DNA of 64,000 nucleotides from Methanoplanus limicola DSM 2279 (GTDB lineage: Archaea; Halobacteriota; Methanomicrobia; Methanomicrobiales; Methanomicrobiaceae): the NCBI RefSeq assembly GCF_000243255.1, contig NZ_CM001436.1:2650635-2714634 (forward strand), given 5' to 3'. Both the position numbers and the translations under genes were made by a program. The notes under the pieces were generated by a model. The model saw only the letters and a list, made by a program, of their open reading frames with translations. It did not search any database and was not told where the DNA came from. Positions 1-64,000 of this stretch are shown here, in pieces; positions within the stretch are counted from its first letter, which is position 1, and every line of letters begins with the position of its first letter.

Positions 1-137
1 AAGTAATATCAATTCCCACAAATAACAAAATTGACCAACAATCACCCTTTTTAAGTAGTCCTGTTAATTGGAGCATGATAATACCAGTTGCAACCTCACC
101 AAAAAATTATATATACATATATAATCAAATACCAATT

Positions 138-413
138 ATGACTACTACTGCAAACAGGGCTGATCACTCCCCAAGACTTGATACAATCCTAATGGTCGAA
201 GAATTCATTAAAGAAAACAGCGGAGAATACAAAAAAACTGAGCTATGGAACAATCTCCCTAAAAAAATGATGTATCAGACATTTATGAAAATTATTGATT
301 ATCTAATATCATCCAACAAAATCGGAGCAGATGCAGAAGGATATATTATCTGGATATACAACCCGGAACTTTATAAAAAATATGCTGCACGTGAGGATCT
401 AAGGATAAGATGA
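138..413 (+). CDS. Small winged-helix-like protein, probable antitoxin partner
   Basis: This 91-residue protein is not assigned to a named family. It is rich in charged helices and reads like a compact helix-turn-helix/winged-helix domain. It shares the C-terminal pattern KLIxSNKIGxDAxGYI-W, then ELY-KYAxRxDLRxR, with the protein at 14289-14645, so the two are paralogues. An earlier in-frame ATG exists at position 75, but the homology and hydrophilic N-terminus favour 138. Its stop overlaps the start of the RelE-like gene by four bases (ATGA), which implies translational coupling. The pairing suggests an antitoxin or transcriptional autoregulator. That role is inferred from context only. Confidence 0.55.
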   Translation: MTTTANRADHSPRLDTILMVEEFIKENSGEYKKTELWNNLPKKMMYQTFMKIIDYLISSNKIGADAEGYIIWIYNPELYKKYAAREDLRIR

Positions 414-754
414 AGTGCAGAATTACTTTCTGTGATGATGAACTTAAAAAGCAGTGGGATTCACTTAATACTTCTAAAAAACATTCAGACATTCAACTCT
501 TAAAAGAATTAAACAGTGCATTCGATAAAATTGAACATAATCCATTTTGTGGGAAGAGAATACAAAAAAAACTAATTCCAAAAAGTTTTCAGAAAAAATA
601 CGGCCCATTGGACAACCTTCTGAAGTACAACCTTTCATCTTCCTGGCGGTTATGCTACTATATTACATCTGATGATAACGGAGCAATATCAGTGATTGTC
701 AAATGGATGGATCATAAAGAATATGACAGAACCTTTGGTTATCACTCATCATGA
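410..754 (+). CDS. RelE/ParE-superfamily toxin-like protein
   Basis: This 114-residue basic protein has the fold signature of archaeal RelE/ParE-type toxins. A helical N-terminal half carries KKxW and KxI-HNPFCGKRI motifs. The C-terminal strands read WRLCYYI, then VKWMDHKEYDRTFGY, which is typical of the terminal strand and aromatic/basic residues of the superfamily. Toxins of this kind usually cleave mRNA on the ribosome or inhibit gyrase. Which applies here cannot be read from sequence. The start overlaps the stop of the preceding small helix-turn-helix-like gene, matching the antitoxin-first order of type II modules. Confidence 0.65.
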   Translation: MKCRITFCDDELKKQWDSLNTSKKHSDIQLLKELNSAFDKIEHNPFCGKRIQKKLIPKSFQKKYGPLDNLLKYNLSSSWRLCYYITSDDNGAISVIVKWMDHKEYDRTFGYHSS

Positions 755-769
755 AACCAATTTCTGATA

Positions 770-841
770 TGGACCTGGCGGGATTTGAACCCGCGGCCTT
801 TACGATGCGAACGTAACGATCTACCCCTGATCTACAGGCCC
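770..841 (-). tRNA. tRNA-Ala (CGC)
   Basis: Read on the minus strand, this 72-nt segment folds as a cloverleaf. The 7-bp acceptor stem has a G3-U70 wobble, the hallmark identity element of alanine tRNA. The D stem is GATC/GATC, the anticodon stem is TTACG/CGTAA with loop TTCGCAT (anticodon CGC), and the T arm carries GTTCAAA. The discriminator is A and CCA is not encoded. No intron is seen. Confidence 0.93.
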
Positions 842-1173
842 TGACCAGCAATCCCCCGATAATTGTCAGGCAATTATTGTATGATCTGCATTAATTAAAA
901 CATGCCGGAATTATACAGGTTAATTATTTCAGGTAATTATTCAGGTAATAATTTTGGGCGATAGTCCCCGAACAACAAACCCCACCATCAGAATGCCCGG
1001 TAAAAGGCGTCAAAAAAATATTTCCCGGCCATATTTCAATACAGAAATACGGCAACATCAGATTAAATTCTCAGATAACGAACAGATATCAACCGGAGAT
1101 CGATCATAGATTTTCCGGATAACAATCAGAGATCAACCGGAAATATAAGATATCAAGAAATTCCTGTGAAAAA
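842..1173. other. Intergenic region, no gene recognised
   Basis: This 330-base AT-rich spacer lies between the tRNA-Ala 5' side and the 3' end of tfb. It contains short imperfect repeats of an attattcaggtaatta-like motif near 925-955 and scattered ccggaaat motifs. No open frame or RNA fold was recognised. The tRNA promoter must lie at its left end. Confidence 0.5.
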
Positions 1174-2181
1174 TCACAGAATAATCTCAATATCAAGTTT
1201 CTCTGCAAGTTCTTTGTATCTGTTCCTGATTGTAACCTCAGTCACACCGGCAACCTCGGCAACCTCACGCTGTGTTCTGCGTTCTCCGCCAAGAATTGAC
1301 GAGATATAGATAGCTGCGGCAGCGACACCGGTCGGCCCTCTTCCGCTTGTAAGCTCCTTCTCACCGGCCTGCCTGAGGATCTCAACCGCCCTTGACTGGA
1401 CCTCACCCTTAAGGGTAAGACCTGAACAGAAACGCGGCACATAATCAATAGGAGATGTCGGCAGAAGTTTTAATCCGAGTTCCCTTGAGATAAACCTGTA
1501 TGTCCTTCCGATCTCCTTTCTTGAGACACGGGATACCTCGGCAATCTCATCAAGCGTTCGTGGGACATTGCACTGGCGGCAGGCTGCATAAAGTGCAGCT
1601 GCTGCAACACCCTCAATACTCCTTCCGCGAATGAGATTCTTCTCAACAGCGTCACGATAGACTACAGCCGCAGTCTCACGGACATTCCTTGGAAGACCAA
1701 GAGCAGATGCCATACGGTCAAGTTCAGATAGTGCAAATGCAAGGTTTCTCTCCGTAGCATTTGATACACGAATCCTCCTCTGCCATTTACGCAGACGGTA
1801 AAGCTGTGCACGGTTCTTTGAAGAGATTGCACGGCCATAGGAGTCACGGTTTCTCCAGTCGATCATTGTTGAAAGACCCTTGTCGTGAATTGTGAAGGTC
1901 ATCGGTGCACCGACACGTGAACGCTTCATCCTCTGGTCATGATCGAAGGCACGCCACTCAGGACCGCGGTCAATAAACTCCTCTTCAAGAACAAGACCAC
2001 AGTTCTGACAGGTCAGCTCAGCACGTTCATAATCCTGCACAAGCTGGCGGCTTCCACACTCAGGACAGACAGTCTTTGTGGAACTCTCGTGCTTATTCTT
2101 TACCTTCTCAACCGTAGTTGTTCTGTTCTTAAGTGCCTCTCTCTGGCTCTGGAGTTGTTTAAGTTTTTCAAGTTCCTGCAT
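1174..2181 (-). CDS. tfb: Transcription initiation factor IIB (TFB)
   Basis: TFB bridges TBP at the promoter to archaeal RNA polymerase and sets the start site. The 335-residue protein has an N-terminal zinc ribbon (CPEC at residues 39-42, CQNC at 58-61). A B-reader/linker follows with the conserved GPEWRAFD and RSRVGAPMT segments, then two cyclin-like repeats (about 130-215 and 225-310). The C-terminal helix-turn-helix ([19 protein letters not shown]) contacts the BRE. Length is standard. It lies 18 bases downstream of gar1 on the same strand, an arrangement common in methanogens, so the two are probably co-transcribed. Confidence 0.97.
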
Positions 2182-2199
2182 ATTTGTATCACCGAAATA

Positions 2200-2433
2200 T
2201 TATTTTGTGTAGAGTTTTTCACCGGCTATGCGATTCTTTGTGCTCCTGCAGCTGACAGTCGCATAAGGCTTTTTTATATTCCCGTATATCTCAACCAGTT
2301 TACCGACAGGTTTTTGTCTCCTGTCAACAACATCTGAATAGAGACGTGGAAGCTGAGCCGCATCACAGTTTATTACCAAAAGATGCTCACTTTGAATAAA
2401 TTGTACATTGCCTGCCAACTTCAAAAAAATCAT
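2200..2433 (-). CDS. gar1: H/ACA ribonucleoprotein protein Gar1
   Basis: This 77-residue protein matches archaeal Gar1, a small beta-barrel subunit of the H/ACA guide-RNP that converts uridine to pseudouridine in rRNA. Recognisable features are the early strand NVQFIQSEHLLVI, the KPVGKLVEIYGNIKKPYATV core that docks onto Cbf5, and a short basic tail. Other partners (Cbf5, Nop10, L7Ae) are not in the window. The gene precedes tfb on the same strand. A TATA-like tatatatatt lies about 40 bases upstream of the start. Confidence 0.88.
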   Translation of the reverse strand: MIFLKLAGNVQFIQSEHLLVINCDAAQLPRLYSDVVDRRQKPVGKLVEIYGNIKKPYATVSCRSTKNRIAGEKLYTK

Positions 2434-2470
2434 TCCTTAAAATCCGGGTAACTGGCGATAATTCGCAACC

Positions 2471-2480
2471 TATATATATT
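2471..2480 (-). promoter_or_regulatory. TATA-like element for gar1-tfb
   Basis: The run tatatatatt lies 38-47 bases upstream of the gar1 ATG on the minus strand, inside the 97-base gap separating it from the PHP gene. Its position fits an archaeal TATA box with a short 5' leader. This is a positional inference. Confidence 0.45.
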
Positions 2481-2530
2481 TATTCTTAAACTATAAAAAG
2501 ATTTCGTGAATATTTATATAATAATTAACT

Positions 2531-3172
2531 TCAGAACAGCCAGCTGATATTTTCCATAGATAATATACTATTTGAAGTTTTTTCATCCATCCCGGCACCC
2601 ATGGCAACCGCCCTTCGCGCGTATGAATCCATCAGATCCCCCGGCCCGTGTGCATCGGAGTCCACAACAATCCGGCAGCCGCATAACTCTGCAACCTTTA
2701 AAACATGACCGTTTGTCCGGTTATGTCCGCCCCTTGACGTAATCTCAACGGCAACACCGTTCTCAGCCGCCAGAAGGCCCTCATTTTCAGTTATAAAGCC
2801 AGGATGAGCTAAGACATCAACATCAGGACAGCTGCATGCAGCCAGATTAGTCCCTGGGCAGACCGGCTCAGTGACAGTTTCGCCATGCACAATAACAACC
2901 CCTGCACCCTCATCCCTTGCCCGCCCTGCAAGCCGTGCAATCTCACCGGGAGGAACATGGGTAATCTCAACTCCGGCAATCACATTCACGCCATAAAGAG
3001 ACGATGAACCGATAACCTCAAGGAGAGACGAGAGTACAGAAGAGATATTAGAGGCATCCACATGGTCCGTAATACCTATTGTCCTGTAGCCCAGAACAGA
3101 AGCTCTCCTCACAAGTTCGGAAGGTAAAAGCTCCCCGTCTGAAAAAACAGTGTGGGTATGAAGGTCGTACAT
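2531..3172 (-). CDS. PHP-domain metal-dependent phosphoesterase
   Basis: This 213-residue protein is a compact PHP domain. The metal-binding motifs appear in order: DLHTHT at residues 3-8 followed by SDG, GITDHVDA near 35-42, a VIVHGE segment, DVLAHPG, and the C-terminal DSDAHGPGD. These place it among histidinol-phosphatase/YcdX-type hydrolases acting on a phosphate ester. The substrate cannot be deduced. It starts two bases after the srp19 stop codon, so it is co-transcribed with srp19, an association that gives no clear functional hint. Confidence 0.8.
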   Translation of the reverse strand: MYDLHTHTVFSDGELLPSELVRRASVLGYRTIGITDHVDASNISSVLSSLLEVIGSSSLYGVNVIAGVEITHVPPGEIARLAGRARDEGAGVVIVHGETVTEPVCPGTNLAACSCPDVDVLAHPGFITENEGLLAAENGVAVEITSRGGHNRTNGHVLKVAELCGCRIVVDSDAHGPGDLMDSYARRAVAMGAGMDEKTSNSILSMENISWLF

Positions 3173-3174
3173 CT

Positions 3175-3444
3175 TTATTTTGCCCCGATCCCGGCAGCTA
3201 TCTTCTTTAAAAGTTCCTCTTTAGGCCCCAAATATTTTACACGAACCCGGCCCTTCTTCTCCAGCCAGAACGCAGGATGGCTCTTCTCCTCGACAACCGG
3301 ATTTAAACCGGCTTTTTTCACCGCAGAAACTATCAAATTCAGATCAGGAGACTGGACTGCAAGATCTTTCGGCACGCGCCTACCCTCACTGCGCTTCAGT
3401 TTCTGATCAAAATAACAGGGATAAATGACCAGCTCTTTTTTCAT
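3175..3444 (-). CDS. srp19: Signal recognition particle 19 kDa protein
   Basis: SRP19 binds the tips of helices 6 and 8 of 7S RNA and prepares it for SRP54 in membrane protein targeting. The 89-residue protein has the expected N-terminal YPCYFDQKLKRSEGRRVPK segment, in which the RSEGRR loop contacts RNA. It continues with LNLIVSAVKKAGLNPVVEEKSHPAFWLEKKGRVRV, characteristic of the archaeal family, and a Lys-rich end. Length is normal. It heads a two-gene unit with the PHP gene and is transcribed divergently from hypB. Confidence 0.93.
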   Translation of the reverse strand: MKKELVIYPCYFDQKLKRSEGRRVPKDLAVQSPDLNLIVSAVKKAGLNPVVEEKSHPAFWLEKKGRVRVKYLGPKEELLKKIAAGIGAK

Positions 3445-3497
3445 AAATAATATATGACAGGTGCACTTATTAACAGATCCCAGTCAAAATAGATCTT

Positions 3498-4145
3498 ATG
3501 CATCATATTGACGTAAGCATCGAAAAAGACGTATTCGATGCTAACAACAAACTTGCACATAAGAACTTCCACAGGTTAAAGGAGAACAATATAAGAGCCA
3601 TAGACCTTCTTGGTGCAATAGGATCAGGAAAAACAGCCCTCATAGAAAAAATTGTCCCTGAACTGAAGAAGAGAGGCATAAGAGCCGGAGCAATAGCAGG
3701 GGATGTCTGGGGAGACGACGACTTCAAAAGGATTGTCGATACCGGAATTCCGGCTGTAAACGCAAACACAGGAAAAGAATGCCACCTGGACGCACATCTG
3801 GTGGAGCATTCAATTGAGAAACTTCCGCTTGAGGATATTGACATACTATTTATAGAAAATGTAGGCAACATGGTCTGCCCGACTGACTTTCAGCTGGGCG
3901 CAGAGAAGAGAGTCGTTGTGGTGAGCACAACCGAAGGCGATGATGTCGTAAATAAGCACCCGATGATGTTTAGAAACGGCAATATTGCGGTTATAAACAA
4001 GACAGATCTCGCAGATTACGTGGATTGTAACATCTCAAGAATGGAGGACGACATCCACAAATATAACCCGGTAATGCCCGTATTCAGAACCAATATGAAA
4101 ACCGGAGACGGAATAGCCGAACTTACAGATGAGATACTCCGGTAA
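3498..4145 (+). CDS. hypB: Hydrogenase nickel incorporation GTPase HypB
   Basis: HypB is a SIMIBI-class GTPase that helps load nickel into [NiFe] hydrogenases, acting with HypA. The 215-residue protein has the P-loop GAIGSGKT. Metal-site residues lie in GKECHLDAH and NVGNMVCPTDF, the switch region is VVSTTEGDD, and the base-specificity motif is NKTD. The His-rich N-terminal nickel store and the CxxCGC motif of some bacterial HypBs are absent, as is usual in methanogens. No hypA or hydrogenase structural genes are adjacent. The 53-base gap to srp19 must hold divergent promoters. Confidence 0.95.
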   Translation: MHHIDVSIEKDVFDANNKLAHKNFHRLKENNIRAIDLLGAIGSGKTALIEKIVPELKKRGIRAGAIAGDVWGDDDFKRIVDTGIPAVNANTGKECHLDAHLVEHSIEKLPLEDIDILFIENVGNMVCPTDFQLGAEKRVVVVSTTEGDDVVNKHPMMFRNGNIAVINKTDLADYVDCNISRMEDDIHKYNPVMPVFRTNMKTGDGIAELTDEILR

Positions 4146-4264
4146 CGTTTGCGGTTAGGTTAAATATTTTCAGGATGAATATATATAGCAATTCAGGTGA
4201 ATGGAAAAGCCGGACAATGACCGGAATTTCCGACAACCAAATTATAACTTAAAGGTGTAATAAA

Positions 4265-4642
4265 ATGCTCTGGCAAGGTAAATCAGTAAGGACAGAGACA
4301 GGAGGACGTGTCCACCTCTCACGCAAGAAGAGAAGAGTAGAAATCGGAAGAGCACCGGCAGAGACCGTAATCGGTGAAGTACGCAACAAAAAAATCAGGA
4401 CATTTGGCGGAAACCAGAAGATCCGTTCACTCAGGGCAAACATTGCAAATGTTGCAGATCCAAAGACAGGCGTAACAAAGAAAGCTGAGATCCAGACAGT
4501 GGAAGAAAACGCTGCAAACCCGAACTACGTCCGCCGTAACCTTTTAACAAAGGGCGCTGTAATAAGGACTGAACTCGGCAGAGCAAAAGTAGTCTCAAGA
4601 CCAGGTCAGGACGGCGTTGTAAACGCAGTTCTTATCGAATAA
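4265..4642 (+). CDS. rps8e: Small ribosomal subunit protein S8e
   Basis: This 125-residue protein is the archaeal/eukaryotic ribosomal protein S8e of the small subunit body. The diagnostic start [15 protein letters not shown] is followed by a basic RKKRR stretch, then [16 protein letters not shown] and the C-terminal [22 protein letters not shown] end. A GGTG ribosome-binding site sits about 8 bases before the ATG. A TATA-like gaatatatata near 4180 could drive it. The gene is monocistronic, since a T-run follows immediately and the next 570 bases carry no gene. Confidence 0.96.
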
Positions 4643-4650
4643 TCTTTTTT
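4643..4650 (+). terminator. T-run terminator after S8e
   Basis: The stop codon is followed directly by tctttttt and a second pyrimidine-rich run (ctttctttc). This is the typical intrinsic archaeal termination signal, with no strong hairpin required. Confidence 0.55.
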
Positions 4651-4659
4651 AACTTTCTT

Positions 4660-5180
4660 TCAGACCGGAAAAATCCGGTTGTTTCCGTCATGCCTGAAAA
4701 TTACAGCTCTGGCTTTGCTTTGATACACTCCGGAAATACAGTTTTTGCATCTCAGGCCGGCCACGATGAACCCACCTGAGAGTCATAAGTGCGGCCCGCA
4801 GTCAGTTGAGCCGAGTATACATGAGACACCATATTTCCGGAGAAGAAGAGACCGTAGGCCCGTATAATTGCTGCTGAAACGAAGATGAAGAACACCTGTC
4901 CCATCTCTGCACAGCAAAACCGGAATAATTCTTTGCCGCCGGACTACAGAATACCGGAACCGGACTTCCGGAATTTTAAAGTGACGGAATCATCCCGGAA
5001 GAGATAAGATGATAAACCCGCAGAAATGAAGGAAACAGAAATTCACCAAAGTTCCGGTTAAAAAGAAAAAGTCAATCATGAACCAGCCGGTTCACAGATG
5101 ATGGATGAAAAACAGAAGCTTATCATATGATATATTTAACAGACCTTATGAAAGATTTTTCAAAAAAATTTCGCTTCATG
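4660..5180. other. Long intergenic region without recognised gene
   Basis: About 520 bases separate S8e from the next gene. The segment is purine-rich with many copies of a ccgga(a) motif. A 29-codon reading frame from an ATG near 4690 looks non-coding. I searched for tRNA, 7S RNA and box C/D patterns. A cgatgaa motif at about 4762 with a ctga eight bases later is too closely spaced for a convincing sRNA. Nothing is supported here. Confidence 0.4.
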
Positions 5181-5182
5181 AA

Positions 5183-5191
5183 CTATATATA
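5183..5191 (+). promoter_or_regulatory. TATA box, probably leaderless transcript
   Basis: The sequence ctatatata lies about 30 bases upstream of the ATG at 5217. In archaea the start site is about 25 bases downstream of TATA, so the mRNA would begin at or very near the start codon. No ribosome-binding site is visible before that ATG, consistent with a leaderless message. Confidence 0.5.
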
Positions 5192-5216
5192 AAAAAAGAT
5201 CTTAATATTCCTTATA

Positions 5217-5633
5217 ATGCGCAGAATATATCACAGATTTCCTTTGAGATGCGACCTTGACTTTGACGTTGAAATGCCCTTTTATGACGTAATTACAAAG
5301 ATTATCAGCCTGAACAATACACACGCCACTTCAAAGGCAGGCGATGACCTGGTAAAGCTTGCAGTGCGGGTGGATGTTGCAGATAAAAAGACAAATATGA
5401 TCAATGTCGATGAAGTGCCCAATCTTGCGGAGGTCTCAACCGAGACGGTAGATTTCAGGATAAACCTCATTGAAACTATCCTTACAGGAGACAGAAGAAT
5501 ACCACGTGCCGGGACATCATATCTTCTGAAGGTTAAGGAAAACGGAATGGCAACCCAGTGCTTCGTTGTAAAAGAGAGCAGTTCCGGAAGCACAGATGCC
5601 TTTGACATAAAGAAAATAATAACAGGAAAATAA
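5217..5633 (+). CDS. Conserved-looking hypothetical protein
   Basis: I do not recognise this 138-residue acidic, probably cytoplasmic protein. It has no signal peptide or membrane segment. Predicted strands and helices alternate (FDVEMPFYDVITKIISL, LVKLAVRVDVADKK, TVDFRINLIETILTG), suggesting a single alpha/beta domain. It is followed after 10 bases by the DUF2240-like gene, so the two are probably one transcript and may share a role. Codon use matches neighbouring housekeeping genes. No function is proposed. Confidence 0.6.
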   Translation: MRRIYHRFPLRCDLDFDVEMPFYDVITKIISLNNTHATSKAGDDLVKLAVRVDVADKKTNMINVDEVPNLAEVSTETVDFRINLIETILTGDRRIPRAGTSYLLKVKENGMATQCFVVKESSSGSTDAFDIKKIITGK

Positions 5634-5643
5634 AATCAGGTTC

Positions 5644-6102
5644 ATGCTGAAACAGACCATTGCCTCACCTTTTAAGAGTATGAGAAAGGACGGGCTGAAA
5701 AAAAATGAGATAATATATTACCTGACTCTTGACAGAAGATGGATGAATAAGGATCAGGCTGAAAAAGTTATTAAAATCGGCCTTGAAGAGGGCCTTCTGA
5801 CGAAGGAGAAAGATATGTTATCCCCGGCCTTTGATGCATCATCCGTTGAGATACCAATAGGTTTTAAGCCGGGTTCTGAGATCCTGAAAAGAAGAGATCC
5901 TGTGGAGGAGATACTCGGAAGGATTGCAGAGAAGAATAAGGCTGAAATCTCAAAAGTTACGGCTGAGATGAATGAACTTATCAGAGTTAATTTTGACGGG
6001 CATTTAAGTGCAGCTGCCGCATCTGTGATTCTTGCAAGGAAATATGGTGTTCCGTTTGAGGAATACCTTTCAGAGCTTAAAAAACAGGCTAAAGTTACCT
6101 GA
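5644..6102 (+). CDS. DUF2240-like archaeal protein
   Basis: This 152-residue soluble protein resembles the archaeal DUF2240 family. The N-terminal half reads as a winged-helix-like segment (SPFKSMRKDGLKKNEIIYYLTLDRRWMN, then GLLTKEKD). A proline-containing linker with IPIGFKP follows. The C-terminal helical half carries LAARKYGV-like text (SVILARKYGVPFEEYL). No catalytic motif is seen. The family has no established function to my knowledge. It is co-directional with the preceding unknown gene and convergent with the S6e gene. Confidence 0.55.
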   Translation: MLKQTIASPFKSMRKDGLKKNEIIYYLTLDRRWMNKDQAEKVIKIGLEEGLLTKEKDMLSPAFDASSVEIPIGFKPGSEILKRRDPVEEILGRIAEKNKAEISKVTAEMNELIRVNFDGHLSAAAASVILARKYGVPFEEYLSELKKQAKVT

Positions 6103-6135
6103 AATAAACTCCAAAAAAACAAAAAAATATCGTAT

Positions 6136-6540
6136 TTATTCTGCTGCGGCTTCTGCCTCTTCAGGGGCAAAATATGCTGCAAGATCTTTCTTTCCGTATT
6201 CTACAACTTTTGCGTTGATCTGAACGAAATCTGATGTTATCTCAGATGCACGGATCGTCTTTCTCTGGCGCTGTCCGTCATAGGTAGGGCGGAAACCTGT
6301 GCTCTCAGAGAGAAGAAGTTTCCTCTTGCCTGCACCGGGGAGATCCTTTCTTGCCGGAATTCCGGTTCTGTCGGTTGCACCCGTAAGTTCGATCTTATAT
6401 CCTTCAAATCCAAGTGCATCTGCACTTACTGTCTCTCCGAGCTTTTTGCCCATTAATGCGCCTGCCATTGCACCTGCGGCCTCAACTTTATAGGAGATGC
6501 CGGTCTTTGGGTCGGACAGGACTACTTTGAAATCTGCCAT
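6136..6540 (-). CDS. rps6e: Small ribosomal subunit protein S6e
   Basis: This 134-residue protein is the archaeal form of ribosomal protein S6e, which lacks the long phosphorylated C-terminus of eukaryotes. Recognisable features are the start MADFKVVLSDPKTGISYKVE, GKKLGETVSADALGFEGYK, the glycine-rich TGATDRTGIPARKDLPG loop and QRQRKTIRASEIT. The short Ala/Glu-rich tail is typical. It follows the aIF5B gene on the same strand by 57 bases, an arrangement known in archaea, so the pair is likely co-expressed. Confidence 0.95.
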   Translation of the reverse strand: MADFKVVLSDPKTGISYKVEAAGAMAGALMGKKLGETVSADALGFEGYKIELTGATDRTGIPARKDLPGAGKRKLLLSESTGFRPTYDGQRQRKTIRASEITSDFVQINAKVVEYGKKDLAAYFAPEEAEAAAE

Positions 6541-6597
6541 TGATAATATACTCCAATATTTAGTTCTCTATTATTTTGGATTGTAACATTAAAAATG

Positions 6598-8400
6598 CTA
6601 CTTACCCCAGAAGGGATCTTCCTTTCTCTTAATATTTGTAAACTCCTCCAAAACATCAATCATACTGGCGTTTAAGTGCGAAAGCATCTCAGTTTCAAGG
6701 ACTTTTACATGGCGCTCCGGAATTTCGACATACAGAACATCGCCGACATCGATCTGCCGCCCCACAGTTGCGCCTTCAATTGAGATTGCAACCTCTTTGC
6801 CCTCATGCGCCTCCTGGATATTGTCCTGACCGGACTTCATCTGTTTGATCTTTCCGATTCTTCTGCCGTCCGGCAATACGAGGTTTACACCGGTTGTAAG
6901 TTTGCCGCCAAGCACCCTTACACCAACAACGGCCGGGTTGCTCTGCCGGAAGACACAATCCGGAAGAAGTGAGATCTTTGCAGGCATGATGATCTTCTCA
7001 AAGCTCTGCTTTTCCAGCTCACGCCTTGTCTTCTCCTCCCATTCCACGTAGTCATCAATAAGATGATATATGACCTTACTTTCAAAGAGCTGGACATTCT
7101 CTTTTTCTGCCAGTGAGTCTATCGCATCCGGAAGTAGTGGTGTGTTGAATGCCAGGAGTACAGATCGTAATGGGTCGCGTATCGTTGCGACCTCGATTAT
7201 GTCATGCCTGCTTACCGGACCGACCTCCGCCCTGAAGACCGGGATTTCATGCTTTTCAAGCTCTTTGGAAAGAGCTTCAAGTGCACCGATGGTGTCTGCC
7301 TTGATGAATATTCCGTCATCTGAGAGTTTGACCTCTATGTCTTCCATCTCATGGCGGACATTTTCAATAATTTCGTCCCTGTTGCCCTTAATAACCCGGA
7401 AAGGTGATCCGGCAACAGCACCTTCAAGTCCCGGGGCTGCGACCTTAATTCCCCTTGCGGCGTTGACAGATTTTACACGCTCGAATTTATCCTCGGTGAG
7501 AATCTCCTGCATAGGCCTTGGCTGAAGCAGGGACCTCACTTTCGTTGTGATAACTTCGTTATCTCCTCCGACTGCTATCTCGTCCCCCACTTTGAGGCTG
7601 CCGTCGTAGAGAATTACGTCAAGTGTTATACCAAGGCCTTTCTCTTCCTTCACTTCAAGGACAGTGCCGCATCCTGGCCCTTCAACTGTGAGTGCAAGGT
7701 TTTCTGTCATGTAGCGCTGGGCAAGGCCGATCATGACCATTAAAAGATCAGGTATTCCTTCACCGGTTATGCCGCTCACCGGCACTATAGCTACATTTTT
7801 CTGGAAGTCTGAAATCCGGTCATACCTTTCGCAGTTAATTCCACGCTCAGACAGTGCCCCGACAAGCTCATAGATCTTTGTCTCAAGCATCATCTGGACT
7901 CTCTCGTTCTGGGCCTTGTAGCAGGCCGCAAAAGGTGCGTTCTCGTTTACACGCCATCCGTGGATTCTGTCAACCTTTGTCGCCGCAACTACGAAGGGTG
8001 TTTTATAGGATTTCAGTATTTCAAGGGCTTCGATCGTCTGGGGCTGAAAACCTTCATTAATATCGGCAACGAGAATCGCCATGTCGGCAAGTGCACCGCC
8101 CCTGGAACGGAGGGTTGTGAAGGCATGGTGTCCCGGCGTGTCTATGAATAACAGGCCGGGTACGTCGAATTTCACTTTGCCTTTTGTTCCGCTCATCTCC
8201 TCGATTGCATCGAGAGGAACAATTGTTGCACCTATGTGCTGGGTTATTGCGCCAGCTTCCTTATTTACTACTGAAGATCCCCTTATCCTGTCAAGCAGGG
8301 ATGTCTTGCCGTGATCGACGTGACCAAGTACACAGACAATAGGTGTTCTTATCGACCCTTCTGCTTCTGAGTTCCCTGATTTCTTCTTCTTTTTCGCCAT
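6598..8400 (-). CDS. infB: Translation initiation factor aIF5B (IF-2 family)
   Basis: This GTPase promotes subunit joining and initiator tRNA positioning on the ribosome. The 600-residue protein has a Lys-rich N-terminus, then G1 GHVDHGKT (residues 26-33), G3 DTPGH and G4 TKVD (in place of NKxD). Beta-barrel domain II, the domain III region GALEALSKELEKHEIPV and domain IV at the C-terminus complete the archaeal IF2 layout. I start it at the ATG at 8400 because GGAGGGG lies a few bases upstream. An in-frame TTG at 8415 overlaps that site and is less likely. Length is normal for archaea. Confidence 0.96.
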   Translation of the reverse strand: MAKKKKKSGNSEAEGSIRTPIVCVLGHVDHGKTSLLDRIRGSSVVNKEAGAITQHIGATIVPLDAIEEMSGTKGKVKFDVPGLLFIDTPGHHAFTTLRSRGGALADMAILVADINEGFQPQTIEALEILKSYKTPFVVAATKVDRIHGWRVNENAPFAACYKAQNERVQMMLETKIYELVGALSERGINCERYDRISDFQKNVAIVPVSGITGEGIPDLLMVMIGLAQRYMTENLALTVEGPGCGTVLEVKEEKGLGITLDVILYDGSLKVGDEIAVGGDNEVITTKVRSLLQPRPMQEILTEDKFERVKSVNAARGIKVAAPGLEGAVAGSPFRVIKGNRDEIIENVRHEMEDIEVKLSDDGIFIKADTIGALEALSKELEKHEIPVFRAEVGPVSRHDIIEVATIRDPLRSVLLAFNTPLLPDAIDSLAEKENVQLFESKVIYHLIDDYVEWEEKTRRELEKQSFEKIIMPAKISLLPDCVFRQSNPAVVGVRVLGGKLTTGVNLVLPDGRRIGKIKQMKSGQDNIQEAHEGKEVAISIEGATVGRQIDVGDVLYVEIPERHVKVLETEMLSHLNASMIDVLEEFTNIKRKEDPFWGK

Positions 8401-8923
8401 ATTGTTCCCCTCCAAAAAAACCTGGGTTTTCTGAATTCTTCTGCTTCTTACATAACGGGCATTTTCATGAGAGACAGAGCCGGACTATTTCTCTGTAACG
8501 TATATGCCGGTTTAGGCGTGCAGTTATTATTCTGCATCAGCTTTCCGGTGATATGCAGACTGCTTCCTTTTTTTAAGCTTAAACTTTTTAAAATGTTCTG
8601 TGAATGCAAACTTTTGTATCTATATATTCATACACAAAAAGATATTAGACTATGCAATACAGATGAGATTACATCATAATTCAGGATAAGGAACATCTCC
8701 CAGCCTACTGAATTTTTCCATTGTCAAAGATTTATTACATGGGTAATGCGGGACTGTGGATCTTTATGACCTGAATGTGATACCGGTTCCGCTGTACGCT
8801 GTATTACTCCGGCGCTCTCCTCCGGAGGATGGATACAGTCCGAAATATCTTATTTTAAGGGTCAAACGCCGGACAAAATGAAAATATTAATTAACAAGTG
8901 AGTACAATGTTTGTAAGCACCTT
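8401..8923. other. Intergenic region between infB and tRNA-His
   Basis: About 520 bases without a supported gene. A 70-codon frame at 8467-8679 is Cys/Leu-rich and lacks a ribosome-binding site, so I reject it. The right part holds a two-part hairpin (8799-8838). An AT-rich aaaatattaattaa at 8881-8894 is a plausible promoter element for tRNA-His. Confidence 0.45.
8799..8838. other. Two-part inverted repeat, possible structured RNA
   Basis: CTGTAT (8799-8804) pairs with ATACAG (8833-8838). Inside it, CTCCGG (8807-8812) pairs with CCGGAG (8822-8827) across a 9-base loop, leaving a small internal loop. The pairing is perfect in both helices. It could be part of a small RNA or a DNA element. There is no T-run after it, so a terminator is unlikely. 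Confidence 0.35.
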
Positions 8924-8996
8924 GCCGGGGTGGGGTAGTTGGATATCCTCAGGGATTGTGGCTCCCTGGACTCGGGTTCAAATCTCGGCCCCGGCC
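8924..8996 (+). tRNA. tRNA-His (GTG), G-1 not encoded
   Basis: This 73-nt segment folds as a cloverleaf with acceptor GCCGGGG/CCCCGGC. The D stem is GGGT/ATCC, the anticodon stem is AGGGA/TCCCT with loop TTGTGGC (anticodon GTG), and the T arm carries GTTCAAA. The discriminator is C73, the expected partner of G-1. The base before position 1 is T, so the obligatory extra 5' guanosine is not in the gene. It would have to be added after transcription, and a Thg1-type gene is present at 51566-52309. CCA is not encoded. Confidence 0.95.
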
Positions 8997-9005
8997 TTTC
9001 TTTTT
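8997..9005 (+). terminator. Pyrimidine-run terminator after tRNA-His
   Basis: The tRNA is followed at once by tttcttttt, the usual archaeal T-rich termination signal. Confidence 0.55.
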
Positions 9006-9211
9006 AAGTTTAAGTTTTATAATGCCCAGGACAATATTATTATAGTTATCCGATAAAATTTTTCCTGCATACTGAAGAGATTATAATATCCAGACAATCA
9101 CATACCTAAGGGTATTTGGTAAAGATTCAAATTTTAAACGGCCCTGTGTGGTTCCTGTAAGTCCCTGTATATACCGGGATAAAAGAGGATGATGATTTTT
9201 GTATATCGAAT

Positions 9212-9350
9212 GGGGCTGTTGCACGAATGAAATTTTGTAGACAATTATACCAATTATTTGAAGTATGTTAGCTGAAATCAAGTATTAATCGCTCATTTAT
9301 TGAACTAATTTTCCTTACAGTCTATTGGAAAATAATTACACAACAGCCTC
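9212..9350. mobile_element. MITE-like non-coding element with terminal inverted repeats
   Basis: A 139-bp non-coding segment begins GGGGCTGTTG and ends CAACAGCCTC, giving 9/10-bp terminal inverted repeats. It is flanked on both sides by the 4-bp direct repeat GAAT (9208-9211 and 9351-9354). The interior is AT-rich with no reading frame. This is what a miniature inverted-repeat element derived from an insertion sequence looks like. The parent transposase is not in the window. Confidence 0.5.
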
Positions 9351-9352
9351 GA

Positions 9353-9706
9353 ATGTTCTGTTTTAGTATAGCGGACCTCCTTTTTCAGCTGCAAACCAGA
9401 TCAATTATTCTATTTGTGGAATCCTATCCAAATGGAGTTACTGAATATCTTTGTTTTGACTTGAAGAACTCAAAAAAGCATATGAAGACCACATACAACG
9501 GAGAAATTGGTGTTAGATCTGATTGGGGAATACACACGCCAAAATTTAAAATCCTTGAATCAGGAGACATTGCCCAAATAAATAAAACTGGATGTTGCCT
9601 GTTCTGTGGGAAGGAATTAACGGGTAAAAGGTCAAAGTCTAAATTCTGTTCGGATGAATGCCGGTATAGATACCACAACCGGAAGAAAAAGAACGTAAGG
9701 ATATAA
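9353..9706 (+). CDS. Small protein with C-terminal zinc-finger motif
   Basis: This 117-residue reading frame ends in a clear zinc-knuckle module, CCLFCGKELTGKR followed by KFCSDECRYRYHNRKKK. The CxxC...CxxxC spacing and basic tail suggest nucleic acid binding. The upstream 40 residues are hydrophobic and begin exactly at the edge of the MITE-like element. The original start may therefore be the ATG at 9482, or the 5' end may have been displaced by the insertion. No family assignment is made. It sits in the accessory island beside vapBC. Confidence 0.4.
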   Translation: MFCFSIADLLFQLQTRSIILFVESYPNGVTEYLCFDLKNSKKHMKTTYNGEIGVRSDWGIHTPKFKILESGDIAQINKTGCCLFCGKELTGKRSKSKFCSDECRYRYHNRKKKNVRI

Positions 9707-9715
9707 ATTCCCTGG

Positions 9716-10144
9716 TCAGTGGTTTATGATTTTTGAAGGTGTAAGGACCCTTATGAAATCCTTCGTGTTGTTGGTGACAAGTTTTACATCCGGATTATTT
9801 GCACTCTGATAAATCACAATGGCTGCAACAAGCTCATCAAATTTACCAATAGGGGTTCCATTCTCCTTAAGTTTTGCAGCTAATTCCCCATATGATGCGT
9901 AAAAACTGTTTGAATGGCTAATTACAGGAATTACATTCAAAATATCATTTACTTTTTCTATTGAATCCCCAATGTCTTTTGTTCCGTATGCACCTTTATA
10001 GAGTTCGTAAACATTCACAAATGTCGTACTGAAGGTTTCGCCGCTCTTAACAATTTCATCAAGGAACGCAAGGGCTTTTTTATGTCTGGTGCTGTTCCGG
10101 CTTCTTATCAGGTCAATTAAAAAAGTACTGTCAAGAATGAACAT
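9716..10144 (-). CDS. vapC: PIN-domain ribonuclease toxin VapC
   Basis: This 142-residue protein is a PIN-domain endoribonuclease of the VapC type. Typical VapCs cleave tRNA or rRNA when freed from antitoxin. Acidic active-site residues appear in order: FILDSTFLIDLI at the N-terminus, VNVYELYKG, FDELVAAIVI, and LVTNNTKDF near the end. The start codon directly abuts the vapB stop (TGA then ATG), so the two are translationally linked. Length and order (antitoxin first) are normal. Confidence 0.88.
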   Translation of the reverse strand: MFILDSTFLIDLIRSRNSTRHKKALAFLDEIVKSGETFSTTFVNVYELYKGAYGTKDIGDSIEKVNDILNVIPVISHSNSFYASYGELAAKLKENGTPIGKFDELVAAIVIYQSANNPDVKLVTNNTKDFIRVLTPSKIINH

Positions 10145-10357
10145 TCAATCCTCTTCAACACTCTTAACCATTATATCAGCATCTTCATCTGAGAGACGGC
10201 CAATCTTACTAATAGCTTCATGCAGTTCTTCAGGAGTGGCAACTCTTGGTATAGTCCTTAGAATTACACTTGAAAGACTTTCATCATCGTTGCTTTTCCA
10301 TTTCTTCAGCCTGTCATATGCCTCATCTGAAAGGGTCACTGTTTTGGACATGATCAC
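10145..10357 (-). CDS. vapB: VapB-type antitoxin
   Basis: This 70-residue protein begins with a short DNA-binding strand-helix-helix, SKTVTLSDEAYDRLKKWKSNDDESLSSVIL, typical of archaeal VapB (DUF217-like) antitoxins. An acidic C-terminal tail follows that would wrap the VapC active site. An internal ATG at 10351 gives MSKTVTL and may be the true start. It lies immediately upstream of vapC. Such antitoxins repress their own promoter, which would be in the 96 bases to the right. Confidence 0.85.
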   Translation of the reverse strand: MIMSKTVTLSDEAYDRLKKWKSNDDESLSSVILRTIPRVATPEELHEAISKIGRLSDEDADIMVKSVEED

Positions 10358-10453
10358 ATATAGCCATACATAATCAAATAATAGTTTTGATTGAGTAAAA
10401 TTCCCAAGAATAAAAAAATAGTTCTGCTGAAATATATGATTTAAGAGAAGGCT

Positions 10454-11164
10454 TTGATCTTCTCTTCAGTGTCTTTGGATATCTTCCTGTATCTGCCCGG
10501 AAGTATAGAAGAGGTCATCAGGAGTACTTCACCTCCGGAATTATACAGAAACCGTTTCCTTGCCACTGCTATGGTCAATCTCAATATGATTGATACAATA
10601 GGGACGGGGATTAAGAAGATATTTATGCATCAGCGTGAGAGGTCTTTTCCTATGCCGGATTATGATCTGAGCGTTTCAGGGAGCGTTAAGGTCACAATTA
10701 CCGGAAAAATCCTTGACGAAAAATATACAAAACTTCTTGTTAAGAGGAAGGATTTAACCCTGTTTGATGTTATTGCTCTTGATAAAGTTCAGAAAGGGCA
10801 GGTGATTTCCGGGGATGAATTTAAATCACTGAAGTCAAAAAAACTAATCGAAGGGAGGCGGCCAAATAACCTCTATATATCCTTTGATGTTGCAGAAAAA
10901 ATGGATTTAAAGGCAGAATATATCAGGAACCTCTCTTTTGACAAGGCTCATTTTAAATTTCTGATTATCTCCTATCTGGAAAACTTTGACCATGCATCCA
11001 GAAGTGAAATTGACAGACTGTTATGGGACAAAGTATCAGATACGATGGACGATGAACAAAAAAAGTCTTTCATTAAAAATCTCCTTCAGGAAATGCGGAA
11101 AGAAGGAATAATCAGAAGAAAAGGAGCCACAAGAACTGGTTTCTGGAAGCTAAATAACAATTAA
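10454..11164 (+). pseudogene. 5'-truncated ATP-binding regulator (AlbA_2/HATPase_c_4 type)
   Basis: The 236-residue frame matches only the C-terminal part of the Schlafen AlbA_2-containing ATP-binding proteins that are abundant in archaea. Recognisable text is PPELYRNRFLATAMVNLNMIDTIGTGI, then QRERSFPMPDYD and GKILDEKYTKLL. The end is a winged-helix region (SEIDRLLWDKVSDTM, then GIIRRKGATRTGFW). The family is usually about twice this long with an N-terminal AlbA_2 domain, which is absent here. The first 15 or so residues look unrelated. I read it as a remnant, although a shorter functional product cannot be excluded. Confidence 0.65.
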
Positions 11165-11261
11165 AGATAAAATCAATAACACTGGTCAAAATCTATAGAA
11201 CACCCCCACAACATATACAGGCGACATATATTCAATATGCATTTGAATGAAGCTGGATTGA

Positions 11262-11848
11262 TTTTAAGAACGGTAGACAATCAAATCCAGAAAATAAGTC
11301 AGTATTACCAAAATCACTGATCCTCATTGGATAAACCAGAAATAATTTTAAGAACGTTAGACAATCAAATCCAGAAAATAAGTCAGTATTACCAAAATCA
11401 CTGATCCTCATTGGATAAACCAGAAATAATTTTAAGAACGGTAGACAATCAGATCAATAAAAGAAGCCCAGAATATCAAAATATCTGATTCTCATTGGAT
11501 AAACCAGAAATAATTTTAAGAACGGTAGACAATCAAATCAACAAAAAAAGCCCATAATATCAAAATTACGGATCCTCATTGGACAAACCAGAAATAATTT
11601 TAAGAACGGTAGACAATCAGAAAAGGAAATAAAGTCAACATTACCGAAATCCCCATCCTAAACGGATAAAGGATTAAATATTTTAAGCTCATCAGACATT
11701 TATTTTGAGAAAATAACCGATTCCCACAGAAATTCAGGATCTTAATCGGATAAAGGACTAATTATTTTAAGCCCGGTAGAAATAAATTTGCGGAAAAAAA
11801 GCCCAATTCATGGAATTCACAGTTTATGTTTAATCATAAAGCTTTGCA
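11262..11848. repeat. Array of seven 84-bp tandem repeats
   Basis: Units start at 11262, 11346, 11430, 11514, 11598, 11681 and 11765, so the period is 84 bp (once 83). Each begins ttttaagaacggtagacaatc or a variant and ends near cattggataaaccagaaataa. Units 1 and 2 are almost identical, and divergence increases to the right. Similarity extends over the whole unit, with two better-conserved blocks and a variable middle, so it is not a repeat-spacer array. There is no ORF across it. Related units recur at 14105 and 14189. Confidence 0.85.
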
Positions 11849-11869
11849 GAATAAAATAAACTCAGCAAA

Positions 11870-12160
11870 TCAGAATAACTTATATCTGCTGTGTGCCTGA
11901 TCGATATTCATAGCATCAATAACTTTTACAATCTTTTTTTCTTCCTCAATCCTGTAAAAGATGGTATGCGTCATAGAAATATGAAGCCGGTAAGTTTTGG
12001 GACTGGAGCCTTTAATCAGCTTTTTATTACAGCGCCTGTTTGGTCTTTTAAGATACTCTACGAGGCATAAAAGGATTATATCTCTGATATGTGCCTTATC
12101 TTTCTTTGAAACTTCCTGGAAATATTCGTCTGCATCATCACTGATTAGGACTTTATACAT
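11870..12160 (-). CDS. relE: RelE-family toxin
   Basis: This 96-residue protein begins MYKVLISDDADEYFQEVSKKDK. It continues with KRPNRRCNKKLIKGSSPKTYRLHIS and IFYRIEEEKKIVKVIDAMNIDQAHSRY, the strand order of RelE/ParE toxins. An upstream extension to 12205 exists in frame, but the ATG at 12160 has a GGGG-containing site just before it and gives the usual N-terminus. It overlaps the end of the antitoxin gene by eight bases. Family members are ribosome-dependent mRNA interferases. Activity here is inferred. Confidence 0.75.
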   Translation of the reverse strand: MYKVLISDDADEYFQEVSKKDKAHIRDIILLCLVEYLKRPNRRCNKKLIKGSSPKTYRLHISMTHTIFYRIEEEKKIVKVIDAMNIDQAHSRYKLF

Positions 12161-12386
12161 CCCCAAAAACCTCATCAATAGTGAGGTATTTGGTTTTCTT
12201 ATCAATGCTATTGCAGTGATTTACAACCTTCTCCACATCCCAGTTCTCTTCATCTTCAGAGAATTCCAAAGCAATATCCAGCACCTTAGAGATGAGTGAA
12301 TCATCAGTCTCATTACCTTCCCGAAGCCGGCTAAGCCTCAACCAGGTTTCATGGCTTATTGTTATTATTTCACTGTCAGATCCCAT
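12153..12386 (-). CDS. RelB-like antitoxin
   Basis: This 77-residue acidic protein starts with a short DNA-binding segment (ITISHETWLRLSRLREGNETDD) resembling archaeal VapB/RelB antitoxins. A negatively charged C-terminus (ALEFSEDEENWDVEKV) likely masks the toxin. It overlaps the start of the downstream RelE gene and the order is the classic antitoxin-toxin one. The 190 bases to its right, up to the hsdS remnant promoter, would contain its autoregulated promoter. Confidence 0.7.
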   Translation of the reverse strand: MGSDSEIITISHETWLRLSRLREGNETDDSLISKVLDIALEFSEDEENWDVEKVVNHCNSIDKKTKYLTIDEVFGDV

Positions 12387-12578
12387 AGACTATAATTAAC
12401 ATCAGGATATATTAGAATTTATGCTCATTACAAACTGAAAATCTGTTTCAGAGAATAACCTGAGCTAATAAACAAACAGACAGACAGAGAAACAGACAAA
12501 CAGAGAAACGGAGATCAAAACCATATTTCCGGTTGAAAAACTAATTATATCCCCACAAATAACATATTATTACCAGAT

Positions 12579-12674
12579 ATGAATGATGAGGATTTAGGTA
12601 ATAGTTCGGGAAATAGTTTAGGTGAAAATATAGTCAAAAACGATTTTCAGCCGGAAAAACCATGCAGAATATGA
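12579..12674 (+). pseudogene. Remnant of small winged-helix-like gene
   Basis: The first 24 or so codons copy the start of the gene at 14289 (MNDE-LGNSxGNSLGE). They share the same upstream TATA region, then run straight into the sequence that precedes hsdS and stop after 31 codons. Compared with the 14.3-kb copy, everything between two 9-bp TCAGCCGGA repeats (440 bp there) is missing. A 12-base insertion is also present. It is the product of a deletion, not a working gene. Confidence 0.75.
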
Positions 12675-13213
12675 AATCAAAGACAGATCAAATGGATAAA
12701 ACAGACAACGGGGATAGTGGGGATAACAAAACAATATCATCAGACATCCTGACAGAAAACTTCGATACAATAACAAAGGCAAACGGCGGCATAAAAAAAC
12801 TCCGTGAACTAATCCTTCAGCTTGCAGTGCAGGGCAAACTTGTCCCCCAAAACCCCGGTGACGAACCGGCATCCGTCCTCCTCGAAAAAATCAAAGACGA
12901 AAAGCAGAACCTCATAAAAACCGGCCAGATTAAGAAGCAAAAACCCCTACCCCCCATAGACGAAGATGAAGTGCCATACGATTTGCCGGAAGGATGGATC
13001 TGGACAAGATTAGGACATATTATTCAAAAAATCCAAAGTGGAGGAACTCCCAGTAAAATAAATTCCAGATATTGGGACGGTGAAATTTTCTGGGCCAGTG
13101 TAAAAGATTTAGGAAGCGACAAATATTTATATTCAACCCAACATAAAATAACTCAAAAGGCAATAGATGAAAGTAAATCCAAAATAATCCCAAAAAACAC
13201 GGTGATTATTTGA
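12662..13213 (+). pseudogene. hsdS: Truncated type I specificity subunit HsdS
   Basis: This 183-codon frame reproduces the N-terminal conserved region of the intact hsdS at 14800: KLRELILQLAVQGKLVPQNP, EKIKDEKQNLIKTGQIKKQKPLPP and PYDLPEGWIWTRLG. It then enters a different target-recognition domain (GGTPSKINSRYWDGEIFWASVKDLG). It stops at a TGA at 13211-13213, at the point where a normal TRD continues with the CRATIG-like segment. The central repeat, second TRD and C-terminus are absent. The following bases look like an insertion-sequence 3' end, suggesting that the gene was cut by a transposon. Confidence 0.8.
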
Positions 13214-13375
13214 AATTATATTATTGGAAAGAACATACGTTGTGGAGCGACAGATATTTCTGTTGCACCATTGGAAATGTTAGTAAAACTGCAATTACGA
13301 AATATATACGAGAACAAGGATGATGTCGCTTACATCCCCCTGGCTAAAGACCAAGGGGATTTACGCTAAACTTTT
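13214..13375 (+). mobile_element. Probable 3' remnant of an IS200/IS605-type (tnpB) element
   Basis: After the truncated hsdS, an open stretch reads GKNIRCGATDISVAPLEML, compatible with the divergent C-terminal tail of TnpB-family proteins. It is followed by a strong hairpin, ATCCCC (13334-13339) with GGGGAT (13355-13360), extended inward by TGG/CCA around a loop containing CTAAAGA. The CTGGCTAAAG-CCA style hairpin is characteristic of ends of IS1341/IS605 elements. No complete tnpB or tnpA is present. The assignment rests on the hairpin and is moderate at best. Confidence 0.4.
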
Positions 13376-13474
13376 TAAAATCAGATAAACTGCCTGTCCG
13401 CATGATTGTGTCGCATATCGGTTTTAATGCTGAAGCTATATTTTAAATATTTTTACGGCAACTAACCCTATATC

Positions 13475-13969
13475 ATGAGATATGTATCTTTGATTCTGGT
13501 TTTCATTGCAGCCGGACTTGTAATCTGTGCAGGGTGCACAGGAACAGACAGCAGTCCTGCAACCCAGGCACCGACGGTTCAGCCAACAGTTACTCCGACA
13601 TCTGCACCGGCAGAGCCGACAAAGAACTCTGACCTTGTTCCCGGACCGACACAGCAGCCTGAGAGCAAGTATCAGGTGGTAGTCGGGGTTGACAAGGACA
13701 CAGTCTACGGTACAATTACGGTAGGGTTCCGCGGAGGAATGGGTCAGAACTATGTAAACAACATCCAGGTCGACTGTTACTATGCAGATGGCGGACATGA
13801 GACAAAAGAGCTAAGTGCAGACAAAGTCCGTGACACAGTCACATTTGACGGAGGTCAGAAGACACAGGACAGGATTAAGGTCACTGTAAACTATGAAGGT
13901 TCAGTCGGTTCATATGTTATTTACGACAGTCTCGTCCCCAAAAAAGAGATCATTCCAATGATGAAGTAA
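13475..13969 (+). CDS. Secreted lipoprotein of unknown function
   Basis: This 164-residue protein has a signal peptide ending in a lipobox-like VICAGC, so Cys20 would be the lipidated residue outside the membrane. A Thr/Pro/Ala-rich spacer (about residues 25-60) follows, typical of archaeal surface proteins. A C-terminal beta-rich domain of about 95 residues has alternating strands (KYQVVVGVDKDTVYGTITVGFRGG, DRIKVTVNYEGSVGSYVIYDSL). No named domain is recognised. It lies between the two hsdS copies but does not share their promoter. Its GC and codon use look more like core genes. Confidence 0.7.
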   Translation: MRYVSLILVFIAAGLVICAGCTGTDSSPATQAPTVQPTVTPTSAPAEPTKNSDLVPGPTQQPESKYQVVVGVDKDTVYGTITVGFRGGMGQNYVNNIQVDCYYADGGHETKELSADKVRDTVTFDGGQKTQDRIKVTVNYEGSVGSYVIYDSLVPKKEIIPMMK

Positions 13970-14104
13970 AGAAGAAGAGAACAGATGAACAAAAAATTAC
14001 AGAACCTCCAAATTGCCTGGTTCTGAATGTGAAAAATATTATTGCGATCGCTCAAAGTGCTGAATATAAGATCAACAATCTTAAACGGATAAAGGAATAA
14101 TAAT

Positions 14105-14210
14105 TTTTAACGCCGTTAGAAATAAATTTCCGGAAAATAACCATATATCACCAATATTTACTTCTTTTTTTGAAGAAAGCCATAATAATTTTAAGCACGT
14201 AAAAAATAAA
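14105..14210. repeat. Two further units of the 84-bp repeat family
   Basis: Sequence from about 14085 (aaacggataaaggaataata) through ttttaacgccgttagaaataaattt matches units 6-7 of the 11.2-kb array. The next ttttaag start lies exactly 84 bases on, at 14189. The array family therefore flanks the 2.2-kb block carrying the RelE pair, the broken hsdS and the lipoprotein. Confidence 0.65.
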
Positions 14211-14250
14211 CGAACAAACAAAGATTAAGACTATATTTCCGGTTGAAAAA

Positions 14251-14260
14251 CTAATTATAT
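14251..14260 (+). promoter_or_regulatory. Duplicated TATA region before winged-helix-like gene
   Basis: The element ctaattatat, followed by ccccacaaataacatatt, lies about 30 bases before the ATG at 14289. It is repeated almost base for base at 12541-12550 before the ATG at 12579. The spacing predicts leaderless transcripts in both copies. The near-perfect conservation of about 70 bp shows the duplication included the promoter. Confidence 0.55.
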
Positions 14261-14288
14261 CCCCACAAATAACATATTATTACCTGAT

Positions 14289-14645
14289 ATGAATGATGAG
14301 GGATTAGGTAATAGTTTGGGAAATAGTTTAGGTGAAAACGATTTTCAGCCGGATACAGATTTTTCCGGATTATACAAAGAGATAGACTCCGGTGAAGAAG
14401 AAATCATTATATCATTCATCAGGGAATGGAGCGGACATTTCAGAAGAAAAGAACTCCGGGAGAAACTTCAGGAAAAACTTCCGGAAAGAATTACATCCCA
14501 GAATTATAACCGGATAATTCAGAAACTACTCAAAACCAATATGATTGCACTTGATTCCAAAGGTTACATTGGCTGGATCTTCAGCAGGGAACTATACACA
14601 AAATATGCCACAAGACCTGATCTTAGACTCAGACAACAACCATAA
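14289..14645 (+). CDS. Small winged-helix-like protein upstream of hsdS
   Basis: This 118-residue acidic protein is a paralogue of the one at 138-413. Shared features are EEIIISFIREWSGHFRRKELREKL (helix-turn-helix-like), IIQKLLKTNMIALDSKGYIGWIF and ELYTKYATRPDLRLR at the end. The N-terminal 30 residues are a low-complexity Gly/Asn/Asp segment. The 138-413 copy is coupled to a RelE-like toxin, but here the next gene is hsdS, 154 bases on. It may be a solitary antitoxin or a regulator of hsdS. Neither is proven. Confidence 0.6.
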   Translation: MNDEGLGNSLGNSLGENDFQPDTDFSGLYKEIDSGEEEIIISFIREWSGHFRRKELREKLQEKLPERITSQNYNRIIQKLLKTNMIALDSKGYIGWIFSRELYTKYATRPDLRLRQQP

Positions 14646-14799
14646 AAAACCAACCAAACCAGATCAAAGAACATTCAGGCCACAAATAACTCATAAAAGA
14701 TAAAAGCCACATCAAAGAACATCAACCCATAAAACAACTCAGAGAAGACAAAAAAACAGATCAAATAACTCAAAACAGAACATCTCAGCCGGAAAAACC

Positions 14800-16551
14800 A
14801 TGCAGAATATGAAATCAAAGACAGATCAAATGGATAAAACAGACAACGGGGATAATGGGGATAACAGAACAATATCATCAGACATCCTGACAGAAAACTT
14901 CGCAACAATAACAAAGGCAAACGGCGGAATCAAAAAACTCCGTGAACTAATCCTCCAGCTTGCAGTGCAGGGTAAACTTGTCCCCCAAAACCCCGATGAC
15001 GAACCGGCATCCGTCCTCCTCGAAAAAATCAAAGACGAAAAGCAGAACCTCATAAAAACCGGCCAGATTAAGAAGCAAAAACCCCTACCCCCCATAGACG
15101 AAGATGAAGTGCCATACGATTTGCCGGAAGGATGGATCTGGACGAGGTTAGGCACAGTTACAAACTACAATGGGAGAAAAAAAATACCTCCATCAGATCT
15201 TAAAGAAGATTACTGGCTGCTTGAACTGGAAGATATTGAAAAGGGATCATCAAAGGTAATTAAAAGATTATGTTGTGGGGAAAGATCTCCTAAAAGCACT
15301 AAATCTTCTTTCAAAACAGGAGACGTATTATATGGTAAACTACGTCCTTATCTTGATAAAGTCATAGTTGCTGACACAGATGGTTATTGCACAACAGAGA
15401 TTGTGCCAATAATTCAATATTATGGAATAATTCCAAATTATATCAGATTATTTTTAAAATCCCCTGAATTTATAAAATATGTAAATTCCAAAACCTATGG
15501 GGTAAAAATGCCAAGATTAGGAACAAGTGATGCAATAAATACTTTCTTTCCACTCCCACCACTCGCCGAACAGCACAGAATAGTTGAAAGAGTTGATTGC
15601 CTCATGAAACTCTGCGATGATCTTGAATCCCGGCAGGAGAGCGAATCAGAGAACAGAAGACTTCTTCTGCTCTCTGTCCTTAAAAATCTCGAAGATGCCG
15701 GAAGCGAAGACGAAAAGCAGGAGGCATGGGAAATACTCTCCGGCAGGTTTGACGATTTGATAAACTCCGCTGAGGATGTAAAGGAACTCAGAAAAACAGT
15801 CCTGCAGCTTGCAGTGCAGGGCCGCCTTGTGCCGCAGAACCCGGAAGACGAACCGGCATCCGTCCTCCTCGAAAAAATCAAAGACGAAAAGCAGAACCTC
15901 ATAAAGACCGGCTGGATAAAGAAGCAAAAGGCCCTTCCACCGGTAGATGAAGACGAAATCCCTTACGCTTTACCGGAAGGATGGATCTGGGTTAAAATTC
16001 CAAAAATAACCCATAATTTCGGTCAAAAAGTACCGGACAAACCCTTTAATTATATTGATGTTTCCTCCATTAACAAAGAAAAAGGAAAAATTTCACTTGA
16101 TGAAAATATAATTCAACCTAAAGATGCTCCATCAAGAGCCAGAAAAATTGCAAAAATAAATTCTGTAATTTATTCAACTGTAAGACCTTACTTGCTCAAT
16201 ATTGCAATTATAGACCAGATATTTGAACAAGAATTTATAGTTAGTACCGCATTTGCTGTTCTACATCCACATAAAGGAATATCAAATCGCTTCCTGTACT
16301 ATTACCTAAGAAGTTCAACATTCATAAAATATGTAGAATCTCAAATGACAGGAATGGCATATCCAGCAATTAGTGAATCAAAATTTAATAACGGAATTAT
16401 ACCACTCCCACCACTCGCCGAACAGCACAGGATTGTCGAAAGAGTCGATTGCCTCATGAAACTCTGCGATGAACTTGAGGAGAGGGTTGTGGCACAGGAA
16501 GAGTCGGCGGAGAGGCTTTTGTCGTCAGTATGTGCCGGGATTTGCGGATGA
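14800..16551 (+). CDS. hsdS: Type I restriction-modification specificity subunit HsdS
   Basis: HsdS selects the bipartite DNA target of a type I enzyme. The 583-residue protein has two target-recognition domains. Each is preceded by the same conserved block (QLAVQGKLVPQNP, EKIKDEKQNLIKTG, LPEGWIW at about residues 50-115 and 330-400) and followed by PPLAEQHRIVERVDCLMKLCD coiled-coil spacers. The internal near-exact repeat is normal for HsdS. No hsdM or hsdR is present anywhere in the window, so this is an orphan or depends on distant subunits. A truncated duplicate with a different first recognition domain lies 2.1 kb upstream, a setting that allows recombinational change of specificity. Confidence 0.93.
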   Translation: MQNMKSKTDQMDKTDNGDNGDNRTISSDILTENFATITKANGGIKKLRELILQLAVQGKLVPQNPDDEPASVLLEKIKDEKQNLIKTGQIKKQKPLPPIDEDEVPYDLPEGWIWTRLGTVTNYNGRKKIPPSDLKEDYWLLELEDIEKGSSKVIKRLCCGERSPKSTKSSFKTGDVLYGKLRPYLDKVIVADTDGYCTTEIVPIIQYYGIIPNYIRLFLKSPEFIKYVNSKTYGVKMPRLGTSDAINTFFPLPPLAEQHRIVERVDCLMKLCDDLESRQESESENRRLLLLSVLKNLEDAGSEDEKQEAWEILSGRFDDLINSAEDVKELRKTVLQLAVQGRLVPQNPEDEPASVLLEKIKDEKQNLIKTGWIKKQKALPPVDEDEIPYALPEGWIWVKIPKITHNFGQKVPDKPFNYIDVSSINKEKGKISLDENIIQPKDAPSRARKIAKINSVIYSTVRPYLLNIAIIDQIFEQEFIVSTAFAVLHPHKGISNRFLYYYLRSSTFIKYVESQMTGMAYPAISESKFNNGIIPLPPLAEQHRIVERVDCLMKLCDELEERVVAQEESAERLLSSVCAGICG

Positions 16552-16703
16552 AAATCAGCCATACAAAAGTTACTCTAAAATTTAATATAACAGTTAGATC
16601 ATATAATATCATATACAGTAATAGATGAGAACTCAAAGACCAATATTTAACTGAAAATATAATTAAAACATACAAAAACTGAAACATAAACAGGTAATTA
16701 AAA

Positions 16704-16925
16704 ATGAGTAAAACTCTCTATTTTGAAAGAAAATATAAACAAAACATAGATAATTTTAATTTAACTACAGAAATAGACTCTGTTATTGAAAAAAATACAG
16801 GAAAAAAGTTAAAATTAATTAAAAAAAGCAGTCCTGTTCTCAGCAGGGGAGGATGTATATTTAAAATAAAAGATTATGACCTCGAAAACAGGATTGAAAA
16901 AGCAATTAACCGATATTCCGAATAA
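16704..16925 (+). CDS. Small hypothetical protein downstream of hsdS
   Basis: This 73-residue Lys/Asn-rich protein shows no recognised family. Predicted structure is strand-helix-strand-helix (TLYFERKYKQ, LTTEIDSVIEKNTGKKLKLIKKSS, GGCIFKIKDYDLENRIEKAINRY), compatible with a compact ferredoxin-like or antitoxin-sized fold. Base composition is distinctly AT-rich compared with core genes. It ends 11 bases before the next gene, so the two probably form one unit of foreign origin. Confidence 0.45.
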   Translation: MSKTLYFERKYKQNIDNFNLTTEIDSVIEKNTGKKLKLIKKSSPVLSRGGCIFKIKDYDLENRIEKAINRYSE

Positions 16926-16936
16926 TCTCTTTTTTT

Positions 16937-17545
16937 ATGAATAATTTTAAAGAATTATATAATGATAAATTTTTACCTGCATACAGCGATCTTGTCGGCT
17001 ACATAGCCAACAAACCTGAAGCAATTATTGAGCAATTTGAGCGGGTTTTTACTCATTTAATGGTATATCATACAAATTCAGATGAATCTGTCAGAAATGA
17101 AAATCTAAAGAAGGCCCATGACCACCTAATCAGAATAACACTTGACTGCAGAAAACTATTATGGATAGAGCTGGATGACATTGTCAAAACAATAATTGAA
17201 AGCCCAGAAAAGAGAAAACTCAGTCTTAATATCAATGAATCTGAATTGTTTGTAATGTACAGCGAATACATCAAAACTGCTCAGAATGCAAGGCAGATGG
17301 AAATCAGTTCAATAGGGATCGATCCGCTAAAGTGTATTGAAGAATATGAGAAAACCATAAAAATTGGATTTAAAATTATTGAAAGCCAGGATCCTTCTAA
17401 ACTGCACTATGTCAATGAACTTGTTGATAAAATTACCATCAGTGAATGGATCAAAGCAAATATAATTCCCATATTTGTAGGTGGAGTCATAGGTGGAATT
17501 ATTGCAGGATTAATTACCCAGTTCATATTGAATATTCTTAATTAA
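16937..17545 (+). CDS. Helical protein with C-terminal membrane anchor
   Basis: This 202-residue protein has a long, all-helical cytoplasmic part (about residues 1-170, charged, Glu/Lys-rich). It ends in a single hydrophobic segment with glycine spacing, IIPIFVGGVIGGIIAGLITQFIL, so it is a tail-anchored membrane protein. I do not recognise the family. The AT-rich composition and position after hsdS and the 73-residue gene suggest an imported accessory pair. A sensor-plus-membrane-effector arrangement, as in some defence systems, is conceivable but unproven. Confidence 0.5.
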   Translation: MNNFKELYNDKFLPAYSDLVGYIANKPEAIIEQFERVFTHLMVYHTNSDESVRNENLKKAHDHLIRITLDCRKLLWIELDDIVKTIIESPEKRKLSLNINESELFVMYSEYIKTAQNARQMEISSIGIDPLKCIEEYEKTIKIGFKIIESQDPSKLHYVNELVDKITISEWIKANIIPIFVGGVIGGIIAGLITQFILNILN

Positions 17546-17614
17546 AATTATATTCTCCGGGCAATACACATCTGAGAACATTTAAGATAGTAACAATTCA
17601 TTTTTAAAGCAGAT

Positions 17615-18505
17615 ATGGCAAAAACACCGGCTGTAATCAAAAATATTTCAGAACTAAGAAGGCGGTTCTATAAATCAGTAAAACATAAAGAATCCCTGCT
17701 CGCCCTCATAGCTGAAGCCGAAGTTGCAGAACAGGTTTACAACTCCAATGCTATTGAGAACAGCACTCTCACATTTGAAGAAACCGACAAAATACTGCTT
17801 GAGGTAGATCCCGGCAGATACATATCAATACAGGAGCATTTCGAGGCAGTAAATCTTGCAGAAGTTATCAGATATATCAATGAAAACGCAAAAAAAGAAG
17901 AACTCACCCCGGAAATAATCCTGAAACTTCATGAAATGCTTCTGTCAGACATCCGTGATAACATTAAGGGAAGATTCCGTAAAACCGGAGAATGGGTACG
18001 TGTCGGAGGTCATATCGGACTGGACCCGGATCAGATAATGGCGGCCATAGAAGAGATGTTTGCACACTATTACGCAACATCTGAAGAAAATATCATCAGA
18101 AGAATAGCTAAACTTCACTTAACCTTTGAATACATCCATCCTTTCATTGACGGAAACGGGCGTATTGGAAGAGTAATAATCAATTACCTCCTGATTCGCG
18201 AAGGATATGTTCCAATAACCATCACATTCACCGACAGAAGCCTCTACTATGACGCATTTGAAGAATTTGAAAGTTCAGGAAAAACTTCATTAATGGAAGC
18301 AATAATCGGAAAGGCACTTACAAACAGCTACCATAAACGGCTTGCATATCTCGAAGGAATGGAGATTGTAAACCTTCGGGAATACAGCCGGAGATTTAAC
18401 ATATCCCACTCAAACCTAATCAACAAAGCCCACAGGCAGACAATTCCGGCATTCCTCGAAAAAGGAAAGTGGAAGATCGGAATTCCGGCTGAAAAACAGA
18501 AATAA
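17615..18505 (+). CDS. Fic-domain protein (AMP transferase family)
   Basis: Fic proteins usually transfer AMP from ATP to target proteins. The active-site motif HPFIDGNGRIGR begins at His175 and is complete. An inhibitory alpha-helix motif, S44-NAI-E48-N49 (S/TxxxE-N/G), precedes it. This makes it a class II Fic protein that holds itself inactive until the Glu is displaced. After the Fic core, residues about 235-296 form a helical, possibly winged-helix tail (YSRRFNISHSNLINKA). The 296-residue length is usual for archaeal and bacterial members. It sits among toxin-antitoxin genes but has no separate antitoxin. Confidence 0.9.
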   Translation: MAKTPAVIKNISELRRRFYKSVKHKESLLALIAEAEVAEQVYNSNAIENSTLTFEETDKILLEVDPGRYISIQEHFEAVNLAEVIRYINENAKKEELTPEIILKLHEMLLSDIRDNIKGRFRKTGEWVRVGGHIGLDPDQIMAAIEEMFAHYYATSEENIIRRIAKLHLTFEYIHPFIDGNGRIGRVIINYLLIREGYVPITITFTDRSLYYDAFEEFESSGKTSLMEAIIGKALTNSYHKRLAYLEGMEIVNLREYSRRFNISHSNLINKAHRQTIPAFLEKGKWKIGIPAEKQK

Positions 18506-18828
18506 AAATAAAAATGAAAACAGAAATGAAAATAAAAATTTCACCACTTATATATGATCATTTCCCCTGCCAGTATCTTATCCTGATGATGAAGTACTGC
18601 CATTTGAGTATTTCATATCCGGAGAACCTGTTCACCTGACTCCCACAACCCGCCGAATAATAAAGAATAATCAAAAGGGCGGATGCAATTATTTGACACA
18701 TAATGAATGCCCGGTCCTCCCCTTCTTATAACCAAAATCGTATGGAATAACTCCCCTCTTTATTTGATTTTGATTTTTTTCATCACAAATTCTTATATCG
18801 CATTGAATTCAATCATCATCTGATTAGA
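18506..18828. other. Intergenic region before hicB
   Basis: This stretch of 320 bases starts with an A-rich run of degenerate aaaatgaaaata repeats after the fic stop. No gene is supported. A cttatatcg element about 35 bases before the hicB ATG could be its TATA box. Confidence 0.4.
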
Positions 18829-19059
18829 ATGTCCGGCGAACAGAAAAAAACTTACAAATTTACTGTAATTATAGAAAGGGATGAAGATGGCATATATATA
18901 GCGGAAGTACCGCAGCTAAGGGGATGCCATACTCAGGCTAAAGATCTAAACACTCTCATTGAACGAATCAGAGAAGCTGTAAAACTTTGTATTGATGAGG
19001 ATGATGCAATCAGTCCACTGGAATTTATCGGGCTTCAGCAAATCGAAATAACAGTATGA
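18829..19059 (+). CDS. hicB: HicB-family antitoxin
   Basis: This 76-residue protein is the compact HicB form. The partial RNase H-like fold reads KFTVIIERDEDGIYIAEVPQLRGCHTQAK, then LNTLIERIREAVKLCID. The GxYIAEVPxLxGCxTQ pattern is diagnostic. HicB normally neutralises HicA and represses the operon. Its expected partner lies 55 bases downstream but carries a nonsense codon, so this antitoxin may no longer have a target. Confidence 0.85.
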   Translation: MSGEQKKTYKFTVIIERDEDGIYIAEVPQLRGCHTQAKDLNTLIERIREAVKLCIDEDDAISPLEFIGLQQIEITV

Positions 19060-19114
19060 AATAAACCATCATCTCAGAATATCCCCCCAAATATTTTTTT
19101 GGGAATTTTTAGAG

Positions 19115-19336
19115 ATGAAGCTATCTCCAAAATCTCCGGAAAAAGTTTGCAGGGCAATTTAGAGACTTGGATTTATAAATATAAGAATAAAAAGAAGTCA
19201 TTATTTTTTCAGGCATCCGGATGGAACAACAACTGTTGTACCTTACCATAAAGGAGAAGATATCTCTGTTGGTCTCATTGCAAAAATAATCAAAGACTGT
19301 GAAGTTTCAAAAGAAGAATTCTATGAGTTGTTATGA
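19115..19336 (+). pseudogene. hicA: hicA toxin gene interrupted by one in-frame TAG
   Basis: From the ATG at 19115 a single frame reads MKLSPKSPEKVCRAI, then TAG (19160-19162). It resumes RLGFINIRIKRSHYFF, HPDGTTTVVPYHKGED and DCEVSKEEFYELL, with the natural stop at 19334-19336. This is a full 73-codon HicA mRNA interferase, including the catalytic-type His in RSHYFF. The TAG stands where HicA proteins usually have Glu (AIERLGF-like), so one GAG to TAG change explains it. There is no frameshift. The gene looks recently inactivated. Confidence 0.8.
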
Positions 19337-19510
19337 TGATTAGGCTCTTCACCGGTTTTCTGAGTATCATGACAATATAATTACAAGAAGGATTTATAAT
19401 ATTGTAATGTGAAGAACCCACAATACCATCATACAACAGACATATATCAAAATCATATAATAAATCAAAAATGTTGTTGTATGGAGGGTTCGCTAAACCA
19501 CAAAATAGAG

Positions 19511-19520
19511 AATATATAAT
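19511..19520 (+). promoter_or_regulatory. TATA box upstream of the hflX leader ORF
   Basis: The run aatatataat lies about 25-32 bases before the ATG of the 17-codon leader ORF (19543). The transcript would therefore begin close to that ATG, making it leaderless or nearly so. Confidence 0.5.
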
Positions 19521-19542
19521 ATTACTAAAAGTGAGAAATTAA

Positions 19543-19596
19543 ATGAAATTCGATACAGAATTCGTACAAATGATCAGGTTCATGGATGTAATATGA
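19543..19596 (+). CDS. 17-codon leader ORF overlapping hflX
   Basis: A short frame, MKFDTEFVQMIRFMDVI, starts about 25 bases after a TATA box. Its TGA overlaps the hflX ATG as ATGA. The hflX gene itself has no convincing ribosome-binding site, so its translation is probably coupled to termination on this leader. It could be a plain 5' extension of the transcript. The exact overlap and promoter spacing argue for a translated leader peptide. Confidence 0.45.
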   Translation: MKFDTEFVQMIRFMDVI

Positions 19597-20840
19597 AAAG
19601 AATTATTGTTGCCCAGCGAAATTATCCAAATTCTGACACCGCTGCAAATTCCCGGAAACTGGCAGAGCTTAAGGAATTATCACATGCTGCCGGCTATATG
19701 GTCGTGGGCACATTTGTGCAGTCAAAAAAGCCTGACAGGAATTATCAGATAGGCCGCGGTAAGGTGGATGAACTTGCGGAGTTTGTGGAATCTTTAGGTG
19801 CTGAAAAAGTAATTTTTAACAACCAGCTTTCAGTAACGCAGATCTATAACATATCTGAGACATGCAGATGCGAAGTAATGGACAGATTACAGCTCATCCT
19901 TGAGATATTTGCTGCAAGAGCCACTACAAAGCGTGCAAAACTACAGGTAGAGCTTGCAAAACTGCGATATGAGCTTCCTAAAGTAAAGTCTATCGTTTCC
20001 ATGCAGAAAAAGGATGAAAAGCAGGGATTTATGGGTCTTGGAAGTTACGAAAATTCCCATGAGCAGGACATCAGGAAAAGGATTACAAGGATCAGAGCTG
20101 AACTTCAGCAGGGAAGCGGGAGCGAGTCACAACGCATTTTCAGGCATGAGAGGGGATTTTCCCTTGTAGCTCTGGCAGGTTATACGAATGCGGGGAAAAG
20201 CACTCTTTTCCAGTCACTTGTAAAGGAAGAGACAATAATTAAGAACATGCTCTTTACAACACTATCTCCCACAACACGTTCTCTCACAGTAAACAGCAGA
20301 AAAATGCTGCTGACAGATACTGTGGGATTTATCGAAGACCTCCCGCACTGGATGGTGGATGCTTTCAGGTCAACGCTTGACGAAATATTCCTGGCTGATG
20401 TCATTCTTCTTGTAGTGGATATGAGTGATCCAATGGATATTATAAGACAAAAACTTGCTGTCAGCCATGACATCTTCCGGGAGAGAACAGAAGGTGCTGT
20501 GATAGTTACTGCTCTTAACAAGGCCGATCTTCTCCCTGATGAAGAACTGCAGGAAAAACTGGAAGTGATCAGTTCCCTTACTCCTGCCCCGGTCATGATA
20601 TCTGCAAAATCAGGAGAAGGTCTTAACGAACTTAAACAGCGATTATATGAGAAACTTCCGGAATGGGAACACTGCAGGATATCCATCCCGGTTTCCGAAG
20701 AGAGTATATCCATGGTGTCATGGCTTTATGATGAAAGCGTTGTGCACACAATCGAATATGGCGACTCCATTATCATGGAAATAGAAGCAAGAGATGAGAT
20801 CATTCAGAAAATAAAGCCTTTCGCCTTGTCTTCTGAATGA
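19593..20840 (+). CDS. hflX: Ribosome-associated GTPase HflX
   Basis: HflX binds and splits stalled or stressed 70S ribosomes in bacteria. Archaeal homologues bind the large subunit. The 415-residue protein has the N-terminal HflX domain (YQIGRGKVDEL, VIFNNQLSVTQ, EVMDRLQLILEIFAARATTKRAKLQVELA). A coiled linker follows with GLGSYENSHEQDIRKRI, then the G domain with Walker A GYTNAGKST near residue 196, G3 DTVGF and G4 NKAD. A C-terminal extension completes it. The adjacent ATPases on the right are unrelated. The 17-codon leader suggests translational regulation. Confidence 0.93.
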   Translation: MKRIIVAQRNYPNSDTAANSRKLAELKELSHAAGYMVVGTFVQSKKPDRNYQIGRGKVDELAEFVESLGAEKVIFNNQLSVTQIYNISETCRCEVMDRLQLILEIFAARATTKRAKLQVELAKLRYELPKVKSIVSMQKKDEKQGFMGLGSYENSHEQDIRKRITRIRAELQQGSGSESQRIFRHERGFSLVALAGYTNAGKSTLFQSLVKEETIIKNMLFTTLSPTTRSLTVNSRKMLLTDTVGFIEDLPHWMVDAFRSTLDEIFLADVILLVVDMSDPMDIIRQKLAVSHDIFRERTEGAVIVTALNKADLLPDEELQEKLEVISSLTPAPVMISAKSGEGLNELKQRLYEKLPEWEHCRISIPVSEESISMVSWLYDESVVHTIEYGDSIIMEIEARDEIIQKIKPFALSSE

Positions 20841-21009
20841 TATTAACATCCGGAAAATATCTGTGTGCACAGTTACGAAAAGTCAATATATAGATCGTTT
20901 GTATAATTGCAAACGGAATTTATCCACACATTTCCCTTCGCTTCATACTATTATCCCCATATTTTCTTTTTTTGATCAATTATGCAAAGCATTCTTCAGA
21001 AAGATTATA

Positions 21010-21042
21010 GCCGAACAGCACAGAATTGCTGAAAGATATGAC
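21010..21042 (+). other. Short relic similar to hsdS C-terminal spacer
   Basis: A 33-base stretch reads gccgaacagcacagaatt then gctgaaag, encoding AEQHRIAERYD. It closely matches the PPLAEQHRIVERVD coding sequence at two places in the hsdS gene (15566 and 16420). It is isolated in a non-coding stretch between hflX and the DUF4143 ATPase, with no flanking hsdS text. It may be a decayed fragment of another specificity gene, or chance. Confidence 0.3.
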
Positions 21043-21100
21043 ATACTTCCAGCCCCGCAACAACTGTTCTTTACTATTGAAATAGCCTTTATAAAATAAT

Positions 21101-21117
21101 GTTCTTTACTAAAGAAC
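21101..21117. promoter_or_regulatory. Perfect 17-bp palindrome, likely operator
   Basis: GTTCTTTACTAAAGAAC is an exact palindrome around a central C. It lies directly before the TATA-like attatataa (21118-21126) of the ATPase gene starting at 21154. Degenerate copies flank it at 21066-21081 (GTTCTTTACTATTGAA) and 21128-21140 (ACTAAAGTTCAAC). The position is right for a repressor or activator site. Confidence 0.5.
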
Positions 21118-21153
21118 AATTATATAAACTAAAGTTCAACAGTAGGTTTAGAT

Positions 21154-22455
21154 ATGGATAAAGATCAGCTATTGGATGTAATCTTACAGCAGCAGGAGAT
21201 CTTTAAGGAAATTCCCGGAGATCTTGTTGAGCGTGAGATTGATCCCGAAAAATACATGCGGGGAAAAGAGATCGTAATCATAACCGGAATCAGAAGATCC
21301 GGCAAAAGTACAGTCTTAAAACTCATATCCGAAAAGTACCGGAATTCCGGTGAGAACATCCTATTTATAAATTTTGAAGACATAAGGCTGGCAGACATCA
21401 GCACCAAAAATTATAATGACATAGAAAATATAGCAGTAGAACTCTTCTCCGCAGAAAAAAAGACAATATTCTTCTTTGACGAAATCCAGTACGCTCCTTC
21501 ATGGGAGAGATGGCTTAACAACCTCCACTTCAAAGGGCACAAAGTATTCGTAACCGGCTCAAATGCAAAAATACTGGGCCGGGAAATTGCAACATCACTT
21601 ACCGGAAGAAATATTGTCCTTCCACTTCATCCATTTAGTTTCAGGGAATATCTGAAATTAAAAGAGATCGAAATTCCGGATGAAAAGAGACTCACATCTA
21701 AGAAATCCGCAGAAATACTGCACTATTTCAAAATATACCTTGAATGCGGAGGATTTCCTGAAGTAATAAAAGAAGACAATATTGAACTCTCAGGCTGTTA
21801 TTTCAATGATATTTTAAAAAGGGATATCGAAAGCCGGAATAAAATAAGGGACAGTACAGGAATTTCAAGGCTTGCAACCTATCTTGCCACAAATTCAGCC
21901 TCAATATTTACTTATTCAACATTAAGGCATATCACAGGAATTAAGAGCAATAATACAATCAGCCAGTATATAGATTATTTCAGGGACTCATACCTGTTCT
22001 ACACCCTCCCGGCATTTCACTATTCCCTCAAAAAGCAGGCAGGTGCATCATCGAAGGTATATTCCGGAGACAACAGCTTTTTAAAGACAGTATCTTTTAA
22101 TTTCTCGGACAACACAGGTCAGAAACTTGAAAACCTGGTTTTCTTATACCTGCTCCAGTCAAAGAAAGGATACAGATTATTCTATCATTCCGGTGAAAAA
22201 TCAAAGAAAGAATGTGATTTCCTGATTATAAAAGAGACATATCTTAGCTGTGCCATTCAGGTATCATCCACCATAACAGATGAAAAAACAAAGGAAAGGG
22301 AGATTAGCGGCCTAACAGACGCTTTAAAAGAATATAACCTAAGCAAAGGCTACATCCTGACTATGGACAGTTCCGGAATAGAAAATACAGAAGGAAAAGA
22401 GATAATCATAATTCCGGTCTGGAAATACATGCTCTACCCCGAATTATATCCATAA
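21154..22455 (+). CDS. AAA+ ATPase with C-terminal DUF4143 domain
   Basis: This 433-residue protein belongs to the widespread archaeal ATPase family with an N-terminal AAA domain and C-terminal DUF4143. Walker A is GIRRSGKST (residues 45-53), Walker B is IFFFDEIQYAPSWERWL, and sensor 1 is VFVTGSNAKIL. The DUF4143 part has YLECGGFPEV, a nuclease-like fold with KKECDFLI (PD-(D/E)xK-like E...D) and a C-terminal strand. The function of the family is unknown. A defence or DNA-processing role has been speculated. It is convergent with a second member of the same family 13 bases away. Confidence 0.85.
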   Translation: MDKDQLLDVILQQQEIFKEIPGDLVEREIDPEKYMRGKEIVIITGIRRSGKSTVLKLISEKYRNSGENILFINFEDIRLADISTKNYNDIENIAVELFSAEKKTIFFFDEIQYAPSWERWLNNLHFKGHKVFVTGSNAKILGREIATSLTGRNIVLPLHPFSFREYLKLKEIEIPDEKRLTSKKSAEILHYFKIYLECGGFPEVIKEDNIELSGCYFNDILKRDIESRNKIRDSTGISRLATYLATNSASIFTYSTLRHITGIKSNNTISQYIDYFRDSYLFYTLPAFHYSLKKQAGASSKVYSGDNSFLKTVSFNFSDNTGQKLENLVFLYLLQSKKGYRLFYHSGEKSKKECDFLIIKETYLSCAIQVSSTITDEKTKEREISGLTDALKEYNLSKGYILTMDSSGIENTEGKEIIIIPVWKYMLYPELYP

Positions 22456-22467
22456 AACACAGAGACA

Positions 22468-23817
22468 TCAGACAGACCCGGAGGAGTCCGGACTAAGCAG
22501 CCACTTCCATAGCGGAACCATCCGGATACCATCATCCAACTCACCTTCAGTATCCTTTGTGAGAAGCAGCATATCTACAGCACCAGTAAAAACGGAACTC
22601 TGACCAATCTGACATTTCTCTGAGAACTCCCCTGAAAATTCAATAAGTCCGGCAGTCTCCCGTTCTTTAATATCATCAGTATAGGTAACATTAATCGCCT
22701 GAAGGCTGCCGTCCCTCTTTTTTATGACAAAATCAGCCTCTTTTCCTGTTCCCGGTTTCTTCCAGTAGTACGGGGAAAAACCACGCCTCATAAGCTCAAC
22801 AAAGACAAGGTTCTCAGCAAGCCTGCCAACATCCTTTGAAAAGGCAAAAGATACGGAATTTCTAAGACCATTGTCTATGCAATAGATCTTCTTCTGGTTT
22901 CTCTCCTGTGCTTTTAATGAATAGCTGAAATACCGGACCTCGAAGAGAATCTTTGCCATCTCAGCAAAGTGTATGTAATCATGTATGGTATTATTGTCAA
23001 TCTGCAAAACATCCGAGAGATTCTTATACGAATAAACGGACGTGAAATTTGAGAAAAAATACATAAGAAGAGAACTCAGGGCCTTCTGGTTTCTGACATT
23101 CTGAATCCGGACAATATCCCGGTAAACAATACTGTCATAATACACCCTCAGATAATCATTCCTCATCTCATCATCATCCTGCAAAACAACCTGAGGAAAA
23201 CCTCCGGATTTAAGATAATCCGACAGATAATTCATAATCTTATATTTATCACTCGCAAGAGCCACAGGAGTGTCTGAATAATCAAACCCTTTAAACATAA
23301 GATATTCTGAAAAATCAAGAGGATACACAGAAACCGGCAGATACCTCCCGCTCAGCAGAGCAGACAGTCCTGAATCCATAAGATATGAAGAAGAACCTGA
23401 GATGATTATCTTAAACATCTTCCGGTCATAATAAGACTTAATCCACCTCTCCCACCCATCAATACTCTGTACCTCATCAAGAATCAGCCAGGCATCATCC
23501 CCGGCATATACATCCTTCCTATAAGTATCAATCACAGTTTCAAGTGGATTTTCAAATTCCAAAAGAAGAGGATCATCACAGTTTACAAAGAGAATTTTCT
23601 CAGGTGAAACTCCGCGTTTTAAGACCAGTTCGTCAACAGTCTGAAAGAGAATAGTCGTCTTCCCCGAACGACGCACTCCGTTTAAAACGAGAATTTCGCC
23701 AGTATCAAGGTATTTTCTGATCTTTAGGAAATATTTTTCACGTATAATTCCGGTTTTGAGCATCTCCCCTCTCCACCAGGGATTAAGTGAAACCAGAAGA
23801 TCAAGACATTTAGACAT
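22468..23817 (-). CDS. AAA+ ATPase with DUF4143 domain, second copy
   Basis: This 449-residue protein has the same architecture as its convergent neighbour. Walker A is GVRRSGKTT, Walker B is AWLILDEVQSIDGWERW, and SGSSSYLM is the sensor. DUF4143 follows with YLKSGGFPQVV and a GKEADFVIKKRDGS segment. The two proteins are clearly diverged, so this is not a recent duplication. The gene is read leftward from a region carrying 67-bp direct repeats. The function is not known. The final strand of the protein (MVPLWKWLL) matches the equivalent end of the other copy (IPVWKYMLY). Confidence 0.85.
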   Translation of the reverse strand: MSKCLDLLVSLNPWWRGEMLKTGIIREKYFLKIRKYLDTGEILVLNGVRRSGKTTILFQTVDELVLKRGVSPEKILFVNCDDPLLLEFENPLETVIDTYRKDVYAGDDAWLILDEVQSIDGWERWIKSYYDRKMFKIIISGSSSYLMDSGLSALLSGRYLPVSVYPLDFSEYLMFKGFDYSDTPVALASDKYKIMNYLSDYLKSGGFPQVVLQDDDEMRNDYLRVYYDSIVYRDIVRIQNVRNQKALSSLLMYFFSNFTSVYSYKNLSDVLQIDNNTIHDYIHFAEMAKILFEVRYFSYSLKAQERNQKKIYCIDNGLRNSVSFAFSKDVGRLAENLVFVELMRRGFSPYYWKKPGTGKEADFVIKKRDGSLQAINVTYTDDIKERETAGLIEFSGEFSEKCQIGQSSVFTGAVDMLLLTKDTEGELDDGIRMVPLWKWLLSPDSSGSV

Positions 23818-23820
23818 CAG

Positions 23821-23970
23821 AATTTACTATGATTATAATCATACATAATACCTCTTTTACAAGGATTATAACATCATCAAAAATAGAAATTTACTATTAT
23901 TATAATCATACATAATACCTCTTTTACAAGTAATATAACCTTATCAAAACAGAAATTTACTAACATTATA
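23821..23970. repeat. 67-bp direct repeats in the ATPase promoter region
   Basis: aatttactat starts at 23821 and 23888 with a 67-base period. The two units share a block running from ataatcatacataatacctc to cttttacaag with few mismatches. A third, partial unit starts at 23954. Each unit includes the imperfect palindrome tattataatcatacataata. The repeats lie directly upstream of the leftward ATPase gene (start 23817), so they may bind a regulator. Confidence 0.65.
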
Positions 23971-24105
23971 ACCGAAACAAAAAACAGAAAAATCCTGAAA
24001 ATTAGCAATCCAAAAACAGATTTTACGACCTTAGACCATCAAAAAAAGATTTAAAGCCCGGAAAAAAGTTTCAGAAATATCTGGAAAACCTCAGGGCACA
24101 AAACC

Positions 24106-25551
24106 TCAGACCATCTCTCCGGCCTCAAAAACATTCCACGAATGTGTCGGGAATGAATCAAGATAACCGTCAAGATATCCAAACTGCGGATGCTCCTCAA
24201 GATATTTATCCGCATCAAATGCAATTCCGGACGGAGCACCCCACCGTGCATTGAAGGTCATATTCAAAGCCATAGCAGAATTCACAGTTTTTCCGTCATA
24301 CGAACCGGCCGGCTTATATGGCTGCCGGTTGTAAACCGGATTTGGATCAAGTTCATAGTGGCCCTCAACCGTTCGTGATGACGCAATTTCCTCCTCAAGC
24401 CAGATATCATAATGATCAGATAAAACTGCTTTGGCATTCTCCGGACTTATCCTGCCCTTTAACTCCTCCATAAGCTGAGGCAGCCGCACCATCCTTGAAG
24501 CCACACTGCCCCTTACATCTGTAGGATCAAGACCAGAACACTCAAAATTCCTTATCCTTGCATCCTCAACGGAATTTGCCCCTACAAAGTACCCGTCCTT
24601 AGTCTTAGAAACATTAAAGAACTTAAGCCCCTGCTCAAACCTCATAATCTCCCCGGTATTCGCGTCACCGACAAGCCAGGTATTGGCAAACCCGCCGCTC
24701 CGGTTGGTATTCATAATAGTGACAAAAGAATCAGGGTCATCAGCATACTGCGAAGCCTTCCTTAGCCTCATAAACGAAGGTGTCCTGTTCTCCTGATATT
24801 TGTTAAAACCGGAGATCGTAGTCTCTGTAATCATAAGCCCGGCATCAGTAATCAGAAAATCAGTCGAACTGTCAATCAGGCCCGGAGCACTCTGCATCAG
24901 AATGCGGTGGCCTGAATCAGGCTTCACATCAGCGATGATGTGGAAAAACCTTGCACGCTCATACGGTGTCCATGTGGTATGCGCCACAACCGCACCGCCG
25001 TCTTCCGTATAATTTCCTGTGGCAGCAAAGGCACTGCACGCCTCCATATCATAATCCATCTCACTGTAATATCCGGATTTGACAATCGGCCACCAGTACC
25101 CTACAGTCTCCTTGTAGGAGTTCCAGCCTAATATGTCCTGAAATGTAACATCAGCACCGGCAGCTTCTGCACCATCGGCAATACCATCCATCTCAAGAAT
25201 ATACTCCTCATCAATATTTGGCACATACATCCGGACGGCATTCTCCGCAAAGAAATCAAAATCCACCCCCGTATTATAATACGTCAGATACCTGATGCTC
25301 TCCATAATCTCCAAAATTTCGGGCGCCATCAGATACCCGTGCTGATACCCCCTCTCATAAGGTGAACCCTCAATATGCAGATACGTCCACCCGTCCTTCT
25401 CAAACCTGTATCCCATGCCGTCAGGAGATTTTTCAGCCGCCGAATCATCAGCTGCAAAAGCGGCACCTGCCTGAATGGCAAAGAGAAACAGAACTGCCAG
25501 AATAAAAGACACAATACATAACCTGACCCGTAAACCCGAATATTTACTCAT
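24106..25551 (-). CDS. Secreted phospholipase B-like/C45-type Ntn hydrolase
   Basis: The protein has a signal peptide (MSKYSGLRVRLCIVSFILA... ending near AGAAFA). The motif GSPYERGYQHGYLMAPEI is the hallmark of the C45/phospholipase B-like Ntn-hydrolase families. The likely nucleophile is the Cys in EACSAFAATG, where the chain may be autocleaved. Downstream text VVAHTTWTPYERARFF, FLITDAGLMITETT and GGFANTWLVGD fits the same fold. The substrate is an amide or lipid ester and is not identifiable. The start at 25551 gives the cleanest signal peptide, although two in-frame ATGs lie up to 30 bases upstream. It appears monocistronic. Confidence 0.75.
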   Translation of the reverse strand: MSKYSGLRVRLCIVSFILAVLFLFAIQAGAAFAADDSAAEKSPDGMGYRFEKDGWTYLHIEGSPYERGYQHGYLMAPEILEIMESIRYLTYYNTGVDFDFFAENAVRMYVPNIDEEYILEMDGIADGAEAAGADVTFQDILGWNSYKETVGYWWPIVKSGYYSEMDYDMEACSAFAATGNYTEDGGAVVAHTTWTPYERARFFHIIADVKPDSGHRILMQSAPGLIDSSTDFLITDAGLMITETTISGFNKYQENRTPSFMRLRKASQYADDPDSFVTIMNTNRSGGFANTWLVGDANTGEIMRFEQGLKFFNVSKTKDGYFVGANSVEDARIRNFECSGLDPTDVRGSVASRMVRLPQLMEELKGRISPENAKAVLSDHYDIWLEEEIASSRTVEGHYELDPNPVYNRQPYKPAGSYDGKTVNSAMALNMTFNARWGAPSGIAFDADKYLEEHPQFGYLDGYLDSFPTHSWNVFEAGEMV

Positions 25552-25581
25552 ATTTTTACCAGACATATAAATTATAAACAA

Positions 25582-26086
25582 AGCATATAAAACAGTTTCC
25601 GGAAATATTCACATAACAAAATATCCGACAGATGAAGGAATATAACGGTATAAACCGGACATATAACTTAAAATATACAGACCAGAATGAGAATTAAACC
25701 CCATTTTATGGCCTATTCACAACACCCACATAACGGCCCGTATTTCCACTTTCCCTACATCACCCATAGCAGACATCCTCCGGGTACAGACCACCGGTAC
25801 AGACCCCTCATATACCAGAAATCCGGGCATTAAAAGCTATTTTAACCACAATTACCCCTTAGATTCCACACATCAAAAATACAGATCAAATCACAGCCAA
25901 AACAGGAAAATAAGACCAATACGCCATTTAAAAAAAGGAAGTCCCAGATAAATATCCGGAGACATCAGAGACACATGCACAAACATAAATAATGAAGATG
26001 GAATAATTATCCGGGAAAAATCCCCGATAACAAAACAGACTATAACACCGGAGATAATTAAAAAATTGCAGGAGAATATAAACCCT
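25582..26086. other. Intergenic region, no supported gene
   Basis: This is a 500-base AT-rich region between two leftward genes. A hydrophobic 73-codon frame (25891-26112, minus) overlaps the 3' end of the DUF2202 gene. I do not accept it because it lacks a start signal and family resemblance. No repeats or RNA fold were found. Confidence 0.4.
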
Positions 26087-26914
26087 CTACAGAGTCCTCT
26101 GCCCTCTGTCAATATCCCCCTGCATAATCAGATCATATTCATCCTCTGACAGTTCCTGCGGCGAATAAGAAACCCCTCTCCTCTCAAGATTGCTGACAAA
26201 AGACCGGAGATGATTTTCTGAACCACGTTTCAGGTTATCATAGATTAGAATAATATCCTGCTTATCTGTCCCGGCAATTGCATCATTGAGATCAATGATA
26301 TCAATCTCCTCAATAAGGGCACCGTTCTTTAAAGCGTCAGTCTCAGAGACCGAACCGGATTTCACCAGATCATCATACAGCGCCTGAAGCTCAGGATTTT
26401 CAAACACACCCCTCTCTTCACCTCCAACAGGATTTACAAGACCATACCTCTCAATAAGAACAACCATACTGTCCATATGAGTCTCTTCTGCCGAGGCAAT
26501 ATTTGAAAAGACCGGCTGCCCCCATTTATCATAATAATACAGATAGGCGTCACGTGCAAGCTTCTCCTCCTCAGCCATAAAGAGAATATCAGCAGCTTCA
26601 GCCTCAGTCAGATTTCCAACGGGATAAACATCAGTACTCTGCTTAAAACCTGACGGATTAAAAGCCGTTACATATTCTGAATCCTTAAATCCACCCTGAC
26701 CACCGGCATACCCCGAACCATTCTGAATATGCTGTCCGCCGTCAAATCCACCACCGGAACCATTCTGGCTGTTAAGCCTCTGCCCGTCACCGGTACCATC
26801 CTGTTTATTCAGACCCTGACCGGTTCCCGGACTGTTATCAAGACAGCCCGAAACCACAACCATACAGGCAGCCACAATCAGAAGAGCAGCCATAAATCGC
26901 AAATTACGCATCAT
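26087..26914 (-). CDS. DUF2202-domain lipoprotein
   Basis: The mature protein is anchored by a lipobox (VVVSGC) after the signal MMRNLRFMAALLIVAACM. A Gly/Gln/Asn-rich spacer of about 60 residues follows, then a DUF2202 domain. That domain is a ferritin-like helical bundle with AADILFMAEEEKLARDAYLYYYDKWG, ASAEETHMDSMVVLIERYG and NLKRGSENHLRSFVSNLE, where the Glu and His residues could bind metal. The upstream extension to 27055 is not translated in my view, because an AGAGGA site precedes the ATG at 26914. It diverges from the metal transporter operon, which may be relevant to its role. Confidence 0.8.
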   Translation of the reverse strand: MMRNLRFMAALLIVAACMVVVSGCLDNSPGTGQGLNKQDGTGDGQRLNSQNGSGGGFDGGQHIQNGSGYAGGQGGFKDSEYVTAFNPSGFKQSTDVYPVGNLTEAEAADILFMAEEEKLARDAYLYYYDKWGQPVFSNIASAEETHMDSMVVLIERYGLVNPVGGEERGVFENPELQALYDDLVKSGSVSETDALKNGALIEEIDIIDLNDAIAGTDKQDIILIYDNLKRGSENHLRSFVSNLERRGVSYSPQELSEDEYDLIMQGDIDRGQRTL

Positions 26915-27076
26915 AATCAAATCCTCTAACCTGTTCACTCCGAAAATATGACCCGAAAGATTATATTCTTTATTGTGAAATACGAGATAAAACCAAAAAA
27001 AATCCGGCGATGAAATCAAAACCCAAAATAAAGAACGAAAATTATCAGAATCCAAATAAATTTCAGGGGCACCTAT

Positions 27077-28069
27077 ATGAACACCAAAAAAATAATAATT
27101 TATCCTGAAACATTAACCACAATATCAGGGAGTATCCACAGATTGAAACCAAAATATCAGATATTTATCATCACGCTAATTCTCACCGGAATTCTCATCG
27201 CCGCAGGATGCACAGATGACCAGTATAAAACAACGCCCGGATATGACAATTCCGGCACAGAAGATGACGGGACCATAATTATCTTTGTAACCATACCACC
27301 ACAGAAAGAGATGGCAGAGGCAGTCGGCGGAGATTATATAACAGTAAAAACACTTGTACCGCCCGGCGCAGATCCGCACTCATACGAACCCTCACCGGGA
27401 ACGCTTGAAGACATCTCAAAAGCAGACGCCTACGCAATAGTCGGGTCAGGCCTTGAAACCGAAGAGAACTGGCTTGACAGGATAACCGGACTTAACCCGG
27501 ACCTGAAAATAATCAACTGCTCATCAGGCGTGAAATTCATAGCATCAGAAGCAGAAGAAGATGATTCAGGAGAGACCAATACAAACGGCCATGCAGACCC
27601 GCATATCTGGCTGTCAGTCTCAAACGGAAAAATTATGACGGAAAACATGAAAAGAGGCTTCACTGAGATAAAACCGGAACTCAGAGCAGAATTTGAATCC
27701 GGAGCAGAGAACTATATCAGTCTTCTTGACACCCTGAACTCAGAAATATCAGATAAACTGAAAGAGAGAAGAGGCGAATACATCCTCGTCTATCACCCGG
27801 CATGGAGGTATTTCGCAGAAGAATACGGCCTTAAAACCATATCAATAGAAAAAGACGGAAAAGAACCGACACCGGCCGGAATAAAATCAGTTATAGACCA
27901 GGCAGAGAAATACAGCATAAAAACAGTTCTGATCTCCCCACAGTTCAGCATAAAAAGTGCCGAAGTCATCGCAGAAGAGACAGGCAGCAGAGTTATGACA
28001 GCAGACCCCTTAAAAGAAGAATATATCGAAAACATGAGAACCACAGCCGAAGTATTTTCAGAGGCATAA
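27077..28069 (+). CDS. znuA: Metal ABC transporter substrate-binding lipoprotein (ZnuA type)
   Basis: This 330-residue protein has a membrane signal ending LIAAGC (lipobox) and then the cluster A-I metal-binding fold. Recognisable are VTIPPQKEMAEAVGGDYITVKTLVPPGADPHSYEPSPGTLEDISKADAYAIVG with the first His ligand, HADPHIWLS with the second, and YHPAWRYFAEEYGL with the third. A His-poor loop replaces the His-rich loop of classic ZnuA. Zinc or manganese is the likely cargo. A GGGG-containing ribosome-binding site lies just before the ATG. It is followed at once by ATPase and permease genes. Confidence 0.9.
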   Translation: MNTKKIIIYPETLTTISGSIHRLKPKYQIFIITLILTGILIAAGCTDDQYKTTPGYDNSGTEDDGTIIIFVTIPPQKEMAEAVGGDYITVKTLVPPGADPHSYEPSPGTLEDISKADAYAIVGSGLETEENWLDRITGLNPDLKIINCSSGVKFIASEAEEDDSGETNTNGHADPHIWLSVSNGKIMTENMKRGFTEIKPELRAEFESGAENYISLLDTLNSEISDKLKERRGEYILVYHPAWRYFAEEYGLKTISIEKDGKEPTPAGIKSVIDQAEKYSIKTVLISPQFSIKSAEVIAEETGSRVMTADPLKEEYIENMRTTAEVFSEA

Positions 28070-28074
28070 AAATT

Positions 28075-28905
28075 ATGAAAGAACCGGCAATTGAGATAAA
28101 TAACCTCACCGTCATGGGCGGAGGTCATCCCCTCCTTGACAATATTGACCTTACAATAAACAGGGGCGAATTCCACGCAATAATCGGGCCAAACGGCGGC
28201 GGCAAAACAACTCTGTTAAAAGTCATACTCGGACTTATAAAGCCGGACTCCGGTTCAGTGAAGATATTCGGCAAAAAGCCGGAGGAGAACCGGAGTCTCA
28301 TAGGCTATGTCCCGCAGTTTAGGACATTTGAATTCGGATATCCCATATCAGTCATGGACATGGTGCTCTCCGGAAGAATGGGCCATATAAAAGGGATAAG
28401 AAAGACATATTCCGAAGATGACATCCGGATTGCAGAAGAATCCATAGAAATACTCGGCATAGAGGGACTTGCCGGAAGAAATCTCACAGACCTCTCCGGC
28501 GGTGAACAGCAGAGGGCAATAATCGCAAGGGCGCTTGCCGGAAAACCTGAAATGCTTCTTCTGGATGAACCCACAGTCTATGTCGATACCCCGACAAACA
28601 GAATGTTCTTTAAAATGCTTGAAGAACTCCATGACAGGATGACCATTCTCCTCGTAACCCACGACATCGGGGTAATATCGTCTGATATAGATTATGTGGC
28701 ATGCCTCAACAGAAAAATTTACACACATCACACAAACCAGATCACCCAGGACATGCTGGACTCTGCATATAAATGTCCGGTTGACATCATAGCACACGGA
28801 ATACCGCACCGGGTATTTCAGGAGCATGATGAAAGGGACAACTGCGGCGGTCTCAGACCTGAAAAAGAGAGACTCTCAGAAAGGAGAGAGCAACAGAAGA
28901 GGTGA
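28075..28905 (+). CDS. znuC: Metal ABC transporter ATP-binding protein (ZnuC type)
   Basis: This 276-residue ATPase has Walker A GPNGGGKTT, the Q-loop in VPQFRTF, the signature LSGGEQQR, Walker B MLLLDEPTV and the H-loop VTHDIG. The C-terminal extension after about residue 215 (YKCPVDIIAHGIPHRVFQEHDERDNC) contains several His/Cys residues and resembles tails of metal-type ABC ATPases. It begins five bases after znuA and its stop overlaps the region just before the permease start. Confidence 0.93.
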   Translation: MKEPAIEINNLTVMGGGHPLLDNIDLTINRGEFHAIIGPNGGGKTTLLKVILGLIKPDSGSVKIFGKKPEENRSLIGYVPQFRTFEFGYPISVMDMVLSGRMGHIKGIRKTYSEDDIRIAEESIEILGIEGLAGRNLTDLSGGEQQRAIIARALAGKPEMLLLDEPTVYVDTPTNRMFFKMLEELHDRMTILLVTHDIGVISSDIDYVACLNRKIYTHHTNQITQDMLDSAYKCPVDIIAHGIPHRVFQEHDERDNCGGLRPEKERLSERREQQKR

Positions 28906-28910
28906 TATGC

Positions 28911-29732
28911 ATGCTTGAAATATTTGCATACGAATTTCTGAGAAATGCCCTCATAGCCGGAGTCCTGGCAAGCATCATATGCGGGATCACAGGGACATTT
29001 GTGATTGTAAAAAAGATGGTCTCACTCTCAGGCGGCATATCACACGCTGCATTCGGCGGGATAGGCATAGGCTACTTCTTCGGTTTTGAACCTATCGCAG
29101 GTGCAGCACTGTTCAGTCTCGCAACCGCCGGCGGAATAAACTACATAAGGAAAAAGGCCGGCGAAAACCTGGACACACTCGTTGGTGCAGTATGGTCGGG
29201 AGGAATGGCACTTGGAATAATGCTCGTCTATATGTCCCCCGGATATGCACCCGGACTTATGACATACCTCTTTGGAAACATACTTCTTGTCCCCGCGTCC
29301 GATATAATCCTGATTGGAATACTGGCACTTGCGGTTATAATTATCGTAGCCGTCTTCTTCAGCCAGATGGTGGCAGTAACCTTTGACGAAGAGTACGCGA
29401 CCGTAATGAACCTCAGCACCGACCGGTTTATGCTCCTTCTCCTCTGTATGATTGCACTCACCGTAGTGGTTCTCATACAGATTGTCGGCATAATACTCGT
29501 AATCGCACTCCTCACACTTCCGGCGGCGATAGCCCACAGATACTCATCCGGGATAAAAAATATGATGATAATATCCGCTGTACTTGGAGCAGTATTCACA
29601 ACAACCGGAATAATGATCTCATATTACCTGGATGTCCCGTCAGGGGCTGCAATAATTCTCCTGAGTGCAGCGGCATACCTGGCCGTAATCGGAAAAAACA
29701 GCCTTAAAAAAAGAATAAAAAGTCCTGCCTGA
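28911..29732 (+). CDS. znuB: Metal ABC transporter permease (ZnuB type)
   Basis: This 273-residue membrane protein of the ABC-3 family has seven to eight transmembrane segments. It carries the signature SLSGGISHAAFGGIGIGYFFG and, later, VVLIQIVGIILVIALLTLPAAIA, which forms the metal path. I choose the ATG at 28911 because GGTGA lies five bases before it. A GTG at 28902 is in frame but overlaps that site. It completes the three-gene uptake operon. No metal-dependent repressor gene is adjacent. Confidence 0.9.
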   Translation: MLEIFAYEFLRNALIAGVLASIICGITGTFVIVKKMVSLSGGISHAAFGGIGIGYFFGFEPIAGAALFSLATAGGINYIRKKAGENLDTLVGAVWSGGMALGIMLVYMSPGYAPGLMTYLFGNILLVPASDIILIGILALAVIIIVAVFFSQMVAVTFDEEYATVMNLSTDRFMLLLLCMIALTVVVLIQIVGIILVIALLTLPAAIAHRYSSGIKNMMIISAVLGAVFTTTGIMISYYLDVPSGAAIILLSAAAYLAVIGKNSLKKRIKSPA

Positions 29733-29801
29733 AACCGCAGGCCCTAAAAAATACACAAAAATTCCCGGATTTAAACCGCATAAGCGGTCATAATTCCGGA
29801 T

Positions 29802-30995
29802 TCAATGCTCATAAGTCTCCTTTAACTCACGGGAGACGATGTCACCCCATTTAATCCTCTCCCATTCACCATTTCTTACAGTGAGAACATCGTATGCAGG
29901 ATATATGTCCCCGTTCTCATCAAAATGACGCGGGCCGCAGAGTCCGAGATACCTGATCTCCTTCATTGAATCCTTAATCTCATCAGCATCATAACCGCCA
30001 TCCGCAATCGCCTCGGAGAGAATCTTTGTAGTGTCATAACCGTAAGGAACCGGCCAGTTTATGACATCAGACCCGTACATCTCATAATATTTCTTTTCAA
30101 ATCTGTCTGAATGGATCTGACTGGACTGCATCGTTGCAGTAAGACCCTCAGAATAAGGCCCAATCTCCTCAATAAGCCCGTCATCGATAAGCCCTTCAGA
30201 GCCAAACCAGACTGCATCAATCCCGGCATCCTCCGCAGCCTCAAGAATCGAAACCGCCTGCTCATAATAGCCGATAAGAATTATACCGTCCGGATCTGCG
30301 GCCTTAATCTTCTCAGCAAGATCGCTGTAAATGGCAGCCTTTGGATCAAAGCTCTCAACCATTATAAAATGGCCGCCGTACTTAGGATAAGTCTCAAAGA
30401 CAGACTCTTTAAGCCCCCTCCCATAGTCATCATCAGAATAAATGAGAGCAACCCGTTTTAATTCCGGATGGAGCACTGAGAGCAGTCTTCCAATACCACG
30501 CCCCTGGTATTTGTCTGATGAAATTGTCCGGAAGACATAATTTTTATAATCTGAAAGGGACGGATTTGTGGCCGAAGGTGAGATCAGAACAATACCCCTC
30601 TCTTCAGCAATCGGTGCGATTGCCATCGTTGCAGTACTTGAAACGGCACCGATAACCGCAGGAATTCCATTATCTGCATAGTAATTAATCGCCCACTTGC
30701 TCATATAGGGATTGCCGATATTGTCAAAATAGTCAACCACCAGCTCTTTTCCAAAGATGCCGCCGCCCTCATTGATCTCCAGAACAGCAATATCAATGCC
30801 CCGCTTAAAATCCTCACCATAATTAGAGAGAGAACCTGAAAGCGGTAGAATTGCCCCGACAACAATCTCATCAGGATAATCAGAAGACTCAATTACCAGT
30901 ATATCATAAGCAGAGAAGAATAATACAAGCCCCACAATTATTATACCGGCAATATTTACAGGCGTCAGAATATCACGTATATTTCCGGGCCTCAT
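29802..30995 (-). CDS. Membrane-anchored LivJ-type periplasmic binding protein
   Basis: This 397-residue protein has one N-terminal membrane segment (NIAGIIIVGLVLFFSAYDILVI) without a lipobox. A type I periplasmic binding fold of the branched-chain amino acid class follows: VVGAILPLSGSLSNYGEDFKRGIDIAVLEIN, PAVIGAVSSTATMAIAPIAEERGIVLISPSATNP, ALIYSDDDYGRGL. It overlaps the end of the Nramp-5TMR gene by four bases (ATGA), so the two are co-translated. No LivHMGF permease is present. The receptor therefore appears to work with the fused transporter/receptor protein rather than with an ABC importer. Confidence 0.85.
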   Translation of the reverse strand: MRPGNIRDILTPVNIAGIIIVGLVLFFSAYDILVIESSDYPDEIVVGAILPLSGSLSNYGEDFKRGIDIAVLEINEGGGIFGKELVVDYFDNIGNPYMSKWAINYYADNGIPAVIGAVSSTATMAIAPIAEERGIVLISPSATNPSLSDYKNYVFRTISSDKYQGRGIGRLLSVLHPELKRVALIYSDDDYGRGLKESVFETYPKYGGHFIMVESFDPKAAIYSDLAEKIKAADPDGIILIGYYEQAVSILEAAEDAGIDAVWFGSEGLIDDGLIEEIGPYSEGLTATMQSSQIHSDRFEKKYYEMYGSDVINWPVPYGYDTTKILSEAIADGGYDADEIKDSMKEIRYLGLCGPRHFDENGDIYPAYDVLTVRNGEWERIKWGDIVSRELKETYEH

Positions 30996-33052
30996 TTATC
31001 CGCCTCCGTAAAACTGTCATCTCCCGCCGGAGTCACTCCTTCCTTATCACCGGAATTCCACGAATCAGACTCATTACCCTTGTCTGCACCGGTTTTAAAG
31101 AAATTCAGCTTACACATAAGATATGATCTCTTCTCTTCGGAAGAAATTCCGCCCCCTGCCGGGTCATCACGTATTCTGCCGGAATATTTCTCGTAAAACC
31201 TCTCATACAGGAGTTCACGGCCCTGATCACTGAGGATATATACAAAGATAAGAAGCCCGACAGTATTTGCAACAACCATTGACGGGAATGCACTGACAAC
31301 CACACCAACGTACTGCTCAAATGTTATCCCTTCAGTTAAAAGCGGCAAAAGCACAAGAATATGTACACTCTCAATAATAATTCCAAGAATTATTGCATGA
31401 TAATATGTGAGCCTGCCCCTTGTCCATCTCATATATAATCCGGCTATAATTCCGGCGGCGACAGTCCCGGCAAAGCAGGCAGTGGCAGTCCATCCTCCGG
31501 ACGAGTACCTGTAAAGTCCGCCGATCACTCCTGCAAGCCCGCCCACAAGCGGACCGCCCAAAAGTCCGGCGACTGCAGGACCCGTATCCCTGAAATTGAT
31601 TATAAGGCCATCAAACGGAATACCTCGATATGTACCGTAGATGGATATTGCGCCAAAAATTGCTACGGCCCAGATGCGGTCAAGATAATCCGCCCTCCCG
31701 TCAAGGAACTTCTGAAACATCCCGGTCTTTGAAAAGGCATAGATAACAAAGCCGATAACAAGGAGCCTCTCAATTAGCGGCAGACCGAATGTCAGAATAC
31801 TCGACTCAAGAATCATTGCGACATACAAAAATACAATACTGCCTGCACCTGTGATAAGAATCCATAACCTGCTCCCGCGGGCATATTCAGGCAGTTTAAG
31901 ATCGAGATATATTATCATAAAGCCAAGTATGCCAAACATCACCGAGGCAAATGCAGCAGTATGATGCACAAGTGCCACCGGATCAAAGAGAAACATTGCA
32001 GTCAGAATAACTATGGTAAAGAGAAGAAGGCAGACCCTGTAGATAACCTTCTCACTGCTCTTTACTGCGGTTGAACTTTTAATAATATGAGATATAGCCC
32101 TCGCACGCCCGTCCATACCTGAAAGGGTCGCACCAAACATGATCAGGTATCCGGAGAGCAGAAAGATCATAACACCATAAGGGATGTATGCAAGGACATA
32201 GAGCACCTGGGAGACCATACTGTCAATTGTTATCGCCTCGCCGTGGCCGAGATATGAGACTGCAAAGCCACTGACGCCAAGAGTCATATACAGAAATGTA
32301 ATAATTCCCACAATTGAGAATGCAATGCAGAGATCGAGATTGACGCTCTTTAAAAACCTCCTATAATTTATCTCCTCAGAAGTGCTTTCCATCTTCTCAT
32401 GAAGCCATGTTGAATATAATAGAAGATTCAGTCCTGACCCGACAGCACCCATCATAGCCATAATAGCGATGACTGAGCCTTCCGGAATATCGGGCTTAAA
32501 CCCTTCAATTATCGCACCATAGGGAAGTGAAAATTCAAAGAGGCAGTATATTATCGCAATAAAAAGACCAAGAACAAGAAAGATTACGAGCTTTTCAACC
32601 CGCTCATATGAGTCCTTCCAGAGCAGGAAGAGAATAACAACAATGGAAGAGACACCGATAAACCACGAGGGCCATATTCCGGGGATGAAATAATCCAGAA
32701 ATATTCCGGCATAGATGAGCATTCCTCCAAATGCGAACATCTCAAGGAAATAAATTATCATTACCAGGTACGAACCCCAGTTTGAAGGGCCTGGGAGCCG
32801 CCTGAACCCGTCAAATATCGTCTCTCCGGTTGCAAAGGTATAACGTGCAATTCCGTTTGCGAACGCAAACTTAAAGATAATTGTCAGGACGACGACCCAT
32901 ATCAGTTCAAAACCGAAATGTGCACCAATCTCAACCGCTTCTGCGATCCCGCTCTCACCTGCGGCGGCGATGGCTAAAAGCAGGCCGGGACCTAAGAATA
33001 TAAAATAGTCACGGTACTTCTCAGGAAGTTTCTCAATTAAACGTGCAAACAT
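30992..33052 (-). CDS. Nramp-like transporter fused to LytS-type 5TM receptor domain
   Basis: The 686-residue protein has two membrane modules. Residues about 10-410 form an Nramp-like transporter. The first helix reads GPGLLLAIAAAGESGIAEAVEIGAHFGFELIWV, so the canonical DPGN metal motif is replaced by GESG. Residues about 455-625 match the 5TM receptor domain of LytS/YhcK sensors (GIPFDGLIINFRDTG, GGPLVGGLAGVIGGLYRY, GGWTATACFAGTVAAGIIAG). A charged cytoplasmic tail of 55 residues ends it. The next gene encodes an extracytoplasmic binding protein and overlaps by four bases. The pair looks like a ligand-responsive transporter. The substrate is unknown. Confidence 0.8.
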   Translation of the reverse strand: MFARLIEKLPEKYRDYFIFLGPGLLLAIAAAGESGIAEAVEIGAHFGFELIWVVVLTIIFKFAFANGIARYTFATGETIFDGFRRLPGPSNWGSYLVMIIYFLEMFAFGGMLIYAGIFLDYFIPGIWPSWFIGVSSIVVILFLLWKDSYERVEKLVIFLVLGLFIAIIYCLFEFSLPYGAIIEGFKPDIPEGSVIAIMAMMGAVGSGLNLLLYSTWLHEKMESTSEEINYRRFLKSVNLDLCIAFSIVGIITFLYMTLGVSGFAVSYLGHGEAITIDSMVSQVLYVLAYIPYGVMIFLLSGYLIMFGATLSGMDGRARAISHIIKSSTAVKSSEKVIYRVCLLLFTIVILTAMFLFDPVALVHHTAAFASVMFGILGFMIIYLDLKLPEYARGSRLWILITGAGSIVFLYVAMILESSILTFGLPLIERLLVIGFVIYAFSKTGMFQKFLDGRADYLDRIWAVAIFGAISIYGTYRGIPFDGLIINFRDTGPAVAGLLGGPLVGGLAGVIGGLYRYSSGGWTATACFAGTVAAGIIAGLYMRWTRGRLTYYHAIILGIIIESVHILVLLPLLTEGITFEQYVGVVVSAFPSMVVANTVGLLIFVYILSDQGRELLYERFYEKYSGRIRDDPAGGGISSEEKRSYLMCKLNFFKTGADKGNESDSWNSGDKEGVTPAGDDSFTEADK

Positions 33053-33193
33053 CTCAGACTTGTTTAAATGTATTCACTCCGCTGATAAATTAATTGTGTA
33101 TTCTGACAGGCAATAGCAGTATTTCAGAATATAAAATAATCCGGGACTTGGGGCAGATAAAAACCCAAAATATAAAATTCTTTAAAAATACAG

Positions 33194-33205
33194 GTTACCT
33201 GTAAC
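33194..33205. promoter_or_regulatory. Short palindrome upstream of DUF3089 gene
   Basis: GTTACCTGTAAC (GTTAC/GTAAC around CT) lies 25 bases before the ATG at 33230, in the intergenic region divergent from the Nramp fusion gene. It may be an operator for either gene. Its small size makes chance plausible. Confidence 0.3.
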
Positions 33206-33229
33206 AGTTAACATCCGGGAGGATGAGAT

Positions 33230-34246
33230 ATGATGACAATAAAAGACTTAAAAGGACAGAAATTAGGCATTCCAGTAACACTTCCCCCATTTGATCCGGA
33301 AAATGACGTTCCGGATGCTCCGGACTATGAAAGCCCTGACAGCTGGGTATCCCTCCCGGAATACTTCAGCAGCGATAAACAGGCTGTTGACGTATTCTGG
33401 ATCTATCCGACTATCCTCTCTGATGACAACACCTACTTAATGGACATAAAAGACCCAAAACTAAGGGATAAGGCAGAGTGGACAATCGTTGAGCAGGCGA
33501 GCATATTTGACGGCCAGGCCAACATTTACGCACCCTATTACAGGCAGAACAATGTCAAAATTAATCCGGTAATGCTTACCACTGCAAAGCCAATCTTCGA
33601 TTTGGGCCAGCAGGATCTCATCCGGGCATTTGACTACTTCCTGAAAAATTTCAATAAAGGCGAGAGGCCGATAATTCTTGCAGCACACAGCCAGGGATCT
33701 GTCAGGACGGTTGAACTCTCAAAGGCAGGAGAACTCCTGACCGGGGATGCTGAATCACTAAATAGGCTTGTGGCAGCCTATACCATAGGCTATTCCATAA
33801 CTCCGGACGATCTTGAGATAAACCCCCTCATGAGGATCAGTGAGAATGCAGATGATACCGGATGTTTCATCGTGTACAACACCATCTCAGATGAAAAGGA
33901 TAAGGAGAAGGAAGCGCCGACAATAATACCCGGAACTTATGTCGTAAACCCCCTTAACTGGAAGACCGACACCACTTTTGCTCCTGCTTCTGCCAATCTT
34001 GGAGCTGCATTCTTTAAACATGAGCACCCGGAAAAACCAGACAGGTACAGTAATTTTGCAGCAGCACAGGTAGTAGGCAATGCTCTTGTAATAACAGATA
34101 TATCAAACCCTGAGGAACTTCCGGCAAAGAGCGTCACGTTCCCGAAAGGCGTGTACCATATGTATGACTATGCAGTATTTTATGAAAACCTGAGAGAAAA
34201 TGTCAGGGTTCGCATCACGGCATATATGGAAAAGAACAAACAGTAG
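33230..34246 (+). CDS. DUF3089 alpha/beta hydrolase
   Basis: This 338-residue protein belongs to the DUF3089 lipase-like family. The N-terminal YFSSDKQAVDVFWIYPT and ANIYAPYYRQ are followed by the nucleophile elbow AAHSQGS with Ser154. Acidic and His candidates lie near the end (PKGVYHMYDYAVFYENLRENV). No signal peptide is seen, so it is probably cytoplasmic, unusual for a lipase-like enzyme. A GGGAGG-like site precedes the ATG by about ten bases. The substrate is not known. It is monocistronic, between unrelated units. Confidence 0.8.
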   Translation: MMTIKDLKGQKLGIPVTLPPFDPENDVPDAPDYESPDSWVSLPEYFSSDKQAVDVFWIYPTILSDDNTYLMDIKDPKLRDKAEWTIVEQASIFDGQANIYAPYYRQNNVKINPVMLTTAKPIFDLGQQDLIRAFDYFLKNFNKGERPIILAAHSQGSVRTVELSKAGELLTGDAESLNRLVAAYTIGYSITPDDLEINPLMRISENADDTGCFIVYNTISDEKDKEKEAPTIIPGTYVVNPLNWKTDTTFAPASANLGAAFFKHEHPEKPDRYSNFAAAQVVGNALVITDISNPEELPAKSVTFPKGVYHMYDYAVFYENLRENVRVRITAYMEKNKQ

Positions 34247-34404
34247 AGTCCGGGAATAAAATCACAATAAACTCATTCAAAACTCTTTTTTTCATTGAAT
34301 TGCCCTCTACTCACACCGGAGACTCTGCCTGACAATGCACCTTTCCGGTCAGGAAAATTTATCAGAGTTTAAGATTACTATAACTCAGAAAGGGAGGATT
34401 TCTG

Positions 34405-36342
34405 TTGCCGGGAAAGGAAAAGATCATCAGAGAGATTGGAGAAGAGAGTATTCTTCTGCCGCTGTATATCAACTCTGCAATTGAGGCAAACGAGAGGATA
34501 AAATATTATTTTTCACTCCTTCAGGCTGCAAAATCCTATGCTGACAATCCAGCCACCCTGCCGCAGATTCCGGAAGAAGATTTTCAGAAAAGATCTGATA
34601 AAAATGATAAACCGGAAAATGTCATTTTTGAATCATCACTGAAAGAGGAGGATATATATTTCATCCCCGGTTCATCAGAAATAGTCTCGGATATTGGTAA
34701 GTGCATCGATGAAATGATTAAACCGCTCTCAATCTCCGGATATCCGCCCGCAGAGGAGTTTAAAGAAAGATATGAGACAATCTCAGGCAGAATTCCGGAA
34801 ATATCCGACAGTATAATAACGGGAAATACCATCTCACAACTGATATCAGGGATACGTAAAAAAGGTGACTCCATGCACATCCTCGTAATGGACATTCACA
34901 AAGCCCTGAATGATCTGCAGGCAGGTTTAAGCCATGAGGAGATTGACAGAGCAAAGGTCTGTAAGATAAATGAATCAGATATTGTGCATCTGAAAGCATT
35001 TATGGAAGGCTTAAATTCCACCAGAATATTAAAGTTCGGACATCCGGGACTTGACACCACCGCAACCTCCACCAGTGAAGGACTGATAATTCAAAACGAC
35101 ATAGGCGTAACAGATGCACATGTAATTGTCATAAAAGTAAAAGATGGCAGAATTACATTCAATTATACCGACATCCACCGCCAAAGACTTGATTTTTTCA
35201 GATCGCTCTTCAGAAACCATGCCATATTATGGAACGATACCAGATCAAAAAATGTAACAGATTTTGAAAAGGATATATTTTTCCTGGCGAAAGGAACCTT
35301 CTATGCAGATAATAAAACCGGGACTGATGAATTCCTGAAATTCCTCGGATCAAGAATTGTATTCCTGATAGACTGGAACAAAGCAAGGAAAAACCTCAGA
35401 AAATTTTTAAGGAGCAGCGACTGCATAAAAGTCCTCATATGGGCCGCAGACAACAATTACGGGCACCGGGGTTTTCTCGTACTTGGCGGGTCCACCCTCA
35501 TTTACGAAGCACTTGAAATTGCCGCAGATGTGCCGATAAGATATGGTGAACCCCTGCACATCTATCTCGGACGGGAGAGGGCGTCTGAATTCTTCAGATG
35601 CCTGCTTATGACCGCCTCAACAGGCCTTATCGAAAAAAAACCTGAATTATTCATAAAAGACGAGATCAAAGCATTGCTGCTCCGGCAGATAAAATCGGCA
35701 CGGCAAAGCCTACTTGACATTATCGCCGAACATGCATCACTAATCACAGCAGAATCAGAACTGCTCCTGCAATCACTTGAATCAATACAGTCAGGAGGGG
35801 AAAAACTCTGTCTGAAGAATATAAACCGGGCAAAATTCCGGGAGAGAAGAGCAGACGATATTGTAAACCGCGTTCGGGCGGTTACAAAGAGAATGAAGGA
35901 CGGCGCATTTTACTCAGAACTGATAAGTCTCTCTGATGATGCCCTTGACTATATTGAAGACTCCATATCCGTCTGTGGATTTGACCCGCCGCTTATATCA
36001 GACAGTGACATTCTGTCAGATATGATCAGAATGGCCGATACTGTAAACGAAAGCTGTATGCAATATCAAAAGACCATACATATTTTCAGCATTATAAGTG
36101 GCAAAAACCCGGACGATGAGATGAATGCCTTTCTCCTCTCCGTTGATATGGTGGTTGAGACTGAGGAGATATGTGACAGGGCTTTCAGAGATGTGCAGAA
36201 GAGTATTATGCTTAATTCCAAAAATTTCAGGGAGGCAATGGTCTCATCCGAAATCACAAAGGGTATGGAAGAAGCAGTGAACTCACTGATGAAATCGGCA
36301 TTTCTGATTCGGGAAAATGTCCTTGAAAACCTGAACAGATAG
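34405..36342 (+). CDS. Large protein with C-terminal PhoU/DUF47-like domain
   Basis: This 645-residue cytoplasmic protein is mostly unfamiliar. Residues about 480-640 form long helices with RRADDIVNRVRAVTKRMKDGAFYSELISLSDDALDYIEDSISV, which resembles the DUF47/PhoU-like phosphate regulator family. The central part (about 190-420) holds KAFMEGLNSTRILKFGHPGLDTTATSTSEGL and WAADNNYGHRGFLVLGGSTLIYEAL, alpha/beta in character with no recognised motif. The start at 34405 is TTG (ttgccgggaaag) after a GGGAGG site. It ends one base before the PPDK-like gene, so the two proteins probably act together, perhaps in phosphate-linked control. Confidence 0.6.
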   Translation: MPGKEKIIREIGEESILLPLYINSAIEANERIKYYFSLLQAAKSYADNPATLPQIPEEDFQKRSDKNDKPENVIFESSLKEEDIYFIPGSSEIVSDIGKCIDEMIKPLSISGYPPAEEFKERYETISGRIPEISDSIITGNTISQLISGIRKKGDSMHILVMDIHKALNDLQAGLSHEEIDRAKVCKINESDIVHLKAFMEGLNSTRILKFGHPGLDTTATSTSEGLIIQNDIGVTDAHVIVIKVKDGRITFNYTDIHRQRLDFFRSLFRNHAILWNDTRSKNVTDFEKDIFFLAKGTFYADNKTGTDEFLKFLGSRIVFLIDWNKARKNLRKFLRSSDCIKVLIWAADNNYGHRGFLVLGGSTLIYEALEIAADVPIRYGEPLHIYLGRERASEFFRCLLMTASTGLIEKKPELFIKDEIKALLLRQIKSARQSLLDIIAEHASLITAESELLLQSLESIQSGGEKLCLKNINRAKFRERRADDIVNRVRAVTKRMKDGAFYSELISLSDDALDYIEDSISVCGFDPPLISDSDILSDMIRMADTVNESCMQYQKTIHIFSIISGKNPDDEMNAFLLSVDMVVETEEICDRAFRDVQKSIMLNSKNFREAMVSSEITKGMEEAVNSLMKSAFLIRENVLENLNR

Positions 36343-37959
36343 GTGCAGGTTATGAAACAAAATGACAGAGTGGTATATTTCGGAAAAGAAGACGACACTG
36401 AAGTTCCGGCAGAATTTTTCGGCAATAAGACAGCAAAACTAACCGGACTTTCAGGCACGGGACTTGCAGTACCTCCGGGTTTCACATTCGGAATTTCACT
36501 TTGCAGGGAATATTACGAAAATGACAGGCACCTCCCAGACTGGTATTACAGCCATGTAAGCCAGGGCATATCATATCTTGAGGATATGACCGGAAAAGAA
36601 ACGGGCAGCAGGAAAAATCCGCTAATATTATCGGTCAGATCAGGTGCGGCGGCATCCATGCCGGGAATAATGGAGACCGTACTCAATGCAGGTATCAACA
36701 GGGAGACAATTGAAGGGGTTATTTTTTCGTCCGGAAATCCACGGTTTGCATGGGATTTATACAGAAGGTTTCTGGAATCGTTTGGATGCACTGTGCTTGG
36801 CCATTCCGGAAGCGTATATAAGAAAATCATCAGCGAATATCTCTCTGAAGAGAAAATTACAGAGGAGAAATATCTCTGTTATGACACATTAAGAAGTATT
36901 TCAGAGGAGTTTGAGAAATTATATCCGGAAAATATTCTGAATGAGGTCATCTCAGATCCAAAAAAGACTATAGAATACTCAGTAAAAGCAGTCCTTGACT
37001 CATGGACTGACAAAAAGGCAGAAGACTTCAAGAGATTAAACCCGCAGATAAAATACAGCGGAACTGCCGTTACAATTCAGACAATGGTATTTGGCAATAT
37101 TAACAGAAGATCAGGTTCAGGAGTTGCCTTTACAAAAAATCCCTGGACAGGCGAGGACATCTCTGTTATCGATTTTCAGTATGGGTGCCAGGGCGGGGAG
37201 ATCGTATCAGGGTATTTCAACGGAATAAAAAAAGAGGAGATTGACCGTAAAATACCCGGTCTTTCAGAGAGAATAATCAGTGCCGGCAGAGTCCTTGAGA
37301 AGAGATACAGGGATATGCAGGATTTTGAATTTACCGTTGAAAACGAAAAACTCTACATACTTCAGACAAGAGACGGCAAAAGGGCAGATATCGCCGGGCT
37401 GAAGATCGCCTCCAGTCTTGTCTCAGAAGGCACTATAAGTGAGGATGAGGGCATAAAACTGACAGAGAATATCCGGACTGACAGAATATACACCGAAAAG
37501 ATAAACTCAGATGAAATTCCGGCAGGATACGGCAGTTCAGCATCACTTGGCGCAGTATCCGGAAGGATAGCATTTAGTGAAAAAAAGGCAGAAATTCTTG
37601 GAAAAAATGATACTGTTATACTCGTTAAGGAGTTCCTCTCTCCGGATGACATAAACGCAATATCGCTATGCAGCGGACTGCTTGCAAAGAGAGGCGCAGT
37701 AACATCCCATGCCGCCGTTGTTGCAAGGGAAATGGGAAAGGTGTGCATAGTAAACTGCAGGCAACTTGAGATAATCCCGCAGAGAAAAATATGCACTATA
37801 GGCAGATCGGAATTTAAGGAAGGAGATCATCTGACACTTGACGGTGCTACAGGCGGCATATATGCAGGAATTCAGGAAATAGTCAGAGAAAAACCGGAAG
37901 AACTGACAGAGATAATTAATAGCCGGAAGAAAAATTCCGGAAGAAAAAAAGGACCATAA
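36343..37959 (+). CDS. PPDK-like phosphotransferase lacking the PEP/pyruvate domain
   Basis: This 538-residue protein has the ATP-grasp part of pyruvate phosphate dikinase (GNKTAKLTGLSGTGLAVPPGFTF; LSVRSGAAASMPGIMETVLN; SGSGVAFTKNPWTG). It also has the phosphohistidine swivel domain with catalytic His456 in GAVTSHAAVVARE. The C-terminal TIM barrel that binds PEP/pyruvate (about 350 residues in PPDK) is absent, with a natural stop after a basic tail. It could transfer phosphate from ATP to His456 but needs another acceptor. The partner gene one base upstream, with a PhoU/DUF47-like domain, is the obvious candidate. The start may be GTG at 36343 or ATG at 36352. Confidence 0.8.
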   Translation: MQVMKQNDRVVYFGKEDDTEVPAEFFGNKTAKLTGLSGTGLAVPPGFTFGISLCREYYENDRHLPDWYYSHVSQGISYLEDMTGKETGSRKNPLILSVRSGAAASMPGIMETVLNAGINRETIEGVIFSSGNPRFAWDLYRRFLESFGCTVLGHSGSVYKKIISEYLSEEKITEEKYLCYDTLRSISEEFEKLYPENILNEVISDPKKTIEYSVKAVLDSWTDKKAEDFKRLNPQIKYSGTAVTIQTMVFGNINRRSGSGVAFTKNPWTGEDISVIDFQYGCQGGEIVSGYFNGIKKEEIDRKIPGLSERIISAGRVLEKRYRDMQDFEFTVENEKLYILQTRDGKRADIAGLKIASSLVSEGTISEDEGIKLTENIRTDRIYTEKINSDEIPAGYGSSASLGAVSGRIAFSEKKAEILGKNDTVILVKEFLSPDDINAISLCSGLLAKRGAVTSHAAVVAREMGKVCIVNCRQLEIIPQRKICTIGRSEFKEGDHLTLDGATGGIYAGIQEIVREKPEELTEIINSRKKNSGRKKGP

Positions 37960-37985
37960 ATAGAGGAAAAGAGGAGATTCAGCCG

Positions 37986-39296
37986 CTATTCATGACCATA
38001 ATACCGGAATAAAAGCTCAGTTGCAGCCCTGACCTCCTCCCCGTCTTTTCTTACGCCTGCAAGATAGGCATTGAATACCTCATCTGTCACCACATGAAGT
38101 CCCGGCTTGAACATATCTGCATGCATCTGAAGATCAAACGACCTCGCTTCGGCTTCAGTAAGCTTCAGTGATTTATATTCGCCGTTATGAGGAGTATAAA
38201 CAGGATTTTCAGAGCGGGGCGTCTTCAGCACAAGATCGGCAAGCGGTGTCATAGGGATAGGTTCTGCAACCGAGACAAAGGCATCATCAAGGGAATGCCC
38301 GGTTATGAAATCTCTGGTAAGCTCAAAGTCCTCCTCAGTCTCCTTTGGATGGCCGACAATGAAACTCCCGGCGACCTTCAGCCCGTGATCCCGGCACGCA
38401 AAAACTGCATCAGATGCAGCCTGAACAGTCGCACCCTTGCCCATATCCCTTAATATTCTGTCAGACCCGGACTCAATACCAAAAAATACCCAGCCGATCG
38501 AATAATCCCGGATGGCATCAAGCACCCTCTCGCTTATGCAGTCCACTCTGATATCCGGCGATGATATATTATTTGGCCCCATAATAGCGGCCATCTCTTT
38601 TAAAAGCCCGACAAAGGCATCCTCATTGAACTTCCCGTCATCAGCCATGTACAGTGATCCCGTCCCACCGGAGACCGAGAGCCTCGTAGCACCCATCCTC
38701 TTAAATTCCCTAACCTCAGCCAGGATATCGTCAAGATTTCTGCTCCTGATATTCCGGCCAAAAAATCTTGGAACCTGGCAGAATGTGCAGGCGCCTGTGC
38801 ACCCCCTGTGCGTCTCAATATATGCAGATGCACCGCGGATGCTCTGGGCACTGATGTCATCCGGAATAAGAGGCAGGCCACGGTCCACAGATGCCTGCCC
38901 CCTCTTAGGACGGACTACAATCCCCGAATCATCCATAAAGGCAATTCCGGCTATATCCTTTGAAAATCCGGTGCTAAATAACTCAGGGACTGTCTCCTCA
39001 CCTTCACCAATGACGACAAAGTCAGGCTCAAGTTCACCTATAACCATCTCAGGATATGCCGAGACAGGCCCGCCGATTACAACCGTTCCGCCCTGTGACC
39101 TCTTATTACGGATAAACTCCCTAATCTCCGGTGAAAGAAGATGCTGGGTGGAATAAAGGCTGATTAGAACTATATCCTCAGTATCGCCGGCAAAGTTATT
39201 GGCTATCTTTACCTCATGACCACTGTCACGGAGAATGCCGCCTATGAGCATGGCTCCGTATGTGTATATTTCAGGTGAGATGACAGAGACTTTCAT
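37986..39296 (-). CDS. B12-binding radical SAM enzyme
   Basis: This 436-residue protein has an N-terminal Rossmann-like cobalamin-binding domain (MKVSVISPEIYTYGAMLIGGIL ... VIGGPVSAYPEMVIGELEPDFVVIGEGEETV). A radical SAM core follows with CTGACTFC coordinating the 4Fe-4S cluster (C-x3-C-x2-C after THRG), then GIESGSDRIL and GSFIVGHPKETEED. Such enzymes methylate unactivated carbons or perform ring chemistry. In methanogens related proteins modify methyl-coenzyme M reductase residues, so a role in McrA maturation is possible but not shown. It is convergent with the PPDK-like gene and appears to be transcribed alone. Confidence 0.8.
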   Translation of the reverse strand: MKVSVISPEIYTYGAMLIGGILRDSGHEVKIANNFAGDTEDIVLISLYSTQHLLSPEIREFIRNKRSQGGTVVIGGPVSAYPEMVIGELEPDFVVIGEGEETVPELFSTGFSKDIAGIAFMDDSGIVVRPKRGQASVDRGLPLIPDDISAQSIRGASAYIETHRGCTGACTFCQVPRFFGRNIRSRNLDDILAEVREFKRMGATRLSVSGGTGSLYMADDGKFNEDAFVGLLKEMAAIMGPNNISSPDIRVDCISERVLDAIRDYSIGWVFFGIESGSDRILRDMGKGATVQAASDAVFACRDHGLKVAGSFIVGHPKETEEDFELTRDFITGHSLDDAFVSVAEPIPMTPLADLVLKTPRSENPVYTPHNGEYKSLKLTEAEARSFDLQMHADMFKPGLHVVTDEVFNAYLAGVRKDGEEVRAATELLFRYYGHE

Positions 39297-39365
39297 TTCT
39301 AATTAGTCTTTGTCCGAACCGGAAAAAAAATGTCTGTTATGAACCGGAATATTATCCCGGTAATT

Positions 39366-40676
39366 TTACTCTCTCTTTACTTTTCCAATGCAGAATACAA
39401 ACCCTGCTGCAAGAACTGCTCCGATTACTGCAAACGGAGGAAGCCCGCTCTTTGTAGGCTGTGCGGCAGGCACAAGATTGCCCTGAACAGAGGATGTACC
39501 GCCTGCATTGACAGTTGCGGTAACTGTTGAATCAGAGTAGCCTGTGAGCCTGAAGGTAACACTGTACTGACCTGCTGCCATTGACTGCTGGAAAGGTGCA
39601 ATGCCCTTGTATTCATTATTGATAAAGACATTTGCACCTGTTGGGTTGGATGTGATATCAAGTGTCCCTGTTGCCGCCGGAGTGGGTGTGGTTGAATCCA
39701 TATTCACAGAAACAGTTGCCGTTCCGCCGCCCATAACTGATGTTGAGACGGATTTGTCTGAATAGCCTGAAAGTTTAAGAGTTACGGTATGTGTTCCGCT
39801 CGCGACATTGTCAACAACATAGCTGCCTGAGTACGGCGTGACGCCGATATATGACCCGTCAAGGTAGATATATGCCCCGCTCGGTGTTGAAGAGATATAC
39901 AGTGTGCCTGTTGAAGGGTTTGGAATTTGGGATAATGTCCTTGATACTGTGGTCACCTGTCCGGCATAGACATTGACCTGCCCTGACCATTCATAGTAAC
40001 CGGCTTTGTTAAGCTCAACTACATGTGCGCCCTTCACAACACCGGAGATCGTAACCGGAGATAGCCCCTGATAGCTGCCGTCAAGATAAACGGAAGCACG
40101 GGTTGGTGTTGAGGTGACTGCAATAGTTCCGTGGTCGTTAACCGGAACAAGGGTTGCCGTAACTGAAGACTGCTGCCCTGCCGAGACTGAAACTGTTGAA
40201 CCCCAGTCCTGGTAGCCGGACCTTGTAACCTTTACAGAGTGCGTACCTGCGGAGAGTCCGTCAACAGAATGTGGAGTAAGCCCGTAGTACGATCCGTCAA
40301 CATAGAGTGCAGAACCGGTTGGGGACGATGATACATAAACAGAACCTGTTGTCGGTCCCTGCGGATTTAATGTGAAATAATAATCAACAGTCTCTCCGGC
40401 AGACGGAGTATTCAGGTTTGTAACCTGGCTGTTCTGGTAGCCGGACTTGGCTGCGTATGCTGTCTTAGGCATGCTTGACGGACTGCCGTCCAGATATACC
40501 GTATAGGTGTACTGCTGGTTCACTGTCGTTCCGACTGCAAGGCCGTCAACGTAGATGGTTGCCCCGTCCACATTTGTATGGAAGGTGTACCAGCCTACCT
40601 GATTTCCTACAATTTCTGCTGAAGCAGAACCTGATAATGCCGCAAGACATAGCAGGGCAACAGCAAAACACTTCAT
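39366..40676 (-). CDS. Cell-surface protein with tandem PEGA domains
   Basis: After a signal peptide (MKCFAVALLCLAALSGSASA), the 436-residue protein consists of about five PEGA repeats. Each has a pattern such as GSVYVSSSPTGSALYVDGSYYGLTP or GTLDITSNPTGANVFINNEYKG, followed by GxHxVxxxxxGY. A C-terminal transmembrane segment with a short basic tail (FAVIGAVLAAGFVFCIGKVKRE) anchors it. Likely it is an exposed wall protein. I start at 40676, since AGGA precedes it. Upstream ATGs at 40691 and 40715 lack this. A paralogue begins at 63558. Confidence 0.88.
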   Translation of the reverse strand: MKCFAVALLCLAALSGSASAEIVGNQVGWYTFHTNVDGATIYVDGLAVGTTVNQQYTYTVYLDGSPSSMPKTAYAAKSGYQNSQVTNLNTPSAGETVDYYFTLNPQGPTTGSVYVSSSPTGSALYVDGSYYGLTPHSVDGLSAGTHSVKVTRSGYQDWGSTVSVSAGQQSSVTATLVPVNDHGTIAVTSTPTRASVYLDGSYQGLSPVTISGVVKGAHVVELNKAGYYEWSGQVNVYAGQVTTVSRTLSQIPNPSTGTLYISSTPSGAYIYLDGSYIGVTPYSGSYVVDNVASGTHTVTLKLSGYSDKSVSTSVMGGGTATVSVNMDSTTPTPAATGTLDITSNPTGANVFINNEYKGIAPFQQSMAAGQYSVTFRLTGYSDSTVTATVNAGGTSSVQGNLVPAAQPTKSGLPPFAVIGAVLAAGFVFCIGKVKRE

Positions 40677-40856
40677 TTTTCCTGAAACCATAATAATCAG
40701 AAGTAATTCAGCCATAATATATAAATACTTGCCGGAATTCTGAACGCAGACAAATAAAGAGCAAAAATATGATAAAAAACAACAATAAAGATAAAAATTA
40801 CAAATCTGCCCGCAGTCATCCGGATAAGAGGGACCACTACAGGAAATAAAGAAATA

Positions 40857-41429
40857 TTATTTTTCTGAACCGGAATCCTTCCGGGTTAAGAAAAACAGAC
40901 CTGCAATGAGAGGTGCGATGAGAATTATAAAAATTCCTGCGGGGGACTGGTTCTTCTTCCCGTTTGGATCTATAATCTCAATCTCAGTGACGGCGTAATT
41001 TCCGGATGAGAGCGCTTTTTCATTGTCGGAAAGTGTTGTCACATGAATTTTGTAAATGCCCTCATCAAGTCCGCCCACGACAAGACCTGTATCCCATGAA
41101 TAATCCCATTCAGCACCGCCTGAATATATCTGATGATGGGGGATCCGTGCGTGACGGAGATCCCCTTCAAGTGTGGTTCCGCCCTCAGGAAGGTCCGGCC
41201 CTGTAATGAAGAGATAGACAGATGCTGAATTCATATCACCACCGGACTTACCCTTTAACTTGACAATATCACCAATCTGTGCACTCTCCTGTGACGACTC
41301 AATAGTCATGGAATCTGCCGCCTGTGCAGAGACAGGAGAGACTGCCAGAAGCAGGGCCAGAAGTATAAGGACACAGGCTTTCGGAAAAGTAGAACCTGCA
41401 AAAGCTGAAGATAACCTGAATTTATCCAT
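40857..41429 (-). CDS. DUF3821-like surface protein
   Basis: The 190-residue protein has a signal peptide (ACVLILLALLLAVSPVSAQA). An extracytoplasmic beta-rich domain follows with IGDIVKLKGKSGGDMNSASVYLFITGPDLPEGG, typical of DUF3821 proteins of Methanomicrobia. A C-terminal membrane anchor (AGIFIILIAPLIAGLFFL) then a charged tail completes it. An earlier in-frame start to 41564 would bury the signal peptide, so I prefer the ATG at 41429. Function unknown. It lies between a PEGA protein and an ABC exporter, all on the minus strand. Confidence 0.75.
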   Translation of the reverse strand: MDKFRLSSAFAGSTFPKACVLILLALLLAVSPVSAQAADSMTIESSQESAQIGDIVKLKGKSGGDMNSASVYLFITGPDLPEGGTTLEGDLRHARIPHHQIYSGGAEWDYSWDTGLVVGGLDEGIYKIHVTTLSDNEKALSSGNYAVTEIEIIDPNGKKNQSPAGIFIILIAPLIAGLFFLTRKDSGSEK

Positions 41430-41532
41430 GCAGAACATTAACAGCAGATAAAATATATCACTTCTGAAAAAAACCGGAGAAGAAAATAGACAGATAATGC
41501 CCTTAAAGTTGCGGAAAAGCAGGAGAGCGGGT

Positions 41533-42609
41533 TTAGATAACCTTACCTTCAACCCGTTTTGCATATCCGGTCATAAAATACGAGAGAATTATACATACAC
41601 CTACGACCATTGCAAGAACAAGCCAGTGAACCGGCCCTATAGAGTCAACCGAAAGCCTGACAATCAGATTTGCCGGATTGAGAGGCACTGCCAGTGATGC
41701 GAGAATGACGACCACGAGGGCTGTTGAGAATATAAACTGGGCATTCGTCCTCTCACGATATTTAAGGGCTATAAGCGCCCCGATAAGAATTATAACCATA
41801 GAACCGGCGGTGACATGAAGAATTATCGGTATAAAACCGCTTATTGCAATCCCGTTGGCCATCAGGAGCAGAAGCCACCCCGCAGACTGCACGGGCACGA
41901 GCAGCAGGCATGCGGCAGTCTTGCCCCAGATCATCTCAGGGAAGGTTACCGGGGTTGACATCAGGGTTTCAAGGGTATCCTGCTGGTACTCCTCAGTGAT
42001 GAGGTCAATTATGAGCGCACCGGAGATTATCGCCGGCATAAAGACGAGCAGTGGAATCAGAAGGCCGTACACAAACTCATAAAAGTCGCTTGACGGGTTT
42101 GTCTCAGGGAGTACAAGTTCAACAGGCTTAAACTCAAGCCTTGCCTGCCGGATCTCTCTGAGCCTGTCCTCATAATCTAAAAGGGCATCCTTCAGTTTCA
42201 CATTCACAATGCTTGACTGGATGTCATTCTGTATTACATACAAAGTGATTGTGATCGGATCTGCCGAATACTCCTCAATTCCGGGAATCCAGATGACCGC
42301 TGAGAGTTTTCTCTCCTTTAAAGCAGCGAGTGCGGTGCCAAGCTCCATATCATAGATGACAAAATTGTCATTGGAGGCAAGTTCGCCTGTGAGGGGCGAT
42401 GTGATATTTCCAGTAACCGCGACAGGATATTTAATGGTCGAATACCGGCTTATCGAGTCAGGGTTATACATTGACGCCAGTCCCACAAGGAGAAATGATG
42501 AGAACATGGCGATAAAGAGCTGAAGCAGTATGGCAAGGACTATTGTCTTCTCAGAAAAAAGACCCTGAACCTCTTTTTTGGCGATGATAACGCAGTTTCT
42601 TCTCTTCAT
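41533..42609 (-). CDS. ABC-2 type transporter permease
   Basis: The 358-residue protein has an N-terminal amphipathic start (RRNCVIIAKKEVQGLFSEKTIVLA). A large extracytoplasmic domain (about 60-170) follows, then a bundle of five to six transmembrane helices including FMPAIISGALIIDLITEEYQQDTLETLMSTPV, typical of NatB/ABC-2 permeases. I place the start at 42609, with GGGGTG upstream overlapping the preceding stop codon. An ATG at 42624 is also in frame. It lies directly after the permease-PrsW fusion and works with the divergent ATPase. Cargo unknown. Confidence 0.83.
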   Translation of the reverse strand: MKRRNCVIIAKKEVQGLFSEKTIVLAILLQLFIAMFSSFLLVGLASMYNPDSISRYSTIKYPVAVTGNITSPLTGELASNDNFVIYDMELGTALAALKERKLSAVIWIPGIEEYSADPITITLYVIQNDIQSSIVNVKLKDALLDYEDRLREIRQARLEFKPVELVLPETNPSSDFYEFVYGLLIPLLVFMPAIISGALIIDLITEEYQQDTLETLMSTPVTFPEMIWGKTAACLLLVPVQSAGWLLLLMANGIAISGFIPIILHVTAGSMVIILIGALIALKYRERTNAQFIFSTALVVVILASLAVPLNPANLIVRLSVDSIGPVHWLVLAMVVGVCIILSYFMTGYAKRVEGKVI

Positions 42610-42611
42610 TT

Positions 42612-44429
42612 CTACACACCCCATCCTAAAATGAAATAGAGATTATACAGGACATGAACTATAGTCGCCGCAATCAGCCCAAAGGCATATGCACGCCTCC
42701 CACCGATTTTAAGGCATGATATGGTCGTCAGAACGCCAACCATATGCAGTGAGAGCGGAAGCCAGAGCACCTGAAGGCTTGCAAACATAATCTCGCCGAA
42801 TACCGACTCCGTAATCTCAGCGAGGGTCGCAAATAAGAGGAGCTTTTCTGCCGCAAGAAAGCCAAGCGCTATCACAAAAGAGGCGGCAATGATATTTCTC
42901 AGACTGAAATATTCCGGAGATGTATAATAGAGAGTATAGACCCCTACCGACTTTGCAAGTTCCTCAATGAACGCCGCAGATATAAGTATGGCAATCAGTG
43001 AATACGGCATCGGCAGATTGAAGAAGAGCACGAGAACCATCATCTGCGCCATAAATACAAATGGAACAGAAATTGCACTTATTGCAAAGAGGGAAGAGTT
43101 TGTCCATTTATCGGATATAACTGTCCGGATAAACTCCCTTAACCTTGGAATAAGCCTGTGGTAGTTAAAGAGTCTCTCCTCGGTGAAGTTCTTTGCTGAG
43201 AGGTAAAAGATCACTGCTCCGGTGATGAAAAACAATGATGTTGAGTAGAGAAAATCATAAAATGTGAAGCCATCGCCCTGCAGCTGAAGGATTATCAGGG
43301 TAAGGGGTGATACGAGACTTACCACATGGATATTTGCAAAGATGCTCGGGAAGAAGATATACGATGTTGCAACGGTGGAGAAGAAGATAGATATGAAGGA
43401 TAACTCCTTAAAGCTCCTCGCCGTCATCCCGATAAATAGGGCATTGGCAAGGAAGAAGAATATCACCGGAATGAGCGGCAGGAGAATTATGAACTCCCCG
43501 CTTGTAAGGGCAGTTAAAATGGTTGATATCGCAAGCATCATCAGGAAATAAGGAATTCCTTTCCCAAGGATTATCTGCCATCCGGGAACCGGTGAGGCAA
43601 GCAGCGCCTCACCGCTTCTGCCTATCCTCTCATTCATAATACTCATCATGAAGAACTGTGACGTGAAGTAGAGCGGGAATACAAATACGAATACCAGTAT
43701 TATCGAGTCGAACGGGAGCGGCGGTGCAAGCTGCGAAGGTGTCTTGTACTCAAGTGCATTTTCTCCCGAAGAGGTGAGCATATCGGTATATCTTGATATC
43801 CGGCTGTCTTCCCCCTCACCCTCAATAAGTCCGAACCGGAACTCCTCAGGGTTGATATTTCTGGCATCGGCAGGCGGAGTCACATACTCTGCCGGCAGTG
43901 AGGGTACGGGCGCCCTGAAAGGGTTTGGCGGAGATACTGCAAGCTGCCCGCTCTGGGTTGCAAGAAAGTCAAGTTCACTTATTACATACTGCTCGTCAAT
44001 GAGCAGCGGATATACGGCAAATATATCATTTTCACGATTGTACACGGCAGTTTTGTACCGTGTATAGTCCTTGTCAAGGGCGTTTAAGGCAGCAGACGCC
44101 TTCTCCGTATCCAGGCGTGACACAATACCGTCAATAATTGTAATATCAAAATAACCATATGCTCCGGCTGAGGCGGATGCAGGATCAATCAGATATATCT
44201 GAAATCTCTCATCACCTGCAAGGACGGATGCAGCATCCGCGCTGTCAATCCCGGCGGTATATATGTCGTCCTGGAGGTGCATGCCGCTCTGCTGTGTAAG
44301 TCCGGTTGCCGCAATCAGCAGAATGAAGAGGACAATGGATATGGGAAGGACATCCCGGCTCATCGTGCCGGCAAAACGCTTTATCTCCCATTTAGAAAGT
44401 GTACCTATATTTCTCAGAGCAGTTCCCAT
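42612..44429 (-). CDS. ABC-2 permease fused to PrsW-type intramembrane protease
   Basis: The first 400 or so residues are an ABC-2 permease with a large outer domain and SEALLASPVPGWQIILGKGIPYFLMM. The C-terminal 170 residues carry all four PrsW motifs: EELAK (Glu489-Glu490, Lys493), GFLAAEKLLLF, LHMVGVLTT and VHVLYN. PrsW proteases are membrane-embedded metalloenzymes that cut anti-sigma factors or other membrane proteins. Here the protease is joined to an exporter, suggesting cleavage coupled with export or quality control. The 605-residue length is consistent with a fusion and no internal stop is seen. The downstream permease and divergent ATPase complete the system. Confidence 0.8.
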   Translation of the reverse strand: MGTALRNIGTLSKWEIKRFAGTMSRDVLPISIVLFILLIAATGLTQQSGMHLQDDIYTAGIDSADAASVLAGDERFQIYLIDPASASAGAYGYFDITIIDGIVSRLDTEKASAALNALDKDYTRYKTAVYNRENDIFAVYPLLIDEQYVISELDFLATQSGQLAVSPPNPFRAPVPSLPAEYVTPPADARNINPEEFRFGLIEGEGEDSRISRYTDMLTSSGENALEYKTPSQLAPPLPFDSIILVFVFVFPLYFTSQFFMMSIMNERIGRSGEALLASPVPGWQIILGKGIPYFLMMLAISTILTALTSGEFIILLPLIPVIFFFLANALFIGMTARSFKELSFISIFFSTVATSYIFFPSIFANIHVVSLVSPLTLIILQLQGDGFTFYDFLYSTSLFFITGAVIFYLSAKNFTEERLFNYHRLIPRLREFIRTVISDKWTNSSLFAISAISVPFVFMAQMMVLVLFFNLPMPYSLIAILISAAFIEELAKSVGVYTLYYTSPEYFSLRNIIAASFVIALGFLAAEKLLLFATLAEITESVFGEIMFASLQVLWLPLSLHMVGVLTTISCLKIGGRRAYAFGLIAATIVHVLYNLYFILGWGV

Positions 44430-44688
44430 TCTTCCCTTCTCCCCTCAGCTGATATAATATTTTCAAAGTTTGCGGAATGGTATAACACATACCAGTTATG
44501 CGGCGAATTATTATTGCAGGGATGGTAATTGCGTAAGTCCACCCTTATCTCTGTTTCTTCTATTAGGCTGATTATATAAGAAGATTTAGAGTGCGGCAAC
44601 CAAAAAAGTGCAGAGATGATAAATCAGACTGTGCCCGCCGCAACAGGAATCTTTATTAAAAAATGGTGTAAAGTAATCCCTGATAGTG

Positions 44689-45582
44689 ATGATTCGCGCC
44701 CAATCTCTCGTAAAGGACTTTGACGGATTCACAGCTCTTGACGGAGTTGACTTTGAATTCGATAAACCCGGAATATTTGGAATAATAGGCCATAATGGTG
44801 CAGGGAAGACAACACTGCTAAAGATCATGTCCGGGCTTATTAAGCCGACTTCCGGTGAACTTGAGATCAACGGGGTGGACGTAGTCAGGCATCCGGACCT
44901 GCACAAGAGAACTCTGGGCTACCTTCCGGAAGAATCCAGGCTTTATGAAAATATGAATGTCTGGAGTTACCTTGCGTTTTTCGGCGAGATATACGGCCTT
45001 TCAGATGAAGAGATCAGAAAGAAGAGCCGGGAGCTCCTCTCCAAGCTGAAGCTTGATCCGGGCGACAAAAAGATGGGCGAATTTTCAAAGGGTATGAAGA
45101 GAAAGGCGGCCATTGCGAGGTCACTTATGCATGACCCTTCATTTCTTGTATATGATGAACCGACATCCGGCCTTGACCCGATGACATCGCGTTACATAAG
45201 CGAATTCCTGCGTGAGATTAAAGATGAAGGGGAGAAGACGATCATTCTCTCGGCGCACAATCTCTACCAGGTGGAGGAGATCTGTGACCGGGTGCTCATA
45301 CTCAGAAGAGGCAAAACCCTCGCCCTTGGAGATATGGATGAACTTAGAAGTAAATTCGGTTCTGTATCATATGAGATAGAATTTGTTCTTGATGACCGGG
45401 ATCTCCTCGAAGGCGTTATTGGCGACTATTCGGAGTCTGCCGGAATTATCTCGGCAACGGTTGAGGATGTGGACGACTTAAGCAATCTGACGAATGTTGT
45501 CGCAAAGGGCGGCGGCAGAGTTAAAAAGATAGAGTCACACTATCCAAGCCTTGAGGATATGCTGGTTATGATTGGAGAATAA
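44689..45582 (+). CDS. ABC transporter ATP-binding protein (exporter type)
   Basis: This 297-residue ATPase has Walker A GHNGAGKTT, a signature helix EFSKGMKRKAAIARSLMHDP (LSGG degenerated to FSKG, normal for this class), Walker B LVYDEPTSGLDPMTS and the H-loop SAHNLYQVEE. A C-terminal extension of about 80 residues matches NatA/ABC-2 exporters. It reads away from the two permease genes across a 260-base divergent region that must contain both promoters. A GTG at 44686 is an alternative start one codon upstream. Together they form a heteromeric exporter. Confidence 0.93.
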   Translation: MIRAQSLVKDFDGFTALDGVDFEFDKPGIFGIIGHNGAGKTTLLKIMSGLIKPTSGELEINGVDVVRHPDLHKRTLGYLPEESRLYENMNVWSYLAFFGEIYGLSDEEIRKKSRELLSKLKLDPGDKKMGEFSKGMKRKAAIARSLMHDPSFLVYDEPTSGLDPMTSRYISEFLREIKDEGEKTIILSAHNLYQVEEICDRVLILRRGKTLALGDMDELRSKFGSVSYEIEFVLDDRDLLEGVIGDYSESAGIISATVEDVDDLSNLTNVVAKGGGRVKKIESHYPSLEDMLVMIGE

Positions 45583-45672
45583 GCCTTTGGGCAGCAGAAT
45601 AAGACCGAAATCTATTTTTACAGAATAAAAACCACTTAAATTATTTCAGAAATTTCACAAAAGAAGTTGTAA

Positions 45673-45746
45673 CGGGCCTGAAGGGAGTTGAACCCCTGGC
45701 CTACGGATTAAGAGTCCGTCGCTCTGCCTGACTAAGCTACAGGCCC
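45673..45746 (-). tRNA. tRNA-Lys (CTT), copy 1
   Basis: The 74-nt minus-strand sequence folds with acceptor GGGCCTG/CAGGCCC, D stem AGCT-type, anticodon stem ACGGA/TCCGT with loop CTCTTAA (anticodon CTT), and T arm GTTCAAC. The discriminator is G and CCA is not encoded. An identical gene lies 395 bases to the right, and the flanking bases gaagttgtaac and acaactgcgc are also repeated. Confidence 0.95.
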
Positions 45747-46067
45747 ACAACTGCGCATCTGCGCCTATATAACTAACACATACGGCATTTTAGAACTTTC
45801 GGTTTTGATCTCCACCGCTTAACCGGTGAAGGGAGAATAACGCCGGTTATGGTCTGCTAATTATAGTGCAGAATCTAAGCGCAGAAATTTCCGGAAGGAA
45901 ACGGAGAGCGTTTTAAAACGTGCTTCCGGCAGGATCAGAAGAGATGCAGGCATCACCAGGATGTGAAAGTGCAGCTGCCGCTACAGTACAGACAACAGAT
46001 TTTTTTGGAAATAAAAAAAAGCAGCATAATTGTAATTACCGGAAAAAACCCTGAAAAGAAGTTGTAA
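45747..46067. other. Spacer between the two tRNA-Lys genes
   Basis: This 320-base region has no supported gene. It holds a hairpin-like ccgcttaaccgg and a run of nine T/eight A near 46000-46018. The ends next to each tRNA are direct repeats. No integrase or phage trace is seen. Confidence 0.4.
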
Positions 46068-46141
46068 CGGGCCTGAAGGGAGTTGAACCCCTGGCCTACG
46101 GATTAAGAGTCCGTCGCTCTGCCTGACTAAGCTACAGGCCC
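46068..46141 (-). tRNA. tRNA-Lys (CTT), copy 2
   Basis: This is base-identical to copy 1 over the mature tRNA (acceptor GGGCCTG, anticodon CTT, discriminator G, no CCA). The upstream and downstream flanks of about 10-15 bases are also conserved, which points to a tandem duplication of a small segment rather than independent genes. Confidence 0.95.
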
Positions 46142-46237
46142 ACAACTGCGCCTTTGCGCTCACATATCTTGCATCCGTGACGATATATAGATTTCGGAAA
46201 TCCCTTAATAAATCCAGAAGTAGATATATGATGTTAC

Positions 46238-47707
46238 ATGCCAGATAGCCTGCCTAATGGCTCCTCGGATAAGGTGAAGTACCTCATCCTTGGCTGTGGA
46301 AGCATCGGTTATAATGTCGTTGAAGAACTCGCGCATGATTCTGATGAGATCATAATCATCGACTCCGATGAAAAGAGAGTCGAGGATTTAAGAGATCAAA
46401 ACTACGAAGCAATAGTCCGCGACATACAGAAAAACGATTTTCTGGAGTCACTACCGGCTCCGGAAGTCGTATTTGTCCTTTCAAGCGATAAAAATGCCAA
46501 CCTCGAAGCAGTAAAGACGGTAAAGGATATCTATCCATCGGCTTACGTAATCGCAAGAGCTGTTGACAGGTTAAGTCTCTCCTTCCTCGAACAGGCCGGT
46601 GCAGACATAACACTTTATCCGCAGGAAGTCTTTGCAAAATCCGCAGTACACCATATCAGAAAACTTCACTCTTCAAGACTCGCAAGAAAACTCTACCGTT
46701 TCCTCTCAGAAAGTGAAGGAATAATGGGTATATTTCTACATGCCAACCCGGACCCGGATGCGATATCAAGCGCAATGGGCCTCTGTGCAATTGCAAAAAG
46801 CGCGAGCGGCGGGAAACTTGAATGCAGAATCGTATATGATGGCAAAATAGGTCATCAGGAGAACAGGGCATTTGTCACCCTTCTTGACATAGAGATGGTG
46901 AAATACTCCGAAGAAGTCATAAATGAATGTGATTATTTTGCACTTGTTGACTCACCAGGACCAGGTATAAACAATTCAGTACCCGACAACATCCATGTCA
47001 ATATAATAGTTGACCACCACATGCCTCCGGATAACGAACAGGCGGTTCCGGCCGAATTTGTTGACATCAGACCAAATGCAGGTGCAACAGCATCGATAAT
47101 AACACAGTACATACAGGAACTCGGCATATCAATTGACCAGAAGGTTGCAACCGCACTTATTTACGGGATCAGGGCAGACACAAGGGATTTTTCCAGAAAC
47201 ACAACACCACAGGATCTCAATTATGCCGCATACCTCCTGCCCCTGACAGACGGAGATCTCCTCAGCAAGATTACATCACCCTCAATGTCGCCGGAGACCC
47301 TGGAAGGTTTTGGCAATGCTATCAGGAACAGGAAAGTCCAGAGCGGTTATCTCTTCACAAATGTCGGATATGTCAGAAACCGCGACATAATTCCGCAGGC
47401 CGCAGACCTGATGATCCAGCTTGAAGGCATAAACACAGCGATCGCATACGGCATAGGGGAAGAATTTATTACCATATCGGCGAGAAACAAGGACATAAGG
47501 CTACATGTAGGCAATGTCTTAAAAGAGGCATTCTCCGACATCGGTGAGGCCGGAGGCCACTCCACAATGGCGGCAGCGCGGATACCGCTCAACTCTTTTT
47601 CCCTTGTGAAGAACAAGGAAGAACTTCTCGCACTTGTAATTGAACCGATTCTCGAACGTTTTGCTGACCTCGTAGAAATAAACAAAAAAGAGCCAAATGA
47701 AATTTAA
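46238..47707 (+). CDS. RCK_N-DHH/DHHA1 phosphoesterase fusion
   Basis: This 489-residue protein joins an N-terminal RCK/TrkA-N nucleotide-binding domain (YLILGCGSIGYNVVEELAHDSDEIIIIDSDEKRV, residues 14-140) to a DHH phosphoesterase. The latter has HANPDPDAISSAMGL (metal ligands), LVDSPGPG, the IIVDHHMPP motif and a DHHA1 region ending in a GGHSTMAAA substrate loop. DHH-DHHA1 enzymes hydrolyse nanoRNA, pAp or cyclic dinucleotides, and RCK domains bind nucleotides and gate K+ channels. The fusion therefore suggests turnover of c-di-AMP or a related signal linked to potassium. That is inference. mptE overlaps its end by 11 bases. Confidence 0.85.
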   Translation: MPDSLPNGSSDKVKYLILGCGSIGYNVVEELAHDSDEIIIIDSDEKRVEDLRDQNYEAIVRDIQKNDFLESLPAPEVVFVLSSDKNANLEAVKTVKDIYPSAYVIARAVDRLSLSFLEQAGADITLYPQEVFAKSAVHHIRKLHSSRLARKLYRFLSESEGIMGIFLHANPDPDAISSAMGLCAIAKSASGGKLECRIVYDGKIGHQENRAFVTLLDIEMVKYSEEVINECDYFALVDSPGPGINNSVPDNIHVNIIVDHHMPPDNEQAVPAEFVDIRPNAGATASIITQYIQELGISIDQKVATALIYGIRADTRDFSRNTTPQDLNYAAYLLPLTDGDLLSKITSPSMSPETLEGFGNAIRNRKVQSGYLFTNVGYVRNRDIIPQAADLMIQLEGINTAIAYGIGEEFITISARNKDIRLHVGNVLKEAFSDIGEAGGHSTMAAARIPLNSFSLVKNKEELLALVIEPILERFADLVEINKKEPNEI

Positions 47708-48317
47708 AGACTGGGAACCCCATTACACAAAAATACTCGACTATTTTGGATTTGAGAGGGAAGGGGATGAGAAAGCCGCCGTCCTGTCATCTGAACTTAC
47801 TGACAGAGATGATATAAATCTCTTAAAAAAACTCTGTGAGGGCAGTACAGTGACAGTATGCGGAAACGCACCCTGCCTCGACCCGGACATAAAGAAAATA
47901 AAAGGAAAAGTTCTCGCCGCAGATGCCGCATCCGAGAGACTATATAAGGCAGGCATACTTCCGGATGCGATATTCACTGATCTTGACGGCTGTGACGAAA
48001 GTTTCATTGAGATGAATGACAAGGGGACTATAATTGTTGTCCATGCTCACGGAGACAATATATTTCTCCTTAAAAACTGGATACCGCGCTTTAAAGGCCC
48101 GCTCGTAATCACAACCCAGTCGGAGCCATTCTCAAACGTCCACAATTATGGCGGATTCACGGACGGAGACAGGGCGGCATTTACGGCAGACGAATTTGGT
48201 GCGGAAGAGATAATCTTTGCCGGGTTTGACCTCGATGACAGATCAGTAAACCCTATGAAACGAGGAAAACTGATGATTGCCAGGGACCTCTTAAGTGAAA
48301 TTGGATATGAGATCTGA
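47697..48317 (+). CDS. mptE: 6-hydroxymethyl-7,8-dihydropterin pyrophosphokinase MptE
   Basis: MptE activates 6-hydroxymethyl-7,8-dihydropterin with ATP in the tetrahydromethanopterin/folate route of archaea. It is unrelated in sequence to bacterial FolK. The 206-residue protein (DUF115 family) shows TVTVCGNAPCLDPDIKKI, DAASERLYKAGILPDAIFTDLDG, VVHAHGDN and a C-terminal FAGFDLDD. It lies between the RCK-DHH gene, whose end it overlaps, and a radical SAM gene that overlaps its own end. The three are therefore one translationally coupled unit. Confidence 0.9.
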   Translation: MKFKDWEPHYTKILDYFGFEREGDEKAAVLSSELTDRDDINLLKKLCEGSTVTVCGNAPCLDPDIKKIKGKVLAADAASERLYKAGILPDAIFTDLDGCDESFIEMNDKGTIIVVHAHGDNIFLLKNWIPRFKGPLVITTQSEPFSNVHNYGGFTDGDRAAFTADEFGAEEIIFAGFDLDDRSVNPMKRGKLMIARDLLSEIGYEI

Positions 48318-49977
48318 TAATTCCGAAAGTAAAGAAGCCCAGGCCGTAATCATCGATGGATATGTCGATGAACCTGCCTGCCTCGGAGTATCACCCTACA
48401 TCTCACCATATGTCCGCTACGCAGCAGGCGTGTGTGCAGAGAGGGGGTTTAATACCGGATATTACACCATTGACCAGCTCAGAAAGAACCCCGCCATATT
48501 TTCAGAACTAAAGAGAAGCGACTGTGTAATAGTTATATCCGGAGTTACAGTGCCGGGGAAGTATTTTGCCGGAACTCCGGCAACGGCAACTGAGATAATG
48601 CAGATAGGAGAGTCTCTGACAGAGCCTGAGACATTCTTCGGCGGCCCTTTAAATCTTGGATATTCGGGAGGCGGAGGCCATTATGCAGAGAAGCAGTGCT
48701 TCTCGTCCTATGACCATATACTCGAAGGTGAGATAGGATCAGCCCTTGACAATGCACTCTCCGGAAGAAAACCGGAAGGAAAGCTGAACTACGAAAAAAT
48801 AGACAGGTTCAGCACCGCCGGAAGTTTCATCATAAAAAAACACCCCCGTTTTCCCTATGTAATCTGTGAGATGGAGACAGCACGCGGGTGCTCAAGATCT
48901 GTAACGGGCGGATGCTCGTTCTGCACAGAGTCAGTCTATGGTGAACCTGTTTTCAGAAGCATGGAGGGCATATTTGCGGAAGCCGGGGCACTTCATGAGA
49001 ATGGTGCGCAGCATATCAGAGTCGGGAGGCAGCCCGACATCCTGGCATACGGAGCAAAGACCGGAGATGAATTTCCGGAACCAAAACCCGACATTATTGA
49101 GAGGCTCTTCTCCGGAATAAGAAAAAATGCACCCAGCCTCCATACACTGCATATAGACAATGTGAATCCCGGCACAATTGCAGCCCATGAGGAAGAGGCA
49201 AAGGAAGCTCTGAGGGCGATTGTCAGATGGCATACAGCAGGGGATGTCGCGGCATTCGGCCTGGAGTCAGCCGATCCTGCGGTAGTCTCTGCAAACAACC
49301 TCAAAGCCTCAGCAGAAGAGGTCATGAGAGCCATTGAAATTGTAAACGAAGTCGGAGCAGTAAGAAGAGACGGAATACCGGAACTCCTGCCGGGGATAAA
49401 TTTCGTCACCGGACTTTTGGGTGAGACGGCTGATACGTACCGGCTCAACCTTGAATTCCTGCGCGAAGTTGTCAGGCGGGGGCTGCTTGTCAGAAGGGTA
49501 AATATCCGGCAGGTGATGCCATTTGAGGGAACGGACGCTTATGAGAAGAATACAATCGGCATGCACGATAAGGAATTTAAGGCATTTAAGGATGATGTCC
49601 GCCGGAATTTTGACCTGCCTATGTTAAAGAGAGTATTCCCGGCAGGGACCATCCTTAAGGAGATATTCATCGAGGAGAGCGGCAAAACCTCATTCGGGCG
49701 GCAGATGGGATCATACCCGATACTTGTCGGAATTCCGGAGGAGACAGAAGAGGGAACTGTCACTGATGCAGCAGTCACAGACTGGGGATTTAGATCAGTA
49801 ACCGCAATGACAGTTCCGGTCAGGATAAATGAACTGAGCATTCATGCTCTGAAGTATCTGCCCGGAGTCGGGAAGAAGAGGGCGGCATCCATCATTTCAA
49901 AGCGGCCGTTTAAAAATATTGAAGAATTCAGAAAAATCACGGGTGAGACACCCGTTGATGACATAATAAAATTCTGA
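48295..49977 (+). CDS. COG1031-type radical SAM protein with C-terminal HhH
   Basis: The 560-residue protein has a cobalamin-type N-terminal Rossmann segment (VIIDGYVDEPACLGVSPYISPYVRY ... GGPLNLGYSGGGG). The radical SAM cluster is ARGCSRSVTGGCSFC, an atypical C-x7-C-x2-C spacing. A TIM-barrel core follows with FGLESADPAVV and GINFVTGLLGE. The C-terminal helix-hairpin-helix is ALKYLPGVGKKRAASIISKRPF. HhH suggests nucleic acid contact, and related proteins modify tRNA or are uncharacterised. GTG at 48295 overlaps mptE by 23 bases, and an ATG at 48307 is an alternative. Its 3' end is partly duplicated just downstream. Confidence 0.8.
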   Translation: MKLDMRSDNSESKEAQAVIIDGYVDEPACLGVSPYISPYVRYAAGVCAERGFNTGYYTIDQLRKNPAIFSELKRSDCVIVISGVTVPGKYFAGTPATATEIMQIGESLTEPETFFGGPLNLGYSGGGGHYAEKQCFSSYDHILEGEIGSALDNALSGRKPEGKLNYEKIDRFSTAGSFIIKKHPRFPYVICEMETARGCSRSVTGGCSFCTESVYGEPVFRSMEGIFAEAGALHENGAQHIRVGRQPDILAYGAKTGDEFPEPKPDIIERLFSGIRKNAPSLHTLHIDNVNPGTIAAHEEEAKEALRAIVRWHTAGDVAAFGLESADPAVVSANNLKASAEEVMRAIEIVNEVGAVRRDGIPELLPGINFVTGLLGETADTYRLNLEFLREVVRRGLLVRRVNIRQVMPFEGTDAYEKNTIGMHDKEFKAFKDDVRRNFDLPMLKRVFPAGTILKEIFIEESGKTSFGRQMGSYPILVGIPEETEEGTVTDAAVTDWGFRSVTAMTVPVRINELSIHALKYLPGVGKKRAASIISKRPFKNIEEFRKITGETPVDDIIKF

Positions 49978-50048
49978 TCTGCATTGCAGGCATCTATCAG
50001 AGTGGTCGTCCCGGTGAGACACCCGTTGATGAGATAATAAAATACTGA
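49942..50048 (+). repeat. 36-bp direct repeat at the 3' end of the radical SAM gene
   Basis: ggtgagacacccgttgatga and the following ataataaaat-ctga occur at 49942-49977 and again at 50013-50048 with two mismatches. The second copy includes an in-frame tga and would encode GETPVDEIIKY, almost the same peptide as the gene's own C-terminus. The offset is 71 bases, so it is out of frame and non-functional. Confidence 0.8.
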
Positions 50049-50062
50049 GACAAGAATTTTTT

Positions 50063-51229
50063 TCAGACGTTTTTTCTTTTATCCCCGGAATGTTCCTTAA
50101 TCTCAAGGAATTTCAGGATGTCTGTCCTTGTGACGATGCCGGCGACCCTGCCGTTTTTCACCACCGGAATTCTGCCTATATTCTGCACCGACATGAGCTT
50201 AAGCACATCTGCGAGCGGCTGTGACGGTGAAACGGTTAAAAGATCGGATGACATCACATCCCCGACAACCAGGGCTTCACTGTCGATGGAAGAGCGGGAA
50301 CCGGCGTCTGTAAGAGTGACCATACCTACGAGGTCCTGCCCCTCCATAACAGGAAAGCCAAGATGCCTCGTCTGATACATGAGGTCAACAAGCTCTGAGA
50401 GCGGCATACGCGGGCTTACAACCGTCACAGGAGAGGACATTGCATCCTTCACATAGACATCCTTTAAAAGCTCATTATACCTCATCACTGATGCCTCCTG
50501 CCCGGCACCGAGATAGACAAAGACTGCGATTATGATGAGCACAGGACTGAATACCAAAAGTCCGACTATGCCGAATATTATCGCAAAACCCCGGCCGACA
50601 TCCGCCGCTATTTTTGTCGCCCGGTGAATCGGCATCCTCTTTGCAAGAAGTGCCCTGAGCACCCTGCCGCCGTCCATTGGAAAGGCCGGAATGAGGTTGA
50701 AGAGGAAGAGAAGGACATTTAAAAAGCCGAGATAGCCGAGGATATAGAATATAAGTGAGGCATATGCGGGCTGCTGGATTGTAACAAAAGAGATATAAGC
50801 CGCTGCCGAGGTCAGAATTCCGATAATGAGGCTTGCAACCGGCCCTGCAAGCGCCATAGGGAGTTCCACAGCAGGATCGGGCGATTTGCCTTCATCTATT
50901 GAAGATATGCCGCCAAGTATCAGCAGGGTAATACCCGTAACTTCAAGCCCTTTTGAGAGCGCAACAACAGAATGTGCCAGCTCATGTATCAGTACACCTG
51001 CAAAAAGGGATATTGTCACAACAGCGCCGAGAACATAGGGCATAGTTCCGGCAGTGATAAGCGAGAGGTCCATCCCGTAAGGCAGACCGTAGATATCCTC
51101 AAGAAAGGATGCGCTGTATTCAATCTGGTAGCCGATTATATATGTAAAAAGGGGAATTACCAGAAGAAACGTGAAATGTAACCTGATAGGAATACCAAAC
51201 AGTCTCCCAATCTGTATTGAATCCTGCAT
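50063..51229 (-). CDS. Site-2-type intramembrane metalloprotease with CBS pair
   Basis: This 388-residue protein has several transmembrane segments. The zinc motif HELAH (His82, Glu83, His86) lies in LIHELAHSVVALSKGLEV, and the third ligand is in LFNLIPAFPMDGGRVLRALL. It thus belongs to the SREBP/SpoIVFB site-2 protease family. Two CBS domains follow (about 245-300 and 310-375: MSSPVTVVSPRMPL, LLTVSPSQPLADVLK), which usually bind adenosyl ligands and regulate activity. Such proteases release membrane-bound regulators. The substrate is unknown. A divergent PRC-barrel gene starts 53 bases away. Confidence 0.9.
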   Translation of the reverse strand: MQDSIQIGRLFGIPIRLHFTFLLVIPLFTYIIGYQIEYSASFLEDIYGLPYGMDLSLITAGTMPYVLGAVVTISLFAGVLIHELAHSVVALSKGLEVTGITLLILGGISSIDEGKSPDPAVELPMALAGPVASLIIGILTSAAAYISFVTIQQPAYASLIFYILGYLGFLNVLLFLFNLIPAFPMDGGRVLRALLAKRMPIHRATKIAADVGRGFAIIFGIVGLLVFSPVLIIIAVFVYLGAGQEASVMRYNELLKDVYVKDAMSSPVTVVSPRMPLSELVDLMYQTRHLGFPVMEGQDLVGMVTLTDAGSRSSIDSEALVVGDVMSSDLLTVSPSQPLADVLKLMSVQNIGRIPVVKNGRVAGIVTRTDILKFLEIKEHSGDKRKNV

Positions 51230-51281
51230 TGAGATAGATTATATTTTTAAATATTAAGTATTATACCTTCAACCGGTAACG

Positions 51282-51542
51282 ATGAAAACACAAATCACCG
51301 AACTCTTCGGGGTAGAGGTCTATACAGACAAGGCTGTCCGTGTCGGAACGGTAGATGATGCCATACTGAATATTGACACAAAAAAAGTAGATGCTCTTGC
51401 CGTTGGCGACTTAAATCCTGAACTTGTTCAGATGAAAGGATTCACCGGAATTAAAGTGCCCTACAGGATCATAAAGTCAATCGGAGATATAATTATCATC
51501 CGTCATTTCACCAATATGTTCCCGAAGAATGAATCCAAATAA
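51282..51542 (+). CDS. PRC-barrel domain protein
   Basis: This 86-residue protein is a single PRC-barrel (ITELFGVEVYTDKAVRVGTVDDAILN ... IKVPYRIIKSIGDIIIIRHF), a small six-stranded fold found in RimM and photosynthetic reaction centre H. In archaea such stand-alone copies are common, and roles in division (CdpB-type) or RNA binding have been described for some. Here it is followed after 24 bases by thg1. The two may be co-transcribed. No more specific role can be assigned. Confidence 0.85.
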   Translation: MKTQITELFGVEVYTDKAVRVGTVDDAILNIDTKKVDALAVGDLNPELVQMKGFTGIKVPYRIIKSIGDIIIIRHFTNMFPKNESK

Positions 51543-51565
51543 AACAGAGGATCTGAAATTTTTTT

Positions 51566-52309
51566 ATGCAGGAAAGAGAGATCTTCAGCGCCCTTTATGC
51601 AGTGCCGCCTGTCATTGTCAGGCTTGACGGAAGGGCATTTCACAGCCTGACAAGAGATCTGGATTTCAAAAAACCCTTTGATGATAATTTCAGCAGTGCC
51701 ATGTGCAGGGTGTCTGAGAAACTGATCTCTGAAAGCGGGCTTGAACCGGAATTTGCATATACATTTTCAGATGAGATAAGCCTCTATTTTACAAATCTTC
51801 CATTTAAAGGGCGTATCGAGAAGATAAATTCAGTCTGTGCCTCATATGCGGCGTCCGCCCTTCTGCTCGAACTTGGCCTGAATAAGCCTCTGGCATTTGA
51901 TTCAAGAGTAATAATGATACAGAAGGACCAGATCAGGGAATATCTCTCGTGGCGGCAGAGTGAGGCATGGAGAAACCATATGAACGCCTACTGCCAGAGC
52001 GCACTTATATCCGAAGGAAAATCAGGCACCGAGACTGCCAGGATAATGAAGGGGATGAAATCCGGAGATATGCATGAGATGATGTTTAAGCGGGGCGTCA
52101 ATCTCTCTGAGACACCGGCATGGCAGAGGCGCGGAACGATAATTCATAAGGCAAAAGTGCTCAGGAAGGGTTTTAACCCGGTCACAAATACTGAAGTTAC
52201 AGCCACCCGGACCATAATTACGGCTGACAAAAACCCACCCCTCTTCAGTGACACTGAAACTGCGGATGAATACATTGAAAAACTGCTGTCACGCGGCAGC
52301 GGACAGTAA
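51566..52309 (+). CDS. thg1: tRNA-His guanylyltransferase family protein (Thg1)
   Basis: Thg1 enzymes add nucleotides in the 3'-to-5' direction, placing G-1 on tRNA-His. The 247-residue protein has the palm domain with metal ligands in VIVRLDGRAFHSLTR and FSDEISLYF. VCASYAASALLLELG and SWRQSEAWRNHMNAYCQSAL are typical of the family. It lacks the eukaryotic HINNLYNT motif, as archaeal Thg1-like proteins do. In this window tRNA-His (8924) has T rather than G at -1, so a genuine G-1 addition role is supported by the genome itself. Start ATG follows a GAGGA at 16 bases. Confidence 0.9.
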   Translation: MQEREIFSALYAVPPVIVRLDGRAFHSLTRDLDFKKPFDDNFSSAMCRVSEKLISESGLEPEFAYTFSDEISLYFTNLPFKGRIEKINSVCASYAASALLLELGLNKPLAFDSRVIMIQKDQIREYLSWRQSEAWRNHMNAYCQSALISEGKSGTETARIMKGMKSGDMHEMMFKRGVNLSETPAWQRRGTIIHKAKVLRKGFNPVTNTEVTATRTIITADKNPPLFSDTETADEYIEKLLSRGSGQ

Positions 52310-52433
52310 AACAGAAAATATACCACACTTTTTTGTAATAGCCCGGATTAATTTCCGGCAGAAAACAAAGCCGGTTTCATTGAAAGTGAAGAAAAACTGT
52401 TATCGGCTCAAAAAATATCTATGAATATTTTAT

Positions 52434-55400
52434 TCAGGACAGGCCCGAAATTCCGATATTCATCTTTATTCCTTCAACGTCCCAGTCCTGGACAAGGGAC
52501 GCTTCAATATCTCCCATCCCGGAGAATTCAAGGGACTTTGCGCGCACTTCGTTCATTATTGTCTTCTTCCATCCGGAGACCAGATTCAGAATCTTATCAT
52601 CCTCCACCTGAACAACGGCATTTATTGAGTCATCGACCTGAAGGTCAAGCTGCTTTCTCATCTCCTGGATTCTCCTGATGACCTCCCTTGAGTACCCTTC
52701 GGCTATGAGATCGTCATCAAGTGTTACATCAACACAGACAATGCCCCCGTCCATCTTTGCGGAGAAGACATTCTCCGGGAGCTCCTCTTCAAATGCAACA
52801 TGCTTATCTGTAATTGCGTAGCCGGAGATTTCGGCTGAGCCGTTTGCCCCGATTTCACGCTTAAGCATTGCTGCGTCCACACCTTCGATTGCGGCTTTGA
52901 CCTTCGGCCCCTCCTTTCCAAACTCAGGCCCTATAGCCCTCATAACAGGTTCAGCCTTTACGCCCATGCGGTCCCATGCACCCTTAACAACCGTAACTTT
53001 GCGTGCATTGGCACGCTGGCAGCAGAGTTCATTGAGCCTTACAACCGCAGCTTCGGCGACTTCAGAATCTGTGATTACAATAGCCTCTGCAACAGGCCAT
53101 CTGAGCTTCCTCCTGCCGTCCTGCCTTGCAGTAGCAACAGCGTCATCAAAGGACCTTACAACTGCCATCTCAGCCTCAGCTGATGCTTCTTTTAAGGAGT
53201 CATCACCTGCAAACCAGTCAAGCATATGAACGCTTGCAGGGTCGGCGTCTGATCTCAGGTTGCTGTATATCTTCTCGGATATATGCGGAGTGAACGGTGC
53301 AAGCAGGCCTGAAAGCCTCCTCATGACATAGTACATAGTCTCATATGCCTGCTTCTTGCTCACCGAATCCTCCTCAAGCCACATCCTTGACCGGACAAGC
53401 TGCACATACCACCTGGAGATGTCCTCAAGAATACAGGAGATAAGCGTCCGGGTTGCACGGTGAAGCTCGCAGTTTTCGATGTAACCGGTTACTTCGGATG
53501 CAACAGTATTGACTCTTGAGATGATCCAGCGATCCTCATCAGGCATTGACGCGAAATTCTCCCTGACATACCTGCCGTCCCAGATGCCCGTCACATCTGT
53601 TTCCGGTACGAAAGAGTCAAGGATCATATACGGAAGCGGGAAGCGGTACACATTCCACAGAATATTTGCCGCACGGTTTGTTGTCCTGATGCCCTCCCAG
53701 TTGAACTTGAGATCGTCCCATGGTGCGCTTGCAGACATGATGTAAAGCCTGAGCACATCAACACCGACCTTCTCAATGACCTCCTCAGGCGTTACAACGT
53801 TTCCAAACGACTTGCTCATCTTCCGGCCGTCAGAATCCAGGGCAAAACCGTGCATCATCACACTCTTGTAAGGTGACCTGTCAAAGGCAATCGTTGAGGC
53901 GCCGAGCTGTGAGTAGAACCACCCTCTGGTCTGGTCCTGACCTTCGGTTATGAAATCCGCCGGCCAGAGTTTCTCAAACTCATCGGTTTTTCCGGGGTAG
54001 CCTATTGTCGCCCATGAGGCCATCGCGGAGTCGAACCAGACATCGAATATATCCTCAACCCGCTTCATAGTCCCGCCGCATGAGCAGGAGTATGTGATCT
54101 CATCCACATACGGGCGGTGAGGATCAGTAAGGTTTGAGCCTGCCTTCTCATTCAGTTCGGCCATGGTGCCGAAAGTGTCATGATTACCGCAGGTGTCGCA
54201 CTTCCATACCGGAATCGGAATGCCCCAGTATCTCTGCCTGGATATGCACCAGTCTCTTGCATCAGCGACAAAATCGTGGAATCTTGCACTGCCTGCCCAT
54301 TCAGGATACCACTTCACCTTTGCAATTTCATCAAGCATCTGCTCTTTGATCTTCGGGATTGCAATAAACCACTGTTCAGTGGCAAGAGAGATAATCGGGG
54401 TCTTACAGCGCCAGCAGTGCCCGTATCTGTGCACAATCTTCATCTCACGCAGGAGATGATCGCCGAGCGCTTCAAGAACCTTTGCGTCAGCGTCCTTTAC
54501 AAAAAGTCCGGCAAAAACTCCGGCCTCTGCTGTAAAGATACCCCTTCCGTCAACAGGGCACAGGGAATCAAGATTCTCCTTCTGTCCGACGAGATAGTCA
54601 TCCCAGCCGTGCCCCGGTGCAGTATGAACCATTCCGGTATTCTCAAGAGTTACGTGATCTGCCACAACAACCCTGTGTGCGACCTCCTTTTGCCTTGGTA
54701 CAAACTCAGCAAGCGGAGATTCATATTCGGTTCCGGCAAGTTCTGCACCGGTCTTCTTCTCCACTACTGAAAAGTCCTTATATCTTCCTTTCTTAAGGAC
54801 TTCCTCAGCGAGGTCCTCGGCAATCCAGAGATACTCCGACAGGCCCTCCTTCTCTGCAAGGACTTTCACATAGACAAAATCCTCTCTGACAGCAACGGCA
54901 ACATTTGCCGGCAGTGTCCACGGAGTTGTCGTCCAGATGACAAGGTACTCCTTCTCTGCACCTTTCACCGGGAATTTGACATATATTGACGGGTCCTGCT
55001 CATCCCAGTACTCAACCTCAGAGTCTGCAATCGCAGTCTCGCAGCGCGGGCACCAGTTCACAACACGTGAACCGGTTTCAAGAAGATTTTTCTCATCCGC
55101 TTTCTTAAGCGCCCACCATGCCGCCTCCACATAGTCAGGAGTTATTGTCTGGTACGGGTTGTCAAAATCCATCCAGATGCCGAGCGCTTTGAACTGGTCA
55201 GACATAATATCCTTATGCGTGACTGCAAAGTCCCTGCACTTCTCAATGAATTCGGATATGCCAAACTTCTCGATATCCTTCTTGGACTTAAAACCAAGTT
55301 CATTTTCAACGCGGACCTCAATCGGCAGTCCGTGCATGTCATAACCTGCACGGTCAGTCACATTTAATCCGCACATCCTCCTGTAGCGCAGAATTGTATC

Positions 55401-55592
55401 CTTAAGGATCTTATTCCACGCAGTACCAAGATGGATATGTCCGGTCGTATAAGGAGGACCGTCAACGAAGAAGTAATCGTCTCCTTCACGTCTTAGTTCC
55501 TTAACTTTACCGTAGGTGTCGTTTTCGGTCCAGAATTTTAAGACCTCGCCTTCCACCTCTTTTGCATTAAAGCTGCTTGTCACCTCTTTCAA
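52434..55592 (-). CDS. ileS: Isoleucyl-tRNA synthetase
   Basis: IleRS charges tRNA-Ile and edits valine. The 1052-residue class Ia enzyme has the HIGH-type motif GHIHLGTAW, an editing CP1 domain, zinc-type WCPRCET and WKCDTCGN clusters, KMSKS in GRKMSKSFGN, an anticodon-binding domain and a C-terminal domain. The start is a TTG at 55592 (LKEVTSSFNAKEVE): GAGGG lies seven bases before it and it gives the family N-terminus. A long upstream open stretch to 55886 is not part of the protein. Confidence 0.95.
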   Translation of the reverse strand: MKEVTSSFNAKEVEGEVLKFWTENDTYGKVKELRREGDDYFFVDGPPYTTGHIHLGTAWNKILKDTILRYRRMCGLNVTDRAGYDMHGLPIEVRVENELGFKSKKDIEKFGISEFIEKCRDFAVTHKDIMSDQFKALGIWMDFDNPYQTITPDYVEAAWWALKKADEKNLLETGSRVVNWCPRCETAIADSEVEYWDEQDPSIYVKFPVKGAEKEYLVIWTTTPWTLPANVAVAVREDFVYVKVLAEKEGLSEYLWIAEDLAEEVLKKGRYKDFSVVEKKTGAELAGTEYESPLAEFVPRQKEVAHRVVVADHVTLENTGMVHTAPGHGWDDYLVGQKENLDSLCPVDGRGIFTAEAGVFAGLFVKDADAKVLEALGDHLLREMKIVHRYGHCWRCKTPIISLATEQWFIAIPKIKEQMLDEIAKVKWYPEWAGSARFHDFVADARDWCISRQRYWGIPIPVWKCDTCGNHDTFGTMAELNEKAGSNLTDPHRPYVDEITYSCSCGGTMKRVEDIFDVWFDSAMASWATIGYPGKTDEFEKLWPADFITEGQDQTRGWFYSQLGASTIAFDRSPYKSVMMHGFALDSDGRKMSKSFGNVVTPEEVIEKVGVDVLRLYIMSASAPWDDLKFNWEGIRTTNRAANILWNVYRFPLPYMILDSFVPETDVTGIWDGRYVRENFASMPDEDRWIISRVNTVASEVTGYIENCELHRATRTLISCILEDISRWYVQLVRSRMWLEEDSVSKKQAYETMYYVMRRLSGLLAPFTPHISEKIYSNLRSDADPASVHMLDWFAGDDSLKEASAEAEMAVVRSFDDAVATARQDGRRKLRWPVAEAIVITDSEVAEAAVVRLNELCCQRANARKVTVVKGAWDRMGVKAEPVMRAIGPEFGKEGPKVKAAIEGVDAAMLKREIGANGSAEISGYAITDKHVAFEEELPENVFSAKMDGGIVCVDVTLDDDLIAEGYSREVIRRIQEMRKQLDLQVDDSINAVVQVEDDKILNLVSGWKKTIMNEVRAKSLEFSGMGDIEASLVQDWDVEGIKMNIGISGLS

Positions 55593-55873
55593 CTGCAATC
55601 CCTCGAATAGTCCTGTAATATTTGTAATTCTTTTAACATAGCACTTTGGAGAGCGGCATATATATTTGGGCACATGAATACCGCATACAGCATATAGATC
55701 CTTCGCCGGAGAATATGCCGCATCAATTAAACTACAGAGACGGATATGAGAAAATATACAAATATTCAGGCTAAAAAGAGAGATATAAACAGAAATTATC
55801 CTACGAACAGTTATTCCGGAAAAGAACTCCGGCAGGAAAGATAATTGCAGACAAAAATTCACAGCAGAAAAAT

Positions 55874-57199
55874 ATGAAAATATCAATAGTTAATTCAGCA
55901 AAAGACCCCGCAGGATGCCATATCAGGGAAGAACTCCTGGAGATGACCGGACATTCAGGCAGCGGGATATTCAGGTACTTCACACATGAGATCGTCTTTT
56001 TAGAGACTGAAGAGCGCCTCATATATGAGGATAACCTCGATGTAAGAACTGACTGCGACCTGATAATATTCATCTCAAGGCATACAAGCGTAAACCCCGC
56101 CCCGGCACTCACAGTGCATGTAACGGGCAATTTTAAGACCGCAGACTACGGCGGAGAACCGGAGTCACTGGCCATGGCAGCTCCGGAGTGGATGCACAGG
56201 ACACTGAATGCGCTTTTGAAAAATGCACCCGATGGCTACAGCGTGTCCTATGAAGTGACCCACCACGGCCCGACTGATCTCAGAACACCTTCTTTTTTCG
56301 TTGAGATCGGCAGCACTGAGAAGGAATGGGCGGACAAAGATGCAGCATCCGCCGTTGCCGGTTCACTCCTGGAAGTGTTAAAGGAGGATTCTCCGGAGGT
56401 CATCCGGCTTATAGGGTTTGGCGGGAACCACTATGCCGCAAGGGAGACTGAGATGGCGCTCAGTTCAAACGCGGGATTTGGCCATATATGCCACTCACGC
56501 GAAGTTCCGGATGCGGATAAAGAGACCGTCATCAGAATGATAAAAAATTCCGGCGCACAGGCGGCATACATAGACAAAAAAAGTGTCCCTAAGAGCGATC
56601 TGAGAAGAATTGAGAAGATACTTGCAGACCTTAACCTGCCCCTGCTCTCAGAAGGCGAGGTTATATCAGCCGGAGAACTTGACTGGGAAACATTTCTTGA
56701 GATCAGAGAGATGGCAGATGAAGTAAAAGGCGCAGGAAAAGTTAAAATCATGGCCATTTCCGGAAAAGGAGAATTATTCCGGTTTGGAATAGACGCAGAC
56801 CTCTTTGAGGAGGCACTCAGGGCAGATAAAAGCGCAGTCGTTAAAACGCTTCAAAAACTTCCATTAGTCTGCATAACGTCGCTTTCCGGAAATTTACTTC
56901 CGGAATTTATTTCATATAAAGAGAACAGATTAAAATTAATAAATGATTTAATTACTTTGTGTGTCAAAACCTTACACAAGGAAGAATTTACTGTCACCGA
57001 CAATGACAGAATAATTATCAGAAGAGTCAGGTTTGACCCTGATGCGGCAAAAAAAGCAGGAGTCCCGCCGGGTCCGCTATATGGCAAACTGGCATCCGGA
57101 AATGAGATAATTATTGAGGGGAGAAAAATTACTCCGGAGATGGTCTCAGTAGTTGATGAGAAAATAATTCACTTAGAGGGTTTGGAAAGATATCTATGA
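55874..57199 (+). CDS. dtdA: D-aminoacyl-tRNA deacylase DtdA with C-terminal extension
   Basis: DtdA (DTD2) removes D-amino acids from mischarged tRNA in archaea and plants. Residues 1 to about 275 show the family's [55 protein letters not shown] and [11 protein letters not shown] motifs. About 165 extra residues follow, with repeated charged segments and [26 protein letters not shown], which reads like a separate domain. The stop overlaps the ftsZ start (ATGA). Housekeeping neighbours make a conserved role likely, and the extension may add tRNA or partner binding. Confidence 0.9.
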
Positions 57200-58308
57200 T
57201 GAAATCAATAGTGGAAGAGGCGCTGGCAAGGAGCAGGGAGGATACCGAAATGATTGTTGATCGTCCCTACAGCAGCGAGGATGAGGATCTGGAGGAGATT
57301 CTCAAATCACTCAGGACAAGAATTACAGTTGTAGGCTGTGGCGGAGGCGGATCTAACACCATTTCAAGAATGGCAGAAGAGGGTATTGACGGTGCAACCC
57401 TGTATGCACTTAATACCGATGCACAGCACCTAATCAGAACAAAGGCAGATTACCGGATCCTCATCGGCAGGAAGAGAACAAAGGGATTTGGTGCAGGTTC
57501 TGTCCCGCAGGTGGGAGAGGAAGCGGCGCTTGAAAACGAAGAGGAGATTAAGGCAAAGCTTGCAGAGAGCGATATGGTCTTCATCACTGCCGGGCTTGGA
57601 GGAGGAACAGGCACAGGTTCTGCGCCGGTAATCGCACGGGCCGCAAGAGAAGAGGGCGCACTCACCATCGCAATTGTAACCCTGCCTTTCACGGTTGAGG
57701 GCGCGATAAGGGCCGAGAATGCCGAAGCCGGTCTTGAGAGGCTGCGCGATGTTGCAGATACTGTCATAGTGGTTCCGAATGACAGACTTCTGGAAGTTGT
57801 ACCCAACCTCCCACTGCATGCAGCCTTCAAAGTATCCGATGAAGTTTTGATGCGTGCCGTCAAAGGTATTACAGAACTTATCACTCAGCCAGGTCTTGTC
57901 AACCTTGATTTCGCCGATGTCCGTACAGTTATGGAACGCGGAGGAGTGGCAATGATAGGTATGGGTGAGAGTGACAGTGAGGACAAAGCGGCTGATTCAG
58001 TCAAGAAGGCACTCAGATCTCCGCTTCTCGATGTGGACATATCCAATGCAACAGCTGCACTTGTAAATGTAGTCGGCGGCCCTGATATGACAATGAAGGA
58101 AGCCGAAGGTGTTGTACAGGAAGTCTATGAGAGGATAGACCCTGATGCACGTATTATCTGGGGAGCACAGATTGATCCGGATATGCACCATAAGATGAGA
58201 ACCATGCTTGTGGTTACAGGCGTAAGTTCGCCACAGATTTACGGGAAGGGTGATGAGTATTCACAAAAGCCCGCATCCCGCGAGTACGATATAGACTTTC
58301 TCAGGTGA
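57196..58308 (+). CDS. ftsZ: Cell division protein FtsZ
   Basis: FtsZ is the GTP-dependent tubulin homologue that forms the division ring. The 370-residue protein has [15 protein letters not shown], the tubulin signature [15 protein letters not shown], the synergy loop [11 protein letters not shown] and a short C-terminal tail. Archaeal FtsZ usually comes in two forms, and no second copy is in the window. The start overlaps the dtdA stop, and secE follows 10 bases after, a block order common in Methanomicrobiales. Confidence 0.97.
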
Positions 58309-58318
58309 GTAATACAAA

Positions 58319-58504
58319 ATGTCATTTAATTTTAAGTTTAAGTTAGACGAAGAACTTTTCAAAAAGTATATGCGTGTTTTAAAACTTGCAAGAACACCAT
58401 CACGCGACGAATTCCAGAAAATCGCAATAGTTGCGGCGGCAGGTATCGCCCTTATAGGGATGATTGGATTTATCCTCTATGAAATAATCCTTTTAATACC
58501 CTGA
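58319..58504 (+). CDS. secE: Preprotein translocase SecE/Sec61-gamma subunit
   Basis: This 61-residue protein has an amphipathic N-terminal helix (ELFKKYMRVLKLARTPSRDEFQKI) and a single C-terminal membrane helix (AIVAAAGIALIGMIGFILYEIILLI). That is the exact layout of archaeal SecE, which clamps the two halves of SecY. Its position between ftsZ and spt5 matches other euryarchaea. Confidence 0.93.
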   Translation: MSFNFKFKLDEELFKKYMRVLKLARTPSRDEFQKIAIVAAAGIALIGMIGFILYEIILLIP

Positions 58505-58531
58505 ATCAATATTTCAGACAGGTACAGCAAA

Positions 58532-59005
58532 ATGAGTACTGAAGAATCCGAGAATAAAATATATGCAATAAAGACAACTGCCAAACAGGAGAGGGCAGTT
58601 GTTGACAATATTGTTGAGGCGCTGAAGGATCACGAAGAGATCCGCGTAATGTCAATCATGGCGCCTGATGAACTTAAGGGTTATGTGCTTGTTGAAAGTC
58701 CTGATCCCATCGCCAGAATGGAACAACTGAGAGAGATGGTGCCAAATGCAAGAACTGTGGTAAAAGGGGCATCATCATTCCACGAGGTAGAACATTTCCT
58801 CGTGCCAAAACCGGTAGTGAGCGGTATTGACGAGGGAACTATTGTAGAACTCATTGCCGGACCTTTCAAAGGTGAAAGAGCTGTTGTAAAACGGGTAGAT
58901 ACATCAAAAGAAGAGATCACAGTAGAACTTTACGAGAGTATGGTTCCAATCCCCATCACTGTCCGCGGCGACAATGTGCGCGTGATTGAAAAAGTCCAGG
59001 AATAA
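58532..59005 (+). CDS. spt5: Transcription elongation factor Spt5 (NusG family)
   Basis: This 157-residue protein has the NGN domain (IYAIKTTAKQERAVVDNIVEAL ... VRVMSIMAPDELKGYVLVE) and a C-terminal KOW domain (EGTIVELIAGPFKGERAVVKRVD). With Spt4 it clamps RNA polymerase and couples transcription to translation. Start and length are normal. A T-run tactattttttt follows its stop, suggesting termination before the L11 promoter. Confidence 0.95.
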   Translation: MSTEESENKIYAIKTTAKQERAVVDNIVEALKDHEEIRVMSIMAPDELKGYVLVESPDPIARMEQLREMVPNARTVVKGASSFHEVEHFLVPKPVVSGIDEGTIVELIAGPFKGERAVVKRVDTSKEEITVELYESMVPIPITVRGDNVRVIEKVQE

Positions 59006-59074
59006 TACTATTTTTTTCAGGAACACCTGAAAGTTTTAAATTAATACAAAATCAAATAATAAAGACCCAAGCTT

Positions 59075-59098
59075 GGCAGTGGAAACTATATCACTGTC
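59075..59098 (+). promoter_or_regulatory. Hairpin in the L11 leader
   Basis: GGCAGTG (59075-59081) pairs with CACTGTC (59092-59098) across a 10-base loop, with one G-U. It lies just before the ribosome-binding site (aaaggtgat) of L11. It may be a control element or a folded leader. Confidence 0.4.
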
Positions 59099-59116
59099 GG
59101 CAAAGGTGATATTACA

Positions 59117-59590
59117 ATGGGAGAAGTAGTCGAGGTATTGGTACCCGGCGGTAGGGCCACAGCAGGGCCACCATTAGGTCCGTCACTCGGACCTCTCGGA
59201 ATCAATGTGAAGGCAGTCGTTGACGAGATCAACAAGAAGACCTCCAGCTTTAACGGAATGCAGGTTCCTGTTAAAGTTGAAGTCGATGACAAGAAGAACT
59301 TCACAATTTCCGTAGGTGTCCCGCCGGCAACTGCACTTGTTATGAAAGAGTGCGGCATTGCAAAAGGCTCGGGAGAACCGAACGTCAACAAGGTTGGCGA
59401 CTTACCGTTCGAGGCTGCTGTCCGCATTGCAGGCATGAAATTTGACGATATGCTCTCATATGACATGAAGAACGCCGTAAAGGAAGTTATCGGTTCATGT
59501 GTCAGCGTTGGCGTCACTGTTGACGGCAAAGATCCTAAAGAGATGTTTGCCCTCATTGATGCAGGCGATTATGACAGTCAGCTCAAATAA
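59117..59590 (+). CDS. rpl11: Large ribosomal subunit protein L11
   Basis: L11 (157 residues) forms the base of the stalk at the GTPase centre. It starts [32 protein letters not shown], the conserved proline-rich RNA-facing N-terminus. [12 protein letters not shown], and a C-terminal domain with [17 protein letters not shown], follow. GGTGAT is the ribosome-binding site seven bases before ATG. It heads the L11-L1-L10-L12 operon. Confidence 0.97.
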
Positions 59591-59600
59591 AGAGCATAGA

Positions 59601-59655
59601 CTATGAAAACCCATAGAAGATCCGGGAATTATCCGGGTCGTTGAACTATGGAGGT
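59601..59655 (+). promoter_or_regulatory. Structured leader, candidate L1 autoregulatory site
   Basis: CCATAG (59611-59616) can pair with CTATGG (59646-59651). The latter overlaps the GGAGGT ribosome-binding site (59650-59655). Nested inside is an 8-bp stem, GATCCGGG (59619-59626) with TCCGGGTC (59632-59639), over AATTA. The two helices are joined by an asymmetric loop with GTTGAA. CTATG (59601-59605) could alternatively pair with CATAG (59612-59616), freeing the site. L1 in archaea represses its own operon by binding such helix-loop-helix RNA, so this is a likely switch. A 13-codon uORF (59603-59644) overlaps it. Confidence 0.5.
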
Positions 59656-59661
59656 ATTAAT

Positions 59662-60306
59662 TTGGTAGAAAGGGTCCAGATTCTAAATGCCGTAAAATCG
59701 GCGATAGAAAAGGCGCCAAAGAGAAATTTCCAGGAATCAATGGAAATTATCGTCAATCTTAGAAATATTGACATGGCACAGCCTAAAAACCGTATAGATG
59801 AGACAATGCTTCTGCCACATGGCACAGGGAGAGTGGAAAAGATCGCTGTGCTTGGTAAAGGAGATATCACCACTCAGGCAAAAGCTGCAGGTGTAGATCT
59901 CATCATCGGACCTGAAGAAATTGAGCGTCTAGGTGGAGAAAAACGTGAAGCAAGGCAGATGGCCGACACTTACAGGTTTTTCCTTGCAGAGACAGCTGTT
60001 ATGCCTCTTGTAGGCCGTTTCTTAGGTACCAGGCTTGGTCCGCGTGGTAAGATGCCACAGCCAATTCCCCAGGGAGTTGACATCGGACCTATCGTAGAGC
60101 GTCTCCGCAAATCAGTCAAATTCAGAACCAAGGACAAGAAGACCTTCCATGTGAAAGTCGGTTCAACCGGTATGAATCCTGACGATATTGCAGAGAATAT
60201 CGATGCGGTTTTGAAGAAGGTAGAAGCCAATCTTGAAAGCGGTGTTATGAACATTCGTTCAGTTTACGTTAAAACATCCATGGGCCCGGCAGAGAGGTTA
60301 GTATAA
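59662..60306 (+). CDS. rpl1: Large ribosomal subunit protein L1
   Basis: L1 (214 residues) binds the mobile stalk near the E site and often regulates its own mRNA. Translation starts at TTG 59662 (giving VERVQILNAVKSAIEKAPKRNF after the initiator Met): GGAGGT lies six bases upstream, whereas the ATG at 59641 has none. Family motifs are FQESMEIIVNLRNIDM, LPHGTGR and RFLGTRLGPRGKMP. The TAA stop overlaps the L10 ATG by one base, so L1 and L10 are coupled. Confidence 0.96.
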   Translation: MVERVQILNAVKSAIEKAPKRNFQESMEIIVNLRNIDMAQPKNRIDETMLLPHGTGRVEKIAVLGKGDITTQAKAAGVDLIIGPEEIERLGGEKREARQMADTYRFFLAETAVMPLVGRFLGTRLGPRGKMPQPIPQGVDIGPIVERLRKSVKFRTKDKKTFHVKVGSTGMNPDDIAENIDAVLKKVEANLESGVMNIRSVYVKTSMGPAERLV

Positions 60307-61160
60307 TGGCATTATATACAGCACACCTGCCGCAGTGGAAAAGGGACGAAGTTGAGGAGATAAAGAGACACGCAGAGGAATACAAACTTGTAGGTCTTGT
60401 AGACTTCCAGGGTATCCCTGCAAGCCAGATGCAGCAGATGCGCCGCAACCTTCGTGGAAGCGCAGTGCTTAAGATGACAAGAAACACACTCATCGAGCAC
60501 GCTTTCGCAGAGATGGGCGGTGAAATCGAAGGCATCAACAACCATATCGAAGGTCACAGCGCTCTTATTTTCACAAACGAAAATCCCTTCAGACTGTACA
60601 AAAAACTTCAGGAGACAATGACAAAGATGGCTGCAAAGCCTGGTGAAGTTTCCCCTGAAGATATAACAGTTCCAAAAGGTCCGACATCATTCCCACCGGG
60701 ACCAATCGTTGGTCAGCTGCAGCAGGCAGGAATTCCTGCGGCAATTACCGGAGGAAAGGTAGTTATTCGTGAAACAAAAACCGTTGTCAAAGAAGGCGAA
60801 GTGATCAACGCAAAGATGGCAGACGTACTTTCAAAGCTTGATATAAAGCCAATTGATGTAGGTCTCAGTCTTCAGATTGCTTTCTACGAAGGAACTTTCT
60901 TCGAGCCCAAGACACTGGCGATTGATGAGACAGAGTACTTCAACAATCTCGTACTTGCAGCCCAGCAGGCATTTAACCTTTCAGTTAATGCAGTTATCCC
61001 GACAGCTACAACAGCAGGGGCAATTATTGGCAAGGCTGTACGCGAGGCACGCAACCTTGGTGTTGAAGCGGCAATATACGAGAAGGATATTGTTGAGCTG
61101 ATCATAGGACGTACACAGAGAGAATCTCTCGCTGTTAAAGCGATTGTTGAAGAAAATTAA
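60306..61160 (+). CDS. rpl10: Large ribosomal subunit protein L10/P0 (short form)
   Basis: L10 is the base for L12 dimers. The 284-residue protein has the rRNA-binding N-terminal domain (RDEVEEIKRHAEEYKLVGLVDFQGIPASQMQQMRRNLRG), the archaeal insert and the L12-binding helices (TEYFNNLVLAAQQAFNLSVNAVIPTATTAGAIIGKAVREARNL). It ends AVKAIVEEN and lacks the acidic tail plus GLGALFG end found in many archaeal P0 proteins. The stop is natural. Some Methanomicrobiales may share this. Confidence 0.95.
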   Translation: MALYTAHLPQWKRDEVEEIKRHAEEYKLVGLVDFQGIPASQMQQMRRNLRGSAVLKMTRNTLIEHAFAEMGGEIEGINNHIEGHSALIFTNENPFRLYKKLQETMTKMAAKPGEVSPEDITVPKGPTSFPPGPIVGQLQQAGIPAAITGGKVVIRETKTVVKEGEVINAKMADVLSKLDIKPIDVGLSLQIAFYEGTFFEPKTLAIDETEYFNNLVLAAQQAFNLSVNAVIPTATTAGAIIGKAVREARNLGVEAAIYEKDIVELIIGRTQRESLAVKAIVEEN

Positions 61161-61187
61161 TATAAAATAATATAAGGTGAATTAAAA

Positions 61188-61493
61188 ATGGAATACATCT
61201 ACGCAGCACTTATTTTGCACAACGCAGGAAAAGACGTAACTGAGGAAGCCGTAACTTCTGTCCTCAGTGCAGCAGGTATCGCAGTTAACGACAGCCGTGT
61301 AAAGGCACTCATCGCAGCACTTGACGGCGTTGACATTGAAGACGCAATTGCAAAGTCAGCAGTTGCAGCAGTAGCAGCAGCACCGGCAGCAGCAGCACCG
61401 GCTGAAGCAGCACCAGCTGAGGAAGAGGAAGAGGAAGAAGAAGAGGAAGATGCATCAGGCGGCATGGCCGGTCTCGGAGCACTCTTCGGATAA
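61188..61493 (+). CDS. rpl12: Large ribosomal subunit protein L12 (acidic P1-type)
   Basis: This 101-residue archaeal P1-type protein recruits translation GTPases to the stalk. The N-terminal helix pair for L10 binding reads [22 protein letters not shown] and [27 protein letters not shown]. An Ala/Pro hinge and a Glu-rich stretch end in the factor-binding [12 protein letters not shown] strong ribosome-binding site (aaggtgaat) precedes it. Last gene of the operon. Confidence 0.97.
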
Positions 61494-61498
61494 ATCTC

Positions 61499-61506
61499 TT
61501 TTTTTT
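61499..61506 (+). terminator. T8 terminator after L12
   Basis: A run of eight T starts six bases after the L12 stop codon, the end expected for the ribosomal operon. Confidence 0.65.
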
Positions 61507-61720
61507 AATTCCTAATCTTATACTAAAATCAGAACTATTCTGCGGATCCTTCTCATCCGGAAAAACATATTTCAGACAGCTGTAACATTACTGCATTTAA
61601 CTTCAGCTTTTTCCCGGATTTCCGGCTTAAAATATTAAGAAATAATTCAGGCAGAACCAAAACTGAGACTTCTGATCAGAATATAAATTCTTATTTCTCT
61701 GCGGGTAACAGATATCAATA

Positions 61721-63085
61721 ATGGATGCACTCATTATACTCGCCCTCACCCTTATTCTGATAACCGCCCTTGCATTTTCAAGGAAAGTGCCGGTTTTTAT
61801 CACCCTTGTAATGAGTGCACTCTTCTTTGGCCTTCTCGCCGGATTTGATCCGGATATAGTTATAAAATGGGCCATAGCCGGCATGGGAAGGGTATTTTCC
61901 GGATTCGCAGTCATTATACTCTCAGGAATAGTTATTGTCAGGCTGCTATCTGATCAGAATCTTCTCTCTGCCATGATGTACGGGATAAATAAACGGATAA
62001 AGAACCCGTGCCTCAGTGCCGGAATTTTAGGTTATCTCCTGTCCGTCCCGACAACCTGCTGTATCACAACATATATGATGCTGGCACCGGCACTGAAGAT
62101 GACAGGGAACAATCTCAATAATACCATAGATGGTAAGGACAGGGTTGAAGAGGACAATTACAATAGTGCTGATGAAAAGAGATCAAATACCCTGCTGTAT
62201 ACAGCGGCTGTCGGAAGCATAATCTCCTATGTGTTCATATTTCCGACACCGGTGACAATTCCCCTGTTTGAAGCTTTCGCACCGGAATTTCCGGCATTCT
62301 CATTTGATCTGCTTGCGGTTCCGGTTTCATCTGTCTCCCTTCTTGTCGTGATCTGGTTTTTCTGCAGGAGATTTCTCTCAAAAGAGAATGGAGCCAGTAC
62401 TGAAGAGAAGATAAGTAAGGGAAGAGATGAAGCCGATGATGAAAAAATTCCACTTAAAACCCAGGCAAAGGCATGGGCACCTTTCCTTACATTTATAATA
62501 TCAATCCCGGCAGGGCTTTTTCTGCTGAATCTCTCCCATGTAAGCCTCATGCAGTTCATCATGCTTCTGGCAATGATGACGGCACTCATTCTTGCCCCCG
62601 ATGGAATCAGAAAACGCAGTTTCTCAGACGGTGCAAAATTTGCAGGGCTTATTCTCTTCGACTTCTGTGCCGCAGGGGCAATCGGGAGTGTAATATCAGA
62701 ATCAGGCCTTGCCGACAGTGCATTTGAGAGCATGCTGCCGGTGATGCCCGTGATATTGATACCTTTCCTGACCGCTGCAATGCTTGCAACCGCCCAGGGG
62801 TCAAGAGTTGTTACAGCTGTTATTTCTGCTGAAATTATCGGGAAGAGTGTACTTGCAGAGATAATCCACCCTGTTCCCTTAATCATGATGATAATCGCAG
62901 GGACATGCTGTATATCATACCTGACGGACCCATACTTCTGGCTTGTTAAGAAGACAACCGGAGACGAGATAAAGACAGTCCTGAAAAACTACACCCTGCC
63001 GCTTGCATGCTACGGGATTTTTGTTTTTGTTATTGCTGTTGTGTTGTGGATGTTTGTATATCAGGCACCGCAGGCAGTTGCATAA
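61721..63085 (+). CDS. GntP-family permease
   Basis: This 454-residue membrane protein has 12 or so transmembrane helices. Conserved features of the GntP/gluconate:H+ symporter family include the early VFSGFAVIILSGIVIVRLL, VPTTCCITTYMMLAPAL, the re-entrant FDFCAAGAIGSVISESGLAD and ATAQGSRVVTAVISAEIIGKS (TAQGS-type motif). A charged cytoplasmic loop (residues 215-250) divides it. The usual substrate class is a sugar acid or short hydroxy/organic acid. Which one is used here is unknown. It is monocistronic, following the ribosomal operon. Confidence 0.85.
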   Translation: MDALIILALTLILITALAFSRKVPVFITLVMSALFFGLLAGFDPDIVIKWAIAGMGRVFSGFAVIILSGIVIVRLLSDQNLLSAMMYGINKRIKNPCLSAGILGYLLSVPTTCCITTYMMLAPALKMTGNNLNNTIDGKDRVEEDNYNSADEKRSNTLLYTAAVGSIISYVFIFPTPVTIPLFEAFAPEFPAFSFDLLAVPVSSVSLLVVIWFFCRRFLSKENGASTEEKISKGRDEADDEKIPLKTQAKAWAPFLTFIISIPAGLFLLNLSHVSLMQFIMLLAMMTALILAPDGIRKRSFSDGAKFAGLILFDFCAAGAIGSVISESGLADSAFESMLPVMPVILIPFLTAAMLATAQGSRVVTAVISAEIIGKSVLAEIIHPVPLIMMIIAGTCCISYLTDPYFWLVKKTTGDEIKTVLKNYTLPLACYGIFVFVIAVVLWMFVYQAPQAVA

Positions 63086-63104
63086 CCGCTATTTAACAGC
63101 AGGT

Positions 63105-63215
63105 GAACTACCTCTGGGCTAAAGACCAGAGAGGCTTCCTGCTTCATACCCAGGAGTAACCTCCACAAGTCCACAGGCCCTTCCCCTCGTTCCAAGGGTG
63201 TAAATATATTATGAC
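63105..63215 (+). mobile_element. IS200/IS605-like terminal hairpin relic
   Basis: GAACTACC is followed by a hairpin CTCTGG/CCAGAG around GCTAAAGA, then GGCTTCCTGCTTCAT. I recognise this order (AACTACC, hairpin with CTAAAG loop, GGCTTCCTGCTTC) as the conserved terminal, omega-RNA-related segment of IS605/IS1341 elements. Further non-coding text to about 63215 (cctccacaagtccacagg ... ccaagggtgtaaatat) looks like the rest of that end. No tnpA or tnpB is adjacent, so only the end remains. A similar hairpin sits at 13334. Confidence 0.5.
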
Positions 63216-63557
63216 TCATCTCCAGTATTCTGAGATTGAATATTTACCATATATATGTAGTGTTCATAGCGACAAAAATTAATCAGGGCACAGAAGGGGT
63301 ACCCGGAGAACTGACAGCCGGAATATCACCGGCAGGTACTCTAAATCATACCATTGACTTTTAAATTTCAATTACTGCGTCAGAAAACAGATAACAATCA
63401 TAAAATTCCGGTAAATAATTATAAAGGCTAAAAAGCAGATAATTCATATAGTTCATTAATCAACATAAAATGAACACAAAATTCATAAATTACGTAAAAA
63501 CAAACAAATCAGATAAACACAATAAAGGAAAGATAATTTCCGGTTGTGGTGATTAAA

Positions 63558-64000
63558 ATGAGAAAGGTATGTTTATCAGGAATATTATTACTATCTGTCA
63601 TTCTTCTTGCAGGTGCAGCATCAGCCGCAACTGTCGGAGGAGATCAGGGATGGTATAATGTCCACTGCAATGTGGACGGTGCAGCGGTTTACATGGACGG
63701 AAATTACATGGGTGAGATTGTAAACGGAATACTTACAGTCCCTGTTTACTCCACCGGAACTCCGTACAAGACAGTATCAGTTGAGATGCCGGGCTACACA
63801 ACATGGACAGAAAACATTGATACTAACCCGGCAGCAGGAGAACAGGAAGACATCTATGCAACATTAAACCCTGTACCCACACCTGAGCCAATCATGATCG
63901 GCGGCGACACAGGATATTACGTTGTATACTGCAATGTTGACGGTGCTGATGTCTACTTCGGCTCAGACTATAAAGGACAGACTGCAAACGGCGAACTGAC
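63558..64000 (+). CDS. PEGA-domain surface protein, cut by window edge
   Basis: The gene runs off the right end, with about 147 codons visible. It begins with a signal peptide (MRKVCLSGILLLSVILLAGAASA), then GGDQGWYNVHCNVDGAAVYMDGNYMGEI and, later, GDTGYYVVYCNVDGADVYFGSDYKGQ. These are PEGA-like repeats similar in layout to the protein at 39366-40676, whose N-terminal WYTFHTNVDGATIYVDG matches closely. Likely another cell-wall exposed protein. The ATG follows a purine-poor leader with no clear ribosome-binding site. Confidence 0.85.
   Translation, partial: MRKVCLSGILLLSVILLAGAASAATVGGDQGWYNVHCNVDGAAVYMDGNYMGEIVNGILTVPVYSTGTPYKTVSVEMPGYTTWTENIDTNPAAGEQEDIYATLNPVPTPEPIMIGGDTGYYVVYCNVDGADVYFGSDYKGQTANGEL

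Follow-up and report, generated by a model that had tools for sequence, protein, structure and literature searches.

Two overlapping genes of Methanoplanus limicola DSM 2279 encode an Nramp-like membrane protein with a built-in 5TMR domain and a LivJ-type substrate-binding protein (SBP). They raise the question whether a binding protein of the class found in ABC importers might serve a carrier that is not an ABC system. We analyzed them within a stretch of 64,000 nucleotides (contig NZ_CM001436.1, positions 2,650,635 to 2,714,634), referred to as the window and numbered from its first letter (Table 1). The secondary carriers described as using binding proteins are only TRAP, TTT and, since 2025, TAXI-GltS, and the association has been tied to elevator-type carriers (PMC12344293). 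Should a LivJ-type SBP work with a carrier of the LeuT fold (rocking bundle), the use of binding proteins would extend to another transport mechanism. The pair suggests an uptake or sensing machine in a methanogen family.

Table 1. Position of the fusion gene, the SBP gene and their main features in the window.
Feature	Position	Strand	Evidence or remark
Nramp-related/5TMR (S-component fold) fusion gene	30992..33052	(-)	686 aa; Pfam, NCBIfam, AlphaFold2 and Foldseek
Nramp-related (LeuT-fold) core, residues ~15–416	31805..33010	(-)	PF01566, TM-scores
TM1 signature GESG (residues 32–35); DPGN in canonical Nramps	32948..32959	(-)	Alignment
TM6 break GAVGSGLN (residues 202–209); MPHN region in canonical Nramps	32426..32449	(-)	Alignment; helix break at 204–206 in the model
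TM7–TM8 extracellular loop (residues 266–285)	32198..32257	(-)	Densest SBP-clade-specific cluster: S266, H270, G271, Q282, L284, Y285; belongs to the candidate docking face
5TMR-LYT/S-component-fold domain, residues 445–609	31226..31720	(-)	PF07694; NFR and YR motif arginines (R488, R515)
Stop/start overlap (ATGA) between fusion and SBP genes	30992..30995	(-)	4 bp; the ATG is closely preceded by GGAGG
LivJ-type (type I, Peripla_BP_6) binding protein gene	29802..30995	(-)	397 aa, membrane-anchored; Pfam, alignment to 1usg

Domain Architecture of the Fusion Protein

A preliminary description of the locus had proposed that an Nramp-like core and a 5TMR-LYT domain are joined in one protein. Profile searches bear this out, as both Nramp (PF01566; E 6.5e-20, residues 36–333) and 5TM-5TMR_LYT (PF07694; E 5.2e-38, residues 445–609) matched the 686-aa ORF above the Pfam gathering cut-offs. 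The NCBIfam model Nramp_1 also matched above its own cut-off. The protein is predicted to have ~18 transmembrane helices, and an AlphaFold2 model based on 44 fusions (mean pLDDT 81) resembles the solved Nramps with target-normalised TM-scores of 0.86 for BfraNramp, ~0.8 for DraNramp and 0.82–0.83 for EleNRMT.

The PF07694 match places the C-terminal domain in the 5TMR-LYT/S-component-fold family. The "5TMR" has the fold of an S-component, with six core helices plus H0. Weak matches to ECF-ribofla_trS were seen in two related fusions. LytS/BtsS-type sensor kinases share the 5TMR with the NxR motif, but they have a kinase output, whereas the window fusion carries the 5TMR at its C-terminus and has no output domain, kinase or other, according to Pfam. 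By this measure it is not a 5TMR sensor kinase. What follows the domain is a tail of ~70 aa, modelled with low confidence.

The Core Is Nramp-Related Rather Than a Canonical Nramp

The preliminary description had noted GESG in place of DPGN. The sequence GE[SATH]G occupies this position in all 44 aligned fusions, and since G32, E33, and G35 are invariant among these 44 homologs, GESG represents a conserved signature and not noise. In TM6, VGSGLN is aligned where canonical Nramps have MPHN. Lacking both DPGN and MPH, the core is not a canonical Nramp (SLC11). With GE[S/A/T/H]G and VGSGLN in their place, a significant PF01566 match and an Nramp fold, it belongs to the "Nramp-related" grade as defined in PMC12873925.

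According to Ray et al. (2026; PMC12873925), the Nramp-related proteins make up a paraphyletic group, and their branching predates the canonical metal motif. To speak of a loss of DPGN is therefore misleading, as the motif was probably never present in this core. The group includes cation carriers (PMC12873925), among them the Mg2+ transporter EleNRMT (PMC8806188, PDB 7qia; PMC12873925), and YcsG/MntG has been assigned to Mn2+ import (PMC10448178). The motif alone can therefore neither exclude a metal nor reveal the cargo. The Nramp-family protein PxpT of Corynebacterium is required for growth on 5-oxoproline (PMC13274462); as its homolog YcsG was assigned to Mn2+ import (PMC10448178), the substrate of these proteins is disputed. 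TM1 is an unbroken helix in the AlphaFold2 model of the fusion, which makes the substrate site unreadable from the model, and we did not use it for substrate placement. The GE[S/A/T]G motif is also retained in fusions that have no SBP, which indicates that the core is able to function unaided by a binding protein.

An Orphan LivJ-Type Binding Protein

The 397-aa ORF matched Peripla_BP_6 with E 4.9e-45, and the solved structures closest to it are Leu/Ile/Val-binding proteins. Its N-terminus is a hydrophobic segment without a lipobox Cys. Together with the 4-bp overlap, this agrees with the earlier proposal of a membrane-anchored LivJ-type protein encoded by an overlapping gene. Judging from this overlap, translation of the two genes is likely to be coupled. 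The same 4-bp overlap was found in 12 of the 30 scored loci, and stop-start distances across the pair loci are mostly between −4 and +3 bp, with some longer overlaps that are probably an artefact of mechanical start choice.

Residues Y59, S120, T143, Y191, E267, and Y318 of the SBP align with W18, S79, T102, Y150, E226, and Y276 of the leucine-binding protein (1usg). In this protein, Glu226 has the role of ammonium partner. Among 29 aligned SBPs, position 59 is aromatic in 28, S120 is Ser in 28 (Thr in one) and Y191 is Tyr in 28, while T143, Tyr at position 318 and Glu or Asp at position 267 are found in all 29. The contacts of LivJ to isoleucine include Ser79, Thr102, Tyr150, Tyr18, and Phe276 (PMC6983066). 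The Peripla_BP_6 match and these residues identify the protein as a LivJ-type (HAAT) binding protein, and because the amino-acid site is conserved, its putative ligand is most likely an α-amino acid. Position 243 and its neighbor (the Y202 region of the leucine-binding protein) are variable, so ligand specificity may vary.

The HAAT/LivJHMGF importers share the binding-protein class and the amino-acid-site residues with the window SBP, but depend on a LivH/LivM-type permease. No such permease (PF02653) was found in the 99%-complete, single-contig genome, while a control search found it in 12 of 14 genomes; the locus is therefore not a HAAT/Liv ABC importer. With a threshold of E < 1e-10, PF02653 was found in none of the 37 genomes that carry the pair compared to 89 of 194 other genomes. 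Without a strong LivH/LivM-type permease in any pair genome, the SBP is an orphan. Nor was a DctP-type TRAP binding protein (PF03480) found in the genome, which on this profile sets the pair apart from TRAP systems. The only other Peripla_BP_6 protein in the genome has 742 aa and also contains a Bmp-type domain.

The statement that no ABC components are present had to be narrowed. It is wrong locally, as genes for ZnuA, ZnuC, and ZnuB (27077–29732) lie convergent to the pair at a distance of ~70 bp, and right for the relevant class. ZnuABC is a complete system with its own ZnuA and belongs to an ABC class different from that of the SBP. We also considered the pair as a replacement of the Liv ABC importer. 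The mutual exclusion of the two runs along family boundaries, and SBPs from the examined Liv ABC loci are only 20–24% identical to the pair SBP and lack T143; we therefore make no claim of a same-function replacement.

Distribution and Co-inheritance of the Pair

Full-length fusions were identified in several families of the Methanomicrobiales, and such fusions are present in the cultivated methanogens Methanogenium marinum and Methanocorpusculum parvum. An alignment-based scan that covered 84,980 species, each represented by one genome, and was limited by its peptide patterns found fusions only in this order; an earlier scan of this type with a single-sequence query gave no match. A search of the phylum, limited by sampling, added one full-length fusion from another family (f8). 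It contains a single Nramp-like domain and three 5TMR-like ones, and no SBP accompanies it.

Based on coordinates, the fusion-SBP pair is present in 37 Methanomicrobiales genomes (in this count the pair of G107 is split over two contig ends and the SBP frame of G104 is broken). Of 48 fusions gathered with their flanks, 31 adjoin an SBP, namely the 30 scored loci and G123, where an SBP directly downstream was masked by a spurious antisense ORF. In a maximum-likelihood tree of the 48 fusions, all those linked to an SBP fall into a single clade (SH-aLRT 99), and the SBP was gained once and never lost. The pair is kept in the 31 loci across three families while other neighbors change. In G129, from another family, the order is swapped, with the SBP upstream across a gap of 75 bp, and the pair is intact. 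Second fusion copies in G105, G106, G107, G109, and G123 have no SBP beside them. The pair is a conserved system of two proteins, with no ABC partner of the class to which its SBP belongs.

A Clade-Specific Face on the Predicted Extracellular Side

We compared the 31 SBP-linked fusions with 13 SBP-less ones, selecting positions conserved in ≥90% of the former and ≤35% of the latter. In the Nramp domain, 18 of 20 such positions lie in the predicted extracellular half; for the remaining conserved positions the count is 37 of 93 (Fisher 3e-5). The side assignment behind these counts is coarse, being taken from the predicted model and an assumed Nramp topology, the positions are non-independent, and the SBP-less fusions are few and heterogeneous. 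The 18 positions are E41, A44, H45, T57, M111, D120, Y121, G125, F174, S193, T252, S266, H270, G271, Q282, L284, Y285, and F306. Controls gave no extracellular bias, with 2 of 10 positions for the reciprocal set, and 21 of 38 and 12 of 23 for family-level contrasts inside the SBP clade.

The 5TMR domain has a single clade-specific position, located on the cytoplasmic side, and none on its extracellular half. The comparison suggests the predicted extracellular face of the Nramp-like domain as a candidate docking surface, where the SBP may touch the carrier domain and not the 5TMR.

A Putative Binding Protein-Dependent Carrier

Our main reading is that the pair constitutes an SBP-dependent, ABC-free Nramp-related carrier or transceptor, probably for an amino acid, and we give it a probability of roughly 0.5. 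The fusion and the SBP would form one membrane system, in which the anchored LivJ-type protein captures a small extracellular ligand, most likely an α-amino acid. The SBP would dock on the Nramp-related (LeuT-fold) domain at its extracellular face, and this domain would carry the ligand across the membrane in an ATP-independent way. The S-component-fold (5TMR) domain would not take part in docking; it might sense a membrane-side or extracellular signal, or the state of the carrier, and tune or report uptake (transceptor).

Co-inheritance, gene overlap, the orphan SBP, its intact amino-acid site and the clade-specific face all support this carrier, and precedents are found in TAXI-GltS for an SBP with a secondary carrier and in PxpT for growth on 5-oxoproline. 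That the two proteins dock, that they transport and do not only sense, and which cargo they take are inferences of ours. That it is an ABC-independent amino-acid importer-sensor is a tentative proposal. Observations that speak against the carrier include a histidine-kinase-like domain in relatives from genus g36, the SBP-less fusions with the same motif, the relatives that move Mg2+ or Mn2+, and the ZnuABC context.

Alternative Explanations

The pair might instead be a pure receptor, which we regard as rather unlikely. A non-transporting Nramp-like core and the 5TMR would then form a membrane sensor with the SBP as extracellular ligand-recognition subunit, the part played by LuxP for LuxQ, and the signal would exit via the cytoplasmic tail or a separate partner. 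The relatives from g36 argue for such a sensor. These proteins (1147–1167 aa) consist of an Nramp-like region, two 5TMR domains and ~300 further residues without a match in Pfam or PDB sequence searches. The predicted fold of this end (pLDDT 76) has histidine kinases and kinase-like signaling proteins in its best 50 PDB matches, so at least one branch of the Nramp-5TMR architecture is probably linked to signaling. However, the phosphoacceptor His and the N-box are apparently missing from the g36 domain, as judged by inspection, and this branch differs in its TM1 motif and lacks an SBP.

Elsewhere, 5TMR domains have sensory roles. The other 5TMR protein in the genome resembles a 5TMR-phosphatase, and the 5TMR has been treated as a sensor with the NxR motif proposed as ligand contact (PMC11109136). 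Yet five SBP-linked fusions have lost both R488 of this motif and R515, so sensing through these arginines is not universal. The receptor also has to account for a window fusion that offers only the low-confidence tail as output, and for an SBP-specific face that lies on the carrier domain instead of the 5TMR.

It is less likely still that the fusion is a divalent-cation carrier (e.g. for Mg2+ or Mn2+) with a regulatory 5TMR, where the SBP gates uptake or delivers a metal-amino-acid chelate. Transport of Mg2+ and Mn2+ has been reported for the relatives EleNRMT and MntG (PMC12873925, PMC10448178), the acidic residues E33, E104, and E153 are invariant or nearly so, and no second Nramp was found in this genome. 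But at the canonical metal site the fusion has G, G, and S in place of D, N, and M, and the SBP is of the amino-acid class with an intact site and not of the ZnuA type. ZnuABC faces the pair in eight loci of family f1, which might hint at metals, but this neighborhood is absent from the f3 loci and from several f1 genera.

Synteny without function, where the SBP adjoins the fusion but works alone or with another protein, is very improbable: the single gain does mean that all linked loci derive from one event, but there is no loss or separation in the 31 loci, the pair survived the order swap in G129, the extracellular face is specific to the SBP clade, and the genome holds no alternative permease of the class of the SBP.

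Relation to Known Systems

Fusions of an Nramp domain with a 5TMR have already been reported (Partipilo and Slotboom, 2024; PMC11109136). They are archaeal and resemble the window protein in domain order and in the C-terminal 5TMR. The main text of that report refers to the core as a divalent-metal transporter and has no binding-protein partner, the terms "substrate-binding protein" and "periplasmic" being absent from it. The preliminary description had called the locus a new arrangement, which does not apply to the fusion. For a LivJ-type SBP paired with an Nramp-related carrier, we found no description in the open-licence literature searched. New here are the distribution of the SBP pairing, its single clade, the order swap, the orphan SBP and the clade-specific face.

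TAXI-GltS is the closest working model for the pair. In both, the gene of a membrane-tethered SBP overlaps translationally with that of a secondary carrier (a putative one in the window pair), and in both the SBP is an orphan, in TAXI-GltS without the cognate TRAP membrane part (PMC12344293). They differ in their components, as a TAXI SBP is combined with an elevator-type GltS, and a LivJ-type SBP with a LeuT-fold Nramp-related carrier and a 5TMR. PxpT and YcsG (MntG) of the pxp operons have an Nramp-related core with a possible organic substrate, 5-oxoproline (PMC13274462, PMC10448178), but unlike the window pair neither an SBP nor a 5TMR has been described for them. EleNRMT shares the fold of the core (TM-score 0.82–0.83) and lacks the canonical metal motif, but it is a Mg2+ carrier without fusion or SBP. 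If the pair is an ABC-independent amino-acid importer-sensor, amino acids would join the substrates of the PF01566 superfamily. A LivJ-type SBP that works with this carrier would also provide a functional handle on largely uncharacterised Nramp-related groups and on the role of transporter-fused 5TMR domains.

Other Neighboring Genes

Other genes near the pair were considered as partners and rejected. The PEGA and radical-SAM/B12 neighbors are conserved only within the family and were treated as synteny. A 645-aa protein and a PEP-synthase-like gene (34405–37959) were not retained as third partners, as the 645-aa protein is missing in most pair genomes. These two genes are also found beside a fusion in G081.

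Further binding-protein genes

The window organism's own genome encodes a 742-aa protein combining Peripla_BP_6 and Bmp (PnrA-like) domains. It is a second orphan binding protein of this organism, because no permeases of the LivH/LivM type (PF02653) were found in the genome. A 763-aa frame in the sister genome (G120) holds two binding-protein domains, and both share 33–35% identity with the window binding protein.

Variant fusions and gene neighbours

No binding protein adjoins the fusion with three 5TMR-like domains at its locus. In G019, and by coordinates also in G015, the binding-protein-less fusion is read as two adjacent frames; the gene may be split, or a frameshift may interrupt it. 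The long fusions of genus g36 end in a C-terminal part with a histidine-kinase-like fold that was missed by sequence searches and seems to lack catalytic residues. Their genes are directly followed by a phosphofructokinase-family gene.

In related genera the fusion gene is immediately preceded by the radical-SAM/B12 and PEGA-repeat genes; in the window, a DUF3089 gene and two more genes are found in between. The 645-aa protein has a patchy distribution in the order (16/120 genomes), and the protein after it looks like a PEP synthase/pyruvate phosphate dikinase. In the second 5TMR protein of the genome, the 5TMR domain is followed by a putative SpoIIE/RsbU-type phosphatase domain.

Coordinates of the window neighbours and related loci
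Feature	Location	Remark
Radical-SAM/B12 and PEGA-repeat proteins	window 37986-40715	
645-aa protein	window 34405-36342	no Pfam family
Fusion with a single Nramp-like domain and three 5TMR-like domains in tandem	L139:5328-8708	other family (f8), same phylum
Two-frame fusion	L142:5023-6941	G019
Nramp-5TMR-5TMR proteins, 1147-1167 aa	L068-L071, e.g. L069:7375-10878	genus g36
742-aa protein, domains in tandem	L093:313-2541	window organism
763-aa frame	contig 1, 170836-172971	G120
5TMR protein	L094:715-2076	window organism; sole other 5TMR protein
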